Of a stretch of 64,000 bases of DNA, positions 1 to 64,000 are shown one piece after another. Origin of the DNA: Thermoleptolyngbya sichuanensis A183. GTDB taxonomy: Bacteria > Cyanobacteriota > Cyanobacteriia > Elainellales > Elainellaceae. Under the pieces are notes generated by a model. It saw only the letters and a program-made list of their open reading frames with translations, was not told where the DNA came from and made no database searches. The translations under genes and the position numbers were made by a program. How positions within the stretch are numbered: position 1 is the stretch's first letter; every line of letters starts with the position of its first letter. The DNA is taken from the NCBI RefSeq assembly GCF_013177315.1, contig NZ_CP053661.1:1922001-1986000 (forward strand), given 5' to 3'.

Positions 1-1
1 T

Positions 2-877
2 TTTGCCTTTCATCCCGACTTCCCCACGCCGTCGCTGGCAGCAGGGGCGGATATTGTCGTGCAATCCACCCACAAAGTGCTGGGCGCAATGACCCAGGCC
101 TCGATGCTCCACTGCCGGGGCGATCGCGTCGATCCTAGCCGCCTCAGCCGCGCCCTGCGATTGGTGCAGTCCACCAGCCCCAGCTATTTGCTGCTGGCCT
201 CGCTGGATGCCGCCCGCTGGCAACTGGCCCAGCAGGGCCCAGACCTGATGCAGCACACCCTCGACCTGGCGGCGATCGCCCGCACCCAGCTTGCCCAACT
301 TCCCGGTCTGCGCCTGCTCACGGCTGCCCATGCCTGCACGCCCGGATTCATCGCCCTCGACCCCACTCGGTTAACCGTAGACGTAAGCGGGCTAGGGCTG
401 TCGGGCTTTGCCGCAGACGAAATCCTGCATACACAATTGGGCGTAACCGCAGAACTGCCGGGTCTGACGCATCTCAGCTTCATCCTCAGCCTGGGCAACA
501 CGCTAGCGGATATCGAGCAACTGGTTGCAGGCTTTCGAGCCTTGGCCCAGACGGTTCAGCCTGCCGACGGGCTGGCTGCCGGAGAGTTCAAACGGGTCGG
601 AGCGGGCTTTCCCTGGAACGCAATCGAGGTTGAACAATCGCAGTCGCCTCGTGCTGCGTTTCTGGCCAACAGCGAGGTCGTGGCGCTAGAGCAAGCGGGC
701 GATCGCCTCTCTGCGGAAACCGTGTGTCCCTATCCGCCGGGCATTCCGCTGCTAATTCCAGGCGAACGCATTTCTAGAGGGGCGCTGCAATTGCTCAAGG
801 CAGTGCTAGAGCAGGGCGGAACGGTCACGGGGTTAGTCGGCGAACAGGGTTTGCGAGTCGTGCAGCGCAACGGGTAG
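2..877 (+). CDS. Orn/Lys/Arg decarboxylase family protein, C-terminal part (5' end outside window)
   Basis: The reading frame is already open at the first base, so the gene starts upstream of the window. The visible part begins just before the PLP-lysine motif STHKVLGAMTQ, which is the Schiff-base lysine region of fold-type I Orn/Lys/Arg decarboxylases. About 290 residues follow, with the usual C-terminal domain (CPYPPGIPLLIPGE is typical of this family). Such enzymes decarboxylate a basic amino acid to a polyamine precursor; which of arginine, lysine or ornithine is used cannot be told from this part. Its last 45 bases overlap the 3' end of the convergent histidine kinase gene. Confidence 0.85.
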   Translation, partial: FAFHPDFPTPSLAAGADIVVQSTHKVLGAMTQASMLHCRGDRVDPSRLSRALRLVQSTSPSYLLLASLDAARWQLAQQGPDLMQHTLDLAAIARTQLAQLPGLRLLTAAHACTPGFIALDPTRLTVDVSGLGLSGFAADEILHTQLGVTAELPGLTHLSFILSLGNTLADIEQLVAGFRALAQTVQPADGLAAGEFKRVGAGFPWNAIEVEQSQSPRAAFLANSEVVALEQAGDRLSAETVCPYPPGIPLLIPGERISRGALQLLKAVLEQGGTVTGLVGEQGLRVVQRNG

Positions 878-3800
878 CGTCAGCGTAAAGCGCACAAAGT
901 TATCGTGGCTTTCCAGGGCGATCGCCCCACCCAACCGCTCGACCAGCTTCTTGACCAGAGCCAATCCCAATCCTGTTCCTTCGTGCTTCCAGGGATCGTT
1001 GCTGGGAACGCGATAAAAACGTTCAAATACGCGATCCTGCTCTGAGGTGGGAATCTCTACACCCGTATTCGTGATGACAATCCTCAAGTATTCAGCGGTA
1101 TATTCGCCAATCATGACCTGAATCGTTCCTTGATCGGGGGTGTACTTGCAGGCATTATTCAGCAGCTCACCCAGAATTCGACTGAGATAGGAGGCATCTG
1201 TCCGCATCGGCGGAAGGTTTGCTGAGACATTCAAACTCAAATGCTGGTTTCGAGTGCGAGTCCGTTCCAGAAACGGTTCCGCAATATGTGCCACCCAGTC
1301 ACATAAATGAATGCTTGTGAGCAATAGTGGCTCCATGCCAGCATCGAGTCGAGATAAATCCAGGAGGTCGTTAATTAGCTTTAGCTCTCGCTGACATTCA
1401 TCTTTCAAAATTTGGAAATAGCGGTGAATGTGGTGGAGATCCGGGTTGTCGAAAAGACCAAGCTGACGCAGGCTCAGTTCTAGCATCTGAGACGACATCT
1501 TCACGTTCGCCATCGGGGTTCGTAGCTCATGCGAAACGCTGCTCAGGAAGTTATCCTTCAGTTCATTCAACTGTTCCAACTTCTCAACCTGATTTCGGGC
1601 CGCTTGATAGAGTCTGGCTTGTCGAATGGCGATCGCACATTGATTTGCAACCTGTTCCACCAGGCGAATTTCTCTGTCCTCAAACGGCTCATTCCCTGCC
1701 CGATAAAGCCATAAATCTCCCAATAAATTCTGATTGTCTCGAAGCAGACATGCCAACACTGTAAAAGGCTGGTCTATGTCTCGCAGAATCAGCTTTGCGT
1801 TTTGGTTTTCTGGAAAATCGCCTGCGGATGCGTGGGGCAGGATATGCCAGCAAAAGTGAACGATCTGCCTCTGAAAGAGTTGCTCATACAGGTCTGCATA
1901 ATCTCTGATTGACACGATGCTGGCATGTCTAGACGGGATATTCGGTGCAACATACTCGTGCTGAATGATGGAGACATTTTGCTCTAGGTCGTAAAGTCCC
2001 GTATCGCAAATGCTGACTCCTAGCCCTGTGCCCAGCTCTTGCACCACCTTTTGCAAAATTACGTCTTCATCAAGGCTATCGCGTACCTTGTCAGTAATGC
2101 GCTTGAGCAATTTCTCAAAGTCGAGTGCTTTTTTCAACTGAGCAGTCTGCTGCTGCACCTGGGCCAATAGGCTTTGGTTGAGTTGCTGCACCTGATGGTA
2201 GAGTTCAGATTGTTGAATCGCAATGCCGACTTGATTAGCCAGTTGCAGCAGCAACTCACACTCCCAAACTTGCCACTGGCGCGGATCGCAGCACTGATGC
2301 ACCAGCAGCAGCCCCCAAAGCTGTTTTTGCACCAGAATCGGCACAGCTAAGTTGGCAGTGACCTGGAATTGCAGCAGAAAGTCGCGATGGCAGGGCGCGA
2401 TGTCATCGGTGTAGACGTTATCGATCGCCCGCACGCGCCCTTGCTGATAGCGCTCTAGCCAGTTTTCTCGAAAGCAGGGATCGTCGATGACGCGATCGCA
2501 CAGGGTCCAGTCTGCTCGACCGACCGATTCCACCACCACGCGCCCGCTCCAGTCGGGATGAAACTGGTAAATCATCACACGATCGGCCTGCAAAAACTGA
2601 CGCACCTCCTCCACCGTTGTAGACAGCACCTCGGATGAATCCAGCGATTGGCGAATGCGCTGGGCAATTTGGGCAATCAGCCGTTCGCGCTGGGTTTGCT
2701 GCTGGAGGCGCTGTTCTGCCTGCTTGCGCTCAGTAATGTCCTGCGTGGTGCCAAACAGGCGCACCGTCCGTCCCTGCTCCACAATGGCCTGCCCCCGGTT
2801 GTGGAGGTGGCGAATCGAGCCATCCGGCAGGACGATCCGCATTTTGTGATCGTAGGCAGCGCCCGTGGCGATCGCCCGCTTCACAAATTGCTCAAACGAC
2901 CGCACATCTGCTGGATGAATGAGTCTTCGCAGGGTGCGATAGGTCGGCGATTGCGCCGGGTCAAGCCCAAAAATGCGATAGGTTTGCTCTGACCATCTCA
3001 CCGTTTGCGTCTGCACGTCGTATTCCCAACTGCCCAAGCAGGCGAGCCGCTGAGCATCGGACAAATCCTTTTCGCGCCGCCGGAGGGCGATCGCCAGTCG
3101 TTTGTATTCGGTGATGTCAGTATTGGCAAAAACACAGGCTTCAATCTGCCCTTGATTGTCAACCAGCGGATAGAGTCGCGTCAGCATCAGGCATTCGGTG
3201 CCATCCTGACACTGGAAGGTTAGCTCTACATTGGCAAACGACTGGCCTTCAAAGACTTGCTCCACCATCGTCTGCACAGCGTTCCACAGCGCTGGGCTGG
3301 GCATCAGGTCTTGCAGCGATCGCCCCAGCATCGTCTGCCCATACTGAAACATCCGCTCACAGGCAGGATTCCAGTTGAGAATCAGCCCCGCCCGGTTGAC
3401 CCAAAAAATGGGGTTGGGCGAATGGTCTACGAGTTGGCGATAGTAGCTCTGTGGCTCCTGGGCAGTTCCCGTAGGCAAATTCAGGGTTACCACGCCCAGG
3501 AGTTGTCCGTCCGAGTCCGTTACGGCTACATGGTCAGCACGAGGCGGCGGTGATGTAGAAACCAGCGCGTTCCATTCGGCCTCTGTGATGACCGCGGGCG
3601 ATCGCTGCACTAGGTCGCCAATCTGCGTCGCACTCAGGTCGATGCCTTGGGCGATCGCCCGAACCAAATCCTGAGCCGTGAACAGACCCAGCAGTTGCCC
3701 TTGCTGCAAGACGGCAATGTAGACCGATTCAGCCTCGTGCATGAGGCGCACGGCCTCGACCACCAGGGTTTGGGCCACGGCAGTAATCGGTGGCAGCAAA

Positions 3801-3910
3801 AAGGAATCGCCAGCAGGTGGCGGACAAGCAGCAAGCAATGGATCGGCCGGCTTTCTAGAGGCGATGTTTTCGGAAGAAAGCTGATTTCTGAAAGGAATGT
3901 CTTCTGTCAT
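833..3910 (-). CDS. CBS-PAS-GAF sensor histidine kinase
   Basis: A 1025-residue soluble-looking sensor kinase. In order it shows a CBS-domain pair (about residues 25-150), a PAS domain with PAC tail (about 155-275), a second PAS/PAC (about 285-395), a GAF domain (about 410-570), a second GAF-like region (about 645-770), a HisKA dimerisation domain with the phospho-acceptor His794 in SVSHELRTP, and a HATPase domain with the N box (ELLNNACKYT) and G box (GTGLGLAL). No membrane segment is obvious. CBS domains usually bind adenine nucleotides, so energy state is a plausible input; GAF and PAS may bind a chromophore or small ligand. No response regulator is adjacent. The 3' end overlaps the decarboxylase gene by 45 bases in convergent orientation. 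Confidence 0.9.
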   Translation of the reverse strand: MTEDIPFRNQLSSENIASRKPADPLLAACPPPAGDSFLLPPITAVAQTLVVEAVRLMHEAESVYIAVLQQGQLLGLFTAQDLVRAIAQGIDLSATQIGDLVQRSPAVITEAEWNALVSTSPPPRADHVAVTDSDGQLLGVVTLNLPTGTAQEPQSYYRQLVDHSPNPIFWVNRAGLILNWNPACERMFQYGQTMLGRSLQDLMPSPALWNAVQTMVEQVFEGQSFANVELTFQCQDGTECLMLTRLYPLVDNQGQIEACVFANTDITEYKRLAIALRRREKDLSDAQRLACLGSWEYDVQTQTVRWSEQTYRIFGLDPAQSPTYRTLRRLIHPADVRSFEQFVKRAIATGAAYDHKMRIVLPDGSIRHLHNRGQAIVEQGRTVRLFGTTQDITERKQAEQRLQQQTQRERLIAQIAQRIRQSLDSSEVLSTTVEEVRQFLQADRVMIYQFHPDWSGRVVVESVGRADWTLCDRVIDDPCFRENWLERYQQGRVRAIDNVYTDDIAPCHRDFLLQFQVTANLAVPILVQKQLWGLLLVHQCCDPRQWQVWECELLLQLANQVGIAIQQSELYHQVQQLNQSLLAQVQQQTAQLKKALDFEKLLKRITDKVRDSLDEDVILQKVVQELGTGLGVSICDTGLYDLEQNVSIIQHEYVAPNIPSRHASIVSIRDYADLYEQLFQRQIVHFCWHILPHASAGDFPENQNAKLILRDIDQPFTVLACLLRDNQNLLGDLWLYRAGNEPFEDREIRLVEQVANQCAIAIRQARLYQAARNQVEKLEQLNELKDNFLSSVSHELRTPMANVKMSSQMLELSLRQLGLFDNPDLHHIHRYFQILKDECQRELKLINDLLDLSRLDAGMEPLLLTSIHLCDWVAHIAEPFLERTRTRNQHLSLNVSANLPPMRTDASYLSRILGELLNNACKYTPDQGTIQVMIGEYTAEYLRIVITNTGVEIPTSEQDRVFERFYRVPSNDPWKHEGTGLGLALVKKLVERLGGAIALESHDNFVRFTLTLPVALHDSQTLFAD

Positions 3911-4150
3911 GGTTTATCTTCAATTAGCCTAGCTGACAGAGTTGGGAAACCCCAACCTGAATTCCACAGAGCAAGCAGCATTACTCTTTGTAAAAAACCC
4001 AGAAATATTTCGATAGATAGCCCAGCAAGAAACTTATAGGATGATGAAGTGAAGCGGCAGATCCTGCCGATATTCCCGCGATGCCGACAGTTCTGGAGAG
4101 CGTTTGTAGAGAGTTCAAAGACTTCAGTTATTCCTGATTTTAGACGGCTT

Positions 4151-5413
4151 CTAAACCACTCCCAACTGGGTCGGTGTTTGCAAGCCTTTGGGTAGTGCAG
4201 CCGCGTTAATCCCCTTGCCTTGCACTAGCACGCCAAAGTTGCCCAGCCGCAGCGGGTCAATTAGCGATTGCAGGCGATCGCGCTGTTGCAGTATTTCTGC
4301 CAGGTTCGCCTCGGTTCCCGGTTCAGGATGGGAGAGGGCTGCCAGGCGATCACCCAGCCCCAGAGCCATCAGAAACAAGCCCTGCGGGACAAATCCCAGC
4401 GTATCCAACCCGCAGCGATCGCCCTGTCGCTCCAGCGCTGTGAAATCGACGTGCGCCGTCAGGTCTTGTCGCCCAATGTGCAGGTAGGGATTGGAATGGT
4501 GTGCGTGTTGGTAATAGCACTGGAGCGTGCCTGTGGTGCGGGTGGGGCTGTAGTAGCGCTGCGCCGGATAGCCGTAGTCGATGGTGAGGACATAGCCGCG
4601 ATGCAGCCGATCTGCCACCGTTTGCATCCAGTCCAGCGCCGCCAGGTTGACCTCGGTGCGATAGCCGTCGGGATAGCGCTCCGACAACAGATCCACTCCC
4701 ACTAGCTCAAAATACTCCGCTAGTCTTAGCGTAGAGAGGTCGCCCAGCGTCTCGATAAAGCGCGGGGTCGCGTCTGCGGCTTCCTCTGGCGCAAGGGTAA
4801 CGTAGATTTCCTGGAGTTGCCCTTGGGCGATCGCCACCTGATGCACCGGAAACGCATCCACCAGTTCGTTTGAGAAAAAGCAGCCCGTCACAGAATCGGG
4901 CGGCATCTCTTCCCATCTGCACCAGCGCACCTGGCCAGAGTCTGCCAAAGGCTTGAGCTGATGCTGCTGCTCTGCCCGCATCGCCGCCGAAATTTCCACA
5001 ATCACATAATCCACGGCTTCAAAGCAGGCGTAATGCTCTCGATAGAGATAGCGCAGCACATCCACCGCCAAAATCCCTTGTCCTGCGCCCATTTCCACCA
5101 GCGTAAAGGGATGCGGAGCGCCTAGCAGATGCCACAGTTCGGCAAACTGTTCTGCCAGCAGTTCCCCAAACGCTGCGTCGAGATGGGGCGAGGTATAGAA
5201 ATCTCCCGCTGCGCCGATCCGTGGGCTGGGTGTGGCGTAATAGCCATAGTCCGGGTCGTAGAGGGCGATCGCCATAAACTCAGCAAACGAGATACGCCGC
5301 TGCGGATCAGCGACAATGCGCTGGGAAAGGCGATCGCACAATGGCAGATTGCTATCGTCAAGATCAGACGAACCGGGACGCATAAAGAGAATTCCATAGC
5401 CCTGCTCAATCAT
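4151..5413 (-). CDS. MidA/NDUFAF7-type SAM-dependent methyltransferase (DUF185, COG1565)
   Basis: About 420 residues. The SAM-binding motif EMGAGQG sits in a Rossmann core, preceded by ALYDPDYGYY and GDFYTSPHL, which are signatures of the MidA family. The human homologue NDUFAF7 methylates an arginine of a complex I subunit; whether the cyanobacterial protein acts on NDH-1 is inference only. An in-frame GTG at 5431 could extend the protein by six residues, but the ATG at 5413 is preceded by AGGAAATA, so that start was chosen. The gene stands alone between the kinase and the Hlip gene. Confidence 0.85.
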   Translation of the reverse strand: MIEQGYGILFMRPGSSDLDDSNLPLCDRLSQRIVADPQRRISFAEFMAIALYDPDYGYYATPSPRIGAAGDFYTSPHLDAAFGELLAEQFAELWHLLGAPHPFTLVEMGAGQGILAVDVLRYLYREHYACFEAVDYVIVEISAAMRAEQQHQLKPLADSGQVRWCRWEEMPPDSVTGCFFSNELVDAFPVHQVAIAQGQLQEIYVTLAPEEAADATPRFIETLGDLSTLRLAEYFELVGVDLLSERYPDGYRTEVNLAALDWMQTVADRLHRGYVLTIDYGYPAQRYYSPTRTTGTLQCYYQHAHHSNPYLHIGRQDLTAHVDFTALERQGDRCGLDTLGFVPQGLFLMALGLGDRLAALSHPEPGTEANLAEILQQRDRLQSLIDPLRLGNFGVLVQGKGINAAALPKGLQTPTQLGVV

Positions 5414-5540
5414 TATTTCCTGAGTTGCCACGCCCGGAAACTCTTTATACCGACCCTGCCTTCAAGACATCCCCAAAAAAGTAACCAAACCCCACCGCAC
5501 ACAAGCAGCCTTCAGAAAACCCCATCACCCACCCTACCCA

Positions 5541-5568
5541 ACTCTCCCCTCTTCGTTCTTCCCTCTTC
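5541..5568. repeat. 14-bp tandem repeat, two units
   Basis: Two adjacent 14-bp pyrimidine-rich units, the second being GTTCTTCCCTCTTC. The same unit recurs in the array at 7187-7228. The surrounding stretch is C/T rich on this strand. Confidence 0.75.
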
Positions 5569-5643
5569 CTTCCTCCCCCATAGATAGACCACCCCCCCAC
5601 CATAAATACTCAAATATGTAGTTTTATTGCTGCTTTTTCTTAA

Positions 5644-5661
5644 GTTATGTTAATGTACAAG
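5644..5661 (+). promoter_or_regulatory. candidate HLR1-like (RpaB) site upstream of Hlip gene
   Basis: GTTATGTT-AA-TGTACAAG resembles the HLR1 element, two (G/T)TTACA(T/A)(T/A) repeats two bases apart, with 6 of 8 matches in each half. It lies 36 bases before the Hlip start. HLR1 sites bound by RpaB are known to control high-light genes, hli genes among them; this particular site is a match by eye only. Confidence 0.35.
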
Positions 5662-5697
5662 TACAACCTAAAGACAACCTAAAGAGGTCTTTGAGCT

Positions 5698-5841
5698 ATG
5701 CAAACCCAAGAATCCAAGTTTGGCTTTACTCAGTTTGCGGAAACCTGGAACGGTCGTCTGGCAATGCTGGGCTTTGTGATTGGTCTGGCTACGGAACTGT
5801 TGACGGGTCAGGGCATCCTGTCCCAACTGGGTCTGATGTAG
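5698..5841 (+). CDS. high-light-inducible protein (Hlip / small CAB-like protein)
   Basis: A 47-residue, one-helix protein with the chlorophyll-binding signature ETWNGRLAMLGFVIG: the E and the N/R pair are the conserved pigment-binding and helix-packing residues of the CAB/ELIP/Hlip family. Hlips sit in the thylakoid membrane, bind chlorophyll and carotenoid, and protect photosystem II assembly intermediates under light stress. An AGAGG ribosome site lies about ten bases before the ATG. The leader holds two copies of ACAACCTAAAG in tandem, and an HLR1-like site lies further upstream. A strong terminator follows at 5929, so this is a single-gene unit. Confidence 0.93.
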   Translation: MQTQESKFGFTQFAETWNGRLAMLGFVIGLATELLTGQGILSQLGLM

Positions 5842-5928
5842 GTCAACCGAGCCAGAGTTTGCGAAAGCAACTTGGGTGGTTGGTCTGCTACGGTCTTTCA
5901 CGTTTCATCCTTGATATCTCCTTCGCAG

Positions 5929-5955
5929 AGGTGCGGCTTCGGTCGCACCTTTTTT
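5929..5955 (+). terminator. Rho-independent terminator of the Hlip gene
   Basis: AGGTGCG and CGCACCT form a 7-bp stem extended by a G-T and a C-G pair closing a cUUCGg tetraloop, followed by a run of six T. This is a textbook intrinsic terminator placed about 90 bases after the Hlip stop. Confidence 0.88.
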
Positions 5956-5997
5956 GTTGCGGCGATCGCTCCAAAATCTACAATCTAAAATCCAGCC

Positions 5998-6087
5998 AGG
6001 ACTTACGCACTTGCGATAAGCTCTCTGGATTTTGGACAATTTCTCGCGGGCTGCGCCCGCGAGAAATTGTCCAACTGCGTAAGTCCT
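5998..6087. mobile_element. 90-bp MITE-like palindromic element, copy 1
   Basis: Ends carry near-perfect terminal inverted repeats (AGGACTTACGCACTTG against the complement of CAACTGCGTAAGTCCT, one mismatch). Inside, positions 6032-6051 and 6055-6074 form a perfect 20-bp stem with a TGC loop. A second 90-bp copy lies inverted at 59455-59544. No transposase is encoded, so mobility would need an enzyme supplied elsewhere; no clear target-site duplication was found. Confidence 0.75.
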
Positions 6088-6152
6088 ACTAGCATCAAAA
6101 CACGCTTTGACCAAGCTGCTGCTCAGCCCTAACCCCTAACCTCCAACCCCTC

Positions 6153-6932
6153 ATGTCTCTCTGGTTGGCTCTTGCAATTGGCAACTCGCGGCTTCATTGG
6201 GCCGCTTTCTCAGATAGCAGACTGCTACACAACTGGGATTCAGACTATTGGACAGCGGCGGCGATCGCCCAATTTGCTGCCGATCCTGCGTCTGCCGGGT
6301 TGTCAATTGCAAGCGAGGTTTCATTGCAAGCGCCTGTTCCATTGGCGATCGCCTCCGTTGTGCCCGCGCAGACAGACCTCTGGCAGCAGTATCCCGCCCA
6401 GCAGATCCTTACCTTGGCAGACGTGCCCCTAGCCAAGATGTATCCCACCCTCGGCATCGATCGCGCCCTAACCCTCTGGGGAGCAATCTGTTCCCTGGGC
6501 GCACCCGTGCTAGTAATCGATGCTGGAACAGCCCTCACCTTCACCGCTGCCGACCGAGCAAACACCCTACTGGGCGGCGCGATTCTGCCGGGTCTGCGGC
6601 TCCAGCAGCAAGCCCTCGCCCAGGACACGGCTGCTCTGCCGCTCGTCGCGCTCCAGCCAGATCTAAACCTGCTGCCACCGCGCTGGGCCACCGACACGCC
6701 CACCGCCATCCGCTCCGGCATTCTCTACACGCTGCTGGCTAGCCTCCAAGACTTTGCCTGCGATTGGCTGTTGCAGGAACCAGAAGGGGCGATCGCCCTC
6801 ACAGGCGGCGACTCCGCCCTGCTCCACCAGGCGCTCTCTCAACAAAACCCAGCCCTCGCTGCCCGCATTCATCGTGACCCAGCACTCATCTTTCGCGGCA
6901 TCCCCGCGCTGCGAAACTGGAGCTTAATTTGA
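6153..6932 (+). CDS. coaX: type III pantothenate kinase
   Basis: 259 residues, the usual length for CoaX. The N-terminal phosphate-binding motif (AIGNSRLHWA, usually DIGNTR in the family, here with Ala for the first Asp), the central VIDAGTALTFT and the GGAILPGLRLQQQAL stretch identify the ASKHA-fold type III enzyme, which phosphorylates pantothenate in the first step of coenzyme A synthesis in the cytoplasm. The final ALTGGDSALL motif is also typical. The gene stands alone on the plus strand, 65 bases after the MITE-like element. The N-terminal Ala instead of Asp is a mild oddity shared by some cyanobacterial members as far as I recall, so activity is still expected. Confidence 0.88.
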   Translation: MSLWLALAIGNSRLHWAAFSDSRLLHNWDSDYWTAAAIAQFAADPASAGLSIASEVSLQAPVPLAIASVVPAQTDLWQQYPAQQILTLADVPLAKMYPTLGIDRALTLWGAICSLGAPVLVIDAGTALTFTAADRANTLLGGAILPGLRLQQQALAQDTAALPLVALQPDLNLLPPRWATDTPTAIRSGILYTLLASLQDFACDWLLQEPEGAIALTGGDSALLHQALSQQNPALAARIHRDPALIFRGIPALRNWSLI

Positions 6933-7186
6933 ACTTGGTACAGAGGGCGATCGCCTAGGAAAAGCAGCAGTCCGGGTCAGCAAATTGCGCCAAAGGGTTG
7001 ACGTAAACTGAGTTGAGCAAACGTCTAACAAGAGCTTTCGGGTTTCCCAATCTTCCCGGCCCCTCTTCGACTGATATATGATCAGGACAGCATTTACAAA
7101 AATTCACAGTCCGTCGCCTCAAATAAAGCCAACACCCAACCCTACCGCCACAACACAACCGCAAGCCCACCCCGGAGCATTTCTTC

Positions 7187-7228
7187 GCTCTTCCCTCTTC
7201 GTTCTTCCCTCTTCGTTCTTCCCTCTTC
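7187..7228. repeat. 14-bp tandem repeat, three units, polypyrimidine
   Basis: Three 14-bp units (one GCTCTTCCCTCTTC, then two of GTTCTTCCCTCTTC) end 13 bases before the ATG of the hydrolase gene and replace any recognisable ribosome binding site. The rest of the 6933-7241 spacer shows nothing else I can name. Confidence 0.8.
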
Positions 7229-7241
7229 CCCCTTCCCCACC

Positions 7242-8129
7242 ATGCCCCTCACCCAAACCCACCCCGTCTCTACCCACACCTGGCAATGGCGCAGCTTCCC
7301 GATCCGCTATCAGCAAGCGGGCGAAACGGGTGTCCCGATGCTGCTGGTGCATGGCTTTGGCGCGTCCAGCGACCACTGGCGCAAAAATCTCCCGGTTCTG
7401 GCTGACACGAACCGGGTGTTTGCCATTGACCTGATTGGCTTTGGCTATTCTGCCAAGCCCGCGCCGGGGGAGGCCATTCAATACACGTTTGAAACCTGGG
7501 GACAGCAGTTGCTCGATTTTTGCCACGAGGTAATCGGCGAACCAGCGCTGCTGGTGGGCAATTCGATTGGCTGTGTGGCGGCGTTGCAGGCGGCTGTGCT
7601 GGAGCCAGAATGGGTGCGCGGCGTGGCCATGCTGGACTGTTCGCTGCGGATGCTGCATGACCGCAAGCGGGCGACCTTGCCTTGGTATCGGCGATTTGGC
7701 TCGGTGTGGCTCCAACAAGTGCTGGGCAATCGGGCGATTGGGCAGTTCTTCTTTTCGCAAATTGCCCAGCCTAAGACGGTTCGCAAGGTGCTGCTGCAAG
7801 CCTACGGCCGCAAGGATGCCGTGACCGATGAACTGGTGGATCTGCTACTCAAGCCCGCGTTTGAACCGGGGGCCGTGGATGTGTTTCTGGCTTTTATCCG
7901 CTATTCCCAGGGGCCCCTAGCGGAAGATCTGCTGCCCCAGGTGACCTGTCCGGTGCTGGTACTGTGGGGCACGGAAGACCCCTGGGAGCCGATCGCCCTC
8001 GGTCGAGAATTTGCCAACTATCCCTGCGTCCAGGATTTTATTCCCCTGGATGGGCTAGGGCATTGTCCCCAGGACGAAGCACCGGAGGTGGTAAACCCGA
8101 TTTTGCAGCGGTGGGCAGCGGTTTTTTAG
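7242..8129 (+). CDS. alpha/beta hydrolase
   Basis: 295 residues with a complete alpha/beta-hydrolase triad: nucleophile Ser108 in GNSIG, Asp246 in WGTEDPW and His274 in GLGHCPQDE. The oxyanion-hole motif LVHGFGASSDHW is near residue 35. The pattern resembles the group that includes plant pheophytinase-like proteins, common in cyanobacteria, but substrate cannot be assigned. Cytoplasmic; no signal peptide. The gene starts directly after a pyrimidine-rich repeat and converges with ctaB, whose stop is 42 bases away. Confidence 0.85.
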   Translation: MPLTQTHPVSTHTWQWRSFPIRYQQAGETGVPMLLVHGFGASSDHWRKNLPVLADTNRVFAIDLIGFGYSAKPAPGEAIQYTFETWGQQLLDFCHEVIGEPALLVGNSIGCVAALQAAVLEPEWVRGVAMLDCSLRMLHDRKRATLPWYRRFGSVWLQQVLGNRAIGQFFFSQIAQPKTVRKVLLQAYGRKDAVTDELVDLLLKPAFEPGAVDVFLAFIRYSQGPLAEDLLPQVTCPVLVLWGTEDPWEPIALGREFANYPCVQDFIPLDGLGHCPQDEAPEVVNPILQRWAAVF

Positions 8130-8171
8130 GAACCCGGTTTAAGGGAATGAACCGGGCTGAGTGATTCGTCG

Positions 8172-9161
8172 CTATAGCGGCACGATCTCGCTCAGAAACG
8201 CAGCGTGCTGGGCGATCGCCCCCGAAATTTGCCCAGTAATCTGGTGTGTAATCGGCAGGCTGTCTACCGCCATGCCCGCGCAGAGCAGCATCATATAAAA
8301 GATGGAGTACTTAAAGAGCGATCGCGCAGAGTCATAGTCCATCGGGTTTTTGAGCAGGGCCCAGGCTTTCTTCAGGAAAACCGCAGCCAGTCCCAGCGCC
8401 GCCACCAGATACACGGCCCCCATCACGCCGAGGGGAAACACCAGCAGCAGCGTCACCGGAATCATAATCAGCGTGTAGATCCAGATTTGCTTGGCGGTGG
8501 CAACCTGACCTTCCACCACGGGCAGCATCGGCACGCCTACTTTCTCGTAGTCCTTCTGAATCATCATCGCCAGCGCCCAGAAGTGGGGCGGTGTCCAGAA
8601 GAAGATGATGGCGAAGAACACCCAGGCGGCCCAGCTTAGCTCGCCCGTCACCGCCGCCCAGCCCACCAGCGGGGGAATTGCGCCCGCCGCACCACCGATA
8701 ACGATATTTTGCGTGCTGTGGCGCTTGAGCCAGTGGGTATAGACCAGCACGTAGGTAACAATGCCGGACATAGCCAGACAGGCGCTCAGCAGGTTGGCAA
8801 ACACCGTCAGCAGGGTGAAGGAGAGAAGCGCGAGGGCGATCGCAAAAATCAGGGCATCTCGCGGCTGGATGCGGCCCGACGGCAGTGGTCGATGGCGGGT
8901 GCGCTCCATATCGTAGTCAATATCGCGGTCGTAAAGACAGTTAATCGTATTGGCGGAGGCGGCGGCCAGGGCCCCGCTGAGCAGCGTCACCAGCGCCAGC
9001 ACGGGGTCTACCTCACCGTGGGCCGCGATCCACATACTGCCTGCGGTGGTAATCAGCAGCAGAATGATGATGCGGGGCTTGGTGAGCTGCCAGTAGCTCT
9101 GAACGACTTGCCAAACATTTTGATGATGGCGGATGGAATCGGTGCAAACGGTATCTTGCAT
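8172..9161 (-). CDS. ctaB: protoheme IX farnesyltransferase (heme O synthase)
   Basis: About 329 residues, a UbiA-superfamily membrane prenyltransferase with multiple helices. It carries the two Asp-rich substrate motifs: [20 protein letters not shown] and [12 protein letters not shown]. CtaB attaches farnesyl to heme B to make heme O for cytochrome oxidase. The open frame runs back to 9524, but the ATG at 9161 follows AGGA with eight bases spacing and fits the family N-terminus (QLTKPRI soon after), so that start is used. It lies downstream of ctaA in the same direction with a 220-bp gap; no cox subunit genes are in the window. Confidence 0.93.
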
Positions 9162-9381
9162 TAGCAGCATCCTAAAAAAAGCAGCGGGTCTAACCTGACC
9201 AAAGCGAATATCGCGGGGAGTATAAGTGCAGAAATTAAATTTGCGGAATTTGCGAAATCTGCGGACGAAATCTGCGGAAAAATGAGTTGCTTTGTCGCAA
9301 AGCCCCAGCGACGTTAGACGCTTTGAGGCAAGCCAGACCAAAATCGGAAATCCAAAATCTAAAGTCGAACGTCTGTCCTCC

Positions 9382-10383
9382 TTAAACGGGCACTGCGCCA
9401 GACGGCGGTGGTTCAGGGGAATCGGTCGAATCCTGAGCAGCAACGCTCTTGACCTCGGAGACGGGGCGATCGCGCCATCCCAGGGCTGTAAAGCAAACCA
9501 GCGTTCCCAGCAGACACGCGCCAATCATCTGGTGTGCCACCGTCAGCGGCTCGACCTGTAAGTGCAGGCGATAGGTAGCCACACCCAGCAGCACTTGCAG
9601 CCCCAAAAAGCCCAGCGCCAAGTTTGCCAGCCGCCGCAGGCTGGGATGCAGCGCCGGAGTGCGCCAGGCCAGCCCCACAAGAATCAACACCGACAGACTA
9701 GCCGGAACCACCCCCAGCAGGTGTGTATTCATCACGACACAAAGCTGCGACCCGCCCAGACATTGGTGCAGCGCCCAGCGCGACCCCACCAGCGCCCCCG
9801 AAAGGCTCTGAACATAAATCAGCAGCGCAGCGGCAAGGCTGAACCAGGGCAACTTGCCAACGGTTCCCGTCCCCTGGTGCGGCAAGAGCGCTACGCCCAT
9901 CACCAACAGCGTCACGAAAAACGCCAGCGCCGTGCCCAAGTGCGCGGTCACAATGTCGAATCGCAACAGTTCAATAACTGTCAGCCCGCCCAGCACGCCC
10001 TGAAACACCACGAGCAACAGAGCAAAGGCTGATGCCCAGGGCAGCCAGCGGGGAATCGAGCGGCGATACCACAGGCTCATGCCCACCAGCAGCATCGTCA
10101 ACAGTCCAATCAGCGAGGCATCCAGCCGATGAAACCATTCCAAAAACACTTGCAAATTCATCTGCTGGGTGGGGACTAGCGTGCCGTAGCAGAGGGGCCA
10201 GTCGGGACAGGCCAGCCCCGCATTCATGACGCGGGTGGCGCTGCCGATCGCCATGAGGATTAGCGTGGCGATCGCCAATTTCCATACCAGCCGCCGAATC
10301 CGCTGCACCGCCAGGGGATGACGGACAGTGGATTGCAGTCCCTCCAAGTCACTCAACGCTGCGGGTAAAGCTGCATCTGCCAT
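9382..10383 (-). CDS. ctaA: heme A synthase (COX15/CtaA)
   Basis: About 333 residues with eight predicted membrane segments. It contains the family features [10 protein letters not shown] (Cys-containing loop), [12 protein letters not shown] and HLGTALAFF with heme-ligand histidines, and [12 protein letters not shown] near the C-terminus. CtaA oxidises heme O to heme A for aa3-type oxidase. The ATG at 10383 is preceded by GGGAGGG at good spacing; the upstream ATGs (10389, 10425) are too close to it or lack one. Forms an apparent ctaA-ctaB unit on the minus strand, with a possible NtcA site 84 bases upstream. Confidence 0.93.
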
Positions 10384-10467
10384 GTTCATCCCTCCCAAAG
10401 ATTCAAAAGCCCACCTGAAAAACACATCATCGTTAAGAGCATGTGCGAGTGTTCATCACGCTAGGGG

Positions 10468-10481
10468 GTACGCATAGGTAC
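10468..10481. promoter_or_regulatory. candidate NtcA-binding site (GTA-N8-TAC)
   Basis: GTACGCATAGGTAC is an exact match to the NtcA consensus GTA-N8-TAC, between the divergent ctaA and larE genes. It is 84 bases from the ctaA start and 221 from the larE start. I did not find a convincing TAN3T -10 box at the usual 22-base distance on either side, which lowers confidence. The rest of this 319-base spacer is C-rich and otherwise featureless. Confidence 0.35.
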
Positions 10482-10702
10482 TACTTTAGAGACTGCTTTT
10501 AGGAATCGAGGGTAGCTTTAGGCATTTCTTTGGAATCCAGGTGACATCTGCCTTTCTCCCCGCTATTCTCTCCGATTTAAATGTTGTCCAAACTACACTT
10601 TCTGCCTCCCTCTATCTCCCCATCCCCCCATCCCCCATCACTCCCCCTCAAATTCGCTAGTCTGGAAACAGACGACAGCGTTGGGAGGATAACGCGAGAT
10701 TC

Positions 10703-11521
10703 ATGCTGGCAGAAAAGCTGGAACAGTTGCGATCGCTCTTTGCAGAAATGGATCGGGCGCTGATTGCCTACTCAGGCGGCATCGACAGTACGCTGGTGGC
10801 CAAGGTGGCGTGGGACGTGTTGGGCGATCGCGCGTTGGCCGTCACCGCCGAGTCGCCCTCGCTCTTGCCCGAAGATCTGGAAGACGCACGGGTGCAGGCA
10901 GCGGAAATCGGCATCGCCCATGAAGTGGTGCAAACCCACGAAATGGACAACCCCAACTACACCGCCAACCCAGTCAACCGCTGCTACTTTTGCAAGAGCG
11001 AACTGCACGACACGCTGAAGCCCCTCGCCCTAGAACGCGGCTATCCCTATGTCGTCGATGGCGTAAATGCCGACGACTTGCAGGACTATCGACCGGGCAT
11101 TCAGGCGGCAAAAGAACGGGGAGCGCGATCGCCCCTGGCCGAAGTCGGCATCACCAAGCTAGAAGTCCGAGAACTCTCCCGAATGCTGGGACTGCCCTGG
11201 TGGGACAAGCCCGCCCAGCCCTGCCTCAGTTCCCGCTTTCCCTACGGCGAAGAAATCACCATCACCAAGCTCCAGCGAGTCGGCCGCGCCGAACGATACC
11301 TGCGAAGCCTGGGGCTGAAAACCCTGCGAGTTCGCTCCGAAGGTGACACCGCCCGCATCGAACTGCCCGCTGAAGACATCAAGACCTGCGTCGCAACGCT
11401 CGACCTGCCCACTCTGGTTGCAGAGTTCCAGCGCTACGGTTTTGTCTACGTGACGCTGGATCTGGAAGGCTTCCGCAGCGGAAAACTAAATCAGGTCTTG
11501 GGAGTTGGGGCATTGGGATAA
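10703..11521 (+). CDS. larE: LarE-type ATP-dependent sacrificial sulfur transferase
   Basis: 272 residues. The PP-loop YSGGIDST (about residues 23-30) binds ATP; Cys174 in PCLSSRFPYG matches the sacrificial cysteine of LarE that donates its sulfur and becomes dehydroalanine. A CYFC pair at 94-97 is also typical of this subgroup. In lactobacilli LarE thiolates the pyridinium precursor of the nickel-pincer nucleotide cofactor of lactate racemase, acting after LarB and before LarC. Neither larB, larC nor larA is in this window. The TIGR00268 family is common in cyanobacteria, so the exact product here is inferred. Confidence 0.88.
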   Translation: MLAEKLEQLRSLFAEMDRALIAYSGGIDSTLVAKVAWDVLGDRALAVTAESPSLLPEDLEDARVQAAEIGIAHEVVQTHEMDNPNYTANPVNRCYFCKSELHDTLKPLALERGYPYVVDGVNADDLQDYRPGIQAAKERGARSPLAEVGITKLEVRELSRMLGLPWWDKPAQPCLSSRFPYGEEITITKLQRVGRAERYLRSLGLKTLRVRSEGDTARIELPAEDIKTCVATLDLPTLVAEFQRYGFVYVTLDLEGFRSGKLNQVLGVGALG

Positions 11522-11685
11522 TCGCTCCCCACACTCCAACATCTTCTGTTGCAACTCTTAACACGCCCCCCGCATTTCCGTTACGTCGTCCTGATAGACT
11601 GAAAGACACGCGGCCCAATGCGTTGCGCGGTTTGCGTATCGTCATTATTAAAGCTCCGAGTTATCCAATCTGATAAGACCTGGCA

Positions 11686-12762
11686 ATGGTAGATTCCCTC
11701 AAGAAACCTGGCTTTGAAGAAATGCGTCCGGGCGTGAAAGTCCCGGCAAAAGAGACCATTCTCACCCCCCGTTTCTATACCACCGACTTCGACGAGATGG
11801 CCAAGATGGACATCTCCGTGAACGAGGATGAACTGAGGGCAATCCTGGAAGAGTTCCGCACAGACTACAACCGTCATCACTTCGTACGGAGTGAAGAATT
11901 TAATCAGTCCTGGGATCACATCGACGGCGAGAGCCGCCAACTGTTTATCGAGTTTCTGGAGCGCTCCTGCACAGCAGAGTTCTCTGGCTTCCTGCTTTAC
12001 AAGGAGTTGGGTCGTCGCCTGAAGGACAAGAACCCGGTGCTGGCAGAGTGCTTTACGCTAATGTCGCGGGATGAGGCACGACACGCAGGCTTTTTGAACA
12101 AGGCCCTGTCAGACTTTAATATGTCGCTTGACCTGGGCTTTTTGACCAAGAGCCGCAGCTACACCTTCTTCAAGCCCAAGTTCATTTTCTACGCCACCTA
12201 CCTATCAGAGAAAATTGGCTACTGGCGGTACATCAAGATCTTCCGCCATTTGCAAGCCCACCCCGAAAATCGCATCTACCCGATCTTCAGCTTCTTTGAA
12301 AACTGGTGCCAAGACGAGAATCGCCACGGCGACTTCTTCGACGCAATCATGAAGGCGCAGCCCAGCATTTTGAATGACTGGAAGGCGCGGCTGTGGTGTC
12401 GGTTCTTCCTGCTTTCGGTGTTTGCGACGATGTATCTCAACGACTTGCAGCGGTCTGACTTTTACAAGGCGCTGGGCATCAATGCGCGGGACTACGACAT
12501 CGACGTGATTCGCGAGACGAACGCCACGGCGGGGCGCGTGTTTCCGCTGGTGCTGAATGTGGATCATCCTGACTTCTTCCGGCTGATGGATGAAGCCGCC
12601 GCCAGCTACCTGAAGATTGTCAACGCGCCCGCATCGAACGAGCCGAAGCCGCTAAAGACCCTGAAGCGCCTGCCTCACATTCTGTCGATTGGCGTGAAGA
12701 TGCTCCAGCTTTATCTAATGAAGCCGATTGACACGGCTCATCTAGAAGGCACGGTTCGCTAG
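11686..12762 (+). CDS. acsF: Mg-protoporphyrin IX monomethyl ester oxidative cyclase
   Basis: 358 residues, the usual AcsF (ChlE/CHL27) length. The diiron-carboxylate ligands are visible in [13 protein letters not shown] and [10 protein letters not shown], with a second set in [15 protein letters not shown]. The enzyme forms the fifth ring of chlorophyll from Mg-protoporphyrin monomethyl ester using oxygen, at the thylakoid membrane. No ribosome site is strong before the ATG. It is a single gene, followed by a stem-loop at 12876. Low-oxygen cyanobacteria often have a second copy next to heme oxygenase; the solitary context here suggests the main aerobic copy. Confidence 0.96.
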
Positions 12763-12875
12763 AGTCTTGAGCCTCTGAACTTCTGGACTGATGATTTTGC
12801 GCTTTGCTTTAGCTTAGAGCTAGCCTATGAGTTAGCTTAGAGTTTCAGGCTGTGTCGCATTGCACGGCCCCCTAG

Positions 12876-12907
12876 AAAGCGGTTCTGCAATAGCAGGGCC
12901 GCTTTTT
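12876..12907 (+). terminator. candidate terminator after acsF
   Basis: AAAGCGG and CCGCTTT form a 7-bp stem around a 16-base loop, ending in five T. It lies 113 bases after the acsF stop. The remainder of the 343-base spacer to ndhM shows no gene; it contains near-repeats of ATGTCCGAGAT. Confidence 0.55.
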
Positions 12908-13105
12908 GGCGAATGTCCGAGATTTAATATCCGAGAGCCAATGTCCGAGATCTGGGGAATTGAAGACTGGCTATCGGGTCTATCCAAAATTCAAAACAGA
13001 GATTCTTCCAGAAGCCCCCGTTGCGCTGGATGTGACCTGGACTGCGACCTGTACAATATCTGAGAGACCTTTGAGTAGCGAACTTTTTGGGGCGGCGATC
13101 GCACT

Positions 13106-13450
13106 ATGTTAATCAAGTCCACCACGCGGCACATTCGGATTTTCTCAGCAGAGGTTCAGGGCAACGAGCTAGTTCCCAGCGCTGACAAGCTGACGCTGGA
13201 CGTTGACCCAGACAATGAGCTGAACTGGAACGACGAAGCCCTGCAAGCGGTTTATAAGAAATTTGAAGAACTGACCGCGCAGTATAACGGGGCAGATCTA
13301 ACGGATTACAACGTGCGGCGGATTGGTTCAGACCTGGAGCATTTCGTGCGATCGCTCCTCTACGACGGCAAAGTCTCCTATAACCTGCAAAGCCGCGTGC
13401 GGAACTATAGCCTTGGGCTGCCCAGAGTTTCTGCCGATATCAACGTCTAG
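13106..13450 (+). CDS. ndhM: NAD(P)H-quinone oxidoreductase subunit M
   Basis: 114 residues matching the NdhM family across its length: the N-terminal LIKSTTRHIRIFSAE, the central LTLDVDPDNELNWN and the C-terminal RRIGSDLEHFVRSLL are recognisable. NdhM is an oxygenic-photosynthesis-specific subunit of the NDH-1 complex, on the cytoplasmic side of the thylakoid membrane, used in cyclic electron flow and respiration. It is a single gene; a HIP1 octamer lies just before the ATG. Confidence 0.95.
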   Translation: MLIKSTTRHIRIFSAEVQGNELVPSADKLTLDVDPDNELNWNDEALQAVYKKFEELTAQYNGADLTDYNVRRIGSDLEHFVRSLLYDGKVSYNLQSRVRNYSLGLPRVSADINV

Positions 13451-13684
13451 GCAAGGTCTAGGCACTGTCTGGGAATTTCTGATAGTTCCCACTCAATTTG
13501 GCGGGTTCAGCTTGAGTTCTGCTGGCAATTGGTTAGTAGTAATCGCCCTGAAATTGCAGCGGCATTCGTGGTAAGGCATCAGGACGGGCGTTATGCGGCG
13601 AAATGATGTGTTCGGCTGGGGTCTACGTTATCCTAGTAAAGCCGAATCCTGTTTTTCACTGGCTGCTGGTCGCACACTCCGCGA

Positions 13685-16279
13685 ATGCTCTACTGCTCTA
13701 ACTATTCCTGTCAGGCTCCCAATTCAGAGCGCAGCAAGTTTTGCCAGAAGTGTAGAACGCCGCTGACTAAGCGATACCTCTGGGCCATTGGCCCGGGGGC
13801 AGAGTCCTGTCGAACAGATGAGCTAGTGGCCAATCGCTACCTGGTCAAGGGCGGGCGAGTGCTGCTAGATACCAAGCCGGGGCTGCTGCCAGGAATTTCC
13901 ACGGAGCAGATTCCCGATGACCTGCTGCCCTACCTGCGGCTGTCGCCCTACGCGCTGCATGTGCCCCAGGTGTATGACTGGGTGCGGCTGGAATCGGCAG
14001 GTGGCCCCGAAAAGCTGGCCTTGCTAGAGCGATCGCCCCTTTACCTGCCCAACACGCCGTCCGATGCAGACCCTCCTGCCAGCGACCCCCAGCTTTTCCC
14101 CTCGCTCACAGACCTCTGGCCCCGATCCTCTGCGCTGCGCCAGCTCAACTGGCTCTGGCAAATCGCGCACCTGTGGCAACCCTTCGCCACCGAACAAGTC
14201 GTCTCCTCTTTGCTGATGCCGGATCTGCTGCGCGTGGAGGGGCCACTGGTGCGCCTGATGGAGCTTCAACTGGACGCATCGGGCATTGAACCGACGCTGG
14301 CAGACCTGGGCAGCCTGTGGCAGCAGTGGTTGCCCTCTGCCCATGCAAAAGTGTCGCCCCATCTCGATGCGCTCTGCCAGGACATGATCCGGGGGCAACT
14401 TCATGCTTCAGAACAGGTGATTGAACGGCTAGACGAAGCGCTGTGGACGGTGGCGCAAGCGTCGTCCCGCCAGGTGTCGCTTGCCACCCGCACCGACCAA
14501 GGCCCCAGCCGCCAGCGCAATGAAGATGCGTGCTATCCCCCTAGCGGCACGGCCCAGACGCTTGCTTTGACCCCGACGGTCACCCCGCTGCTGATTGTGT
14601 GCGACGGCATTGGCGGGCATCAGGGGGGAGATGTCGCCTCCAATCTGGCGATCGCCGCTGTGCAGCAACACCTCCAGTCCAGCGACCTCAGCCGCCTCAG
14701 TCCCTTGGCTTTGATGCAGGAGCTAGAAGCCGCCGCCTGCGCTGCCAATGACCTGATTAGCCAGCGCAACGACGAAGAGCATCGCCAGGATCGACAGCGC
14801 ATGGGCACTACGCTGGTCATGGCGCTGGTGCGCGAGCACGAGCTATACCTGGCCCATGTGGGGGACAGTCGCGCCTACTGGATTACCCCGTGGAACTGTC
14901 ACCAGATTACGCAGGATGACGACGTGGCCTCGCGCGAAGTTCGCATGGGCTATAGCTTCTATCGAGAGGCGCTGCAACATGCCAGTTCTGGCTCTCTGGT
15001 GCAGGCGCTAGGCATGGGCAGTTCGTCTTTGCTCCATGCCAACGTGCAGCGGTTTGTGCTGGATGACGACAGTCTGTTTTTGCTGTGTTCTGACGGACTG
15101 AGCGACAATGATCGGGTGGAACAGTATTGGGATTTGGAACTGCTCCCGGTGCTAGGCGGACGTGCCAATTTGGAAATCGTCACCCAGCGACTCGTAGATC
15201 TGGCGAATTCCCAAAATGGTCATGACAATGTAACCGTTGGCATTGTTCATGTCCAGCTTCCCAGCCTGTCGCCCACTAAGCTTGCACCGACGCAACTTCC
15301 TGGCGTAGAAGTCGCCCCAGCCCCGACGGCGATCGCCTCCACTGCTGTCGTTTCTCCCGTCGGCTCTCCCTCCGCCCAAGCAGCGCAAGCCTCCAAACCA
15401 CTCCCCAATCTCTCACCGCAGCCCAGCGAGCCCGCTTTGCCCAAAACGCAGGTCGTGTCGCCCGTTGCTGCCAAGCCAAGACCCCTGCCGCTGTTGCTGA
15501 CCCTCCTGGCGCTGCTGGGGGCGGGGGCGCTGGGCTACTGGCTCATGCGCGATCGCCTGACCAGTTTGACGGGGTTTCCCCCTGCGCCCACCCTATCCCC
15601 CCCTGCCGAAGAAGACCCGGCGATCGCCCTTCAGCCCGGCGCGTTTCTGCTGATCGGACGAGCAGCCGAGGGCGCACCCGGTGACATATCCGGGCTAGTG
15701 CTGCTGCCTTCCCCCCCCACAGTCGAGGGCAGCCCCACGGCATCCCCCTCCCCTGCATCCCCTGCAACGGCAGGTCTGGCGATCGCCCCTGGTAGCGTGT
15801 TGATGGTGCTAGAGCGCCGGCCTCCCGATGCTCCTGCCTGGATCAAACTCAAGGTCTGTTCGACGGAGCAAGCCGTAGCCCCTACACCAGCGGCTTCGCC
15901 GACTTCCAGCCCCGCCGCCCCGCCCATCGCGCCCGACAATGGCTCCGCTTCGAGCGCCAACCCGACGCTCCCGGCATCGCCCATTGGATCGCCCATTCGC
16001 GAGTTGCCAGCCCCACCCGCAGCGGATACGTTCAATACTCCACTGCCTGAACGAAGCGCGATCGCCCCTCCCGGAGAAGAAGGCTGGGTGGCGCTGAGCG
16101 ATCTCCGTCCGCTGATGATGCCCAACCCCACGCCGACCGATGCCCAGCGCGGCGTTTGCGTCTCTTCGTCTCCAACCCCCGATTTGCCTGCTCCACCCCC
16201 TAGTCCGCCGCCTGTTGTGCCGCCTGCTGAACCTACCACGCCCCCCAGCGATCCACCCGCCTCGCCTCCTGTCGGTTAA
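13685..16279 (+). CDS. zinc-ribbon PP2C-type Ser/Thr phosphatase with membrane anchor
   Basis: 864 residues. An N-terminal zinc ribbon uses Cys4, Cys9, Cys20 and Cys23. Residues about 263-525 form a PP2C/PPM phosphatase with all metal-binding motifs: RQRNEDA, CDGIGGHQGG, GTTLVMALV, HVGDSRAYW, CSDGLSD and HDNVTVGI. One hydrophobic segment (about 600-620) follows, then a long Pro/Ser/Ala-rich tail of about 240 residues with repeats of PPxP. The likely topology is a cytoplasmic phosphatase tethered to the membrane with an external or periplasmic tail. It removes phosphate from Ser/Thr; substrates are unknown. It sits upstream of a CHAT-FHA gene in the same direction with a 363-base gap, which suggests a shared phospho-signalling theme but not a tight operon. 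Confidence 0.92.
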   Translation: MLYCSNYSCQAPNSERSKFCQKCRTPLTKRYLWAIGPGAESCRTDELVANRYLVKGGRVLLDTKPGLLPGISTEQIPDDLLPYLRLSPYALHVPQVYDWVRLESAGGPEKLALLERSPLYLPNTPSDADPPASDPQLFPSLTDLWPRSSALRQLNWLWQIAHLWQPFATEQVVSSLLMPDLLRVEGPLVRLMELQLDASGIEPTLADLGSLWQQWLPSAHAKVSPHLDALCQDMIRGQLHASEQVIERLDEALWTVAQASSRQVSLATRTDQGPSRQRNEDACYPPSGTAQTLALTPTVTPLLIVCDGIGGHQGGDVASNLAIAAVQQHLQSSDLSRLSPLALMQELEAAACAANDLISQRNDEEHRQDRQRMGTTLVMALVREHELYLAHVGDSRAYWITPWNCHQITQDDDVASREVRMGYSFYREALQHASSGSLVQALGMGSSSLLHANVQRFVLDDDSLFLLCSDGLSDNDRVEQYWDLELLPVLGGRANLEIVTQRLVDLANSQNGHDNVTVGIVHVQLPSLSPTKLAPTQLPGVEVAPAPTAIASTAVVSPVGSPSAQAAQASKPLPNLSPQPSEPALPKTQVVSPVAAKPRPLPLLLTLLALLGAGALGYWLMRDRLTSLTGFPPAPTLSPPAEEDPAIALQPGAFLLIGRAAEGAPGDISGLVLLPSPPTVEGSPTASPSPASPATAGLAIAPGSVLMVLERRPPDAPAWIKLKVCSTEQAVAPTPAASPTSSPAAPPIAPDNGSASSANPTLPASPIGSPIRELPAPPAADTFNTPLPERSAIAPPGEEGWVALSDLRPLMMPNPTPTDAQRGVCVSSSPTPDLPAPPPSPPPVVPPAEPTTPPSDPPASPPVG

Positions 16280-16642
16280 CCTCCAAAGATCTGGTCTTCT
16301 GGGGACAAAGAGGAAAAACCCGGTGAATTACTCGATACACTGGATAAGCGTCAGCAGTGTCACGATCGGCCTTACGCGATTGACTTTGTAGGATGGCATT
16401 GCCTGGATGGGCGATCGCACGATTTAGGGCGCAGAAGCCTGGAAAAGGTTTGGGAATACTATATTCAGTGTGTTTGTTTGATTCTTGTTTGATTCAGTGT
16501 GTTTGTTTGAAGGTTGGGCTTGGATTCAAACTTCAACCCGTTGACCGCCCGTTTAGAGCTTTGCCTTCTGCAACACAACGTTGGGTGCATTTCGGTTTCA
16601 GTCATGGATTTTGTTGAATTAGCCATTTAAACTTTCGGTTTC
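16280..16642. other. 363-base spacer between PP2C and CHAT genes
   Basis: No convincing gene. It contains a 19-base direct repeat at 16463-16481 and 16492-16510 (listed separately) and a HIP1 octamer. No terminator stem with T-run was seen. Confidence 0.5.
16463..16510. repeat. 19-bp direct repeat, period 29
   Basis: ATTCAGTGTGTTTGTTTGA occurs twice without mismatch, separated by ten bases, in the spacer ahead of the CHAT-FHA gene. Confidence 0.85.
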
Positions 16643-18259
16643 ATGCTTTCGTCTGATCACCCCTGCCTGCGGCTTGCGATTCGCCGCCTTACTGCTGCTG
16701 ACGCAGACCACTATGCGATTTGGGTGCTACAAGCTCCATCGCAGGCAGGTTACGTGCATCACGACCGAGCCTGGCCAGCGGAGCTAACCGAGATCTGGCA
16801 AGCCTGGCAGTCCATGTTTTGTCTGCGAGATTTGCCCGCCGTTCCCCGGATTCCGGCGGTGGTGTTGCCGCCGCCCCAGCCCGACGACCCGACACCAGGC
16901 TACGCGGGTCGCCTGATGCAGCATTTGGGCGTGAGTCTCTGGCAGTGGTTGTTTGACGGTTCCATCCAAAATAGCCTGGCCCAGAGCCAGGGCATTGCTC
17001 AGGGACAGGGGCGATCGCTGCGGCTGCGGCTGGAGATTCGTGACCCTGAGCTAATGGCGCTGCCCTGGGAAATCATGCAGCCCCAGCCCGGACGACAGGC
17101 GATCGCCCTCAGCCAGCAGCTTTTGTTTAGCCGCACCACCAACGAAGTCGATCCGCTGCCGGCCTTGCGCGAGGAAAACTCGCTGCGGATCTTGCTAGTG
17201 CAGGGACAGGACGCTGAACCCGACCGCAGCCTTTCCACCAGCGACTTTCGCCTCCAGTTACAGCAAGAGGCCGACGCGCTGACGGCGCTGCTTCAGGATG
17301 TCACTCAGGGAGAAGCGTTTCATCGCTTTGTGCCGCCTGTGCCCTGCGAAGTGACAACGCTGGTGCAGCCGACTGCCGCCGAACTCACGTCTCACCTAGA
17401 AACCAAGCAGTACAACGTGCTGTTTTACTCTGGCCACGGGATGCCTGGCCCAGATGGCGGAATGCTCTTCTTGCGTCCCGATGCAACGATGAACGGGACG
17501 GAGCTGGCGCAAGTGCTAACCCGCTGCCGCATCAAGCTGGCCGTGTTCAACGCCTGCTGGGGCGCACAGCCCGAAATGCAGGGCGATCGCCCCATTCCCC
17601 GCAGCAGCCTGGCCGAAGTGCTGATTCATCACGGCGTACCTGCGGTGCTGGGGATGCGCGATCGCATTGCCGAACACGAAGCCCACAGCTTTATCCAGCG
17701 ATTTGCCCGGGCCCTGGCCGAGCGATCGCCCATCGACGAGGCCGTGGCGATCGCCCGCCAGCATTTGCTCACGCTCTATCGCTTCAACCAGATCGCCTGG
17801 ACCCTGCCCGTCCTTTACATGCATCCCGAATTTGACGGCGAATTGGTCAAACCGCTGACAGAAGGGGTTACGGAAATTCCCGAAAATCCCTCTAGCTGGG
17901 GCGAGGTGCCGTTTCCCTCTGCCTGCCTCCGCGCTGTCGAGCCACCCCACCAAACCTGGCCAATCTACGGCGGCATGGTGCGGGTTGGCTTTTTGGAAGG
18001 CAATGACCTGGTGATTAAATCTCCCGGCGTTTCTCGTCGCCACGCTGAGATTTTCTATCGCGGGTCGGTCGGGGCGGCTAGCGCAGAGCCGATTTACGTC
18101 CTGCGCGACTTTTCTCGCTTTGGCACGTTTCTGCTGGAACCACAGGGCCAGTGGCGAAAAGTGCATCAGGAAGAGGTCGCCCTCAAGCCCCACAGTCGCC
18201 TCCGATTTGGCACATTTCAGCTAGAGTTTGTGCCCAATGACCTCACCCCGCCTCTGTGA
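16643..18259 (+). CDS. CHAT-domain protease fused to a C-terminal FHA-like domain
   Basis: 538 residues. Residues about 180-395 form a CHAT domain (caspase-like, clan CD) with the catalytic pair His265 in FYSGHG and Cys305 in VFNACWG. An N-terminal region of about 175 residues, including EIRDPELMALPWEIM, is the usual CHAT-associated leader. Residues about 440-532 form an FHA-like fold with SRRHAEI, but the phosphothreonine-contacting Arg (GR motif) is Phe450 and the Asn of NGT is Phe, so phosphopeptide binding is doubtful. No signal peptide or membrane segment. The neighbours are a PP2C phosphatase upstream and an FHA-PrsW protease downstream. Expected to be a cytoplasmic regulated peptidase; target unknown. 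Confidence 0.88.
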   Translation: MLSSDHPCLRLAIRRLTAADADHYAIWVLQAPSQAGYVHHDRAWPAELTEIWQAWQSMFCLRDLPAVPRIPAVVLPPPQPDDPTPGYAGRLMQHLGVSLWQWLFDGSIQNSLAQSQGIAQGQGRSLRLRLEIRDPELMALPWEIMQPQPGRQAIALSQQLLFSRTTNEVDPLPALREENSLRILLVQGQDAEPDRSLSTSDFRLQLQQEADALTALLQDVTQGEAFHRFVPPVPCEVTTLVQPTAAELTSHLETKQYNVLFYSGHGMPGPDGGMLFLRPDATMNGTELAQVLTRCRIKLAVFNACWGAQPEMQGDRPIPRSSLAEVLIHHGVPAVLGMRDRIAEHEAHSFIQRFARALAERSPIDEAVAIARQHLLTLYRFNQIAWTLPVLYMHPEFDGELVKPLTEGVTEIPENPSSWGEVPFPSACLRAVEPPHQTWPIYGGMVRVGFLEGNDLVIKSPGVSRRHAEIFYRGSVGAASAEPIYVLRDFSRFGTFLLEPQGQWRKVHQEEVALKPHSRLRFGTFQLEFVPNDLTPPL

Positions 18260-18510
18260 CGCTTGGCTCCTGGCTGCGCTTTGGCCAGAGCAGGTACGGC
18301 TTTCTGGGTTTATTGTGTTTATATTTGTCTGGATAATACTCTTTCAAAATTTCCACTTTAGCCCGCTGCCAAAATTTTCAAATTCCTTATCAGCCAATTA
18401 CGGAACTGACCCATCCGAGTCTGTAGCTAGTCCTATCGAACCCATTCGATACCCACTTAATACAAGTCACCATAGACAACACTTGTCCGGCGCATTCAGG
18501 AGCAAGAACC

Positions 18511-19131
18511 ATGGCAAGCGATTCAACCCGTCCCTGCTTTTCTGCCTTTCGATCTCAGGCTGAGCTAGAACTCCTCCAGGTCGTATTAGATGATGCGGAT
18601 GCATCCTACCCCTGGAATCCGGCAGACCCTGCCGCATCTAGCTATTTTGAACAGCTTGAGCAGGAAGTGGCAGCGGGTTGGCCGACTGACATGCTCGATT
18701 CCTATGCCCAGTCCCTTTCCATGCAATTTGACCAACTGTGGGCCACGGTGGATGCGGCTCAAAATGCGGCTCAACCTGTGCTGACGACCGCCTCTTTCAG
18801 CGGACTGTTTCAGCGGTTTGCCGACCGGATGCCGCAAGGACTGCTGGAACGGCTGGTGCAGCAGGCGCAGATGGCGATCGCCTCTTCCAACTCTCTGGCC
18901 GATCAACTGGTTGCCAGCGTCCGCGACGTGCTGCCCGAGTGGGGCGATGATGATCTGTACGTGCTGGCGCGTCCTTTTGCCTATGCCATGCGCGACAAGG
19001 GCGAAAACGACCTGCTAGAGGGAGCGCTGCGCTCGGTGCGCTCCGAAGCCTGGGAAGACCTCTCCAGCATTGAGCAAGCCCGCCTCAGTCTGGCGATCGC
19101 CCGCCATATTATCGACCAATCCAAGGTTTGA
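18511..19131 (+). CDS. conserved-looking helical protein of unknown function
   Basis: 206 residues with a good ribosome site (AGGAG nine bases before the ATG). The sequence is rich in Ala, Leu, Gln and Asp with long amphipathic helices, no Cys-rich motif, no membrane segment and no recognised domain. Codon use and the HIP1 octamers match the neighbours, so it is a native gene. It lies 251 bases after the CHAT-FHA gene in the same direction and converges on the FHA-PrsW gene. I do not recognise its family; its position makes it a candidate partner or substrate of the protease, which is inference. Confidence 0.8.
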   Translation: MASDSTRPCFSAFRSQAELELLQVVLDDADASYPWNPADPAASSYFEQLEQEVAAGWPTDMLDSYAQSLSMQFDQLWATVDAAQNAAQPVLTTASFSGLFQRFADRMPQGLLERLVQQAQMAIASSNSLADQLVASVRDVLPEWGDDDLYVLARPFAYAMRDKGENDLLEGALRSVRSEAWEDLSSIEQARLSLAIARHIIDQSKV

Positions 19132-19242
19132 CCCATTCAAGGCTTGAGCCATCTAAGGCGCGATTCATCCAGTGCGGCGGGTAGGACGGAGTAGCAGAGC
19201 GACAGGGTAGCCCGCTCCAGCGCCCCAATACGCCAACCCCTC

Positions 19243-20628
19243 CTACCCCCGCCGCCTCAGTTGCGTAGCAAAGTTCTCACGGCGCGTGGGCGAGAGTTTG
19301 CGGGCTTTAAGAATGGCTGCCATCAGAAACGCATAGGACACGCTGCCGACGATGGCCAGCGCCGACAGGTTCAAAATGCCGCAGACGTTCCATAGCGCGT
19401 GCAGCACAGAGGCCGTCAGATAGCCCGTTCCCAGAGTCCGCCAGCGGTGGTCCGGCTTCAACATGCTGAGGCCGATGAAATAGCCCAAATAACCGCTATA
19501 GGCGATGTGTCCGGCGATTGACCCCAGCACGCGGGCAATCAAAATTTGCAGCCCCGACACTTCTCCCAGCCCGATGCCTCCCTGCATGTTCACGTTCTGA
19601 ATCACGCTGGGCACGTATTGTCCGAGCGTTTCCAGCAGCGTGAAGCCAACGGCCGAAGCAGTGCCCAGCAAGATACCATCCAGCGGTTCCCAGACCCCCA
19701 ACCGCTCTCGCCAGGGCGATCGCAGCGCCAGACCCACCGCGCAGGCCACCAGCACCGGAATCGCCTTCAGCAGTTCCTCCATCAGCCCTGCCCCGATGAA
19801 CATCTGCCCCAGCAAAACCAGCAAATTGCCAGAAAACCGGGCGGGAATGTCTCCGGGCAACAGGTCTTGGAACACATAGATAAACAGGTTCAGCACCGGG
19901 CTGAGCAGCAGCACCACCATCATCAGCGCCGCCCCCAACAGCCACCATAAGGGTTTGGGCTTGCCGCAAAGCTGGTAGACCACGTAATAGGCGGCGATCG
20001 CCAGATAGGTCGCCAGTGTGACATTAAACACGGGCGGATTGCCTACTGCAATAAACAGCAGCACCACAAAGCTGACGGTGATGATTCCTGGCACCAAGTA
20101 AGCCCGCTGGAGCAGATCGGTTCCCGTGGACAGAATGGGAAACAACTGACTGACGGTGATGCCTTCATCAGCAAACCCTGCATCTTCCGGCGGGTCTGGC
20201 ACATCGGCCTCTGCCTGCAAGTCGCTCGACACGGTGGGAATCAGGCGGGCATCGGGGATCGAAGCATCATCTGCCGACTGAACCGGGCGCAGCTCAAACA
20301 CAAACTGCGGCCCGCGCTGGCCTAAGGAGAGGCGATCGCCCGCCCGCAACCGCTCTGCCTGATGCAGGAGTCGCCCATTCAGGTAAGTCCCGTTCGTGCT
20401 TTCCAGGTCGCGGAGTTGCCAGCCTACTCGGTCAGGCGTGGCTTCGATACAGGCATGAAACCGGGAAACCCCGCTGTAGGCCGCCGAATCCACCACAATT
20501 TGGCAGTCTGGATCGCGCCCCAGCCGCACCTCTCGCGTCAGCGGCAGGGGGTATGCCACATCTGCCTGAGCTGCGTCCGTCGGGGCACATAGCCGCAGAT
20601 AGGCGACCTGGGGCACAAAGTCCGTCAC
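19243..20628 (-). CDS. FHA domain fused to PrsW-family membrane protease
   Basis: 461 residues. An N-terminal FHA domain (about residues 30-115) has intact phosphothreonine motifs: LGRDPDC, GVSRFHA, STNGTYLNG. After a linker rich in Asp and Pro come about eight membrane helices with the PrsW signature: Glu284-Glu285 in MEELLKA, Glu333 in GFTLLE, His374 in GHIAYSG and His410 in LHALWN, the presumed metal ligands. PrsW in Bacillus cuts an anti-sigma factor within the membrane. Here a phosphopeptide-binding domain could recruit phosphorylated substrates (inference). The start is GTG, overlapping by four bases the stop of the upstream small membrane protein gene, so the two are translationally coupled. 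Confidence 0.9.
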   Translation of the reverse strand: MTDFVPQVAYLRLCAPTDAAQADVAYPLPLTREVRLGRDPDCQIVVDSAAYSGVSRFHACIEATPDRVGWQLRDLESTNGTYLNGRLLHQAERLRAGDRLSLGQRGPQFVFELRPVQSADDASIPDARLIPTVSSDLQAEADVPDPPEDAGFADEGITVSQLFPILSTGTDLLQRAYLVPGIITVSFVVLLFIAVGNPPVFNVTLATYLAIAAYYVVYQLCGKPKPLWWLLGAALMMVVLLLSPVLNLFIYVFQDLLPGDIPARFSGNLLVLLGQMFIGAGLMEELLKAIPVLVACAVGLALRSPWRERLGVWEPLDGILLGTASAVGFTLLETLGQYVPSVIQNVNMQGGIGLGEVSGLQILIARVLGSIAGHIAYSGYLGYFIGLSMLKPDHRWRTLGTGYLTASVLHALWNVCGILNLSALAIVGSVSYAFLMAAILKARKLSPTRRENFATQLRRRG

Positions 20629-20822
20629 TGGTTTGCTCGGGCATCGCGGACGGCCGCCAAAAACAGCAGCACCGTTAGAGGAATGCTAAGCGCCAGAATA
20701 ATGCCCGTGGGCGCTGTCCCCAGTTGGGGGGTTTTGGAGGTCAGCTCGAAGATGGAACCAATGGCGGCGATCGCCGCAATACAGGAGCCTGCAAGAAACA
20801 GGCCGCTTTTGGGAGTCATCAT
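20625..20822 (-). CDS. small two-helix membrane protein
   Basis: About 65 residues from the ATG at 20822 (ATG at 20819 and TTG at 20858 are alternatives; no clear ribosome site decides). Two hydrophobic helices, GLFLAGSCIAAIAAIGSIF and TGIILALSIPLTVLLFLAAV, are joined by a short polar turn, ending in RDARANQ. No family recognised. It lies between def and the FHA-PrsW gene in the same direction, overlapping the latter by four bases, so it may be a membrane partner of the protease. Confidence 0.7.
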   Translation of the reverse strand: MMTPKSGLFLAGSCIAAIAAIGSIFELTSKTPQLGTAPTGIILALSIPLTVLLFLAAVRDARANQ

Positions 20823-20870
20823 AGGGCGGAGGGATGGGCGGACGGTAGCAGCAGTCAATCGAGACGGGAC

Positions 20871-21446
20871 TCAGGCAACGGGCTTCACAGCCTGCACCGA
20901 AAAGCCATTCTTGCTTAGCTCTTGGTTCAGCGCCAGGGCGTTGTCCACACGGTCTACAAACATCACGCCGTTCAGGTGATCCATTTCATGCAAAATGACC
21001 CGCGCCAGCAGATCATTTGCCACCAGCTTTTGCGGGCGGCCCATCTCGTCTTTGTAGGACACCTCAACCTCTTCTGGGCGAGTCACGTCCAGAAATACGC
21101 CCGGAATGCTCAGACAGCCCTCCTGAATCACGCAGGTTTTGCTGCTCTGGCGCGTGATGCTGGGGTTGATCAGCACCAGCGGCGGGGTCTTGGGTTCATC
21201 CAGATGAATGTCAATCACGATGAGCTGCTTGTGAACCCCGACCTGGGGAGCCGCCAGCCCAATGCCGTCTTCGCTATACATGGTTTGCAGCATTTGCCGC
21301 GCCAGTTGGCGCACCTCGTCGTCCACTTTGGTAATGCGCTTGGCAGGCTGCCTCAGCACGCGATCGCCCAGGTAGTGTAGCTCCAGCGGCGGCTTCGACA
21401 GCTTTTTCTTTTCGACAAAAATAGACGAGGTGGTTTGAGAAGGCAT
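20871..21446 (-). CDS. def: peptide deformylase
   Basis: 191 residues with all three deformylase motifs: GIGLAAPQVG, EGCLSIPG and HEMDHLNG, supplying the Cys and two His metal ligands and the catalytic Glu. It removes the formyl group from nascent proteins at the ribosome. The N-terminal extension of about 20 residues before the core (KPPLELHYLGD) is common in cyanobacteria and plastids. It is the first gene of a minus-strand run def - small membrane protein - FHA-PrsW, with only short gaps. Confidence 0.97.
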   Translation of the reverse strand: MPSQTTSSIFVEKKKLSKPPLELHYLGDRVLRQPAKRITKVDDEVRQLARQMLQTMYSEDGIGLAAPQVGVHKQLIVIDIHLDEPKTPPLVLINPSITRQSSKTCVIQEGCLSIPGVFLDVTRPEEVEVSYKDEMGRPQKLVANDLLARVILHEMDHLNGVMFVDRVDNALALNQELSKNGFSVQAVKPVA

Positions 21447-21533
21447 GGCAGAGAATGACGAGGCAGCATCGACATAAGTTTATCTTTCTCTATATTAGAC
21501 CCCCCGTGCGAGTCGTTGAACGGCGCGGATAAC

Positions 21534-21573
21534 GAGCATTGTTTCATGAGCATTGTTTCATGAGCATTGTTTA
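21534..21573. repeat. 14-bp tandem repeat, nearly three units
   Basis: GAGCATTGTTTCAT occurs twice exactly and then a third time truncated to 12 bases with one change. It lies in the leader region of def. Confidence 0.85.
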
Positions 21574-21615
21574 CAGATGCAAGCTGAATCGGCCAATCAA
21601 ACCACCGCGCATCCG

Positions 21616-21665
21616 CATAGTCCGGCATAATCCGGCAGGATTCAGCATGATTCGGCAAAATCTGG
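21616..21665. repeat. 10-bp degenerate tandem repeat, five units
   Basis: Five 10-base units of the pattern CATNATCCGG (CATAGTCCGG, CATAATCCGG, CAGGATTCAG, CATGATTCGG, CAAAATCTGG) follow without gaps. Confidence 0.65.
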
Positions 21666-22016
21666 TAAAGCCATTTGCAATCCCTGTTCGCAATCCCTAT
21701 TTGTCATCACGACATTCGTTGTTCCCACGCTCGTCTATCCGACTGGGTGAACCTCCCTGGGGGATTTTCCCCAAACGCATTGTTTTGTATCTAAGAACAC
21801 AGTATTATTTTCCTCAGTGAAACTAGTTGGCTAGCACCTGTGGGGCGATCGCCTCTTCCCTAAGGGTTATTTGCCAACGGGTTAGTTTTTGCTTTGGTTG
21901 GGTTCTTTGCCCACCGCGCGGGCAACCTGCGCCAGTCCAGACGCAATGCTGCCCCTTCACCCACGCTGCATCTTGGTTTCGTGATCCGTTTTTGATTTCC
22001 GAAGGACTGCTGTTTC

Positions 22017-22205
22017 ATGAACATTAAATGGACTGCGCCCAGCGCTGAATCCCTCGCATCGCTCCAACCCCGCATCTGGCAAGACTGCGATCGCACCACC
22101 CAAAAGATGCTGTGGCATGTCTATGACCCGATTTCTGGCGAAGCAAGTTCCCTAGAGTCTCAAGCTGACGTTGAAGAATGGCTGGCCCATCGCGCCTACT
22201 CATAG
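22017..22205 (+). CDS. small protein of unknown function
   Basis: 62 residues, acidic, rich in Trp, Ser and Glu, with DYP-like turn VYDPISGEA and a C-terminal helix (ADVEEWLAHRAYS). No Cys motif, signal or membrane segment. It contains a HIP1 octamer in frame (CDRTT), and codon use matches its neighbours. I do not recognise the family. The gene is isolated between repeat-rich spacers. Confidence 0.6.
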   Translation: MNIKWTAPSAESLASLQPRIWQDCDRTTQKMLWHVYDPISGEASSLESQADVEEWLAHRAYS

Positions 22206-22261
22206 CGGAATGCAGAGGTCAGGTTTTGGGACGTAGCGCGTCTTGCGTGAGTGTTTCGCGT

Positions 22262-22287
22262 GAGCGTCTGGCATGAGCGTCTGGCAT
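22262..22287. repeat. 13-bp tandem repeat, two units
   Basis: GAGCGTCTGGCAT occurs twice exactly, preceded by a partial related unit (GTGAGTGTTTCGC). It lies downstream of the small gene and of pth, which converge here. Confidence 0.8.
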
Positions 22288-22322
22288 GTAGTCCTATCCT
22301 CTGATCTCTGCTGCCCTCGCCG

Positions 22323-22952
22323 CTAGATGCCCGCTATCCGGTTGTTATAAAGGCTCATGGCTTTTTCGGTGCTTTGCTGAAGGCTGAGGGCGATCGCCGC
22401 TTCGCACAACCGCAGCACTTCGGTCAAAATTTCTGTTTCCGCCTTGGAAAACTGCCCTAACACATGAGAAACCGTGTCTTTGTCTTCCGGGGCGACGGTT
22501 TTGGGCTTGCCGATACCGATGCGGAGGCGCGGAAAATTTTGCGTACCCAGGTGCGAAATGATGGACTTCATGCCGTTGTGTCCGCCTGGGGAACCCGATA
22601 GCCGCAACCGCAGCCGACCCAGCGGCAAATCCATATCGTCGTAAACCACCAGCACGGACTCCGGCGAGAGCTTGTACCAATCCACCACCGCACGAATCGA
22701 CTGACCCGATAGGTTCATGTAGGTCTGGGGCTTGAGCAGTCGAATTTTGTCACGGTGCGGGCCAGTGCCTTCCCCAAAAATGCCCTGAAATTTTTTGTGG
22801 TCTGCCAGGTTGATCTGCCAGGAGCGGGCTAGCTCGTCCACTAGCATAAATCCGACATTGTGCCGGGTGCGGTCATACTTAGCGCCCGGATTGCCCAGAC
22901 CCACAATGAGCTGAGGCGTAGGGGCGATCGCCACATCACGAGACTCGCCCAT
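22323..22952 (-). CDS. pth: peptidyl-tRNA hydrolase
   Basis: 209 residues. The family motifs are present: LIVGLGNPG, the catalytic His31 in RTRHNVGF, the TYMNLSGQ loop with the conserved Asn, DDMDLPLG and GGHNGMKSI. Pth releases peptides from prematurely dropped peptidyl-tRNA. It starts three bases after the tatA stop and is surely cotranscribed with it. Confidence 0.96.
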   Translation of the reverse strand: MGESRDVAIAPTPQLIVGLGNPGAKYDRTRHNVGFMLVDELARSWQINLADHKKFQGIFGEGTGPHRDKIRLLKPQTYMNLSGQSIRAVVDWYKLSPESVLVVYDDMDLPLGRLRLRLSGSPGGHNGMKSIISHLGTQNFPRLRIGIGKPKTVAPEDKDTVSHVLGQFSKAETEILTEVLRLCEAAIALSLQQSTEKAMSLYNNRIAGI

Positions 22953-22955
22953 CGT

Positions 22956-23279
22956 CTAGCTGGGTTGGGAAGGGCTGGCGGCATCTTCTTCGACGGGCGC
23001 GATCACTTCAGCATCCGTCGGCTCAGCCTTCTCAGTTGCCGAGAGAACCTTTTGCGCGGGCGGCTCTAGCTTGGCTTCCATCGGTTGGCTGATGGTTTTC
23101 TCGATTTGCTCTGCTTCCTTCTTAAACTCTTCCTGAAACTCGCGAGACGCATCCTGGAAGCCCTTGATCGCCTTGCCCAAGCTGCGCCCAATCTCTGGCA
23201 GTTTTTTCGGGCCAAAGATCAGCAGCGCCAGAATCATAATCACCGCCATTTCTGGCAGACCAATCCCAAAGATGTTCAC
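22956..23279 (-). CDS. tatA: Sec-independent translocase subunit TatA/E
   Basis: 107 residues: an N-terminal membrane helix (about 5-20), the FGPKKLPEIGRSLG hinge and amphipathic helix typical of TatA, and an acidic, Pro/Ala-rich tail. TatA forms the pore that moves folded proteins across the cytoplasmic and thylakoid membranes with TatC, which is not in this window. The usual cyanobacterial TatA is about 90-130 residues. It is the first gene of the tatA-pth pair. Confidence 0.95.
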   Translation of the reverse strand: MNIFGIGLPEMAVIMILALLIFGPKKLPEIGRSLGKAIKGFQDASREFQEEFKKEAEQIEKTISQPMEAKLEPPAQKVLSATEKAEPTDAEVIAPVEEDAASPSQPS

Positions 23280-23889
23280 AGCCGTTTCTCCTGTCGGTCA
23301 GCGCTGGATGCCTTAGATAGCCTGTAGACAGCCTGTAGATAGCCACGTTGCGCCTTTGCTTGGCAGCAATCAGACGGCTTCAAACATTTGACTTTCGTCT
23401 GACTTTAGAGACTGCCGCAGTATCCACAGATCCTACAAATACTTCCTACAGATACTAAGGATATATGTTCACGCCTTTTAAGAATAGCGCTTCCAGAAAG
23501 TGCTGCCTTCTTCCCACAGGCATTCTGGAATGATTAGGCGCGAACCACAATTCACCGACTCTTTGCAAAACCCGTAAATTTTTTAAGGAAATGATTTTCA
23601 GGAAGCCTTATATAAAGGAACTACAAAGCTCTGGTTAAGTTTATGGCGGTTTTGGGGGTCGCTGATAGAATCGAGGGGTCTTTTTATGGTTTGCCTTGCT
23701 CGGTTCTTTAGCTGGCGTAACGTTTCAAGCTGGTGCAATGTCAAACCGATCAGACAATCTACTGGCGCACTACTGGCGTACTTTTATCTTCAGAATTCTT
23801 AAGCTTTCAACTTGTAGGCGCATCAGTCCCCGTTCAAGCTCCGTTAAATTAAGCCATTTCCCTTTGCCGTTTTTATTGTCTTTTGGGTT
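23280..23889. other. 610-base AT-richer spacer, divergent promoters of tatA and the Pro-rich gene
   Basis: No supported gene on either strand; all frames are short. The stretch is AT-rich compared with its surroundings, as expected for a double promoter region. No clear regulator site was recognised. Confidence 0.45.
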
Positions 23890-25128
23890 ATGCCTTCGCC
23901 CATTCGGTTTTCTCGAACCCATCGCTATTCTCGTAGCCGAGTGCGCTTGCTCCTGCGCCCTAGAGTCTGGCTGTCGGCAGTGGTGCCTGTGCTGGCGTTG
24001 GCGTTGGCCTGGGCCTATTGGCAGCGTCCTGCTTTGCTGTCCAATTGGTTAGGCGATCGCCCCCTAGAATTCGGTGCCGACTCGTCTGGAGATCGTGCCC
24101 TGCCGCCGGGTCTCTTTGAGTCAAACCCAACGGGGCAAGGTCGATCCCTGGGCGATCGCGCTCAAATCGACATTGACAACCTGCCCGTGCTGGGAGCGCG
24201 TCGATTTCCAACGGGAACACCTCTGGCGCTAGAGGAGCCGCTCGTTTCTTCTAGCGACCTGCCCGATGCGCTCAAGTCGCCGAGCCAAGCAGGTTCCTCC
24301 TCTAGTCTGCCTGCATCGTCGGCGATCGCCCTCACAAACCTCCTGTTGCTGAACCCTGCCCCCACAGCCAGCCGCTCGTCCAGGGGTTCAGCCAAGCCAG
24401 ACCCAATCCTGAACACAATCACCGTTTCGCCAACGACCAGTCCTATTACAACCAGTTCTATATTGCCTAGTCCGGCGATCGCCCCTGCTGGCACAGTGAG
24501 TACTGTGGGTACAGTGAGCAGCCCTATTCCCGGCTCTACGCCATCTCAACCAGTTCTCCCCGTTAGCCCACTGGAATCAGCGCTCCAGCGTCAGGCAGGC
24601 TCCAGCAGCCCACCTTCTACGGTCGAGCCGTCTCCAGCAGGTTCATCTGGCACTTCCCCCAGAATTCCTGGCACCGTTCCCAGCGGTTCCGTCCTGCAAC
24701 CTATTCCTGGAGAACCCGCCCAACCTCTGAGCCAACCCTCCCTCACCCCAGCCTTTTCTACGCCCACGCTACCGGGCCCCTATCTGCCCCGCACCTCGCC
24801 ACCACCGGGCAGCACGGGCTACCTGCCGCCATTAGGGGTTCAGCCCCTGCCGACGAGCACACTGGGTCAGCCGATCGGTGCGCCTGCGCCCCTTCCCTCC
24901 GGTTTGCCCGTGCCTGATTCCTCCATTTCAGGCTCAGGGATTTCAGGGGCGGGCGCAGCAGGCTTCCCAGGCGGCAACTCCTCAGTGCTGCCGCAACCCC
25001 AGTTTGACGGGCGCAACTTCTACACGGCTCCCACGCAGCCTGCTCAGCCCCCTACAGTTGAAGCGGCTCCGTTTTCGGCTCCGTCCCGGCCTCGCAACGG
25101 CGAGTTCAACACGTTCTCGAATCCGTAA
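23890..25128 (+). CDS. Pro/Ser/Thr-rich protein with N-terminal membrane anchor
   Basis: 412 residues. A basic N-terminus (RFSRTHRYSRSRVRLLLRPR) is followed by one hydrophobic segment at about 27-45 (LSAVVPVLALALAWAYW), then about 360 residues of low-complexity Pro, Ser, Thr and Gly with no recognised domain. This is the layout of a type II membrane protein with an extended, unstructured periplasmic part. HIP1 octamers in frame give GDRP and AIA insertions. Function unknown; it may act as a spacer or peptidoglycan-spanning arm (inference). Confidence 0.72.
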   Translation: MPSPIRFSRTHRYSRSRVRLLLRPRVWLSAVVPVLALALAWAYWQRPALLSNWLGDRPLEFGADSSGDRALPPGLFESNPTGQGRSLGDRAQIDIDNLPVLGARRFPTGTPLALEEPLVSSSDLPDALKSPSQAGSSSSLPASSAIALTNLLLLNPAPTASRSSRGSAKPDPILNTITVSPTTSPITTSSILPSPAIAPAGTVSTVGTVSSPIPGSTPSQPVLPVSPLESALQRQAGSSSPPSTVEPSPAGSSGTSPRIPGTVPSGSVLQPIPGEPAQPLSQPSLTPAFSTPTLPGPYLPRTSPPPGSTGYLPPLGVQPLPTSTLGQPIGAPAPLPSGLPVPDSSISGSGISGAGAAGFPGGNSSVLPQPQFDGRNFYTAPTQPAQPPTVEAAPFSAPSRPRNGEFNTFSNP

Positions 25129-25201
25129 GCGCCCGTTCTGGCAGCGATTTGCAGGTCTTCCAAACCATCGGCGCTGTTTAATATATCCATCAAACTGAGC
25201 G

Positions 25202-25240
25202 GAAATGGTGTGTAGCAAACGGGCAGCTACACACCATTTC
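25202..25240. terminator. 15-bp perfect stem-loop between convergent genes
   Basis: Bases 25202-25216 pair perfectly with 25226-25240 around a nine-base loop. It lies between the ends of the Pro-rich gene (plus) and icd (minus) and may end both transcripts, although neither side has a proper T-run. The first unit of the 14-bp array starts at its last base. Confidence 0.5.
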
Positions 25241-25332
25241 GTTGCATCAGTTTCGTTGCATCAGTTTCGTTGCATCAGTTTCGTTGCATTAGTGTTGCAT
25301 TAGTTTCGTTGCATTAGTTTCGTTGCATCAGT
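25240..25332. repeat. 14-bp tandem array, seven units
   Basis: Unit CGTTGCATCAGTTT: three exact copies, then variants with T for C at the ninth base, two of them shortened to 12 and 13 bases, and a final truncated unit. It abuts the stem-loop at 25202-25240. Confidence 0.9.
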
Positions 25333-25349
25333 CAGCCGTCCCGAACAAA

Positions 25350-25377
25350 GCATTCATGAAAACGCATTCATGAAAAC
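25350..25377. repeat. 14-bp tandem repeat, two units
   Basis: GCATTCATGAAAAC occurs twice exactly, just before the icd stop codon region. Confidence 0.85.
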
Positions 25378-25393
25378 ACGCTCATGGACGCTG

Positions 25394-26812
25394 TTAGAAA
25401 TGGCGGATGATGGCATCGGCAAACTCAGAACATTTCAGCGGCTCTACGGGTGGCTCCATCAGTCGGGCCAGGTCGTAGGTGACTTCGCCGGCCGAGATCG
25501 CGCCGCCGATGCCTTTCTTAATCAGGTCCGCCGCTTCCTGCCAGCCCATATATTCCAGCATCATCACCCCAGAGAGGATGACGGAGCCGGGGTTAATGCG
25601 GTCTAGTCCTGCGTGCTTGGGCGCGGTGCCGTGGGTCGCCTCGAAGATGGCAGCAGAGTCGCCAATGTTCGCGCCGGGGCCCATACCCAGCCCGCCGACG
25701 ACAGCCGCTGCCGCGTCAGAGAGATAGTCGCCGTTCAGGTTCATCGTCGCCAGGATGGAATATTCATCGGGGCGCGTCTGGATTTGCTGAAAGATGCTGT
25801 CGGCGATGCGGTCGTTGACCATGATCTTGTCTTTCCACTGGCCGCTGCCGTGGGTGTCCCAAATAGCATCGAGGACGGATTGTACCTCGTCGCAGATTTG
25901 CGCCTTTTTCTCCGCCGTCAGCGCGTCATAGCCCGGATCGATCATGCGGGCATTGTCTTCGATGCTGAGGTCGGGATTTTTCTCCTTGTTGCCCAAAATC
26001 CAGGATTCCCGTTCTGTGATGCACTCAGCGCGAAACTCGCTGGTGGCCAGTTCGTAGCCCCAATCGCGGAATGCGCCTTCGGTGTATTTCATGATGTTGC
26101 CCTTGTGAACCAGCGTCACCATCTGCTTATTTTTGGGCAGGCGCAGGGCGTGGCGGATGGCGCGGCGCACGAGGCGCTGGGAACCCGTTTTGCTGATGGG
26201 CTTGATGCCAATGCCCGAATCCAGGGGGATGCGTTTTTTGCCGTGTTCGGGGGTGGCGGGAATCAGGTCTTCATTGAGGATCTTGATGAGGCGATCGCCC
26301 ACTTCGCTGCCCTGCTTCCATTCAATGCCCAGGTAGATATCTTCGGTGTTTTCCCGATAGATAATTACATCCAGCTTTTCAGGCGTTTTGTGGGGTGAGG
26401 GCGTGCCTGCATAGTATTTACACGGGCGAATGCAGGCGTACAGGTCAAAAATTTGCCGCAGGGCGACGTTTAGCGAACGAATGCCGCCGCCGACGGGCGT
26501 AGTCAACGGCCCCTTGATCGCCACGCCATATTCTCGAATTGCCGCCAGCGTATCTTCTGGCAGGTATTGATAGGTGCCGTAGAGTTCGCAAGCTTCATCG
26601 CCTGCATACACCTTGAACCAGACAATCTGGCGCTGCCCGCCGTAGGCTTTTGCCACGGCCGCATCAAACACCTTCTGAGCCGCGGGCCAAATGTCTACGC
26701 CTGTGCCGTCGCCTCGAATAAAGGGAATGATAGGGTTGTCAGGAACCTGTGGCTCACCGTTTTCAAACGTGATGCGTGAACCCTCGGTCGGGGGAATAAT
26801 CTTTTCATACAT
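25394..26812 (-). CDS. icd: NADP-dependent isocitrate dehydrogenase
   Basis: 472 residues, the length of cyanobacterial Icd. Motifs seen: [13 protein letters not shown] at the N-terminus, the substrate loop [28 protein letters not shown], and the NADP-site region [11 protein letters not shown]. The enzyme makes 2-oxoglutarate, the carbon skeleton and nitrogen-status signal in cyanobacteria. In other cyanobacteria icd is under NtcA control; no exact GTA-N8-TAC box was seen in the first few hundred bases upstream here. Single gene on the minus strand. Confidence 0.97.
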
Positions 26813-27403
26813 AGAGCGTTGCCGACTCCTAAGTGATAAATCAACGATTCTTGGCTAGTTTAGTGGCGGAGAGAAGAGCCAGAATGCTCAAGAGTGAGCA
26901 GCTTTCGGATCAGTTTCTCCAAAGTTTCTCGACAAGAGTGCTTCCTTGAGGCAACGTGCCAGTTTTTTTTAGCCAGGGGCATGATATCTCAAACTTGCAA
27001 TTGCTCAATTTCTCAAAGATGAATCGGAGGAACTGTTCATCTAAGACAATCAACGGTGGGGCAACCGCAAAAAAGGCGAAAAAATCCTTAAGATGAAGGT
27101 GTCTTTGGGTGATGTCACTGTTTTGTCAGATTTATCTGATAATTTTGCTGAATGTCCCCTGATTTGAAAAATGATTTGGAAAACTTAGGAAGCTTGACCG
27201 TCCCAAAAACTCCTCCTTAAAAGTTTATTCCGTTGAACGGGATTGCTTAAGAAGAATTAGCAGGTTAGTTCGGGAGCTAAGGGGGTGCGATCGCACCCTG
27301 TCTCAATTCAAGTCTCAGCCGCTATGATGGCTCGATGGAAGATCTCGATATATGCAAAAGGAACCTGTGATGCTGTTGGCAGGGTTGGAGATGGGTAACT
27401 GAT
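26813..27403. other. 591-base AT-rich spacer between icd and response regulator
   Basis: Divergent promoter region. Only frames of about 20 codons are present on the plus strand. Notable are an A-rich stretch near 27070 and the inverted sequence TTGTCAGATTTATCTGATAA near 27124. I recognise no RNA gene. Confidence 0.45.
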
Positions 27404-28072
27404 ATGAAACGCATTTTGATCGTAGATGACGACACCACCTTGCGGACAGCACTCACCCGATACTTGCAAAATCAGGGCTACTTGGTGCAAGAAGCCCAGT
27501 CTGGGCTGGAAGGGTTGACCTTGTTTGAGCAGCATCCGCCCGATCTGGTGGTTTCGGATGTGCTGATGCCAGAGATGGACGGGCTGGAGTTTTGTCGCCG
27601 CCTGCGGGCCAGCCGCACGGGGCAACTCGTGCCTTTTATCTTTCTCTCTAGCCGCAAGGAAGTGGACGACCGGGTGCAGGGCCACCAGATGGGCGCAGAC
27701 GACTATCTGGCAAAACCCTTCGAGCCGAAGGAGCTGGTCGCCAAGATTGAGGCCCAACTGGAGCGATCGCGCCGGGTTCACTCCGAAATTGTGCGGCTGA
27801 TGCAGCAGTCGGTCGGTGTTGGCACTGCGGGGGGCGATCGCCCTGCTACGCAGACCCCGCTTCCCCTTACGCCAGCGGAGGAAAAGGTGTTTGCTGAAGT
27901 GATCCAGGGCTATACCAACAAGCAAATTGGCGAGCGTCTCTTCGTCAGCCCGCGCACGGTGCAGACCCATCTCAGCAATATTCTCAGCAAGCTGGAGCTA
28001 GAAAACCGCTCGCAGCTAATCCGCTATGCCTATGAGCGGGGATATCGGCCGCCGGAATCGACGGAAGAGTGA
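27404..28072 (+). CDS. NarL/LuxR-type response regulator
   Basis: 222 residues. The receiver domain has the acidic pair Asp9-Asp10, phospho-acceptor Asp52 (VVSDVLMPEMDG) and Lys104 (LAKPFEP). A linker of about 30 residues carries a HIP1-encoded GDRP. The LuxR-type helix-turn-helix (about 155-215: NKQIGERLFVSPRTVQTHLS) binds DNA. The layout is similar to the Ycf29 group of red-algal plastids and cyanobacteria, but I cannot confirm that assignment. No kinase is adjacent. Three 13-bp tandem repeats start just after the stop codon. Confidence 0.93.
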   Translation: MKRILIVDDDTTLRTALTRYLQNQGYLVQEAQSGLEGLTLFEQHPPDLVVSDVLMPEMDGLEFCRRLRASRTGQLVPFIFLSSRKEVDDRVQGHQMGADDYLAKPFEPKELVAKIEAQLERSRRVHSEIVRLMQQSVGVGTAGGDRPATQTPLPLTPAEEKVFAEVIQGYTNKQIGERLFVSPRTVQTHLSNILSKLELENRSQLIRYAYERGYRPPESTEE

Positions 28073-28085
28073 TGACGGAAAAGCG

Positions 28086-28124
28086 ACAGAGGATTAGAAC
28101 AGAGGATTAGAACAGAGGATTAGA
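28086..28124. repeat. 13-bp tandem repeat, three exact units
   Basis: ACAGAGGATTAGA occurs three times without mismatch, 13 bases after the stop codon of the response regulator gene. Confidence 0.92.
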
Positions 28125-28143
28125 AGCGGGTTTTTAGAACGCT

Positions 28144-28209
28144 CGTGCAAATTCCACTCTTTCCTGCGCTCCTCTTCGTGCAAATTCTACTCTCTCCTGC
28201 GCTCCTCTT
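28144..28209. repeat. 33-bp tandem duplication
   Basis: Two adjacent 33-base units (28144-28176 and 28177-28209) differ at two positions. They begin CGTGCAAATTC and end GCTCCTCTT. They lie between the response regulator gene and the end of the glycosyltransferase gene. Confidence 0.9.
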
Positions 28210-28245
28210 AAAGACTTAAAGACTCGATACTGCAACCCGCTTCCC

Positions 28246-29112
28246 TCAAAGCCGCCGGATGAGTTGACGGGCGATCGCCCATTGCAGCATTCGTCTTGGG
28301 GCGCTGGCTTTGCGGAGGATCTTGGGTCGGAGGAAACGCCCCAGCAGAAGCCGCCCGATCCCTTTGAGGCGGGCGTTGAGGCGAATCCAGAGATAGCGCG
28401 ATCGCCACTGGTGTCCGGTTCCGGCGTAGAGGGGGCGAAAGGCCACGGGCCCAGCCAGCACATCGGCGCGATGGATGCCGCTAATACCATGCTGGCGATG
28501 CTCCGGGTTGGGGATGCCGCCGTGTTCGCCGTAGTTGCGAAAGCTGATGTAGTTTTTGAAGCCGTGCGATCGCAGGTATTTATCCACCTCGGAGTCGAAA
28601 TTGAAATAGCCCGTGCCGTGATGCTCATGCACCCAGTCAGCCAGTCCACAAAGGCAGCGGGCGGCAGCAGGCGTGACGACGTAGGCCACCAGCGAGGTCG
28701 AAAATCCTTCCGCAAAGCCATCAGGACTGAGGCTATAGATCTGTGCCGCGCAGGTGTAGAGCCAGCAGAGTCCGGTTGAAGGCTGAGACAGATCCATCGG
28801 CAGCGGCAGAGACGACATCCCAACCACGGGCACAAAATCCGCTTCGACAATCAGGGTCGGCCGGGGTTCTGCCGCCGCCTGCACCCATGCCCGACGGTGG
28901 TTCATCATGCAGCAATAGATGGCGGCATAGGAAGAGTCGGGCGATCGCTCATTGCGAAATAGCTTGACCTGCCAGCCTTCATTTGCCAGCGCTTGCTCTA
29001 GCGGCTCAGTCTCTTCCCGATACGCAATAATAAAAGCTTGCTGAATCTCATCTTTGAGCAAGAGCGGCTGAGTCACTGGGCTGACAACATCACGAGTCAT
29101 GGCACGAGTCAT
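28246..29112 (-). CDS. family 25-like glycosyltransferase (LPS/surface glycan type)
   Basis: About 288 residues. The stretch YAAIYCCMMNHRRAW followed by LIVEADFVPV resembles the SHxxxW...EDD block of GT25 enzymes, which transfer galactose to LPS or proteins; the acidic metal site here reads EADFVP. A basic C-terminal tail (RLKGIGRLLLGRFLRPK) could bind membrane. A TTG at 29145 gives a longer frame, but ATG codons at 29112 and 29100 are preferred; these two ATGs lie in an in-frame 12-base duplication, so the true start is ambiguous by four residues. No other glycan genes are nearby. Confidence 0.68.
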   Translation of the reverse strand: MTRAMTRDVVSPVTQPLLLKDEIQQAFIIAYREETEPLEQALANEGWQVKLFRNERSPDSSYAAIYCCMMNHRRAWVQAAAEPRPTLIVEADFVPVVGMSSLPLPMDLSQPSTGLCWLYTCAAQIYSLSPDGFAEGFSTSLVAYVVTPAAARCLCGLADWVHEHHGTGYFNFDSEVDKYLRSHGFKNYISFRNYGEHGGIPNPEHRQHGISGIHRADVLAGPVAFRPLYAGTGHQWRSRYLWIRLNARLKGIGRLLLGRFLRPKILRKASAPRRMLQWAIARQLIRRL

Positions 29113-29114
29113 AG
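29091..29114. repeat. 12-bp duplication covering the glycosyltransferase start codon
   Basis: CACGAGTCATGG is followed by CACGAGTCATAG. On the minus strand each unit supplies ATG ACT CGT, so the protein begins MTRAMTRD with two equivalent in-frame starts. Confidence 0.85.
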
Positions 29115-29296
29115 TCAGAATTACGCTCTCAGTTCTGGATGGCAAACCTTTAGACGCAATTCATGAGAAAAGGAGCGGGGTTAGACTTGCCCTAAAAAAC
29201 CAACGCTGCAAAAACGACCCCTCATGGGAGGATGGTCAGCGGGTCGTTTGCATGGCCTGATCATGAAGCATTTCCTGGATCTGTTACCTGGATTTT

Positions 29297-30598
29297 ATGA
29301 GCAAATTTGTCTCCAGTCTCCAATCTCTGGTCGGCGCTGAGCAACTCTCGGTTTGGGAAAGGGTCGCGCCAGCACTGAAGGCGCAACTGTCTCAGGCGAT
29401 CGCCCCTGGTGGCATACCCGAATGCATTGTGGAGCCAGATTCGCCCGCCCAACTTGCCGCTGTGGTGAAAGAATTGCACGCGCAAAAAGGGCGATCGCTC
29501 CCCTTTGGCACAGGCACCAAGCTGCACTGGGGCGGCGTATCAGACAGCATACAGGTCGGCATCAGCACGGCCCGGATGAACCAGCTCATCGACCATGCAG
29601 CCGGGGATCTCACGGTCACCGCGCAGGCCGGAATGCGGCTGGCCGACTTGCAAGCACACCTGGCTCGACAAAACCAGTTTTTGCCGCTCAACCCGTCCTA
29701 CGGCGACGCAGCCACCCTCGGCGGCATCATTGCCACTGCCGATAGCGGCTCCCTGCGCCATCGCTACGGCGGCGTGCGAGATTTGCTAATCGGCGTGACC
29801 TTGGTGCGGGCGGATGGCGAAATCGCCAGGGCCGGCGGGCGCGTGGTGAAAAACGTGGCAGGCTATGACCTGATGAAGCTATTCACCGGGTCCTGGGGCA
29901 CGCTGGGCATCCTTACAGAAGTCACCTTTCGCGTCTATCCCTTGCCCGAAGCCTCGAAAACGCTGGTGCTGGCAGGAGAACGAGAGGCGATCGCCCGCGT
30001 CACCCAGGCACTCCTCTCCTCAGCGCTTGCCCCAGTTGCAGTGGAACTGGTTGCCCCAGCCGCCATGCAGCACCTCGGTCATGCAGGGCTGGGGCTAGTG
30101 GTGCAGTTTCAGGGTCTTGCCGTTTCGCTAGATGCCCAGGCAGCCCAGTTCCGCCAGTTTGCCCAGTCCGCCGCTCTCGTCGAGTCCACCTACACCGACG
30201 CTGCTGAAGCATCCTTGTGGCAAACATTGCAAGCCCTGTGGGAGACTACTCCTTCCCTCACCTGCAAAATCGGAGTCTTGCCCAATCAGGCCGCCGCAAC
30301 CCTGGAAAAAATTGCCGACCAGTTCCCCTCGCTGTCCTACGGCACGATTCACGCAGGCAGCGGTTTGGGGCTGCTCCGGTTCGCTGACCCGCCCAGCACG
30401 AGCCACCTGCTCGATCTGCGCCGTCTCTGCGAAGCCCAGGGTGGCTTCCTCTCCCTCCTGGCCGCCCCCGTTGACCTGAAACAGCAGATTGACGGGTGGG
30501 GCTATCCCGGCAACGCCCTTGGGCTGATGCGCGGCATTAAGCAGCAGTTTGATCCAGACAGGCTGCTGAGTCCGGGGCGGTTTGTCGGCGGTATTTGA
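29297..30598 (+). CDS. glcE: glycolate oxidase/dehydrogenase FAD-binding subunit (GlcE-like)
   Basis: 433 residues of the FAD-linked oxidase (VAO/PCMH) fold. Seen are PFGTGTKLHWGG in the FAD pyrophosphate region, the long flavin-binding stretch with NPSYGDAATLGGIIA, and GGRVVKNVAGYDLMKLF, which is highly characteristic of GlcE. The subunit works with GlcD and GlcF to oxidise photorespiratory glycolate to glyoxylate; glcD and glcF are not in this window. It converges closely with the GGDEF gene, with only 12 bases between stops. Confidence 0.9.
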   Translation: MSKFVSSLQSLVGAEQLSVWERVAPALKAQLSQAIAPGGIPECIVEPDSPAQLAAVVKELHAQKGRSLPFGTGTKLHWGGVSDSIQVGISTARMNQLIDHAAGDLTVTAQAGMRLADLQAHLARQNQFLPLNPSYGDAATLGGIIATADSGSLRHRYGGVRDLLIGVTLVRADGEIARAGGRVVKNVAGYDLMKLFTGSWGTLGILTEVTFRVYPLPEASKTLVLAGEREAIARVTQALLSSALAPVAVELVAPAAMQHLGHAGLGLVVQFQGLAVSLDAQAAQFRQFAQSAALVESTYTDAAEASLWQTLQALWETTPSLTCKIGVLPNQAAATLEKIADQFPSLSYGTIHAGSGLGLLRFADPPSTSHLLDLRRLCEAQGGFLSLLAAPVDLKQQIDGWGYPGNALGLMRGIKQQFDPDRLLSPGRFVGGI

Positions 30599-30610
30599 TT
30601 TCTCACAACC

Positions 30611-32818
30611 TTAGGACGCTCTCTTCTCCACCTCTACAGGCAGCGCATACTGCCGCTTGCCAGCCTGCTTAGCCTGATACATGGCCAGGTCTGCTTGCTT
30701 GAGCAGGGTTTCGGGGTCGTCGCCGTGGGTGGGATAGAGGCTGATGCCGATGCTCGTGGTGACAGGAATCGACTCACCTTCTAGCGCAAAGCTTTGGGAT
30801 AGCGTATCGAGAATCTTTTCGGCAACGCGGGTCACGTCTTGCACATGGGGAATGGCCGGCAGCAGCACCACAAATTCGTCGCCGCCAAAGCGGGCTACGG
30901 TGTCGCTATTCCGCAGGCAGCGGGAGAGGCGCTGGGCTACGGCTTTGAGCAGCAGATTGCCCATTGCGTGGCCGTAGGTGTCGTTGATGTGCTTAAAGCC
31001 GTCCAGATCCAGGAACAGCACCGCAACAAGCTGGTCGTGTTCTTGCGCCCAGAGGAGCGATTGCAAGAGGCGATCGCACAATAGCTGGCGATTAGGCAAT
31101 CCCGTCAGGCTGTCGTGGTAGGCCAGGTGTTGCAGGTGGTATTGCGCCTGTTTTAGCTCAGCGTTGGAGCGCACCAATTCCGCAGCGGTGCGGCGCAGTT
31201 CTTCTTCCATCTGCTTGCGCTGGGTGATGTCGCGAATCACGCCCACCAGGAAGGTGTTGCCCGCAGCGTCTTTGTGGAGCGATCGCTTGGTTGCCGTCAG
31301 ATAATGCGCTCCATCGGCGCTGGTAAATTCTTCCTCGCTCTCGCTGTCCAACCCTGTTTCAAACACGCTCTCATCATGCTGCCGCAGGAAATTGGCCTGA
31401 TGGGGCGGGAAAATGTCGTGGTCGGTTTTGTCGAGCAGTGTTTCGAGCGGATAGCCCACAAAGCGGCAGAAGGCTTCGTTTAGCACAATCCACCGTCCCT
31501 GCCGATCTTTGACAAACACCGGATCGGGAATCATATGAATGACCGAGCTGAGAAACTCTTTGGATTTTTTGAGTTCCTCTTTGAGGTAGGCAATGTAGCT
31601 CGTAATCACGCCGCTAGACCCAACCAGCGCCAGCAGCGGCGGCACTAGCGGAATCCACCACCCCTGAAGAAATGCCAGGTAGCAACTCCCTAACAGAAGG
31701 CTGCTGCTTCCCAGTAAGGAAATGGCCAGCTTTGCCGGGTGGCGAAATCGCCAGCTTACAACCGCACCCACCAGCGACCAGCCCAAAATCCAGATCCATT
31801 CCACCGGAGAGATCCAGACCTGCAAGGGCGATCGCCCATACAGCGCCGCATCCAGCAGTTGGCTGATGAAGTTGGCGTGGAGCGCTACTCCAGGAATGCG
31901 CTGCACGGTGCCGTTCATTTCCCGGCTGTAGGAGTTGAAAAAGAAATCATTCAGGCTTTCGGCAGTGGAGCCAATCAAAACGATGCGATCGCGCATCAGC
32001 GCCGGATCGACCTCGCCGTTTAGCACTTCAGTCAGCGACACTGTGCGGTAGCCAGAACTGCGCGTGTTCGCCAGAATTTGATAACCGCCATCGTCTGCCC
32101 GCACATAGCCGCCATCGTTGCGACCCAGTCGCCGCAACACCGACTGCCCCAACTTCACCTCGGCAGGATTGTCAGGCGCGGGTTGGGTGCTGATGCCCCA
32201 GTCTTGCAGGTACAAAAGCGCCAGCTTCAGAGCAAAACTGCGGCGCAGTTCGCCGTTTACACCCCAATACAAAATTACCCGCCGCACCCGGTTGTCGCTA
32301 TCGGTCACGACATTGTTAAAGCCGACTTGACCCGCTTGCTTCAGCAGTTTGGGCGGCTCTACACCCGGACTCGTCGAGTCGGGGATTTTCTCAATGCCAA
32401 TGAGATTTGGCGTGGTGCGAAATACCGCCTTAAGTTCGTCGCCGCCCTCGCCCACCGAAAATTCGCGGTAGATGTCCAGCCCAATGGCGCGGGGCTGGTA
32501 GGATTTAATTTTTTGGAGCAAATCCGCCATCACCCGATCGGAAATGGGCCAGTCGCGCAGGTTTTGAATGTCAATGTCATTAATACCGACGATGACGATG
32601 CGCTCATCCATAGGATCTGCTGGACGCAGGCGAAAGGCGCGATCCAGCGCTGCCAGTTCCAAAAATTGCAGCCCACCCAGCCAGCGCAGCCCCAATACGC
32701 CGCATGTCACGGCGATCGCCGTCAGCCAGATACGCCGCTCTCGCCACAGCCGATGGCTGCTCTGCTGGAGACTAGACAACGATTTTGACTTCAGACGGTT
32801 TGCTTGACGCAGCAACAT
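30611..32818 (-). CDS. CHASE2-PAS-GGDEF diguanylate cyclase
   Basis: 735 residues. An N-terminal membrane helix (about 32-50) leads into an extracytoplasmic CHASE2 sensor (about 55-335, with IGLDIYREFSV and RDRIVLIGSTAES), then three membrane helices (about 340-415), a PAS/PAC domain (about 435-555) and a GGDEF domain with the active-site motif GGDEF at 645-649. An RxxD inhibitory site (RNSD) lies five residues upstream. It should make cyclic di-GMP in response to a periplasmic signal, with product feedback. No EAL domain is fused. Single gene on the minus strand. Confidence 0.94.
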   Translation of the reverse strand: MLLRQANRLKSKSLSSLQQSSHRLWRERRIWLTAIAVTCGVLGLRWLGGLQFLELAALDRAFRLRPADPMDERIVIVGINDIDIQNLRDWPISDRVMADLLQKIKSYQPRAIGLDIYREFSVGEGGDELKAVFRTTPNLIGIEKIPDSTSPGVEPPKLLKQAGQVGFNNVVTDSDNRVRRVILYWGVNGELRRSFALKLALLYLQDWGISTQPAPDNPAEVKLGQSVLRRLGRNDGGYVRADDGGYQILANTRSSGYRTVSLTEVLNGEVDPALMRDRIVLIGSTAESLNDFFFNSYSREMNGTVQRIPGVALHANFISQLLDAALYGRSPLQVWISPVEWIWILGWSLVGAVVSWRFRHPAKLAISLLGSSSLLLGSCYLAFLQGWWIPLVPPLLALVGSSGVITSYIAYLKEELKKSKEFLSSVIHMIPDPVFVKDRQGRWIVLNEAFCRFVGYPLETLLDKTDHDIFPPHQANFLRQHDESVFETGLDSESEEEFTSADGAHYLTATKRSLHKDAAGNTFLVGVIRDITQRKQMEEELRRTAAELVRSNAELKQAQYHLQHLAYHDSLTGLPNRQLLCDRLLQSLLWAQEHDQLVAVLFLDLDGFKHINDTYGHAMGNLLLKAVAQRLSRCLRNSDTVARFGGDEFVVLLPAIPHVQDVTRVAEKILDTLSQSFALEGESIPVTTSIGISLYPTHGDDPETLLKQADLAMYQAKQAGKRQYALPVEVEKRAS

Positions 32819-33720
32819 TGCACTTAGATCAGCAGATGGGGCAGAATGCAGGCTGATTGAGGGGGATGCACCGTTTCAGACTTTAAAGTGCCCTGCGATC
32901 CCCTGGAAATCGCCAGAATTTTGGTAAAAAATTTGTCAGCATTCGCAGAAAAATGTGAAGGAGTAATGAAGGGCGATCGCCCCCTTGACGAATCAACAGC
33001 TATACTGCTTGCCTGCGAGACGATCTCATCACTGGTTTCCCGCGCTAATCTAAGCAATAGACTGGACGAGCCTGAAGACATTTCGGGTCAGGCAAGGGCG
33101 TGGAAACTACGGACACGGCCTGCCGCCAATCTGTGCCAATGGCGTTCGCCGGCCTCCGTATCAACCCATACGGACTTTATCTGTGCGTAGCGTAGGGCTG
33201 CCTTGCGGAATTTGCCCCCCAATCTGCCTTGCCAATGGGTTTCCCTGATCTATTTTTCAGATTTGAGCTTCTAGACTTGCCCTCCAAGCTGCGATCGCTC
33301 GTCTTGTTGGCAACGGTCTGGCAGAGCGTCAGCACAAGGGATACAGAGCGCCAGCAGAGCGTCAGCAGGGGGATGCCAGGTGGGGCGATCGCAAGGGGTG
33401 CATCCCACTTTTGTAGCCCTCACCCTAAAGTCCTATCCCAAAGCGGCAGAGGGACATCCAATCCGGCTCCCCTGCTCCCGCTTTGGGAGCAGGGGCTGGG
33501 GGATGAAGGCAAACTTGCAGAACTAGGATGCGCCCGATTGCAAGCGCTTCTGCTCCTCCCATTTACCTCCTCCCACTGCTTCCTCCCATTGCCACGTCAG
33601 ATGCCATCCTGATAGTCTGTCTCGAATTGAATTTGCCTCAAATTTGCCTCAAATTTGCCCCGTCCTTATCCAGTCCCGATTCCCTCACACCCTCGTCGTT
33701 GCATTTTCCAGGTTGATTGC
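32819..33720. other. 902-base spacer with degraded sequence and a common inverted repeat
   Basis: No gene is firmly supported. A 74-codon frame begins at ATG 32966 after GAAGGAG, but its composition is not protein-like towards the end. The stretch holds the hairpin at 33469-33495, partial repeats of CAGAGCGTCAGCA near 33322-33364 and duplicated TTTGCCTCAAA near 33630-33656. Confidence 0.5.
33469..33495. repeat. 11-bp inverted repeat in a dispersed-repeat-like context
   Basis: CCCCTGCTCCC pairs with GGGAGCAGGGG around GCTTT. The surrounding text (CTCACCC upstream, GGGCTGGGGGATGA downstream) resembles small dispersed repeats widespread in cyanobacterial spacers. Whether other copies exist in this genome cannot be seen here. 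Confidence 0.65.
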
Positions 33721-36393
33721 ATGTCTCAGTCCTCTCGCCGCACGATCCATCAGTCTGTCTACCAATCTGTCTACGCCACCGCTCTAGATAATAATGGCTA
33801 CCGATCTTTCGAGTTGCCCGGTGCCCGCCCCCACTACAACCCCGATCGCCCCGGTCAGGTCGAGCATATTGCCCTAGATCTGGATCTAGACCTCGCCCAC
33901 CAGCGCTACAGCGGCACCTGCGCCATTCGGCTCAACCCGGTGCGAAACGGCATTGAGCGGCTGACGCTGGATGCGGTCAAGCTAGACATTCATTCCGTCA
34001 AAGCAGGCAAGCACAAGCTGCACTTTGACTACGACGGCGAACAACTCCAGGTTTCTCTCAAAGACCCCACCCGCTCTGGCAAACCCATCACGCTAGAAAT
34101 CACCTACAGCAACGACCACCCCCAGCGCGGACTCTACTTCATCGCACCCGACCAGCACTACCCCCAAAAGCCCGTGCAGGTGTGGACTCAGGGCGAAGAC
34201 GAAGACTCGCGCTTCTGGTTTCCCTGTTTCGACTATCCAGGGCAACTCGCCACTAGCGAAATTCGCGTGCGTGTACCAAAACACCTGTTGGCAATTTCCA
34301 ACGGCGAACTGCTGGAGACCATCGAAGATGGAAACAGCAAGATCTACCACTGGTTCCAAAAAGAGGTGCATCCCACCTACCTGATGACGCTGGCGGTGGG
34401 TGACTTTGCCGAATTGCGCGACGAGTGGCACGGCAAACCCGTCACCTATTACGTAGAAAAAGGACGGGAGGACGATGCCCGCCGCAGCATGGGCAAAACG
34501 CCCCAAATGATCGAGTTCTTTAGCCAGACCTTCGGCTATGCCTACCCCTTTCCCAAATACGCCCAAGTCTGTGTCGATGACTTCATCTTTGGCGGGATGG
34601 AAAATACATCCACCACGCTGCTGACCGATCGCTGCCTGATCGACGAACGCGCCGCCCTAGACAACCGCAGCACCGAGGCGCTTGTGGCGCACGAACTGGC
34701 CCACCAGTGGTTTGGAGATTTGGTGGTGATTAAGCACTGGAGCCACGCCTGGATCAAAGAGGGCATGGCCTCCTATTCCGAAGTGCTGTGGACGGAGCAT
34801 GAATACACCGCCGACGATGCCGCCTACTATCGGCTGAATGAGGCCCGCAGCTATATTTCTGAAGACAGTAGCCGCTATCGCCGCCCGATTGTGACCCACG
34901 TTTATCGGGAGGCGATCGAGCTATACGATCGCCACCTGTACGAAAAAGGCTCCTGCGTGTATCACATGATCCGCCGGGAGTTGGGCGATGAAGAATTCTT
35001 CGACGCAGTTCACACCTTTGTCAACGACAATGCCCACAAGACAGTGGAAACGGTTGACCTGCTGCGGGCGATCGAAAAGGCGACCGGGCGGAATTTGCAG
35101 TTTTTGTTTGATCAGTATGTCTATCGTGGCGGACATCCCGACTACAAGGTGTCCTATAGCTGGGATGGCGACAGCAAGCTGGCGAAGGTGACGCTGGTGC
35201 AAACCCAGGCAACCGATGGCGATACCGATCTTAGAAGTGACTTGTTTGACCTGAAAATTCCCATTGGCTTTGGCTATGCCAAAGAGGAAGAGGGCAAAGG
35301 TAAGGACAAGGCGGCCAAGCCCTTGGCGACGCTCAAAACCTTCACTGTGCGGATTCATGAGCGAGAACAGTCCTTCTATTTTCCGCTCGATGAAAAGCCG
35401 CAGTTCGTCAGCTTTGATGTCGGCAACCACGTTTTGAAAGAGGTGACGCTGGACTATGGCGTGGCAGAGCTAAAGGCGCAGTTGAAGCATGATCCTGACC
35501 CGGTTTCTCGGATCTATGCGGCGATCGCCCTTGCCAAAAAAGGCAATCTGGAAGCCGTAAAAGCCCTGGGTCACGCTTTAGCGCACGATCCGTTTTGGGG
35601 CGTGCGGGCAGAGGTGGCCGCAGAACTGGCTTCAATCAAGCTGGATCAATCGCTAGAGGCACTGCTAGAAGGGCTAAAGGATGCCGATGCGCGAGTGCGA
35701 CGGTCGGTCGTTGAAGCGCTAGCCCAGATAAAAACCCAGGAGAGCTATAAGGCAATTAAAACCGTAGCCGAAAAGGGCGACCCCAGCTACTACGTAGAGG
35801 CCGCAGCGCTGCGATCGCTCGGCACGGTGGCTGCCAGCCCGCTCAACGGCAAGTCCAAAGAAGAAAAGGTAATCAAGCTGTTTCGAGAGGTGCTGGACAC
35901 CCGCGCCGGGTGGAACGAAACGGTTCGCAGTGGGGCAATCGGCGGCTTGAGCAAGCTGAAAGAATCGGCAGCAGCGCTGGAGCTAATTTTGGACTATACG
36001 GCGATTGGCACCCCCCAAGCCCTTCGATTGGCCGCAATTCGGGCGCTGGGGCCAGTGTCCCTTGGGCAAGAAAAACCCCAGGTCGAGCGCATTCTCGATC
36101 GGCTGCGGGAGTTGTCGGATGAGTCGTTCTTTTTGACCCAGGTGTCCGTGGTGATGGCCCTGGGACAGATGCAAACCACCCGCGCCGCCACAGTGCTGCA
36201 ATCGCTTGCAGACCGCACCCCCGATGGTCGCGTCCGCCGTATTGCCGAAGAAGCAGTGCAGCGGGTGATGAAAAATGCGGGTCAGGATCAGGCTGTAAAG
36301 AAACTTCAACAAGAGCTGGATCAGCTCAAAAAGGACAATCAAACGCTCAAGAGCCGTCTGGAAAGTTTGGAGGCAAAGGCGGCGAAGGGATAG
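33721..36393 (+). CDS. M1 family metallo-aminopeptidase with C-terminal HEAT repeats
   Basis: 890 residues from the ATG at 33721, preceded by CCAGG; a longer frame from 33655 lacks support. The M1 core has GGMENTSTT (substrate-binding GxMEN) and the zinc site HELAHQWFGD with the third ligand in WIKEGMASY. The region after about residue 580 holds HEAT-like helical repeats (for example AIALAKKGNLEAVKALGHAL, ARVRRSVVEALAQ) rather than the ERAP1-type C-domain, and the last 35 residues form a coiled coil. It trims N-terminal residues from peptides in the cytoplasm. HEAT repeats may bind partners (inference). Single gene. Confidence 0.93.
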   Translation: MSQSSRRTIHQSVYQSVYATALDNNGYRSFELPGARPHYNPDRPGQVEHIALDLDLDLAHQRYSGTCAIRLNPVRNGIERLTLDAVKLDIHSVKAGKHKLHFDYDGEQLQVSLKDPTRSGKPITLEITYSNDHPQRGLYFIAPDQHYPQKPVQVWTQGEDEDSRFWFPCFDYPGQLATSEIRVRVPKHLLAISNGELLETIEDGNSKIYHWFQKEVHPTYLMTLAVGDFAELRDEWHGKPVTYYVEKGREDDARRSMGKTPQMIEFFSQTFGYAYPFPKYAQVCVDDFIFGGMENTSTTLLTDRCLIDERAALDNRSTEALVAHELAHQWFGDLVVIKHWSHAWIKEGMASYSEVLWTEHEYTADDAAYYRLNEARSYISEDSSRYRRPIVTHVYREAIELYDRHLYEKGSCVYHMIRRELGDEEFFDAVHTFVNDNAHKTVETVDLLRAIEKATGRNLQFLFDQYVYRGGHPDYKVSYSWDGDSKLAKVTLVQTQATDGDTDLRSDLFDLKIPIGFGYAKEEEGKGKDKAAKPLATLKTFTVRIHEREQSFYFPLDEKPQFVSFDVGNHVLKEVTLDYGVAELKAQLKHDPDPVSRIYAAIALAKKGNLEAVKALGHALAHDPFWGVRAEVAAELASIKLDQSLEALLEGLKDADARVRRSVVEALAQIKTQESYKAIKTVAEKGDPSYYVEAAALRSLGTVAASPLNGKSKEEKVIKLFREVLDTRAGWNETVRSGAIGGLSKLKESAAALELILDYTAIGTPQALRLAAIRALGPVSLGQEKPQVERILDRLRELSDESFFLTQVSVVMALGQMQTTRAATVLQSLADRTPDGRVRRIAEEAVQRVMKNAGQDQAVKKLQQELDQLKKDNQTLKSRLESLEAKAAKG

Positions 36394-36476
36394 TCTCGGT
36401 TTTCACTTTGAAGCCATTGTCTGGAATTTTGAAAATATGGGGTTTTCCCCTGCTTCCACCTGCAAAATGGGCTGCC

Positions 36477-36482
36477 TATAAT
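36477..36482 (+). promoter_or_regulatory. TATAAT -10 element for the 48-residue protein gene
   Basis: An exact TATAAT lies 55 bases before the ATG at 36538. No good -35 hexamer is present, so activation by a regulator is possible. It is downstream of the M1 peptidase stop and suggests an independent transcript. Confidence 0.5.
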
Positions 36483-36537
36483 GGCGTTCATCTAGGTTAA
36501 GAGTCCCGCCTAAATAAGCCTTCTGGGGTGCGTCGTT

Positions 36538-36684
36538 ATGGAGAACCAGAACCCGCCGTTTGCACAGCCCGCCACGCTGATCGAGCAGTCGGGCGATCGC
36601 CCAAAAAGCCTGAAAACCAACCCGTTCACAACCTATCGCGATCCACAGACGGGTCGCTGGATCGTGGTTAAGCCCGCTGGATAG
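36538..36684 (+). CDS. 48-residue soluble protein of unknown function
   Basis: A small protein beginning MENQNPPFAQPATLIEQ and ending in NPFTTYRDPQTGRW plus IVVKPAG. Trp, Tyr, Arg and Pro spacing looks like a folded small domain rather than noise. It has its own TATAAT box upstream and a strong bidirectional terminator downstream, and a HIP1 octamer is used in frame (SGDRP). I believe similar short proteins with TYRDPxTGRW occur in other cyanobacteria but cannot check. Function unknown. Confidence 0.65.
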   Translation: MENQNPPFAQPATLIEQSGDRPKSLKTNPFTTYRDPQTGRWIVVKPAG

Positions 36685-36748
36685 AGCGCTCAAGTTTTTT
36701 GAGTTGAGTGCATCTGTCCAACCTGCTAGGGTTAATCTCTGTCAAGCA

Positions 36749-36784
36749 AAAGAGGGACGCAGTTGATAGGCTGTGTCCCTCTTT
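36749..36784. terminator. bidirectional terminator
   Basis: AAAGAGGGACGCAG pairs with CTGTGTCCCTCTTT (one G-T pair) around an eight-base loop; A and T runs flank both sides, so it can end both the small plus-strand gene and the minus-strand rnj gene. Confidence 0.85.
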
Positions 36785-36830
36785 GTCTTGCTTTATCTAT
36801 GAACTTATCCGCCGTCTAGTCGCTTGTCGT

Positions 36831-38594
36831 CTAAGAAGCCACCTTTTCTGCCTCTAGCCGACGGGTGCCGTTGGACACTGAAACGGGCTTAATTGGCGTT
36901 TGCATTAAAAACACCAGTAGCGGACTCCGTTGAAACTCGCGGCGCAACTGTCGGCGCAGTTCGGCTTCCAGGGTCGCCTGTAGCTTCGTCCAATCCACGT
37001 CAATTTCTCCGTCGCCAAAATTGTGAGTCACCTCTTTCCAGCGATCGCTCAGCACGGTTTCTAAGGTTTGCACCACAGAGCGCTCCAGCCGAGATTTCTC
37101 CACGGAGGTCACGACCCCCCGCAGATGGATTGCAGGGACAGACACCAACTCACCATTCCAGCCAATCGTCGCAGCGATCGTCACCACGCCATCTTCGGCA
37201 AGCTGTTGCCGCTCTTTCAGCACGCGCTGATGTACCACGCCAGAGCGTGAAGAATCCACCAGTTCGATTCCCGACGGCACTTTACCCGCTACTCGAATGC
37301 TGTCCTGGGTCAGTTCCACCACGTCCCCATTGTCAATAATCACCATATTCTCGGCGGGAATGCCCATGCTCTGAGCGGTTTCCGCGTGCTTGACGAGCAT
37401 TCGATGTTCGCCATGAACGGGCAGGAAGAATTTCGGTCGCGTCAGCGCCAGCATGAGCTTCTGGTCTTCCTGTGCGCCGTGTCCCGAAACGTGGATGCCC
37501 TTGTCACGGCCATAAATCACGTTGGCCCCCTGCATCATCAGCTTGTCGATCGTGTTGACGACAGCGATGGTGTTGCCAGGAATCGGATTTGCCGAAAAGA
37601 TCACCGTATCCCCTTTGCGGATCTGGATCTGCTTGTGTTCCCGATTTGCAATCCGGGTCATTGCAGCCATAGGCTCACCTTGAGACCCCGTACTCAAAAT
37701 CAGCACGTTCTCGTCGGGCATTTTGTTGGCCATATTGAGCGGCACGAACAAATCGTCCTCGCACTTGATGTAGCCCAGTTTTCGGGCGTGGGCAATGACG
37801 TTGAGCATCGAGCGTCCCAACACCGACACGACGCGCCCATGCTTTTTCGCCAGTTCCAAAATCATGTTGACCCGATGCACCGACGAGGCAAAGGTGGTGA
37901 CAATCAGCCGTCCCTTTGCCTGACTAAAGTGGCGATCGAGATTGGGGAAAACGGAGCGCTCAGATGGAGTGTGTCCGGGTACTTCTGAGTTGGTCGAGTC
38001 GCTAATTAGGCACAGGACACCCTTCTCGCCATGCTCTGCAAGACGCTGAATATCGAAGTATTCGCCATCCACAGGCGTATGGTCAAATTTGAAGTCTCCG
38101 GTGTGAATCACAACGCCCAAGGGGGTGTGAATTGCCACGCTGAAACTATCCGCAATGGAGTGGGTATTGCGGATATACTCTACCAGGAAATATTTACCAA
38201 TCCGCACCATTTCACGGGGGCGAACGGTGCGTAGTTCCGTGCGATCGGCAACCCCTGCTTCTTCCAGTTTGTCTTCTAGCAGCGCCATTGCCAGACGTGG
38301 CCCGTACATTACCGGAATGTCAAACTGCTTGAGATGAAAGGGAATGCCGCCGATGTGATCTTCGTGTCCATGCGTGACAATCATGCCCTTGATTTTCTGG
38401 CGATTTTCGCGCAGGTAAGTGGTGTCAGGCAGCACGATATTTACGCCGTGCATTCCATCGGTGGGAAAGGCCAGACCTGCATCTAGCAACACGATTTCAT
38501 CAGCATATTCAAACACGCAGGTGTTTTTACCAATTTCATGCAGCCCTCCCAAAGGGATAATTTTGAGGGCGGAGTTTTGGTCGTTTTGACTCAT
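36831..38594 (-). CDS. rnj: ribonuclease J
   Basis: 587 residues of the beta-CASP metallo-lactamase family. The metal site is THGHEDHIGG (His75, His77, Asp79, His80); further motifs are THSIADSFSVAI, HTGDFKFD, SDSTNSEVPGHTPSE and VSGHGAQED. RNase J is both an endo- and a 5'-exonuclease in RNA decay and processing. Residues after about 555 form a variable tail ending TRRLEAEKVAS. It is the last gene of the asd-dapA-rnj run, but an 859-base gap separates it from dapA. The same gene order is known in Synechocystis. Confidence 0.96.
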   Translation of the reverse strand: MSQNDQNSALKIIPLGGLHEIGKNTCVFEYADEIVLLDAGLAFPTDGMHGVNIVLPDTTYLRENRQKIKGMIVTHGHEDHIGGIPFHLKQFDIPVMYGPRLAMALLEDKLEEAGVADRTELRTVRPREMVRIGKYFLVEYIRNTHSIADSFSVAIHTPLGVVIHTGDFKFDHTPVDGEYFDIQRLAEHGEKGVLCLISDSTNSEVPGHTPSERSVFPNLDRHFSQAKGRLIVTTFASSVHRVNMILELAKKHGRVVSVLGRSMLNVIAHARKLGYIKCEDDLFVPLNMANKMPDENVLILSTGSQGEPMAAMTRIANREHKQIQIRKGDTVIFSANPIPGNTIAVVNTIDKLMMQGANVIYGRDKGIHVSGHGAQEDQKLMLALTRPKFFLPVHGEHRMLVKHAETAQSMGIPAENMVIIDNGDVVELTQDSIRVAGKVPSGIELVDSSRSGVVHQRVLKERQQLAEDGVVTIAATIGWNGELVSVPAIHLRGVVTSVEKSRLERSVVQTLETVLSDRWKEVTHNFGDGEIDVDWTKLQATLEAELRRQLRREFQRSPLLVFLMQTPIKPVSVSNGTRRLEAEKVAS

Positions 38595-39453
38595 GTAGGT
38601 CCTTGATCTAGGTTTGGATTTGAAACTTTAGAGAATTGACAAAAAAGAATTAGAAGGATTGACAAAAAGGTAGCGGCAGTCGAACGCAGCTTTGAAGCCT
38701 CCCTCAGATTTACCAAAAACCTGAGATTCCTTAAAAATTGAAGAGAAGATGCCTCTAGGCGATCGCCTCCATATAAATAAACAATAGATAAACAGAATGA
38801 AAAACAGGCATTCTTACCTCTTTCAAAAGTGACGAAAAGACTAGAGGAGTTCAAAGTTGGGGGTGTTTCCTGTTGAAGCTAGGACTGTCATCAAAGTCAC
38901 TTTAATGACAGTTCTAATGTAGTTTTTTAACTCGATCTTTAACTTAAACAACCTAAGGAAGCAAGCCTGATGTGAGATGGTGGAAGGCGTTAGATAAGTC
39001 ACTGAAGAAGTCTATAAGCTAATAAACAGAAAGATCTCTTTCCTGGCGAAATTAATATTTAGCAGATACGGCCCAGTGCTAAAGGAAGGAAGCAATCCTC
39101 AACTTGCGAGACTATAGAGCTTCTACTAAAAGCTTTTACTAAAAGCTTGTACCAATTGATATTCAGTTTTCAAGAAATCTGAGAAAGATGCTTTGGGCGA
39201 TCGCTCGAAAGTCAGGGTTGACTGAGTGCATTGGCAAGAGTCATCGGGTTATCAATTTCAAAATCTTGCTGCAAGTTCTGCCTCAGTTCTGCATCTAAGA
39301 GACTTTGTCCAAATCTATCCAAATCTAAATGTGCCCTTAACCCTTTTGCCGCACCATTGCCTTATGTCAACTCTGTACTTAGCCAAGGCGATACGGATTC
39401 TTTGATACCAACCTTCTTAATGTCAATCGGCGGCTGCCAGCTTCTTGCGCTAG
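38595..39453. other. 859-base AT-rich gap between dapA and rnj
   Basis: No protein gene is supported; a plus-strand frame at 39231-39572 is antisense to dapA and is not convincing. The stretch is AT-rich with tandem ACTAAAAGCTT units near 39124-39148. It probably holds the rnj promoter and a long 5' leader. Confidence 0.5.
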
Positions 39454-40347
39454 CTATTCTCCCGGAACTAGATGCAAATCTGCCATCACCCGGCTTAACA
39501 AAGATTCCGTTGCTGCAAGATCATCTGCCAATGGTAACCGAGCATCACCAACTTTCCAACCCTGGAGCCTGAGTGCGGCTTTGATCGGAATTGGGTTCGT
39601 AGTCACAAACAGCGCCTTAAACAGAGGAAAGAGTTCGAGATGAATCTGAACCGCACGCTGAACCTGACCCTGCTCATAGGATTGAATCATCTCTTGAAGA
39701 CTCAGACCCACCAAATGGCTGGCGACACTCACCACGCCTTGCCCCCCTATCGACAGCGTAGGCAATGTCAGAGAGTCATCGCCAGCGTAAATACCGAAGG
39801 ACATCGGTGTAGAACGTCGAATCTGGCTTACTTGGTCAAGGTTACCACTTGCTTCCTTGACTGCGACCACGTTAGGCAGTTCGGAAAGCCGAACAATGGT
39901 TTCAGCGGTGAGATTCTGCCCCGTCCGTCCCGGAATGTTGTACAGCATAATCGCCAGGTCAGGACAGGCCTCGGCGATCGCCCGAAAGTGTTGGTATAAC
40001 CCTTCCTGGGGCGGCTTGTTATAATACGGGACGACCTGAAGCGATCCATCTAAGCCGAGCTTTTCAGCTTTCTGAGTCGCGGCGATCGCCTCTTTAGTAG
40101 AGTTCGATCCAGTTCCCGCTAATATCTTAGCGCGTCCAGCCGCCGCTTTCTGCACAACTTGAAACAGTTGATACTCTTCATCCCAGCTTAATGTCGGCGA
40201 TTCGCCCGTGGTACCGCATACCACTAACCCATCGCTGCCGTGGGTAACGAGGTAATCAGTCAGAGCTTCGGCAGCGGCATAGTCTACCTCATCATCCGAG
40301 GTAAAGGGGGTCACCATTGCCGTAATGACTCGTCCAAACATGGTCAT
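39454..40347 (-). CDS. dapA: 4-hydroxy-tetrahydrodipicolinate synthase
   Basis: 297 residues. The pyruvate Schiff-base Lys164 is in VAVKEASGN; Tyr136 in [10 protein letters not shown] and the GTTGESPTL loop complete the active site. DapA condenses pyruvate with aspartate semialdehyde in lysine and cell-wall diaminopimelate synthesis. It lies 32 bases after asd, which supplies its substrate, so the two form an operon. An alternative ATG two codons in (MFGR) is possible. Confidence 0.97.
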
Positions 40348-40379
40348 AATCAGGTCTCTAGCTCCAGGATTCGGAAACG

Positions 40380-41438
40380 CTAGCTCTGTGGCGTGGCGAT
40401 CGCCCGCTCAGCCGGACGCAGCCAGTCTTTCTCAATCAGCAACTCAGCAATTTGAACCGCATTGAGCGCCGCTCCTTTGCGGATCTGGTCGCCACAGATC
40501 CAGAGTTCTAGCCCATTAGGATGGGAAATATCCTGACGAATCCGCCCGACCAGCACCTCATCCCGTCCGGTCGCATCCATCGGCATCGGAAAATAATTTG
40601 CCTGCCAGTCTTCCACAAGCTTGACCCCAGGAGCCTGGGACAAGATCTCTCTCGCTTGGTCAGGGCTGAAGGGCGCGGCAAACTCCAGGTTGATGGCTTC
40701 GGAATGGGCCCGCAAGACCGGGACGCGAACGCAGGTCGCAGAAATCCGCAAACTTGGCTCTGAAAAAATCTTGCGGGTTTCGTTCACCATTTTCATTTCT
40801 TCCTCGCAATACCCTGTTTCAGTCATGGGCGAGTTGTGAGGAAACAGGTTAAACGCCAGCGGATAGGGCAAAACTTCTGGCACAGGCGCTTTGCCGTCCA
40901 AAATGGCCTGGCTCTGGAGCCGCACCTCTTCCATCGCTCGTGCCCCGGCTCCACTGGCAGACTGGTAAGTCGCTGCTATGATGCGCTGGACGGGCTGCAC
41001 GCGATGCAGTGGGTAAACCGCCACGTTCATCAAAATGGTCGTGCAGTTGGGATTTGCAATGATGCCAGAATGCTCGGCCGCTGCGCCAGGGTTGACTTCT
41101 GGCACCACCAGGGGGACTGTTGGGTGCATCCGAAAGGCGCTGGAGTTGTCGATCATCACTGCGCCAGCAGCCACAATCCGATCTGCCCAAGCTTTGGAGG
41201 TGGAGCCGCCTGCCGAGGCCAGCACGATGTCGATATTGTCGAACGCGCGATCGCCCACCGCTTCTACAGTCAGAGATTCTCCCTGGAACATGAGCGTCTG
41301 CCCAGCCGAGCGGGGAGATGCCAGCAGCTTCAAATCAGCCAGCGGAAAGCGGCACTCTTCTAGCAGGCTCAGCAGTTCCGTTCCGACGGCTCCTGTCGCC
41401 CCCAAAATGGCAACTCGATAGGATTGCGACAAACTCAT
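40380..41438 (-). CDS. asd: aspartate-semialdehyde dehydrogenase
   Basis: 352 residues. NADP-binding [11 protein letters not shown] at the N-terminus, catalytic Cys132 in NPNCTT, and the active-site His in LRAHSEAI are present, with YQSASGAG as the substrate loop. Asd reduces aspartyl phosphate to the semialdehyde, the branch point to lysine, threonine and methionine. First gene of asd-dapA-rnj, divergent from tig. Confidence 0.97.
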
Positions 41439-41779
41439 TTCCTCCAGTCTTCGGTCATGTAAAACAGTTCAGACAGTGCAAGTAGCGAGTACAAGCAGCA
41501 AGCAAGTAGAAGATGTACTGTTGAGTATGCCTTAAGCCAATGCTCAAGCGATAGACGCTTATAGAATTTTGAGGCAACTCTAGAGCCAGTATTCTAACTC
41601 ATCTGTTTTTCCGGTTTGCTCAGGGCAAAGCACTCAGCAGGATCTGGGAGGCTCGCGCTAACTCCAAAGGTGGCAACGGTGTCAACAGCAAGATGCAGAT
41701 TGAGACAGAATCCGCTACGATAGCTAATTGCGACGATGCCGAACGGGCTGTTCTGAACAACGCTGCGAGAAATTATCGA
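41439..41779. other. 341-base divergent promoter region of asd and tig
   Basis: Only promoter sequence is expected. The tig-side frame is open back to 41693, but the extra 29 residues look non-conserved. Confidence 0.45.
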
Positions 41780-43459
41780 ATGAAAGTTACCCAGGAAAAA
41801 CTCCCGGCCAGTCGGCTAGGGCTAGAGATTGAAATTCCCTCCGAGTCTACTTCGCAGGCCTACGAAAAGACCCTGCAACAGCTTATCCGCAATGCCAATA
41901 TTCCTGGGTTCCGCAAGGGAAAGGTGCCACGCCAGGTTGTTTTGCAGCGCTATGGCACCCGCAGCATCAAGGCGACCGCCATCGAAGATTTGATCGAGGA
42001 TTCGCTCCGTCAGGTACTTGAGCAAGAAAAGATCGATGCCTTGGGCAATGCAGAACTGCGGTCGTCTCTCGATGAACTGGTGGAGCAATACGAACCGGGC
42101 CAGCCGCTGACGGTTTCGCTGTCGATCGACGTTGCGCCAACTGCCAAGCTGGTTAACTACAAAGGGCTAACCGCTCAAGCGGAGGAAATCCTCTATAAAC
42201 CGGAAAGGGTTGATGAAGTCCTCGAAAGCTATCGAGAGCGATCGGCAACGCGCGTGCCCGTCGAGGGTCGCCCGGCAAAAGAGCACGACATCGCCGTCAT
42301 CGACTTTTCGGGACAGATCACGGGCGACGAACCGAAGGAAATTCCGGGCGGCAGCGCGACGGACTTCGAGGTAGAACTGTCTGAAGGACGCTTCATTCCT
42401 GGGTTTGTGGAAGGCATCATCGGCATGTCGGTCGGAGAGACGAAGGAGATTGAGGCAACATTCCCCGAAGATTACTCGCAGGCAGAGCTAGCCGGACAGC
42501 CCGCCGTGTTCACGGTGACGCTGAAGGATCTCAAAGAAAAGGAACTGCCGGAACTGGATGACGATTTCGCTCAGGACATCAGCGAGTTTGAAACCCTGGC
42601 AGAATTGCGCGAGTCGCTGGAAAAACGCTTCCAAGACGAGGCCAATGACAAAACCAAGGCAAACAAACAGGAAGCATTGCTCGAAGCGCTAGTTGCCAAT
42701 TTGGAAGTTGAGTTGCCCGAAACCCTGATTCGCCGCGAGGTGGATCACATGATTACCCAGACGGCAATGCGTTTCGCTGAGCAGGGTATGGACATTAAGC
42801 AAATGTTTACGCCGGAGATGGTAAACATGATGCGAGAGCGATCCCGCCCTGAGGCGATCGCCCGCCTCCGGCGCACGATGGCTCTGGGTGAGGTAGCCAA
42901 GCAGGAGTCCATTACAGTGGACGCTGCTGAAGTTGAAGCAAAAGTTGAAGAGGTCTTAGAGGATCTGGAGGGGCGGTCTGTCGATCGCGATCGCCTGCGG
43001 GAGGTGATCGAGGAAGATCTAATCCGCGACAAAATCTTTGAGTTTCTGGAAGCCAATAGCACTGTGGAACTGGTTCCTGAAGGAACGCTGGTGAAGGAAG
43101 AGCCAGTGGAAATGGAACCCACCCAGGACGACGCGGCCGACACAGCCACTCTATCCAGCACGCCATCTAGCACGGAGGATGCTGTCGAGGTTGGCGCTGA
43201 ACCCGAACCCGCCCTGGCAGAAGAACCCGCTAGCCCAGAAGCAGCAGTAGAAGTCGTGGCAGAAGTTGATGCTCCCGCCACACCCGCCGAAAAGACATCC
43301 AAATCGACGACCCGCTCAAAATCAGCCAAGTCGGCAGCAGAATCCCCAGAAAGTGCTGAATCAGAGGCGATCGCCGAGGTAGAAGCGCCAGAGGAAGCAG
43401 CCGCCAAGCCTGCTGCCCGCAAGCGCAGCACTCCTAAGTCCAAAAAAGATGAAGCCTGA
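41780..43459 (+). CDS. tig: trigger factor with long charged C-terminal tail
   Basis: About 559 residues from the ATG at 41780, which begins the conserved MKVTQEKLPASRLGLEIEI; the frame is open from 41693 but the extra segment is not family-like. The ribosome-binding signature NIPGFRKGKVPR is present, followed by the FKBP-type prolyl isomerase domain (about 160-250) and the helical chaperone domain. After about residue 435 comes a tail of roughly 125 residues rich in Glu, Ala, Ser and Pro that ends in a Lys/Arg-rich stretch (KSTTRSKSAKS, ARKRSTPKSKK). Most trigger factors end near 430-480 residues. Upstream of clpP-clpX, matching the order known in Synechocystis. Confidence 0.95.
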   Translation: MKVTQEKLPASRLGLEIEIPSESTSQAYEKTLQQLIRNANIPGFRKGKVPRQVVLQRYGTRSIKATAIEDLIEDSLRQVLEQEKIDALGNAELRSSLDELVEQYEPGQPLTVSLSIDVAPTAKLVNYKGLTAQAEEILYKPERVDEVLESYRERSATRVPVEGRPAKEHDIAVIDFSGQITGDEPKEIPGGSATDFEVELSEGRFIPGFVEGIIGMSVGETKEIEATFPEDYSQAELAGQPAVFTVTLKDLKEKELPELDDDFAQDISEFETLAELRESLEKRFQDEANDKTKANKQEALLEALVANLEVELPETLIRREVDHMITQTAMRFAEQGMDIKQMFTPEMVNMMRERSRPEAIARLRRTMALGEVAKQESITVDAAEVEAKVEEVLEDLEGRSVDRDRLREVIEEDLIRDKIFEFLEANSTVELVPEGTLVKEEPVEMEPTQDDAADTATLSSTPSSTEDAVEVGAEPEPALAEEPASPEAAVEVVAEVDAPATPAEKTSKSTTRSKSAKSAAESPESAESEAIAEVEAPEEAAAKPAARKRSTPKSKKDEA

Positions 43460-44188
43460 TTGAGCAATACTAAGCAGTGTGTCGGTTTCTCACTCTAGCC
43501 GCCATTGAGTTTCAGCTTCATTCGTTTTTGAGGATTCAGCACTTTTACAGAAAGTAACAGTTCCCATCCGTGGCGCTTCCAAATCTATAGATCCTCTGGA
43601 GATTGCCTACCCGTCTCCTGCGACTTAGGGCATAATGACGGGTATGGTACTTCTAATCTAGGCAATACCGGGTTTAGCGTGTTTTTGTCGAGTTTAGTGA
43701 GGGCTATATCGCTGAATCTAGCTGAGATGTAGTTGAGATCTGGTAGGTTCAATTCCTCAAAAGCTTGGATGAATTTGACTCTTGATTTGACTCTCTGAAT
43801 CGCGTTTCAAGGTAGGTGCTCCCTAGCGGCACTCCTCTGAATCACTAAGACCTAAACGGATCGGTTAGCAAAGACCACGGAGAAGTTGCTGTAATTGCTG
43901 TAATTGTTGTACAAGACTATGCACGGTTTGATTCGGAGACAACTCTATCGAGTCTATCGAGCAGCTTTATGCAGCCAATAGCAGCTAACAGCAGCCAATA
44001 AATGTCTTCAGCCAATAACTGTCTTCGGTGGCTACGCTGAATCAGAACTCAAAAGCCTCTCACCTCTACCCTGTAACGCATAGCCGCCCGTCCTAGCTCA
44101 ATCCCCTTTGCAGAAGCCTCCTCAGACGCTCATTCTTTTCTACCCTTCTGGAATTCAAAAGTTCTTTTAAGTCGCTGAATGGTTTTGT
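43460..44188. other. 729-base spacer between tig and clpP
   Basis: No supported gene. Contains a 9-bp repeat at 43889-43906 and related AGCCAATA units near 43972-44028. It probably holds the clpP promoter; an independent promoter would separate clpPX from tig. Confidence 0.45.
43889..43906. repeat. 9-bp tandem repeat, two units
   Basis: CTGTAATTG occurs twice exactly, followed by a degenerate third start (TTGTAC). Confidence 0.7.
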
Positions 44189-44896
44189 ATGGTTCTGCCT
44201 CATTTTTCTAGATCCGACGCTAGCAGCAATCTCGTTGGGGCTGTTTCGTCTCTGTCCCCACATCCCCTTGACGTGGTGAACACCATTCCAATGGTGGTTG
44301 AGCAGTCTGGTCGGGGTGAACGAGCTTTTGACCTCTATTCCCGGCTGCTTCGAGAGCGAATCATTTTTTTGGGCACTCCTATTGATGACAACGTTGCAGA
44401 TCTGCTAGTTGCCCAGCTTCTTTTTCTGGATGCCGAAGATCCCGAAAAAGATGTGCAAATTTACATCAACTCGCCGGGTGGCTCAGTCACAGCAGGAATG
44501 GCCATCTACGACACGATGAAGCAAATTCGCCCCGATGTTGTTACGATTTGCTACGGTTTGGCCGCTAGCATGGGCGCGTTTTTGCTGTCGGGAGGCACCA
44601 AGGGCAAGCGTCTATCCCTGCCCAGTTCCCGGATTATGATTCACCAGCCGCTGGGAGGTGCCCAGGGGCAAGCTGTGGATATTGAGATCCAGGCGAGAGA
44701 AATTTTGTATCATAAGCGGACGCTGAACGAGCTATTGGCACAGCATACGGGGCAGCCTCTTGAACGCATAGAAGCGGACACAGAGCGCGACTTCTTTATG
44801 TCTGCTGAAGAAGCGAAGGCCTACGGGTTAATTGATCAGGTTGTTTCTCGGCCGGGAATATCCGATGCCAGAGAGACCCTCTCCGCAGTGAATTAA
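44189..44896 (+). CDS. clpP: ATP-dependent Clp protease proteolytic subunit
   Basis: 235 residues with the full serine-protease triad: Ser127 in GLAASMGAF, His152 in MIHQPLGG and Asp201 in TERDFFM. The N-terminal extension of about 30 residues, compared with E. coli ClpP, may be a propeptide. It forms the chamber that degrades proteins fed by ClpX. Nine bases separate it from clpX; in Synechocystis the copy beside clpX is ClpP2, and this is probably the same. Confidence 0.97.
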
Positions 44897-44905
44897 GAGG
44901 CGACC

Positions 44906-46252
44906 ATGTCAAAATACGACTCTCATCTGAAATGTTCGTTTTGTGGTAAGTCGCAAGAGCAGGTTCGCAAGCTCATCGCCGGCCCAGGGGTCTACATTTG
45001 CGATGAGTGTGTTGACTTGTGCAACGAAATATTGGATGAGGAGCTATTTGACTCTAGTTCCACGGTGCCCCAGCCTTCGCCGCGTCGAGAGCAGCAGCCT
45101 GAAAAGCGGGCTGCTCGTGCGCCGCGTCTTTCCCTCAGCCAGATTCCCAAACCCCGCGAGATTAAGAAGCACCTGGATGAGCATGTGATCGGTCAGGATG
45201 AGGCTAAGAAGATTCTTTCGGTTGCGGTTTATAATCACTACAAGCGCCTCAGTTTTGTGCAGAGCAAGTCTGCGAATGGCGGGAAGGCAGACGATGCCGT
45301 TGAGCTGCAAAAGTCCAACATCCTGCTGATTGGCCCGACGGGCTGCGGTAAGACGCTGCTGGCCCAAACCCTGGCGGAAATGCTAGATGTGCCTTTTGCG
45401 GTGGCTGATGCGACAACGCTGACCGAAGCAGGATATGTCGGCGAAGATGTGGAGAATATCTTGCTGCGGCTGTTGCAGGTGGCCGATCTGGATGTTGAAG
45501 AGGCACAGCGCGGAATTATCTACATCGACGAGATAGACAAAATTGCTCGCAAGAGCGAAAATCCCTCGATTACGCGGGATGTGTCGGGTGAGGGCGTGCA
45601 GCAAGCCCTGCTGAAGATGCTGGAAGGGACGGTTGCCAATGTTCCTCCCCAGGGCGGGCGGAAGCATCCCTATCAGGATTGCATTCAAATCGACACGAGT
45701 AATATTCTCTTTATCTGCGGCGGCGCGTTCGTGGGTCTGGAAAAGGCAGTGGAGCAGCGGATCGGGAAGAAGTCGATGGGCTTTGTGCAGCCGGGAGACG
45801 CGCAGCAGTCCAAAGACAAGCGCACGGCGGATGTGCTGAAGCATCTGGAGCCGGATGACCTGGTTAAGTTTGGGCTGATTCCAGAGTTTATCGGGCGCGT
45901 TCCGGTGATGGCGGTGGTGAATCCGCTGGATGAGGATGCGCTGGCTGCTATCTTGACGGAACCCCGCAGCGCACTGGTCAAGCAGTACCAAAAGCTGATG
46001 AAGATGGACAACGTGCAGCTTGAGTTTAAGCCGGACGCGATTCGGGCGATCGCCAAGGAAGCCTACCGCCGCAAGACCGGGGCCCGCGCGCTCCGCAGCA
46101 TTGTGGAAGAACTGATGCTGGACGTGATGTACGAGTTGCCGTCGCGCAAGGACGTGACGCGCTGTGCCATCACTCGCGAGATGGTGGAAATGCGCTCGAC
46201 TGCAGAGTTGCTGATGCACCCATCTTCTCTGCCGAAGCCGGAGTCTGCCTGA
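44906..46252 (+). CDS. clpX: ATP-dependent Clp protease ATP-binding subunit ClpX
   Basis: 448 residues. The N-terminal zinc domain uses Cys10, Cys13, Cys32 and Cys35. Walker A is GPTGCGKT (143-150), Walker [10 protein letters not shown], and the IGF-type loop region for ClpP docking is near IGKKSMGF. The C-terminal AAA lid contains [14 protein letters not shown]. ClpX unfolds substrates for ClpP. In an operon with clpP and probably the following hydrolase. Confidence 0.98.
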
Positions 46253-46278
46253 GGGTTTGCGAGGTCAGGGTTTACTCG

Positions 46279-47151
46279 ATGCCTTACTGCTCGATTCGCG
46301 GCGTTGATCACTATTACGAATGGATTTGTGAATCCGGCTCAGAACCGTTTGGAAGCCGGCCCGTGCTAGTGTTTTTGCACGGTTGGGCGGGGTCGGCTCG
46401 CTATTGGGAATCGACGGCTCGGCGGCTGATGTCGCAATACGACTGTTTGCTGTACGATCTGCGGGGATTTGGGCGATCGCACTTGCCCCGCCCCATTCCA
46501 GAAACCGTAGCCGCCATCGGCTATGAGCTAGAAACCTATGCAGACGACCTAGCGCTGCTGCTCGACGAGTTCGGACTGGAGCGGGTGACGCTGAATGCCC
46601 ATTCCACCGGAGCGTCGATCGCCGTTTTTTTCTTGAACCAATACGCTGAGCGGGTCAATCGCGCCATCCTGACGTGCAGCGGCATTTTTGAATATAACCA
46701 GCAGGCGTTTGAAGCCTTCTACCGCTTTGGCAAGTACGTGGTGGATTTTCGCCCCGGCTGGCTGCGGCATATCCCACTGGTAGACCAACTGTTTATGGCG
46801 CGGTTTCTGCGTCGTTCGATTCCGGCGGGCGATCGCCGCGCGTTTCTGGCTGACTATCTCGATGCCGACTACGAGGCGGCCCTGGGCACGATCTACACCG
46901 CCGTCAGCAAAAAGGCCGTAGACGTGATGCCGCAGGAATTTGCCCGCCTCACGGTTCCCACACTGCTAATTTCCGGCGAATACGACCAGATTATCCCTGC
47001 CTCGATGGGGCAGCAGGCCGCCAGCTTGAGCGATCGCATTACCCACTGCGTCATCGCCGAGACAGGACACTTCCCCATGCTGGAAGATGCAGCAACTTAC
47101 ATGGCAACCATCGAGGCGTTCCTGAACCAGACCCGCGAACCCGTTGCCTAG
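46279..47151 (+). CDS. alpha/beta hydrolase downstream of clpX
   Basis: 290 residues with a complete triad: Ser109 in NAHSTGA, Asp236 in GEYDQII and His264 in ETGHFPMLED, and the oxyanion loop FLHGWAGSARYW. The nucleophile elbow reads HST rather than the usual GxSxG, though the serine is in place. Substrate unknown. It begins 26 bases after clpX, so probably cotranscribed, but nothing in the protein links it to proteolysis. Confidence 0.86.
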   Translation: MPYCSIRGVDHYYEWICESGSEPFGSRPVLVFLHGWAGSARYWESTARRLMSQYDCLLYDLRGFGRSHLPRPIPETVAAIGYELETYADDLALLLDEFGLERVTLNAHSTGASIAVFFLNQYAERVNRAILTCSGIFEYNQQAFEAFYRFGKYVVDFRPGWLRHIPLVDQLFMARFLRRSIPAGDRRAFLADYLDADYEAALGTIYTAVSKKAVDVMPQEFARLTVPTLLISGEYDQIIPASMGQQAASLSDRITHCVIAETGHFPMLEDAATYMATIEAFLNQTREPVA

Positions 47152-47193
47152 CGTTTACTTAGCGTATACTCAGCATTCACTCAGCTTGCTGAC

Positions 47194-48048
47194 TCAGCTT
47201 TCTTCTGGCCGGGTTCCAGCCGTCATCGCGGACAGCACGGCCTGCTGCGCTACCTGACTGTAGAGGCTGCGGAGATACTCATTCACCGCATGGGCAGAAA
47301 CCGACCCCGACGTACTGCCCTCGGAACGCAGCGGCATCTGCCCCAGCAAATCGAGGACGGTTTCTGAACTGGGCGGCGGCGCAATGACCACCAGCGACGG
47401 CTCTAGCTGCTGGTCATACTTCCAGAAGGTTTGCAGGGCGATCGCCGAAGACGCGGAAACTGGCGGAGCGGTTAGCGGATTGAGTGTTTCTTCTGGCGGC
47501 GGCGCATCGGGACTGGCGCTGCGGAGCCGACGCAACTCGCTGATAATCTGCTCCTTGGTGCGCCCCCGCAACTGAAACAGGACGAAGGGATCTTCACTAA
47601 AGCGATCGCCCAGGACATAATACACCGCCCCAATGTGCTTGCAGGGATTCGCCGGGTCTGGGCAAGAACAGCGGCTGTGGATATCAAACTTGGTAAACGG
47701 GAACAGGCTCAGTCCGTTAGCCGTAAAAACTTCTTCAATATTCTGCGGCATCTCGCCCGCCAGCAGTTTGGCAGAAAAAATCGCCTGCTGAGACAGAGAT
47801 TCAATCACATACTGCCACTGCTCATCATCAAACGGATCGAGGGACAGCGTGACCTTGTATGGCTCTGGCGCAGTGCCCTGAACCCGCGCATGAACCTTCG
47901 CGCCGCGAAATTCAATCGACAGCACATTGCCTTCGCGGGCATAGTTGCGGGCGCGGGCCAGACGACGCACCCAGCCAAACGACTCCAGCACATCAACCCA
48001 GCGCTGGGCCCACCATTCCCGACTTGGCTGCGCGTCATACTGAGTCAT
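47194..48048 (-). CDS. SWIM zinc-finger protein
   Basis: 284 residues. The SWIM motif CxCxnCxH is clear: Cys127, Cys129, Cys136 and His138 in CSCPDPANPCKH. An N-terminal part (WAQRWVDVLESFGW, YAREGNVL) matches the cyanobacterial SWIM family often found beside SNF2 helicases; no helicase is adjacent here. A low-complexity Pro-rich stretch (about 178-196) and a helical C-terminus follow. SWIM domains bind DNA or protein; role unknown. Divergent from the DUF760 gene. Confidence 0.87.
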   Translation of the reverse strand: MTQYDAQPSREWWAQRWVDVLESFGWVRRLARARNYAREGNVLSIEFRGAKVHARVQGTAPEPYKVTLSLDPFDDEQWQYVIESLSQQAIFSAKLLAGEMPQNIEEVFTANGLSLFPFTKFDIHSRCSCPDPANPCKHIGAVYYVLGDRFSEDPFVLFQLRGRTKEQIISELRRLRSASPDAPPPEETLNPLTAPPVSASSAIALQTFWKYDQQLEPSLVVIAPPPSSETVLDLLGQMPLRSEGSTSGSVSAHAVNEYLRSLYSQVAQQAVLSAMTAGTRPEES

Positions 48049-48149
48049 GGTTTAATCAAGTTCCGTAATTTCCCTTAAGGAGCGTTGTCACAGGCGCAAA
48101 TATAAATGTAACAATAGGATTCAATCTTATCGTGACTTCCTGGGTTCCT

Positions 48150-48515
48150 ATGAACTTTGACCCCGACAGCACCGAACTGTTTGGCAGTAGCGCCGAAGAG
48201 ATGCAAGCCAACGAACTGTTGAAGTATCTCCAGCACCAGTCGCCAGAGGTGCTGGCGCGAGTGGCTCGGTCTGTCAGCCCAGAAATCAAAGATATCATTT
48301 CGCAAAATGTGCAGGGTCTGGTGGGGATGCTGCCCTCAGAAGCTTTCACGATGCAAATCACAACCGATCGCGACAATCTGGCGGGGCTGCTCGCCTCTGC
48401 CATGATGACAGGCTATTTCCTGCGGCGCATGGAGCAGCGCATGGAGCTAGAAGTCAGCGTGGCTGATGCGTTTGGCTCGTTTCGCGATAGCGGCGATGAG
48501 TCGTCTGGCAGCTAG
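48150..48515 (+). CDS. DUF760 family protein
   Basis: 121 residues from the ATG at 48150; a GTG at 48132 could add six. The core (LLKYLQHQSPEVLARVARSV, then LPSEAFTMQITTDRDNLAGL and MMTGYFLRRMEQRMELE) matches DUF760, a family of cyanobacteria and chloroplasts. Plastid members have been linked to protein turnover, but the cyanobacterial role is not known. Soluble, acidic, no signal peptide. Single gene. Confidence 0.85.
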   Translation: MNFDPDSTELFGSSAEEMQANELLKYLQHQSPEVLARVARSVSPEIKDIISQNVQGLVGMLPSEAFTMQITTDRDNLAGLLASAMMTGYFLRRMEQRMELEVSVADAFGSFRDSGDESSGS

Positions 48516-48583
48516 CATGTGATGTTGCTCAGTAGGTTGATTCTGGAGGTTGATGCTGGGGGTTGATTCTGCCGATTCTGCGG

Positions 48584-49819
48584 TTAATTCTGCGATCGCG
48601 GCAGGGTTGTGGGCCGCACGCCAATTTCCAAAACCTCACCCTCCCGGTTAATTTCTAGCGCCAACAGATCGCCGATTTTGCTGCCATCCACCTGCTCCTG
48701 CACGTCGGATGCAGTGTTAACAGGAACGCCACCCACCTTCAGAATCACGTCTCCGGGCTGAAGTCCGGCCGTGGCAGCGGGGGTATTTTCCAATACCTGG
48801 AGAATGAGAACGCCCCGATCGACCGCGAGTTTTGACGGATCGAAGGGCGGGTCTTCGACGTTTTTCTGCAATTCTTCCTTGAGCGCCGGGGTAAGGTTGG
48901 TCATTTGAATGCCCAAAAACGGATGCGCGACCTGTCCCGTGGCAAAAAGCTGGTCGGCAATTCGCTTGGCGGTTTCGATTGGGATGGCGAAACCCAGCCC
49001 CTGCGCGTTGGCGCGAATGGCCGTGTTCATGCCAATGACCTCGCCTTGGTCGTTGAGCAGCGGGCCGCCGGAATTGCCGGGATTAATCGCTGCGTCGGTT
49101 TGGATGAAACGAACTCGCCGATCGGGGCTACCGACTTCGGAACTGGAGCGTCCTGTAGCGCTGATGATGCCCGCCGTCACCGTGTTGTCCAGTCCCAAAG
49201 GATTGCCGATGGCGATCGCCCATTGTCCCGGAACCAAGTTGGTCGAGCCGCCCAGCGTCACAGTTGGCAAATCGGTCGCATCGATGGCGATCGCCGCCAC
49301 ATCCGTCACCTCATCTGCACCCACCACCCGGCCCTCAAACTCGCGCCCGTCCCTCAGCGTCACACGCACCGTGTCGGCTCCTTCCACAACATGGGCATTG
49401 GTGATGATCTGCCCATTGGGTGAAATCACAAAGCCAGACCCCGTGCCCCGCCGCAGCCGCTCCGGGGCGCTCGGGCCCTCCTCGCCAAAAAATCGACGAA
49501 AGAAGGGGCTGGCTCCTGGCGGAACCCGGCTCACGGTGCGGGATGCATCAATCCGCACCACGGCCGGGCCAACGCGCTCTGCGGCAGCCGCAATGAAGTT
49601 ATAGGGTTGGGCACTGGGAACACTCGGCGGCGCAGGCGGCGATTCGTTCGCCACGGGTGCCAGGGACGGTGGCATGTTGGCAGGGCTGCGATTGGTCAAA
49701 GGCTGAGGGGTGCGGACGGGGCTGAACGACTGCCAGGTCGCGTGTCCGGCCATGCCCAGACCCACACCCATCACCAGCACGGCGGCATACGTGCCCCAAG
49801 ATTTCAAAGATTTGACCAT
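48584..49819 (-). CDS. HtrA/Deg-family serine protease with PDZ domain
   Basis: 411 residues. An N-terminal membrane anchor or signal (about 9-26) and a Pro-rich linker precede a trypsin-like domain with His143 (NAHVVEG), Asp173 (TDVAAIAID) and Ser250 (NPGNSGGPL). One PDZ domain (about 300-400, GVLILQVLENTPAATAGLQPGDVI) follows. Cyanobacteria have three such proteases (HtrA, HhoA, HhoB) that degrade damaged periplasmic or thylakoid-lumen proteins; which one this is cannot be told. Single gene. Confidence 0.95.
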   Translation of the reverse strand: MVKSLKSWGTYAAVLVMGVGLGMAGHATWQSFSPVRTPQPLTNRSPANMPPSLAPVANESPPAPPSVPSAQPYNFIAAAAERVGPAVVRIDASRTVSRVPPGASPFFRRFFGEEGPSAPERLRRGTGSGFVISPNGQIITNAHVVEGADTVRVTLRDGREFEGRVVGADEVTDVAAIAIDATDLPTVTLGGSTNLVPGQWAIAIGNPLGLDNTVTAGIISATGRSSSEVGSPDRRVRFIQTDAAINPGNSGGPLLNDQGEVIGMNTAIRANAQGLGFAIPIETAKRIADQLFATGQVAHPFLGIQMTNLTPALKEELQKNVEDPPFDPSKLAVDRGVLILQVLENTPAATAGLQPGDVILKVGGVPVNTASDVQEQVDGSKIGDLLALEINREGEVLEIGVRPTTLPRSQN

Positions 49820-50123
49820 GAGACGGAGTTGAGAAGCAGTGACGAAGGGATCGGGCGGGCAGAGATTTAGGCGGAATGCTGTGGGGAGACTGCGTAAAGG
49901 TTTAGCGATCCAGAGCGATTTTAAAGTAACCGTCAGACGGGCGCTTCGGTCTTGCTCATTATCATTAGGGCGATCGCTTCCAGCGTAATCTTTCTTGGAT
50001 TTTTTTGCAGGGAAGAATCCAGAAAATCTCTCACAAGAGCGATTTGTGGCTAGCTAGGATGGAGACATTTGAGCTAGTTTTTGAGCAAATCTTGGTGAAG
50101 CGTTGGTTAGAGAAGAGTTATCC
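49820..50123. other. 304-base divergent spacer
   Basis: Promoter region between the HtrA and LysM-LytM genes. I see no regulator site or repeat worth naming. Confidence 0.4.
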
Positions 50124-51140
50124 ATGAGCGAGAAATTTCAGGCATATCGCAAGCGCCGGGGCGCTGATTTGGGTGGGATGGTTTTGCTGGGATTGGGGGT
50201 CGTAGGTATGAGCCAAGGGGCGATCGCCCAAGCCAGCCTGCCCGATCCGTCCCCAGCCCGTGCCCTATCGATTGCCCAGGCCGCCGATGCACCCACCGAC
50301 TCGCTCTGCCCTGCGCCCGTGCTGTCCCGGATGACCCGCTACCAGACCCGCGCCGGAGACACGATCGCCAGCCTAGCCCAGCGCCACAACCTGACGGCAG
50401 AAACCCTGATCGGCATGAACTCTGTGCTGCGGCAGGGCAATCCGCCCGTGGGAACCAGTCTGCTGATTCCGCCGATCAACGGGCTGCGGGTAGAGGTTCC
50501 GTCCGGACGCACCTGGCGAGACTTGGCGCAGCAATATCGCGTGCGGGCAGATGTGCTGTTTGAGGCAAACGGCTGTCGCCCGCCGGGTCGGGTTGCGTTC
50601 ATCCCCGGTGCAACGCTATCTTCGGCAAACCCGGCAGCCGGAGATACAGCAGTGGGGGCTGCGGCCGACCCCAACGCTCGCCCCAGAATTACCAGCCCCG
50701 ATCGGGCGGCGGCGATTCTGAGAACCCACCCCCTGGGTAGCCCAACGGTGGCGCTGGTGATCAAGGGCTATGGCTGGCAAATCGATCCGCGATCGGGGCA
50801 GGTCGTGTTTAACAGCGGCGTAGACCTGGCAGCCAGTGAAGGAAACCCGGTGGTGTCAGCGGGCGAGGGCACAGTCGCCTTTGCGGCCAATCAAGGAAAC
50901 TACGGCAACCTAGTCGTCGTCAATCATCCCGAAGGGTTGCAAACGCGATACGCCCAGTTGGGGACGATTCAGGTGCAGGTGGGGCAGCGGGTGCAGGCGG
51001 GCGATCGCCTCGGCACGGTTGGTCGCAGCGCCCCTGATCAGGAACCCCTGCTGCGGTTTGAAGTCCGCTCAAATTCTGACCTGGGCTGGGTCGCGCAAGA
51101 TCCAAGCCTATATTTTCAGGACATGCGAGTAGGACAGTAG
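50124..51140 (+). CDS. LysM protein with degenerate LytM (M23) domain, NlpD-like
   Basis: 338 residues from the ATG at 50124, preceded by AGAAGAG. Residues about 16-36 form a signal peptide or anchor ending AIAQA. A LysM domain (about 72-117) and a second weaker LysM-like repeat (about 120-162) bind peptidoglycan. The C-terminal LytM fold (about 225-330) keeps its glycine pattern but lacks the zinc ligands: the first His is Asn230, the His of YAHL is Gln278, and the HLH before FEV is L-L-R. Only Asp234 remains. As with NlpD and EnvC, it would not cut peptidoglycan but may activate an amidase during division; that is inference. Followed by a TPR gene. Confidence 0.88.
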   Translation: MSEKFQAYRKRRGADLGGMVLLGLGVVGMSQGAIAQASLPDPSPARALSIAQAADAPTDSLCPAPVLSRMTRYQTRAGDTIASLAQRHNLTAETLIGMNSVLRQGNPPVGTSLLIPPINGLRVEVPSGRTWRDLAQQYRVRADVLFEANGCRPPGRVAFIPGATLSSANPAAGDTAVGAAADPNARPRITSPDRAAAILRTHPLGSPTVALVIKGYGWQIDPRSGQVVFNSGVDLAASEGNPVVSAGEGTVAFAANQGNYGNLVVVNHPEGLQTRYAQLGTIQVQVGQRVQAGDRLGTVGRSAPDQEPLLRFEVRSNSDLGWVAQDPSLYFQDMRVGQ

Positions 51141-51276
51141 GGAACGCTCTGGCATCTACCCAAAACAGTTCGTACACTAGAGCAGGGTTCAACTGTAGTG
51201 GTTTTAACACTTTAGTAATCTTCGCAAGTAGCTCTTGCACTTAGTGGTTTTCACAATTTCTGGAGATAGGTGAGCT

Positions 51277-52275
51277 ATGTCGATTGCAGCGGTTCTCGTC
51301 TCGCGCCGGAGTGGCGGTGTCCGCAATTCCCAGCCCGGTCGCCAAACGGGGCGATCGCCCGCCCAGCAACTCTGGCGATCGCTCGGTTCGGTGGCCGGAG
51401 GGCTGGCGATCGCGCTTCACAGTTTGGCACTGCCCGCCCTAGCCGATCCGTTTCGCAGCGCCAACCCCCGCAACATCGACCGCACCACCGAAGCCGCCTT
51501 CATCGCCATGTTTGCCGAAGGCAACTACGCTCAAGCGGCAGCCTTGTTAGAGAACGCCTCGCGCAATGAGCCGCTGGCCCACGCCCTGGCCGCGTCGCTG
51601 GCCTACCTGAACCGGGATTGGGATACCCTGCGCGATCGCGCAACCCAGACTCGGCGATCGGCAGAACGGCTGATGCAAAGCGATCCGCTGCGGGGCAACA
51701 TTTACCGAGCGGTGGGACACTTCCTGGAAGGCGGGTATGCCGTCTCCACCCAAAGCACCGTTGCCGCCACGCCCACCGTCCTCCGTGAACTTCAGCGAGC
51801 CTTCAGCGCCTTGGGCGAGGCCGAACGCATCGCCCCCGACGATCCAGAGCTAAATTTGGTGAAGGGATACATCGAACTGTTCCTGGCCACAAACCTGCCC
51901 TTTAGCAGCCCAGAACAGGCTTTGGAAAAGCTGCAAAATTTCGCCGGGCCCGAATACCTGGCGCAGCGGGGAATCGCCATCGGCTATCGGGATCTGGAAC
52001 AGTTTGAACCCGCGATGGCGGCGGTTGACCAGGCCCTCGCAGAAACGCCTGACAATCCCGATCTTTACTATCTCAAGGCACAGATTCTAGTGCGCCAGGA
52101 GAAGTATCGTGAAAGCTTGGAGTTCTTTCAGCGGGCGCTGGAAAAAGAAGACCAGCTTCCCCAACGCCACGCTAACCAAATCGCCTGGGAGGCCTGTCGT
52201 GCTGAGAGCGTAGTCGAAGGGTTGCGAGATGGTGTGAGCCGTCAGCGCTGCAACCCGCTGCTGCGTCGTCGCTAG
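51277..52275 (+). CDS. exported TPR-type repeat protein
   Basis: 332 residues with a strong ribosome site (GGAGATAGGTGAG). A signal peptide ends near residue 57 (LALPALADP). TPR-like helical pairs follow: AAFIAMFAEGNYAQAAALLE, PDNPDLYYLKAQILVRQEKY and further helices between. The last segment has two Cys (WEACRAES, RQRCNPLL) that could pair in the periplasm. Cyanobacterial homologues are known as uncharacterised periplasmic proteins. It lies 136 bases after the LysM-LytM gene in the same direction and could belong to the same envelope pathway. Confidence 0.82.
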   Translation: MSIAAVLVSRRSGGVRNSQPGRQTGRSPAQQLWRSLGSVAGGLAIALHSLALPALADPFRSANPRNIDRTTEAAFIAMFAEGNYAQAAALLENASRNEPLAHALAASLAYLNRDWDTLRDRATQTRRSAERLMQSDPLRGNIYRAVGHFLEGGYAVSTQSTVAATPTVLRELQRAFSALGEAERIAPDDPELNLVKGYIELFLATNLPFSSPEQALEKLQNFAGPEYLAQRGIAIGYRDLEQFEPAMAAVDQALAETPDNPDLYYLKAQILVRQEKYRESLEFFQRALEKEDQLPQRHANQIAWEACRAESVVEGLRDGVSRQRCNPLLRRR

Positions 52276-52391
52276 GCGGGGTTTGGAGTTAAGATTGGGC
52301 TGGTTCGTGGCTTAGGGCGATCGTCCGTCCACCAGATCTTCTAGATCTGCCTAAACGCCGTCGGTCTAATTCCTGATCCTTTGCCATTTAC

Positions 52392-52433
52392 CCGTGGTCC
52401 TTATTCCGTGGCTCCTATTCCGTGGCTCTTATT
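52392..52433. repeat. 14-bp tandem repeat, three units, covering the methyltransferase start codon
   Basis: Units CCGTGGTCCTTATT, CCGTGGCTCCTATT and CCGTGGCTCTTATT follow without gaps. The GTG of the third unit is the start of the next gene, and the other two units carry an equivalent GTG in other frames. Confidence 0.88.
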
Positions 52434-53177
52434 TTCAAAGACTATTTCTCGCGTCAGGCAAGCCGCTACGCCAAGTATCGTCCGGGCTATCCCGACGAGC
52501 TATACGCCTACCTAGTCAAAACGGCAACAAAACACGACGCAGCCTGGGATTGCGCCACGGGCAACGGGCAAGTTGCGGTCGGGCTAGTGCCTCATTTTGC
52601 AACCATCTACGCGACGGATGCCAGCGCCAGCCAAATCGCCAACGCCTTTCCCCACGAGCGAATTCAGTATTCGGTTGCGCCCGCAGAGGCCAGCGGTCTG
52701 CCCGACCACTGCGTAGACCTGATTACGGTCGGGCTGGCGCTGCACTGGCTGCCGCTAGACGGGTTCTATGCTGAGGTGAATCGCGTGGGCCGTCCGGGCG
52801 GCGTGATTGCGGCCTGGTGCAGCGATTTATTCCGGGTCGCCGAGGCCACACCCGCCGTGTCCGCACTAATCGACGAACTCTATGCGCTCATCATGCCCAT
52901 GCAGCTGCCCGAAGTGCAACTGGTGCATGACCACTATCAGACTGTTCCATTTCCGTTTGAGGAACTGCCTGCGCCCACCTTTCGCCAGACCGTGCAGTGG
53001 ACTCCGGAAATCATTTTGGGCTGCGTTTCTACCTGGTCTGCGGTACAGCGCTATGCCGACGCAGAGGGCTGGGCGGGATTGAAAGAGTGGGGCGATCGCC
53101 TTTCGGCTGCCTGGGGCGACCCGACCCTGCCCAAAACCGTCTGCTGGGATATTTTTCTACGAGCCGGGCAGATATAG
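52422..53177 (+). CDS. class I SAM-dependent methyltransferase
   Basis: 251 residues starting at GTG; no ATG or ribosome site is available, and the family-like N-terminus FKDYFSRQASRYAKYRPGYP begins at residue 5, so this start is sound. Motif I is WDCATGNGQVAVGL, followed by the acidic IYATDAS and a Methyltransf_11-like core (LITVGLALHWLPLDGFY). Substrate unknown; related enzymes act on small molecules. Single gene. Confidence 0.85.
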   Translation: MALIFKDYFSRQASRYAKYRPGYPDELYAYLVKTATKHDAAWDCATGNGQVAVGLVPHFATIYATDASASQIANAFPHERIQYSVAPAEASGLPDHCVDLITVGLALHWLPLDGFYAEVNRVGRPGGVIAAWCSDLFRVAEATPAVSALIDELYALIMPMQLPEVQLVHDHYQTVPFPFEELPAPTFRQTVQWTPEIILGCVSTWSAVQRYADAEGWAGLKEWGDRLSAAWGDPTLPKTVCWDIFLRAGQI

Positions 53178-53534
53178 AACCGGGGCAAGACTTGTTAGAT
53201 AGGTAGACCAGTAGATAGGTATATAAGTAGATAGACCAGATTAAGAGCTCATTTGTAAAGGAGCCTGAAAGCCTTGTTAATCAAGGATTTCCGAGAAACC
53301 GCTTTTCCTGGGCAAACATGACCTCAAAGCCACACATGCCAAGAGTTTCAGGCTTCTTAAGATTTGCTTCATAAATTAGCTCTAAGAAACAGATCTTGAA
53401 CCCTGCGCCGCCCGCTGCGCGGGCGGCGCAGGATCTTTGAGTTTTATATTTATTAATGTCCACCTACTTAGATAAGATAGGTAAGGTGCTGGACGGGCAA
53501 GGTGCAGAGCCTACAGCCTGTTTATTCAGATAAT
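53178..53534. other. 357-base spacer with short repeats and a GC hairpin
   Basis: Three degenerate 16-base units of the AGATAGGTAGACCAGT type lie at about 53200-53242, and a GC-rich hairpin at 53402-53432 (listed separately). No gene supported. Confidence 0.5.
53402..53432. terminator. 14-bp perfect GC hairpin
   Basis: CCTGCGCCGCCCGC pairs perfectly with GCGGGCGGCGCAGG around TGC. It lies between the ends of the methyltransferase and DUF3181 genes. T-rich sequence follows only after a few bases, so it is either a terminator for the convergent pair or a small repeat. Confidence 0.55.
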
Positions 53535-53843
53535 TCAGAGCTTTTGCTGAAACGCTTCCACAATGTCCATCAATTGGATTTGGGACTGCACGGGCAGCAG
53601 ATCCAGCAGAGAGACTTCGTGCTTGCCGCCACCTAGCTTGACGGGAATGCCGCGCAGAATCCCCAGCACCTCGTCCTCGGTCGGCACGCCTTTTTCAAGC
53701 AAGGGATAGATCTGCTCTGCCAGGGGGGTGTTGAGGTGAGCATCGCGGAGATACAGATGCCACTTGGCTACGTCGATATACACCTCTTTGCCCAGTTCTG
53801 CGGCCAGGGCCTCGATGGCTTCGGAAGAATTGGAATATGCCAT
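53535..53843 (-). CDS. DUF3181 family protein
   Basis: 102 residues matching the cyanobacterial DUF3181 pattern: SSEAIEALAAELGKEVYIDV, KWHLYLRDAHLNTPLAE and a C-terminal LLDLLPVQSQIQLMDIVE. Small, acidic and soluble; function unknown. It is on the minus strand, in line with the 2TM gene upstream but about 90 bases away. Confidence 0.82.
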   Translation of the reverse strand: MAYSNSSEAIEALAAELGKEVYIDVAKWHLYLRDAHLNTPLAEQIYPLLEKGVPTEDEVLGILRGIPVKLGGGKHEVSLLDLLPVQSQIQLMDIVEAFQQKL

Positions 53844-53936
53844 AGTTACGCCGTGTTAATGAGCCGTATTAATGGGTGGAATGAACAGTCAGGTCAGGGC
53901 TGCAATCTATCGAGAATTGCCGTTTCAGGACGCACC

Positions 53937-54206
53937 TCAAGGGGATTTTGCGTTGGGCTTGGTAACCGGGCCAGAATAGTCGGCGATCGCAAAGATATAG
54001 ACCCCATGCGCCACCAAGGCCGCCAGCCATAGCCCACTAAACCACACGGTCCAGGGCCAGGTCTGCGCTTGCACAAGTCGAAAGAACCACACGCCAGAGT
54101 TGACCGCAATGAACGCTGCAACGTGGGTGGCAAAGGTCATGCGGTCGTCTAGCTTGCGAAAGGCGGGGTCGTTGCGGTCGGGTTCGCGGGGCCAGCGGGG
54201 AGGCAT
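53937..54206 (-). CDS. 2TM domain protein
   Basis: 89 residues from the ATG at 54206, with CCCGGA about eight bases before it; the longer frame to 54266 runs through tandem repeats and is rejected. The layout fits the 2TM family: a charged stretch (FRKLDDRMTFATHVAAF) leads into two membrane helices (VAAFIAVNSGVWFF and WTVWFSGLWLAALVAHGVYIF). Function unknown. The upstream leader consists of 13-bp tandem units. Confidence 0.75.
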   Translation of the reverse strand: MPPRWPREPDRNDPAFRKLDDRMTFATHVAAFIAVNSGVWFFRLVQAQTWPWTVWFSGLWLAALVAHGVYIFAIADYSGPVTKPNAKSP

Positions 54207-54220
54207 ACTGTTATCCGGGA

Positions 54221-54259
54221 TGAACTGTCGGGATGAACTGTCGAGATAAACTGTCGGGA
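54221..54259. repeat. 13-bp tandem repeat, three units
   Basis: Units TGAACTGTCGGGA, TGAACTGTCGAGA and TAAACTGTCGGGA, starting 15 bases upstream of the 2TM start codon; a further diverged unit (ACTGTTATCCGGGA) reaches almost to that codon. Confidence 0.88.
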
Positions 54260-54299
54260 TGACCATTCAGCTTTCATTGTACGGTGTGAGTGACATCGT

Positions 54300-54453
54300 A
54301 CAGCGTGGCCTCATAGCGTGACCCTACAGTGCGGTTATACACCATGACTCCACAACGTGACCGCACAGTGTGGCTGTACACCGTGACCGCACAGCGTAAC
54401 TCCACAGCGTGTCCGCCCAATAACCGCACAGCGCGACCGTACAGCGTAACCGT
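54300..54453. repeat. 13-bp degenerate tandem array, eleven units
   Basis: Eleven units of the consensus ACAGCGTGACCGC, all 13 bases long in register except for one 11-base interruption at 54417-54427. Units differ at several positions, so the array is old or evolves by uneven exchange. Confidence 0.88.
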
Positions 54454-54571
54454 CTGTTGAAGCAAGTGAGCAAGGCGAGGGGGGCGAAATTCTTGTCTTT
54501 TCAGCACAGCGTACACACCCTGAAAGAACAAGAAGCAAGCACAAGAACATGCTGACTTTTCACAGGATTCG

Positions 54572-55078
54572 CTATTGCGCGGCCAGATAATCGCCCGACT
54601 TGCCGCCCGTTTTGCTGAGCAGGCGAATGTTCGTAATTTTCATCGATTTTTCCAGGGCTTTGGCCATGTCGTAGAGCGTCAGTGCTGCGACCGAAACGGC
54701 GGTTAACGCTTCCATTTCCACTCCTGTTTCGGCTTTGAGGCGCACCTCAGCGCGGATGTCGTAACCGGGCAGGTCTGGATTTGGCGTAATTTGAACGTCT
54801 ACTTTTTGCAGGGGGAGCGGGTGACAGAGGGGAATCAGGTGAGCGGTTTGCTTGGCTGCCATGATGCCCGCCAATCTGGCTGTGCCCAGCACGTCGCCCT
54901 TGGGTGCATTGCCCGCTTCAATGGCCGCCAGGGTTTCGGGCTGCATCTGGATTTGCCCCAGGGCGATCGCCGTCCGCACGGTGGCTGCCTTAGCTGACAC
55001 ATCCACCATGTGTGCCTGCCCGGTTGCCTCCAGATGGGTCAGGTTGGGCAGAGATTTTTCAGCAGAATTTTGGTTCAT
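54572..55078 (-). CDS. moaC: cyclic pyranopterin monophosphate synthase
   Basis: 168 residues, the usual MoaC length. Motifs: [41 protein letters not shown], and the catalytic [18 protein letters not shown] with Asp and Lys. MoaC makes cyclic pyranopterin phosphate for molybdenum cofactor, needed by nitrate reductase. The moaA partner is not in this window. Single gene. Confidence 0.97.
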
Positions 55079-55125
55079 GCGCCTAACTATGTTGATGTCG
55101 TGTGATAGTATAGAGTTTCTGGCAG

Positions 55126-55199
55126 GGGCCTGTAGCTCAGTGGACTAGAGCACGTGGCTACGGACCACGGTGTCGGGGGTTCGAATCCCTCCTGGCCCG
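55126..55199 (+). tRNA. trnR: tRNA-Arg (ACG)
   Basis: A 74-base cloverleaf: acceptor GGGCCTG with CTGGCCC (one U-U mismatch at pair 6-67, as in chloroplast tRNA-Arg), D stem GCTC/GAGC, anticodon stem CGTGG/CCACG around loop CTACGGA (anticodon ACG), and T stem-loop GGGGGTTCGAATCCCTC. The CCA end is not encoded. A34 is normally edited to inosine to read CGN codons. A terminator follows. Confidence 0.96.
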
Positions 55200-55207
55200 T
55201 CAGAGAG

Positions 55208-55238
55208 TGGGGTGAGTTAAAGCAACTCGCCCCATTTT
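55208..55238 (+). terminator. Rho-independent terminator after tRNA-Arg
   Basis: TGGGGTGAGTT pairs with AACTCGCCCCA (one T-G pair) around AAAGC, followed by TTTT. It lies nine bases after the tRNA. Confidence 0.85.
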
Positions 55239-55400
55239 GCTTTCATGTATTTGCTTTCTGGATAATTGCGATGTAATTGCGACTCTTTGAATAAGAGGTC
55301 ACAGAAGAAGACACAGAAGAAAAAAGAACACAAACGTTTGCCCTCTTGCTCTGGTGCATCTACGCCCTAGGCAGTGTCTTAAAACTTTCTAGGTCGTTAA

Positions 55401-55420
55401 TTGCCTTGAGTTGCCTTGAG
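55401..55420. repeat. 10-bp tandem repeat, two units
   Basis: TTGCCTTGAG occurs twice exactly, just upstream of the inverted-repeat element at 55425. Confidence 0.8.
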
Positions 55421-55424
55421 TCGA

Positions 55425-55510
55425 TCTCCCTAAATCCCCCTTAATAAGGGGGACTTCCGGAGCGGTTCGGCTCGGTTCCCCCCTTTTTTAAGGGGGGGCT
55501 AAGGGGGGAT
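55425..55510. repeat. C/G-rich inverted-repeat element
   Basis: A unit of about 86 bases with two internal hairpins (ATCCCCCTTAATAAGGGGGA and CCCCCCTTTTTTAAGGGGGG) and roughly complementary ends (CTCCCTAAATCCCCC, GGCTAAGGGGGGATC). This pattern is a well-known dispersed repeat type in cyanobacterial spacers. The rest of the 362-base stretch after the tRNA holds nothing else I can name. Confidence 0.75.
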
Positions 55511-55561
55511 CAAAGGGTTTTAAAGCACGCCCTAGCTTCATTCGCTGATGCCTGCGTCCAC

Positions 55562-57238
55562 TCAAGGGGGCGCATCTTCCAGAGAATCAACAGGTTCCGG
55601 TTTCAGGCTGTCTACCTGTTCCTCAATGGTTTTGATAATTTGGCTGAGGGCGGGCAACACCTCCAGCTTCGCAGCGACCATGCCCGACTCTAGGCGAGCG
55701 CGATCGCGGATTTCGTTTAGCTTGGTCTGGAGCTGTCGGGCAATTCGCAGGGCATCTCGCTCTAACGTAGCGATTTGCTGCTGCTGATAAAACTTCAGCG
55801 CGGCTCCGCGTAAAATTTGTAGCGTCGCCTCTTCGCCCTGTTCGGTAGGGATAAAGCGGAAGCGCAGCAGGAGTCTTGTCCGCTCGTGCAATCGCTCGAT
55901 TTCAACCTGGCGGGGCTGTTCGACTGGCACCAGCGGCAGCCCAGCAAGCTGCTTCAGTTCGGCGATGATGCCTCGAAAATGGCGCAAATCCAGGCGATCG
56001 ATGACAGATTGCAGCACCCCGTTTTGGCTCCAGAGAATGCGTCCATAGCGGGGCTGATGCTCGAAATAGAGCCGCCCAATGCCGCCGATCAGGACTCGTC
56101 CCAGCAGTTCTTGCAGCAATTCTGGGGGTGGCAGGGTGGCCAGGGTTTCTGCTGGGCGGCTGAGATGATTTAGCTGCACGACGAGCGGCGGAATCGGTGT
56201 CATTAACTGCGTCGGCACTTGGGGCGGCTGCTCGACGTTGATGAAGGTCGCGAGGTAATCTTGCAGAGTGTCCAGGGGAATATCCGGGGCGATCGCTGGG
56301 GTGGGCAACGGCTCTTCCTGCCTTTGAATCGCAGAGATGGATTCTGCTAGCTCGTCTTCATCCAAAAACACTGCCTCCGAGGGTGGGGCTTCGGCACTCC
56401 GCTTTGCCGTGGGCGGGGACGAAACCGGATTCTCTTCCGCAGAATCGCGGCTCAGCGCCACCTTGGGTTCACCGTGAATTGGCTCTGGTCTTGCTTCAAC
56501 CCGTGATGCACTGGCTACATCGGAAAGCGAGTCCAGATCTGGAAATGGCTCGAAGGGATTTTCGGGCGATCGCCCTTCTGGCTCTGCTACCAGAGCAGGC
56601 TGAACGGGTTCCGGCTGAACAGGTTCCGGCGCTGGCTCTGGTGCGGCGGGTGGCGTATCCGAGGGCGCATAAATCGGCCGAAACCGGGGCGGCGCCAGCT
56701 CCTGGCTCAGATCTTCTGGGCTATCGACCACCAGCGTTGGCTGGGTATTGCGGTCTAGCTTTTGCTCGGTGCGGATGCGGGGGGCAACTCGTGAACGACG
56801 ATCGACTTCCGCCTCATCCCTGGCGTTGGCGCGATCGCCCGAACGATCTGTCTCTTCTGCGCCAGCGGGTGGACTGGGCTGGGCGGCGCGGCTGCCCGTA
56901 TAGTGCAAATAGGCAGAAAGGGATGCCTGGAGCGCATCAGACGAAATCGGCTGGGGCTTGGGATAGTAGTTGTGGTAGGCGATAATGCGGCGCACATAGT
57001 CTGCGGCCGGGCTGTCTTCGGGGTTGACCATGCCCAGCAGCAGGCAGTTGTCTTCCAGCTTTAGCGGCAGCACTTGATAATACAAACACGCTTCAAAGGG
57101 CAAGATGCCGTCAATCAGGACAAACATCTGCTGGAGGTCTAGCGACTGCGCGAGGCTGTCTGAAAAATGAGACAAAACCGACCGATACTGAGCGTCGGCA
57201 GATGTTGCCCCGACTTTTTTGTTGAGCGGGGAGGTCAT
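55562..57238 (-). CDS. GspE/PilB-like protein lacking the ATPase domain
   Basis: 558 residues. Residues about 20-113 resemble the N1/MshEN domain of type II secretion and pilus ATPases (ILPFEACLYYQVLPLKLEDN, LLLGMVNPEDSPAADYVRRI). A Pro/Glu-rich linker (about 114-350) follows. Residues about 365-477 resemble the N2 domain next to the motor (LYFEHQPRYGRILWSQNGVLQ, LKQLAGLPLVPVEQPRQ, GEEATLQILRG). Where the RecA-type motor with Walker motifs should follow there is only a coiled coil (about 480-545). It cannot hydrolyse ATP by itself but might bind the pilus motor or cyclic di-GMP; the RLG motif for the latter is not visible. Next upstream gene is HetZ-related. Confidence 0.78.
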   Translation of the reverse strand: MTSPLNKKVGATSADAQYRSVLSHFSDSLAQSLDLQQMFVLIDGILPFEACLYYQVLPLKLEDNCLLLGMVNPEDSPAADYVRRIIAYHNYYPKPQPISSDALQASLSAYLHYTGSRAAQPSPPAGAEETDRSGDRANARDEAEVDRRSRVAPRIRTEQKLDRNTQPTLVVDSPEDLSQELAPPRFRPIYAPSDTPPAAPEPAPEPVQPEPVQPALVAEPEGRSPENPFEPFPDLDSLSDVASASRVEARPEPIHGEPKVALSRDSAEENPVSSPPTAKRSAEAPPSEAVFLDEDELAESISAIQRQEEPLPTPAIAPDIPLDTLQDYLATFINVEQPPQVPTQLMTPIPPLVVQLNHLSRPAETLATLPPPELLQELLGRVLIGGIGRLYFEHQPRYGRILWSQNGVLQSVIDRLDLRHFRGIIAELKQLAGLPLVPVEQPRQVEIERLHERTRLLLRFRFIPTEQGEEATLQILRGAALKFYQQQQIATLERDALRIARQLQTKLNEIRDRARLESGMVAAKLEVLPALSQIIKTIEEQVDSLKPEPVDSLEDAPP

Positions 57239-57404
57239 AAAATCGCACCGTTCTCAATCTTTGGGGTTGACCATGATTGACCATGATGAAAGCAAGCCGC
57301 TTCCAGCACCCTTGGCGGTTTGTTCACTCAAGCATACCCAGTCTTGCTGCAAATCGCCATCCGCAAGCCGCCAGCCTGCCCTGCCTGCGTTTGCGGCGGA
57401 TGGC

Positions 57405-58649
57405 TCAGGCCGATTCTGAGTTGTCGGAGTCGTCAGACTGGGACGAGTTTCGCAGGCTATGGGCAGACAGGTAGACCTTGACCCATTCTCCAGTAATTTG
57501 GTTCACCTTGACATTGCGATGCTGGGCGATCGCCTCGGCGGTTTTCCAGGTTTTGAAATCCTGCACTAACTGCTGCTGTTCTGGACTAAGGGCGTTATAG
57601 AACTCATCCCACTGATCAGGCGCAAGCCCCAGGTTATTGTCTACTGAGGTGCCCAGCCAGGTCATGACCAATTCGGACTCGGCCTTAATGGCAAACACAC
57701 GCAGGGCGTGATAGCTAATTTTTTCCCGCAGTCGATAAACCTGCTTGACCGGAACCCCCAGCGCCGTGGCGATCGCCTCCTGCGACTTGCCTTGGAGATG
57801 CAGCCGGAGCCATTGCGCCGCCAGCGGGTCTACTTCCTGAGCGAGATAGTCCAGAAACGTTTGCTTTACCTCGTCGCGCAGGGCCTGCTGTTCCTCCCAA
57901 TCGCGCTGCTGCTCGTACTGACTCAGCGCCTGAGAATCGAGCAGGCTCATGGCGCTGTCGCTATCGTCGGGAGAAATTTCTTCCGATACTAGCCGAATCA
58001 GTTCGCCCGTCGGAACCTGGGTCATGCCGCCACGCTGGGTGCGCCGCAGATAGTTGACAAACCGATAGACCAGCAGCGGCTGATTGCGGATGGGGCGCAG
58101 GCAGTATTCCTCAATGCTGGCCAGCATTAGCCCGTCCCGCAGGCGGGGCTGATTGGTGCAGCAGGCGATCCACTGCACCTGCTGGCGAATATAGGAGTCG
58201 TTTTGGATGAGTTCCTGAATCACTTCTTGCAACACATCCATGACGCTGCGATGGCGATCGCGCGATAGCGCCACCCAGGTTCGGACTTTGCTGCGAATCA
58301 GGAACAGGCTGCTGAGGCGCTGTAGCAGGTTTTTGTAAGCCTGGTCTGGACGGACTCCTAAATAGCGCTGCTGCAAAATGCGATAGCGATAATCCATCGC
58401 CTGCTGTGCCACCATAACTTGCACTGGGGTCATCTCATCGAAGCGCTGCGGCTCGTCGCCCAACAGCCAGCGCAAGATTGCCTCCTGGAGCGTTGCGGGC
58501 TGGCCGGGATGGTCTTGCTGGAGCCGCGCCTGCCACTCGCGTTTTAGTTCCTCCGACCTCGACTCAGCCCTCGTCATAGCGATGTAGTCCTCAGTGCTGG
58601 CTCTCGTGCAAGCTTCGGTGCTGGCTTCCATGCTACTAGCTTTGACCAT
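57405..58649 (-). CDS. HetZ-related protein
   Basis: 414 residues. The C-terminal half looks like HetZ: GKSQEAIATALGVPVKQVYRL (a sigma region 4-like helix-turn-helix), FAIKAESELVMTWL, NNLGLAPDQWDEF and a second helix-turn-helix-like part (ALSPEQQQLVQDFKTWKTAE). HetZ controls heterocyst differentiation in Anabaena, but relatives occur in cyanobacteria without heterocysts, where their role is unknown. The N-terminus begins with an odd Ser/Thr/Ala repeat (SMEASTEACTRASTED), and an ATG at 58577 preceded by GAGGA is an alternative start. It lies 166 bases upstream of the GspE-like gene, same direction. Confidence 0.7.
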   Translation of the reverse strand: MVKASSMEASTEACTRASTEDYIAMTRAESRSEELKREWQARLQQDHPGQPATLQEAILRWLLGDEPQRFDEMTPVQVMVAQQAMDYRYRILQQRYLGVRPDQAYKNLLQRLSSLFLIRSKVRTWVALSRDRHRSVMDVLQEVIQELIQNDSYIRQQVQWIACCTNQPRLRDGLMLASIEEYCLRPIRNQPLLVYRFVNYLRRTQRGGMTQVPTGELIRLVSEEISPDDSDSAMSLLDSQALSQYEQQRDWEEQQALRDEVKQTFLDYLAQEVDPLAAQWLRLHLQGKSQEAIATALGVPVKQVYRLREKISYHALRVFAIKAESELVMTWLGTSVDNNLGLAPDQWDEFYNALSPEQQQLVQDFKTWKTAEAIAQHRNVKVNQITGEWVKVYLSAHSLRNSSQSDDSDNSESA

Positions 58650-58886
58650 ATATCTTGCGCTCCCTTGCTGATTGCCGGGTAGGTCGATCGGCTCAGCCGA
58701 CCGGGTGTGTGACGATTCAACCTTTCCGCAACCATTTCATATTTATCGGGTTAGTGTCATCACCCAACTAGGTACTCTGGACTCACCCTGGGCGATCGCC
58801 CTCCAGGATTTCTGCTGGGTTTCTGACATCCCTATGACATATCCCTGACACACCTTTGGCATTCCAGCGCAATTCTGCAAAGCCTC

Positions 58887-59156
58887 TTAAGCAGATTCGG
58901 GATCGGCTTCAATTGCCGCCACCAGCCGTTGCAGCGTGTCCGTCAACTGAGCGAGGCGCTCTAGCGTAGCATCCTGATTTTCTGCCAAAGTCTGTACGGT
59001 GTCGCTCAGGGCGAAAATTTGGTAGCCCTGCTGCTGCACCTGCTTGGACAACGCATCCATGTGTCCCGTTAGCTGATCAACCGTTTCCGTCGTTGCCAGG
59101 ACGGCTTCTCCAATTTCCCGCACCAGCGATTCCAATGATGACGATTCAGTACTCAC
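58887..59156 (-). CDS. small coiled-coil protein
   Basis: 89 residues from a GTG at 59156 with an excellent ribosome site (GGAGAGG, three bases before); the upstream GTG at 59174 has none. The sequence is a nearly continuous coiled coil with heptad Leu/Val spacing (LVREIGEAVLATTETVDQL, ALSDTVQTLAENQDATLERL). Acidic, soluble, no recognised family. It lies upstream of the HetZ-related and GspE-like genes in the same direction with a 237-base gap. Confidence 0.75.
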   Translation of the reverse strand: MSTESSSLESLVREIGEAVLATTETVDQLTGHMDALSKQVQQQGYQIFALSDTVQTLAENQDATLERLAQLTDTLQRLVAAIEADPESA

Positions 59157-59216
59157 GCCCCTCTCCAAACACACGCCACAAACCCAAAACCATTTGCCAA
59201 GACCATTTGACTTGCT

Positions 59217-59339
59217 GCTGAAGCTTGAACCTGAAGCTTGGACAATGCTGAAGCTTGGACAATCAGCTTAGACGACCAGCCCCTTGCCTAATCAGCTTGG
59301 ATAAAATTAGCTTTGGACAAAATCAGCTTGGACAACAAT
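59217..59339. repeat. degenerate tandem array with AGCTTGGACAA core
   Basis: At least seven imperfect units around AAGCTTGGACAAT and CAGCTTGGACAAA, spaced irregularly by about 14-18 bases with one longer gap. Confidence 0.75.
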
Positions 59340-59454
59340 ATATACCATCCTTATAGCCTCCCCCACCTCCTATTCCGCATTCTGCACCGCCTTTTCTCGC
59401 TTTTGCAAGGGATACAACCAGACCCTTGGCTCAAACCTCGAGCCTGATGAAGTT

Positions 59455-59544
59455 AGGACTCACGCAGTTGGAGGATTTCTCGCGGGCACAGCCCGCGAGA
59501 AATCCTCCAAAACCCAAAGAGCTTATTGCAAGTGCGTAAGCCCT
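59455..59544. mobile_element. 90-bp MITE-like palindromic element, copy 2 (inverted)
   Basis: Reverse complement of the family at 5998-6087, again 90 bases. The inner 20-bp stem (59468-59487 with 59491-59510) is perfect although two of its base pairs differ from copy 1, each changed on both arms. Terminal inverted repeats AGGACTCACGCAGTTG and CAAGTGCGTAAGCCCT carry a few mismatches. Confidence 0.75.
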
Positions 59545-59682
59545 GGAAGTATAGCTATCCTAAATGTCTTATCTGATTCCCTGTCCACGCAGAGTGCCGA
59601 TTTCTGAAATGGCCTGAGAGAGCGAGGCACAGCGATACAATAAAGCATCAGAGGATTGGAACTGGACTTTCCAGAGTTTTCT

Positions 59683-61161
59683 ATGACCACCACCGCCACC
59701 AAGACCCAATACGAAGCCGTCATCGGGCTGGAAACACACTGTCAGCTCAGCACCAAAACCAAGATTTTTTCCAGCAGTTCGACGGCTTTTGGTGCTGACC
59801 CCAACACGAATATTGACCCGGTGTGTATGGGGCTGCCGGGGACGCTGCCTGTGTTAAATCAAAAGGTGCTGGAATACGCAGTGAAGGCGGGGCTGGCGCT
59901 GAACTGTCAAATTGCACCCTATAGCAAGTTTGACCGAAAGCAGTATTTCTATCCCGATTTACCGAAAAACTATCAGATCTCGCAGTACGACCTGCCAATC
60001 GCCGAGCATGGCTGGCTGGAAATCGAGCTAGAAGAAGACGGGCAACCCGTTCGCAAGCGCATTGGCATTACGCGGCTGCACATGGAAGAAGATGCAGGCA
60101 AGCTGGTGCATGGCGGGAGCGATCGCCTCTCTGGGTCTACCTTTTCGCTGGTGGACTATAACCGGGCGGGCGTGCCGCTGATTGAAATCGTGTCGGAACC
60201 CGATCTGCGCTCTGGGGCAGAGGCAGCGGAATATGCCCGCGAACTGCGCCGGATCATGCGCTATCTGGGGGTGTCGGATGGCAACATGCAGGAGGGTTCT
60301 CTGCGCTGCGATGTGAACATTTCCATCCGTCCTGTGGGATCAGAAAAATTTGGCACGAAGGTGGAAATCAAAAACATGAATTCCTTCAATGCCATCGAGC
60401 GGGCAATTAACTACGAAATTGAGCGGCAGATTGAGGTGCTGGAGGCGGGCGATCGCCTCGTTCAAGAAACGCGCCTCTGGGAAGAAGGCAGCCAGCGCAC
60501 CATCAGTATGCGGGTCAAGGAAGGCTCCAGCGACTATCGCTATTTCCCCGAACCCGACCTCGGCCCCATCGAAGTCTCTGCCGAACAGCTTGCTGCGTGG
60601 AAACGCGAACTGCCGGAACTGCCCGCTGCCAAGCGCCATCGCTACGAAGAAGACCTAGGGCTGTCGTCCTACGATGCCCGCGTGCTGACGGACGATCGCG
60701 CGATGGCGGAATACTTTGAGGCGACCCTGGCCGCAGGCGCACCCGCCAAACAGGCCGCCAACTGGCTAATGGGCGATATCAGCGGCTATCTCAACACCGA
60801 AAAGAAAACCCTGGCTGACCTGCCCCTGACTCCCGAGACTCTGGCGGAAATGATCAGGCTGATCGAGTCCAACACCATCAGCACCAAAATTGCCAAAGAT
60901 ATTCTGCCAGAGCTGCTGACCCAGGGCGGCTCCGCCAAGGAACTGGTCGAAAAGAAGGGGCTGATTCAGATTTCCGACCCGGCTGCAATCGAAGCGGCGA
61001 TCGCCAAAGTGCTAGAAGCTCATCCCGCCGAACTAGAAAAATATCGCAGCGGCAAGAAGAACATGCTGGGCTTTTTTGTGGGTCAGGTTATGAAGCAAAC
61101 GGGTGGCCGCGCCGACCCGAAGCTGACGAATCAGCTTTTGGTGAAGCAGTTGGACGGGTAG
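59683..61161 (+). CDS. gatB: aspartyl/glutamyl-tRNA amidotransferase subunit B
   Basis: 492 residues from the ATG at 59683 (a frame from 59656 adds nine residues that do not fit the family). Seen are EAVIGLETHCQL, CMGLPGTLPVLN, FDRKQYFYPDLPKNYQISQYD and the tail domain with ELLTQGGSAKELVEKKGL. GatB carries the kinase and tRNA-binding parts of GatCAB, which turns Glu-tRNA(Gln) into Gln-tRNA(Gln). gatA and gatC are elsewhere. Its downstream neighbour is the ClC gene, 51 bases away. Confidence 0.97.
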   Translation: MTTTATKTQYEAVIGLETHCQLSTKTKIFSSSSTAFGADPNTNIDPVCMGLPGTLPVLNQKVLEYAVKAGLALNCQIAPYSKFDRKQYFYPDLPKNYQISQYDLPIAEHGWLEIELEEDGQPVRKRIGITRLHMEEDAGKLVHGGSDRLSGSTFSLVDYNRAGVPLIEIVSEPDLRSGAEAAEYARELRRIMRYLGVSDGNMQEGSLRCDVNISIRPVGSEKFGTKVEIKNMNSFNAIERAINYEIERQIEVLEAGDRLVQETRLWEEGSQRTISMRVKEGSSDYRYFPEPDLGPIEVSAEQLAAWKRELPELPAAKRHRYEEDLGLSSYDARVLTDDRAMAEYFEATLAAGAPAKQAANWLMGDISGYLNTEKKTLADLPLTPETLAEMIRLIESNTISTKIAKDILPELLTQGGSAKELVEKKGLIQISDPAAIEAAIAKVLEAHPAELEKYRSGKKNMLGFFVGQVMKQTGGRADPKLTNQLLVKQLDG

Positions 61162-61212
61162 CCCGGCGGCTATCACCGCTATTCTGCGCTCTCCTCATTC
61201 CCAATCCTTCAA

Positions 61213-63807
61213 ATGCGCTGGATCAATGGCTCCAAACAGTTTGCGATCGCGGAAGCCTGCGTCATTGGTCTGGTTTCGGGGCTGGCAGCAGTCATGCTCA
61301 AACAGAGCGTGGGCTGGCTGGGCGGGTGGCGGGTGCAATGGTCGCACCAGTTTACAGACTGGCTGGTGCTGCCGCTGTTGGGGCTGCTGGGCGGCGGGCT
61401 GGCAGGGTTCCTGGTGGAGCGGCTAGCTCCGGAGGCGGCGGGCAGCGGCATTCCCCAGGTGAAGGCGGCGCTGGCCAATGTGGCGATCGCCCTCAATATG
61501 CGGGTTGCCCTGGTAAAACTGGTCAGCGTTATTCTCACTCTGGGCGCAGGCCTGAACCTGGGTCGTCAGGGGCCGACGGTGCAAATTGGCGCGGCTTTGG
61601 CCGCCCAACTCAGCCAGTGGATTCCCACCTCGCCAGAATATCGTCGCCAGCTCATCGCTTCAGGCGCAGCGGCAGGACTGGCGGCCGGCTTCAATGCCCC
61701 CATCGCGGGCGTTTTGTTCGTGGTGGAAGAGTTTTTGCAAGATTTCTCTGGCATCACGCTGGGCACAGCGATTCTGGCTTCCTTCATAGGCGCAGTCGTG
61801 TCGCGGGTGCTGGGCGGCCGCAGCCTCAGCCTGGATCTGGGCATGACCGCCTACGAGGCCACGTTTTCGCTCTACGATGTGCCGCTCTTCCTGATTTTGG
61901 GGCTACTGGCGGGGCTGCTGGGGTCGCTGTTTAGCCGGGGCATTTTCGTCAGCCTGGCCCTCAACCGTCGGCTTCCGCTGGGGCTGCCGGGGCGGATTGG
62001 GCTGGCGGGGCTGCTGTCTGGGCTGGTGGTGTCGCAACTGCCCGACAGCTTTCGGGACAACACGGGTCTGCAAGATCTGCTCAGCGGCGGCAATGCTGCC
62101 TGGTACTTGCTGCTGCTGGCCTTTGGCGCAAAGTTTTTGCTGACGCTGGTGGCCTACGGGTCGGGTGCGCCGGGGGGAATTTTTGCGCCGTCGCTGATTT
62201 TGGGGTCGGCGCTGGGAGCGCTGGTGGGCATTACGGGCAGCGGGCTGGAGTCGCTGCTGGGGCTTGCGCCGCATGTCAGTCCGGCCAGTACCTATGCGCT
62301 GGCAGGGATGGGCGCATTTTTCAGCGCGGTGACGCGGGGCCCGGTAACGGCGATCGTCATCGTGTTTGAGATTACAGCCAATTTCAACCTGGTGCTGCCG
62401 CTGATGATTGGCTCAGGCATTGCCTATCTGGTGGCGCAGCGGCTGGTGGGCAGCTCGTTTTATACTCGACTGCTGGAGTGGAACGGCATCCAGATTCAGT
62501 CGCCAGGAACCCAGCCCGCGCCCTGGCAAAAGCTAACGGCGGCAGCGGTGATGCAGCGGCGGGTGGAAACGCTGTCGAGCAGTTTGTCGCTGGATGAGGC
62601 GAAGCAGGCCTTTGCGCGATCGCACCATCGCGGGTTTCCGGTTGTAGACAACGGACGGCTGGTGGGCATCGTCACCCAGAGCGATTTGTCGGCTCCAGAG
62701 CGGCAGCCCGCCAATCCTGCGGCCGCCACCCTGTCGGACATGATGACGGCCCAGCCCGTAACCGTCCGCCCGTCCGACTCGCTGACCCATGTGCTGTTTT
62801 TGCTGAATCGGTTTAAGGTCAGCCGCTTACCCGTCACGGATGGATCAAAGCTGGTGGGCATTATCACCCGCGCCGACATTATTCGCGCCGAGTCGGATCA
62901 GCTCACGGGCGAGTCGCTGCAACTGGGACCCCGTCCCGCACCTTCCTATGAAGTTTATCGGACGCGATCGCCCGCCACGGGTCGGGGTCGGCTGCTGCTG
63001 CCCGTCAGCAATCCCCAGACGGCTCCGATTTTGGTGAAACTGGCGGGGGCGATCGCCCAGGAGCGGGGCTATGAGCTAGAGGTGCTGCACGTCATCCTGG
63101 TGTCGCGGGCCCATCCACCCTCAGAAACCGCCGTCCGCACCACCCAGGGGCGGCGCTTGCTGCGGCAGATTGAGCATTTGGGGCAAGACTGGCAGGTTCC
63201 TGTGCATACGCAGATTCGGGTAGCCCACGACGCAGCCCAGGCCATGCTAGAGGCCATCAAGGCGCGGCATATTAACCTGGTGCTAATGGGCTGGAAAGGC
63301 AGCACCAGCACGCCAGGGCGCGTATTTGGCACAACGGTAGACACCCTGATTCGCCAGGCCCCCTGCGACGTGGTGCTGGTCAAGCTGGGCGAAGAGACTC
63401 GATTCAATCATTGGCTGCTGCCGCTGTCGGGCGGGCCCAACGCGCAATATGCCCTGACGCTGCTACCTGCGCTGACCCGCCTCAGCCCCGACCCCAGCAT
63501 TAAGCTCTGTCAGGTGTTGCCTGTAGACGAGCCGCTGGCGGATCTGTCCGTGATGGCGGTGGCAATGGACGAACTGCGCCAGCGGGTCAACTGTTCCATT
63601 ACCACCCGCCCGATTCGGGGACATTCCGTACCGGGGGCGATTTTGCGGCTGGCCTGGCAGGAACCCTGCGATGTGATTGTGCTGGGGGCAAGCCGCGAAA
63701 GTCTGCTGCAACAGGCACTCACAGGCAACATCCCTGAGGCGATCGCCCGCAGCAGCGATTGCACCGTGATTTTGGTCAGAGCGGCGATCGCCCCAGACGA
63801 GTCCTAA
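61213..63807 (+). CDS. ClC chloride channel/transporter with CBS pair and two UspA domains
   Basis: 864 residues. A ClC membrane core (about 1-415) has the ion-pathway motifs GSGIP (77-81), GRQGP (117-121) and GGIFAP. The external gating Glu of GREGP is Gln119, whereas the pair of Glu on the inner proton path region (VVEEF) is kept. A CBS pair (about 435-555) follows, then two universal stress protein domains (about 585-720 and 735-860, RLLLPVSNP, LVLMGWKG, VIVLGASRES), which often bind ATP. The whole is probably a nucleotide-gated anion channel. It may be cotranscribed with gatB. Confidence 0.93.
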   Translation: MRWINGSKQFAIAEACVIGLVSGLAAVMLKQSVGWLGGWRVQWSHQFTDWLVLPLLGLLGGGLAGFLVERLAPEAAGSGIPQVKAALANVAIALNMRVALVKLVSVILTLGAGLNLGRQGPTVQIGAALAAQLSQWIPTSPEYRRQLIASGAAAGLAAGFNAPIAGVLFVVEEFLQDFSGITLGTAILASFIGAVVSRVLGGRSLSLDLGMTAYEATFSLYDVPLFLILGLLAGLLGSLFSRGIFVSLALNRRLPLGLPGRIGLAGLLSGLVVSQLPDSFRDNTGLQDLLSGGNAAWYLLLLAFGAKFLLTLVAYGSGAPGGIFAPSLILGSALGALVGITGSGLESLLGLAPHVSPASTYALAGMGAFFSAVTRGPVTAIVIVFEITANFNLVLPLMIGSGIAYLVAQRLVGSSFYTRLLEWNGIQIQSPGTQPAPWQKLTAAAVMQRRVETLSSSLSLDEAKQAFARSHHRGFPVVDNGRLVGIVTQSDLSAPERQPANPAAATLSDMMTAQPVTVRPSDSLTHVLFLLNRFKVSRLPVTDGSKLVGIITRADIIRAESDQLTGESLQLGPRPAPSYEVYRTRSPATGRGRLLLPVSNPQTAPILVKLAGAIAQERGYELEVLHVILVSRAHPPSETAVRTTQGRRLLRQIEHLGQDWQVPVHTQIRVAHDAAQAMLEAIKARHINLVLMGWKGSTSTPGRVFGTTVDTLIRQAPCDVVLVKLGEETRFNHWLLPLSGGPNAQYALTLLPALTRLSPDPSIKLCQVLPVDEPLADLSVMAVAMDELRQRVNCSITTRPIRGHSVPGAILRLAWQEPCDVIVLGASRESLLQQALTGNIPEAIARSSDCTVILVRAAIAPDES

Positions 63808-64000
63808 CACCGCTGTCCGACTAGACAGCCCCATTTTCAACCCCATTCATCCCATTTTCAGCCCCATTTATTTCCCCATTTATGATTGAGATGATCCGCC
63901 TTGACGCGATTACAGATGCGATCGCCTGGGAACTCTGTAATAGATAGACCTGATCAGGCGTGGTCATGAATGGTCACGAGTAAACTGCAAAGGGACTGCA
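63808..64000. other. spacer at window end with C-rich near-repeats
   Basis: About five imperfect units of CCCCATTTTCA type between 63829 and 63885. No gene begins before the end of the window. Confidence 0.45.

Follow-up and report, generated by a model that had tools for sequence, protein, structure and literature searches.

Among the described systems closest to the locus considered here, PrpJ (All1731) of Anabaena PCC 7120 is a PP2C type phosphatase needed for heterocyst maturation; a prpJ (all1731) mutant failed to produce the main glycolipid of heterocysts, as reported in passages of PMC6161253. According to parts of PMC8406250, HetF (Alr3546) is a CHAT protein that acts in the formation of heterocysts and in division (divisome). 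Another gene of the same organism's numbering, all1729, was once listed as filament-specific, and parts of PMC2821919 record its removal from the filament core set after tree analysis. Zhang et al. (2012, PMC3482391) already noted the fusion of PrsW with an FHA domain and considered it likely to be a signalling peptidase, in passages that describe neither the cyanobacterial neighbourhood nor the small membrane partner seen here. In our literature search, no paper was found in which a CHAT protease and an FHA domain are combined.

We have analyzed a window of 64,000 nucleotides from the genome of Thermoleptolyngbya sichuanensis A183, in which each of the five genes of the original prediction was found where it had been placed (table 1). 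Three of them, coding for a PP2C phosphatase, a protease combining CHAT and FHA domains (hereafter CHAT-FHA) and a helical protein hereafter abbreviated as HEL, follow one another in this order on one strand. The results suggest that this cluster, which is common to many filamentous-type cyanobacteria, constitutes a phosphorylation-controlled switch for cutting proteins. By gene order and locus numbers, the window PP2C is probably the orthologue of PrpJ and HEL is probably All1729, because all1731 and all1729 lie two numbers apart, just as PP2C and HEL lie two genes apart on one strand in Nostoc-type loci; we infer all three identities (all1729, all1730 and all1731) in this way.

Table 1. Features of the locus, with positions in the window.
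Feature	Position	Strand	Basis
ndhM, conserved neighbour upstream of PP2C, edge of the syntenic block	13106..13450	+	
PP2C type Ser/Thr phosphatase, membrane, 864 aa	13685..16279	+	Pfam PP2C_2 1.2e-12
PP2C 4-Cys prefix (C4, C9, C20, C23)	13694..13753	+	NF045510 24.4 bits, cut-off 24
PP2C catalytic domain, residues 270-524	14492..15256	+	Pfam and alignment
PP2C predicted single transmembrane helix, residues 603-621	15491..15547	+	Hydropathy peak 1.97
PP2C predicted extracytoplasmic tail, Pro-rich, with Cys pair	15548..16276	+	Comparison of relatives
CHAT-FHA caspase-like protease, 538 aa	16643..18259	+	Pfam CHAT 9e-23, FHA 5.3e-9
CHAT domain, residues 87-393, His265 (17435-17437), Cys305 (17555-17557)	16901..17821	+	Alignment and Foldseek
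Divergent FHA domain of CHAT-FHA, residues 427-531	17921..18235	+	Pfam, alignment, Foldseek
HEL, 206-aa all-helical orphan protein, constant partner of CHAT-FHA	18511..19131	+	
FHA-PrsW intramembrane protease, 461 aa, convergent with HEL	19243..20628	-	PrsW 2e-32, FHA 1.1e-17
PrsW peptidase domain (E284-E285-x-x-K288, F329..E333, H374, H410)	19312..19953	-	Motif in 77/77
Intact FHA domain of FHA-PrsW (G37-R38, S55, H58, N79-G80-T81)	20317..20529	-	Motif in 77/77
Small two-helix membrane protein, about 65 aa	20625..20822	-	4-bp overlap with FHA-PrsW start

Distribution and Gene Order

The distribution of the proteins was followed in 146 Cyanobacteriia genomes, in which gains and losses are few and associations are given without regard to kinship, whereas gene order was compared in the loci of the best 80 of 264 relatives, which lean to the closest ones and partly overlap the 146 genomes. 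(Alignment A1 holds 28 of 30 matches, and A4 holds 40 of 51.) CHAT-FHA is present in 67 of the 146 genomes and HEL in 68, every genome with CHAT-FHA having HEL as well (67 with both). The two genes are unlinked yet co-present in 10 genomes, one of which has 1.13 Mb between them on the same contig; these remain from 12 genomes without adjacency, of which G003 has a contig break with a C-terminal piece of CHAT-FHA beside HEL and G020 was set aside. Conversely, both are absent from G154, G155 and G114, and CHAT-FHA is likewise missing from two Nostoc-family genomes that have no HEL, HEL being found in 194 of the 196 genomes of the family holding Nostoc carneum. The association of CHAT-FHA with HEL is almost obligatory and usually includes PP2C, and HEL is the helical protein without which the CHAT-FHA protease was not found. 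HEL also follows HetR, the two occurring together in 63 of the 68 HEL genomes (phi 0.81, kinship ignored), with HEL alone in 5 genomes and HetR alone in 9.

Among the loci of the best 80 of 264 relatives, HEL directly follows CHAT-FHA on its strand in 76 of 79, and PP2C precedes the pair on that strand in 50 of 64, not being found upstream in the other 14. The neighbourhood is conserved far beyond close relatives, as the original prediction required, and this conservation of gene order and co-occurrence disposes of chance clustering, which the original prediction had left as an alternative. That prediction also held that the window contains no Ser/Thr kinase, and indeed the 20 Pkinase matches of the genome (19 above the cut-off) include 0 within C1:1922001-1986000. 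A generic scan for regulatory signals returned 4 promoter-like sites versus 1.9 in shuffled sequences and 7 terminator-like sites versus 7.0.

Mirror-tree comparisons of the 36 loci with all five proteins, in which pairs are not independent, gave the highest correlation for CHAT-FHA and PP2C (0.94; 0.61 given HEL). That of PP2C with FHA-PrsW is as strong as in the core pairs (0.93; 0.63-0.67 given any other protein), and with PP2C fixed the correlation of FHA-PrsW drops to 0.07 with CHAT-FHA and 0.16 with HEL. This evidence is mixed, the value of 0.93 speaking against the treatment of FHA-PrsW as an outsider, and we have rested no conclusion on it.

The CHAT-FHA Protease and HEL

The assignment of CHAT-FHA to CHAT proteases follows from its Pfam match (table 1), from the sequence of its catalytic dyad and from the fold of its structural model, for which Foldseek returned CHAT and separase structures. 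The residues of the dyad are those originally named, His265 and Cys305, and both are invariant in the 73 aligned sequences (alignment A3, namely 72 of 77 loci plus the window, after removal of incomplete, short or duplicate ones). The best structural matches of the model are TPR-CHAT/Csx29, the protease of Craspase, and separase, with whole-query TM-scores of 0.28-0.47, and the model also resembles a SAVED-CHAT filament; where TPR-CHAT and separase have large partner regions, CHAT-FHA has its FHA domain. The CHAT domain also aligns with the HetF model of NCBIfam (CellDiv_HetF, NF045509; 2.5e-53), at 181.6 bits against an equivalog cut-off of 1200 and over residues 94-404 only. HetF has transmembrane and TPR parts according to passages of PMC8406250, instead of which CHAT-FHA carries its FHA domain, and the latter protein is half as long as the HetF-type frame of the same genome (538 vs 1036 aa), which is a separate gene (C1:2920817).

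Binding of phosphothreonine by FHA domains relies on an Arg, a Ser and the Asn of an NGT motif. The FHA fold is present in CHAT-FHA on the basis of Pfam and Foldseek, the corresponding part of the model matching FHA structures, one of which has a bound phosphothreonine peptide. In the window protein, the Arg position (450) is occupied by Phe, Ser464 is retained and the Asn position of NGT (493) is again occupied by Phe; across the family, Arg is found in 58 of 73 sequences, Ser in 72 and the NGT Asn in 2, being replaced in 71. Hence the idea that the FHA domains of this locus read phosphothreonine agrees with the motif of FHA-PrsW (see below) but not with that of CHAT-FHA, which departs from the reader pattern of Arg, Ser and NGT Asn.

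The predicted model of HEL is all-helical (pTM 0.54). At E 0.1 the window protein has no match in Pfam, and any family hit by its relatives is shared by 6 of 80 members at most, the best single E value being 0.0011. A search of PDB with hmmsearch gave a designed bundle as best match (0.0028), Foldseek returned nothing from PDB with E ≤0.001 and no convincing match from BFVD, and the best Z of VIA-align was 3.7. Since the model is of moderate quality, these structure searches do not establish a new fold. A YPWNP motif is conserved in a low-confidence stretch of the protein, with Tyr in 79 and Trp in 76 of 80 sequences from the best 80 of 264 relatives (alignment A2 combines 79 of the 80 loci with the window).

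The PP2C Phosphatase

All metal motifs originally recognized in PP2C are retained in its relatives, the metal-binding Asp residues being invariant in 53 of 53 aligned sequences. The four Cys columns of the N-terminal prefix contain no other residue, with gaps in 6-7 of the 53 rows; this prefix (NF045510) is of the type named in NCBIfam after cyanobacterial kinases. All relatives but the truncated L149 show a hydropathy peak like that of the window protein, and PrpJ is reportedly located in the membrane, to judge from the title of a 2007 study by Jang. Among the 50 tails of at least 150 residues, 45 have the Cys motif and a second Cys, while 27 show a GxGWI-like pattern resembling SH3b. The protein scores 268.8 bits with the Ser/Thr phosphatase equivalog PRK14559, below its cut-off of 374. 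Relatives of PP2C are broadly distributed, with some match in 131 of the 146 genomes (the PP2C genome table has 80 rows, most paralogue rows being left out).

The 4-Cys prefix, together with a colinear match of 136 columns to the genome's own kinases, had raised the idea of a pseudokinase in residues 28-268 of PP2C. We keep this candidate merely as a lead, given that hhalign against those kinases (alignment A5, with 17 of 20 kinase loci, or 18 in the second run) assigned a probability of only 1.3-2.3%, with P values of 0.039 and, in the second run, 0.021, the best of 27 non-self profiles (next, 0.029); hmmsearch of PDB with this N-terminal part found no kinase at E 10.

FHA-PrsW and the Small Membrane Protein

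PrsW proteases are characterized by EExxK, FxxxE and two His motifs, all of which are present in 77 of 77 FHA-PrsW sequences, as is the GR, S, H and NGT motif of an intact FHA domain claimed for the window protein (these 77 sequences, drawn from two sources, include some genes twice). The protein scores 15.8 bits with the PrsW equivalog NF033739, the cut-off of which is 225. It has the same combination of PrsW and FHA as the likely signalling peptidases discussed in passages of PMC3482391.

The genes of FHA-PrsW and HEL point towards each other in 47 of 68 loci, and the small membrane protein adjoins FHA-PrsW in 24 of 49 (best 80 of 264 relatives). The distribution of FHA-PrsW differs from that of HEL, for among the 146 genomes 14 have HEL without FHA-PrsW and 37 have FHA-PrsW without HEL, counting matches over all or nearly all of the protein (94 rows, 91 genomes) after domain-only hits were dropped. 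FHA-PrsW also tracks HetR poorly (phi 0.20 vs 0.81 for HEL, kinship ignored). The signalling module proposed originally is supported as a conserved neighbourhood, with intact catalytic residues in its three enzymes, but not as a single module of four parts. The small membrane protein is present as predicted and overlaps the start of FHA-PrsW; its start, previously placed at TTG 20858, is probably the ATG near 20822, because several relatives begin with MTPKSG or MMTPKSG.

Possible Function of the Cluster

Judged from the sequences, phosphorylation-gated proteolysis at this locus is plausible. The explanation that we favor, even if we give it somewhat less than an even chance, is a unit of three genes, PP2C, CHAT-FHA and HEL, including the proposed phospho-control and output in filaments. 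It draws on the gene order, the co-occurrence of CHAT-FHA with HEL, the intact catalytic residues and the HetR-like phyletic profile. Against it count the lack of a linked kinase, the altered FHA domain, the 14 loci (of the best 80 of 264 relatives) without PP2C upstream, the disregard of kinship and few gains and losses behind the phyletic associations, the genomes in which HEL and HetR occur apart, and the withdrawal of all1729 from the filament core set; moreover, G154 and G155 keep PP2C without the CHAT-FHA/HEL pair and G036 keeps PP2C, HEL and PrsW without CHAT-FHA.

Possible too, though we consider it doubtful, is that CHAT-FHA and HEL are a stand-alone protease and partner, HEL being a dedicated substrate, inhibitor or chaperone, PP2C no more than a common companion and the altered FHA domain a scaffold that has lost phosphothreonine reading. 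This would fit with these two proteins being the only nearly obligate pair, with the wider distribution and inconstant position of PP2C, with the eroded FHA motif and with the YPWNP motif of HEL, as expected for docking or cleavage; it is less compatible with the same-strand position of PP2C upstream of the pair in most loci, the frequent retention of Arg and Ser in the FHA domain and the distance matrices of CHAT-FHA and PP2C, which correlate most, a weak kind of evidence.

Retention of an ancestral order (ndhM-PP2C-CHAT-FHA-HEL facing PrsW-small-def) devoid of functional coupling appears improbable. The gene ndhM, encoding a subunit of photosynthetic NDH-1, is upstream in 43 of 64 loci and thus nearly as conserved as several members of the cluster, and def is present in 23 of 80 stretches (both among the best 80 of 264 relatives). 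However, this explanation is hard to hold for CHAT-FHA and HEL, which stay together when unlinked and vanish together elsewhere, and beyond the block the commonest family within 10 kb occurs in just 32 of those 80 stretches, many of which end early at contig ends. That the CHAT protease serves in phage defence or cell suicide, in the manner of Craspase, is very improbable despite the resemblance of the CHAT model to TPR-CHAT and the SAVED-CHAT filament, since HEL is nearly universal in the family of N. carneum, unlike defence genes, which are patchy, and neither the small membrane protein nor CHAT-FHA, HEL or FHA-PrsW matched any PADLOC model at E 0.1, PP2C having only weak hits (best 0.0017, on the 4-Cys prefix).

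In the favored three-gene unit, phosphorylation by one of the unlinked Ser/Thr kinases of the genome would recruit or activate CHAT-FHA, while PP2C, which may sense the envelope via the Cys pair of its extracytoplasmic tail, would dephosphorylate the protein bound by the FHA domain of CHAT-FHA. HEL would be the dedicated partner of this protease (its substrate, an adaptor or an inhibitor), and the unit might in the end act on filament differentiation or division, as with PrpJ and HetF. FHA-PrsW and its small membrane partner could form a second phospho-reading protease, often adjoining the unit but not a required part of it.

We regard as rather unlikely a bacterial pathway of multicellular life in cyanobacteria, resembling that of separase and gated by phosphorylation, in which a PrpJ-type phosphatase would set the phosphorylation of a ligand read by CHAT-FHA and the latter would cut HEL, or cut through HEL, thereby committing filament cells to differentiation or division. 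If true, this pathway would explain both the failure of heterocyst maturation in prpJ and the tracking of HetR by HEL, probably All1729. CHAT proteases such as HetF and Craspase, and separase, which is related to them, have roles in defence as well as in development and division. Should the cluster prove to be the prpJ locus, a developmental phosphatase would gain two specific candidate partners, and a hypothetical gene of the old filament-specific list would gain a protease partner.

Gene Layout and Conservation of the Locus

The host genome is cyanobacterial and consists of a single contig of 5.53 Mb, in which five genes lie between ndhM and def, three on the forward and two on the reverse strand (table below). 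The original description of these genes agrees with our results, including His265/Cys305 of CHAT-FHA (a caspase-like CHAT protease carrying an FHA domain) and the 4-bp overlap between the genes of the small membrane protein and FHA-PrsW, save that the start of the former probably lies further in than first placed.

Features of the locus in window positions
Feature	Position	Strand	Remark
ndhM	13106-13450		one flank of the five-gene stretch
PP2C	13685-16279	+	phosphatase
PP2C residues 28-268	13766-14488	+	conserved 240-residue region
PP2C tail	15548-16276	+	conserved Cys pair
CHAT-FHA	16643-18259	+	structure model: small N-terminal domain; CHAT 87-393; FHA 427-531
HEL	18511-19131	+	206-aa orphan protein
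HEL residues 33-37	18607-18621	+	YPWNP motif
HEL residues 154-165	18970-19005	+	Arg161 region
FHA-PrsW	19243-20628	-	FHA-peptidase fusion
Small membrane protein	20625-20822	-	65 aa, two helices (MTPKSG...DARANQ)
def	20871-21446		other flank of the five-gene stretch

A profile search of GTDB representatives retrieved 264 HEL relatives, the best 80 of which were examined as named loci together with flanks of at most 10 kb; these are MAGs and strains, for example of Oculatella, Elainella, Drouetiella and Leptolyngbya, which makes the host probably a cyanobacterium of the Leptolyngbya/Oculatella type. Among these best 80 of 264, counting only loci with enough DNA, CHAT-FHA lies immediately upstream of HEL in 76/79, PP2C upstream of CHAT-FHA in 50/64, ndhM upstream in 43/64 and FHA-PrsW downstream and convergent in 47/68. 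Neither acsF nor larE, which are near the cluster in the window, was detected in any of the 80 stretches, and the commonest family outside the block within 10 kb, a response regulator, occurs in 32/80, at a median of 7.6 kb upstream; the syntenic block thus spans from ndhM to FHA-PrsW or def. This response regulator lies mostly upstream of ndhM in L129-L208, the loci of the HEL relatives.

CHAT-FHA and HEL as a Pair

We searched 146 Cyanobacteriia genomes (one per species, completeness at least 90%) with PP2C, CHAT-FHA, HEL and FHA-PrsW in turn. CHAT-FHA orthologues, with a best piece above 340 bits, are cleanly set apart from HetF-type matches, which reach at most 182 bits. HEL is present in 68 genomes and CHAT-FHA in 67, both coinciding in 67/146. 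The pair stands side by side on the same strand in 55 genomes from 14 families and gene order is kept across the relatives' loci, which dismisses the chance clustering that was initially entertained. Twelve further genomes with the pair are tabulated as non-adjacent, 10 of which (leaving out G003, with a contig break, and G020) retain both genes unlinked by position; in G005 they share a contig but are separated by 1.13 Mb.

In the Nostoc carneum family, HEL is found in 194/196 genomes (completeness at least 98%; N. carneum was placed there by its HEL, locus L163 being a 100% match to G158). The two exceptions, G154 and G155 of one genus, also lack CHAT-FHA and retain only a HetF-type CHAT; G114 similarly has neither protein. 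Given this co-occurrence, unlinked retention and joint absence, the association of CHAT-FHA with HEL is nearly obligate and goes beyond their being neighbours. The conserved position of ndhM shows that position by itself is no proof of common function; the unlinked pairs that still co-occur provide the stronger argument for a functional link. The sole genome with HEL but not CHAT-FHA is G036, where HEL sits between PP2C and FHA-PrsW (C16:53477-58468), and neither a HetR match nor a strong HetF-type CHAT is present.

FHA-PrsW and Its Small Neighbour

FHA-PrsW occurs in 91/146 genomes, being missing from 14 with HEL and present in 37 without it (phi 0.33). HEL has a distribution like that of HetR (63 genomes together, phi 0.81), and FHA-PrsW coincides with HetR in 52 (phi 0.20), figures that ignore kinship among the 146 genomes. 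We therefore take the conserved unit to be PP2C-CHAT-FHA-HEL, with FHA-PrsW and its small partner as a frequent neighbour; the results do not support the originally proposed module as a single unit that includes FHA-PrsW. Counting against this looser partnership, the distance correlation between PP2C and FHA-PrsW is 0.93, as strong as that of the core pairs. FHA and peptidase motifs of FHA-PrsW are unchanged in 77/77 sequences, and such fusions have already been noted as likely signalling peptidases (Zhang et al. 2012, PMC3482391). The conserved small membrane protein adjoins FHA-PrsW in 24/49 loci; none was detected in Nostoc-type stretches.

Protein Signatures

The predicted structure of CHAT-FHA (pLDDT 80, pTM 0.68) matches TPR-CHAT/Csx29, separase and FHA domains in Foldseek, and its catalytic His/Cys dyad is intact in 73/73 sequences. 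Its FHA domain retains Ser464 in 72/73 and Arg at position 450 in 58/73 (Phe in the window protein); the Asn of NGT is retained in only 2/73, with an aromatic residue at that position in 66. Phosphothreonine reading by the CHAT-linked FHA is the weakest step of the mechanism proposed below.

HEL is predicted to be all-helical, and no convincing match was found among known families or solved structures. D148, R154, R161, W181 and L184 are present in 80/80 sequences. The YPWNP motif, which lies in an N-terminal segment modelled with low confidence, and the region of invariant Arg161, just ahead of a variable-length loop, are candidate docking or cleavage sites.

PP2C metal motifs are unchanged in 53/53 sequences, and its four N-terminal Cys show no substitution wherever the prefix exists. 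Beyond its single predicted TM helix, PP2C has a tail with a Cys motif plus later Cys (45/50 long tails) and a GxGWI-like pattern (27/50), and so it looks like a receptor-type phosphatase. The tail of some relatives carries GSVLxVL...W.xLRVCS...GxxGWI, akin to bacterial SH3 domains; it is short in the Anabaena relatives L185 and L196. Residues 28-268, between the kinase-type four-Cys prefix and the PP2C domain, resemble Ser/Thr kinases weakly, in colinear order but without significance (P 0.02), and may represent a degenerate kinase fused to the phosphatase.

Possible Function and Link to Heterocysts

Since PP2C, CHAT-FHA and HEL are consecutive on one strand in Nostoc-type loci, their order fits all1731-all1730-all1729 of Anabaena PCC 7120. 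Of these, all1731 is prpJ, the mutant of which lacks the major heterocyst glycolipid (PMC6161253); no paper on all1730 was found in the open-licence literature. HetF, another cyanobacterial CHAT protein, is required for heterocyst initiation and, under some conditions, division, its function being lost upon active-site mutation (PMC8406250). The same literature yielded no paper uniting CHAT and FHA domains in cyanobacteria, nothing on topic for an FHA domain with a CHAT protease in bacteria, a single paper for PrsW with FHA in cyanobacteria and, among the 20 matches listed of 78, no CHAT domain paired with FHA or PP2C.

The main rival explanation is a plain protease-partner pair, PP2C being a linked yet separate gene. 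In the mechanism proposed here, the PP2C phosphatase and the FHA domain of CHAT-FHA would act on one ligand and HEL would bind the protease, for which G036 constitutes a natural test case of the role of HEL alone; the output would be filament differentiation or division.
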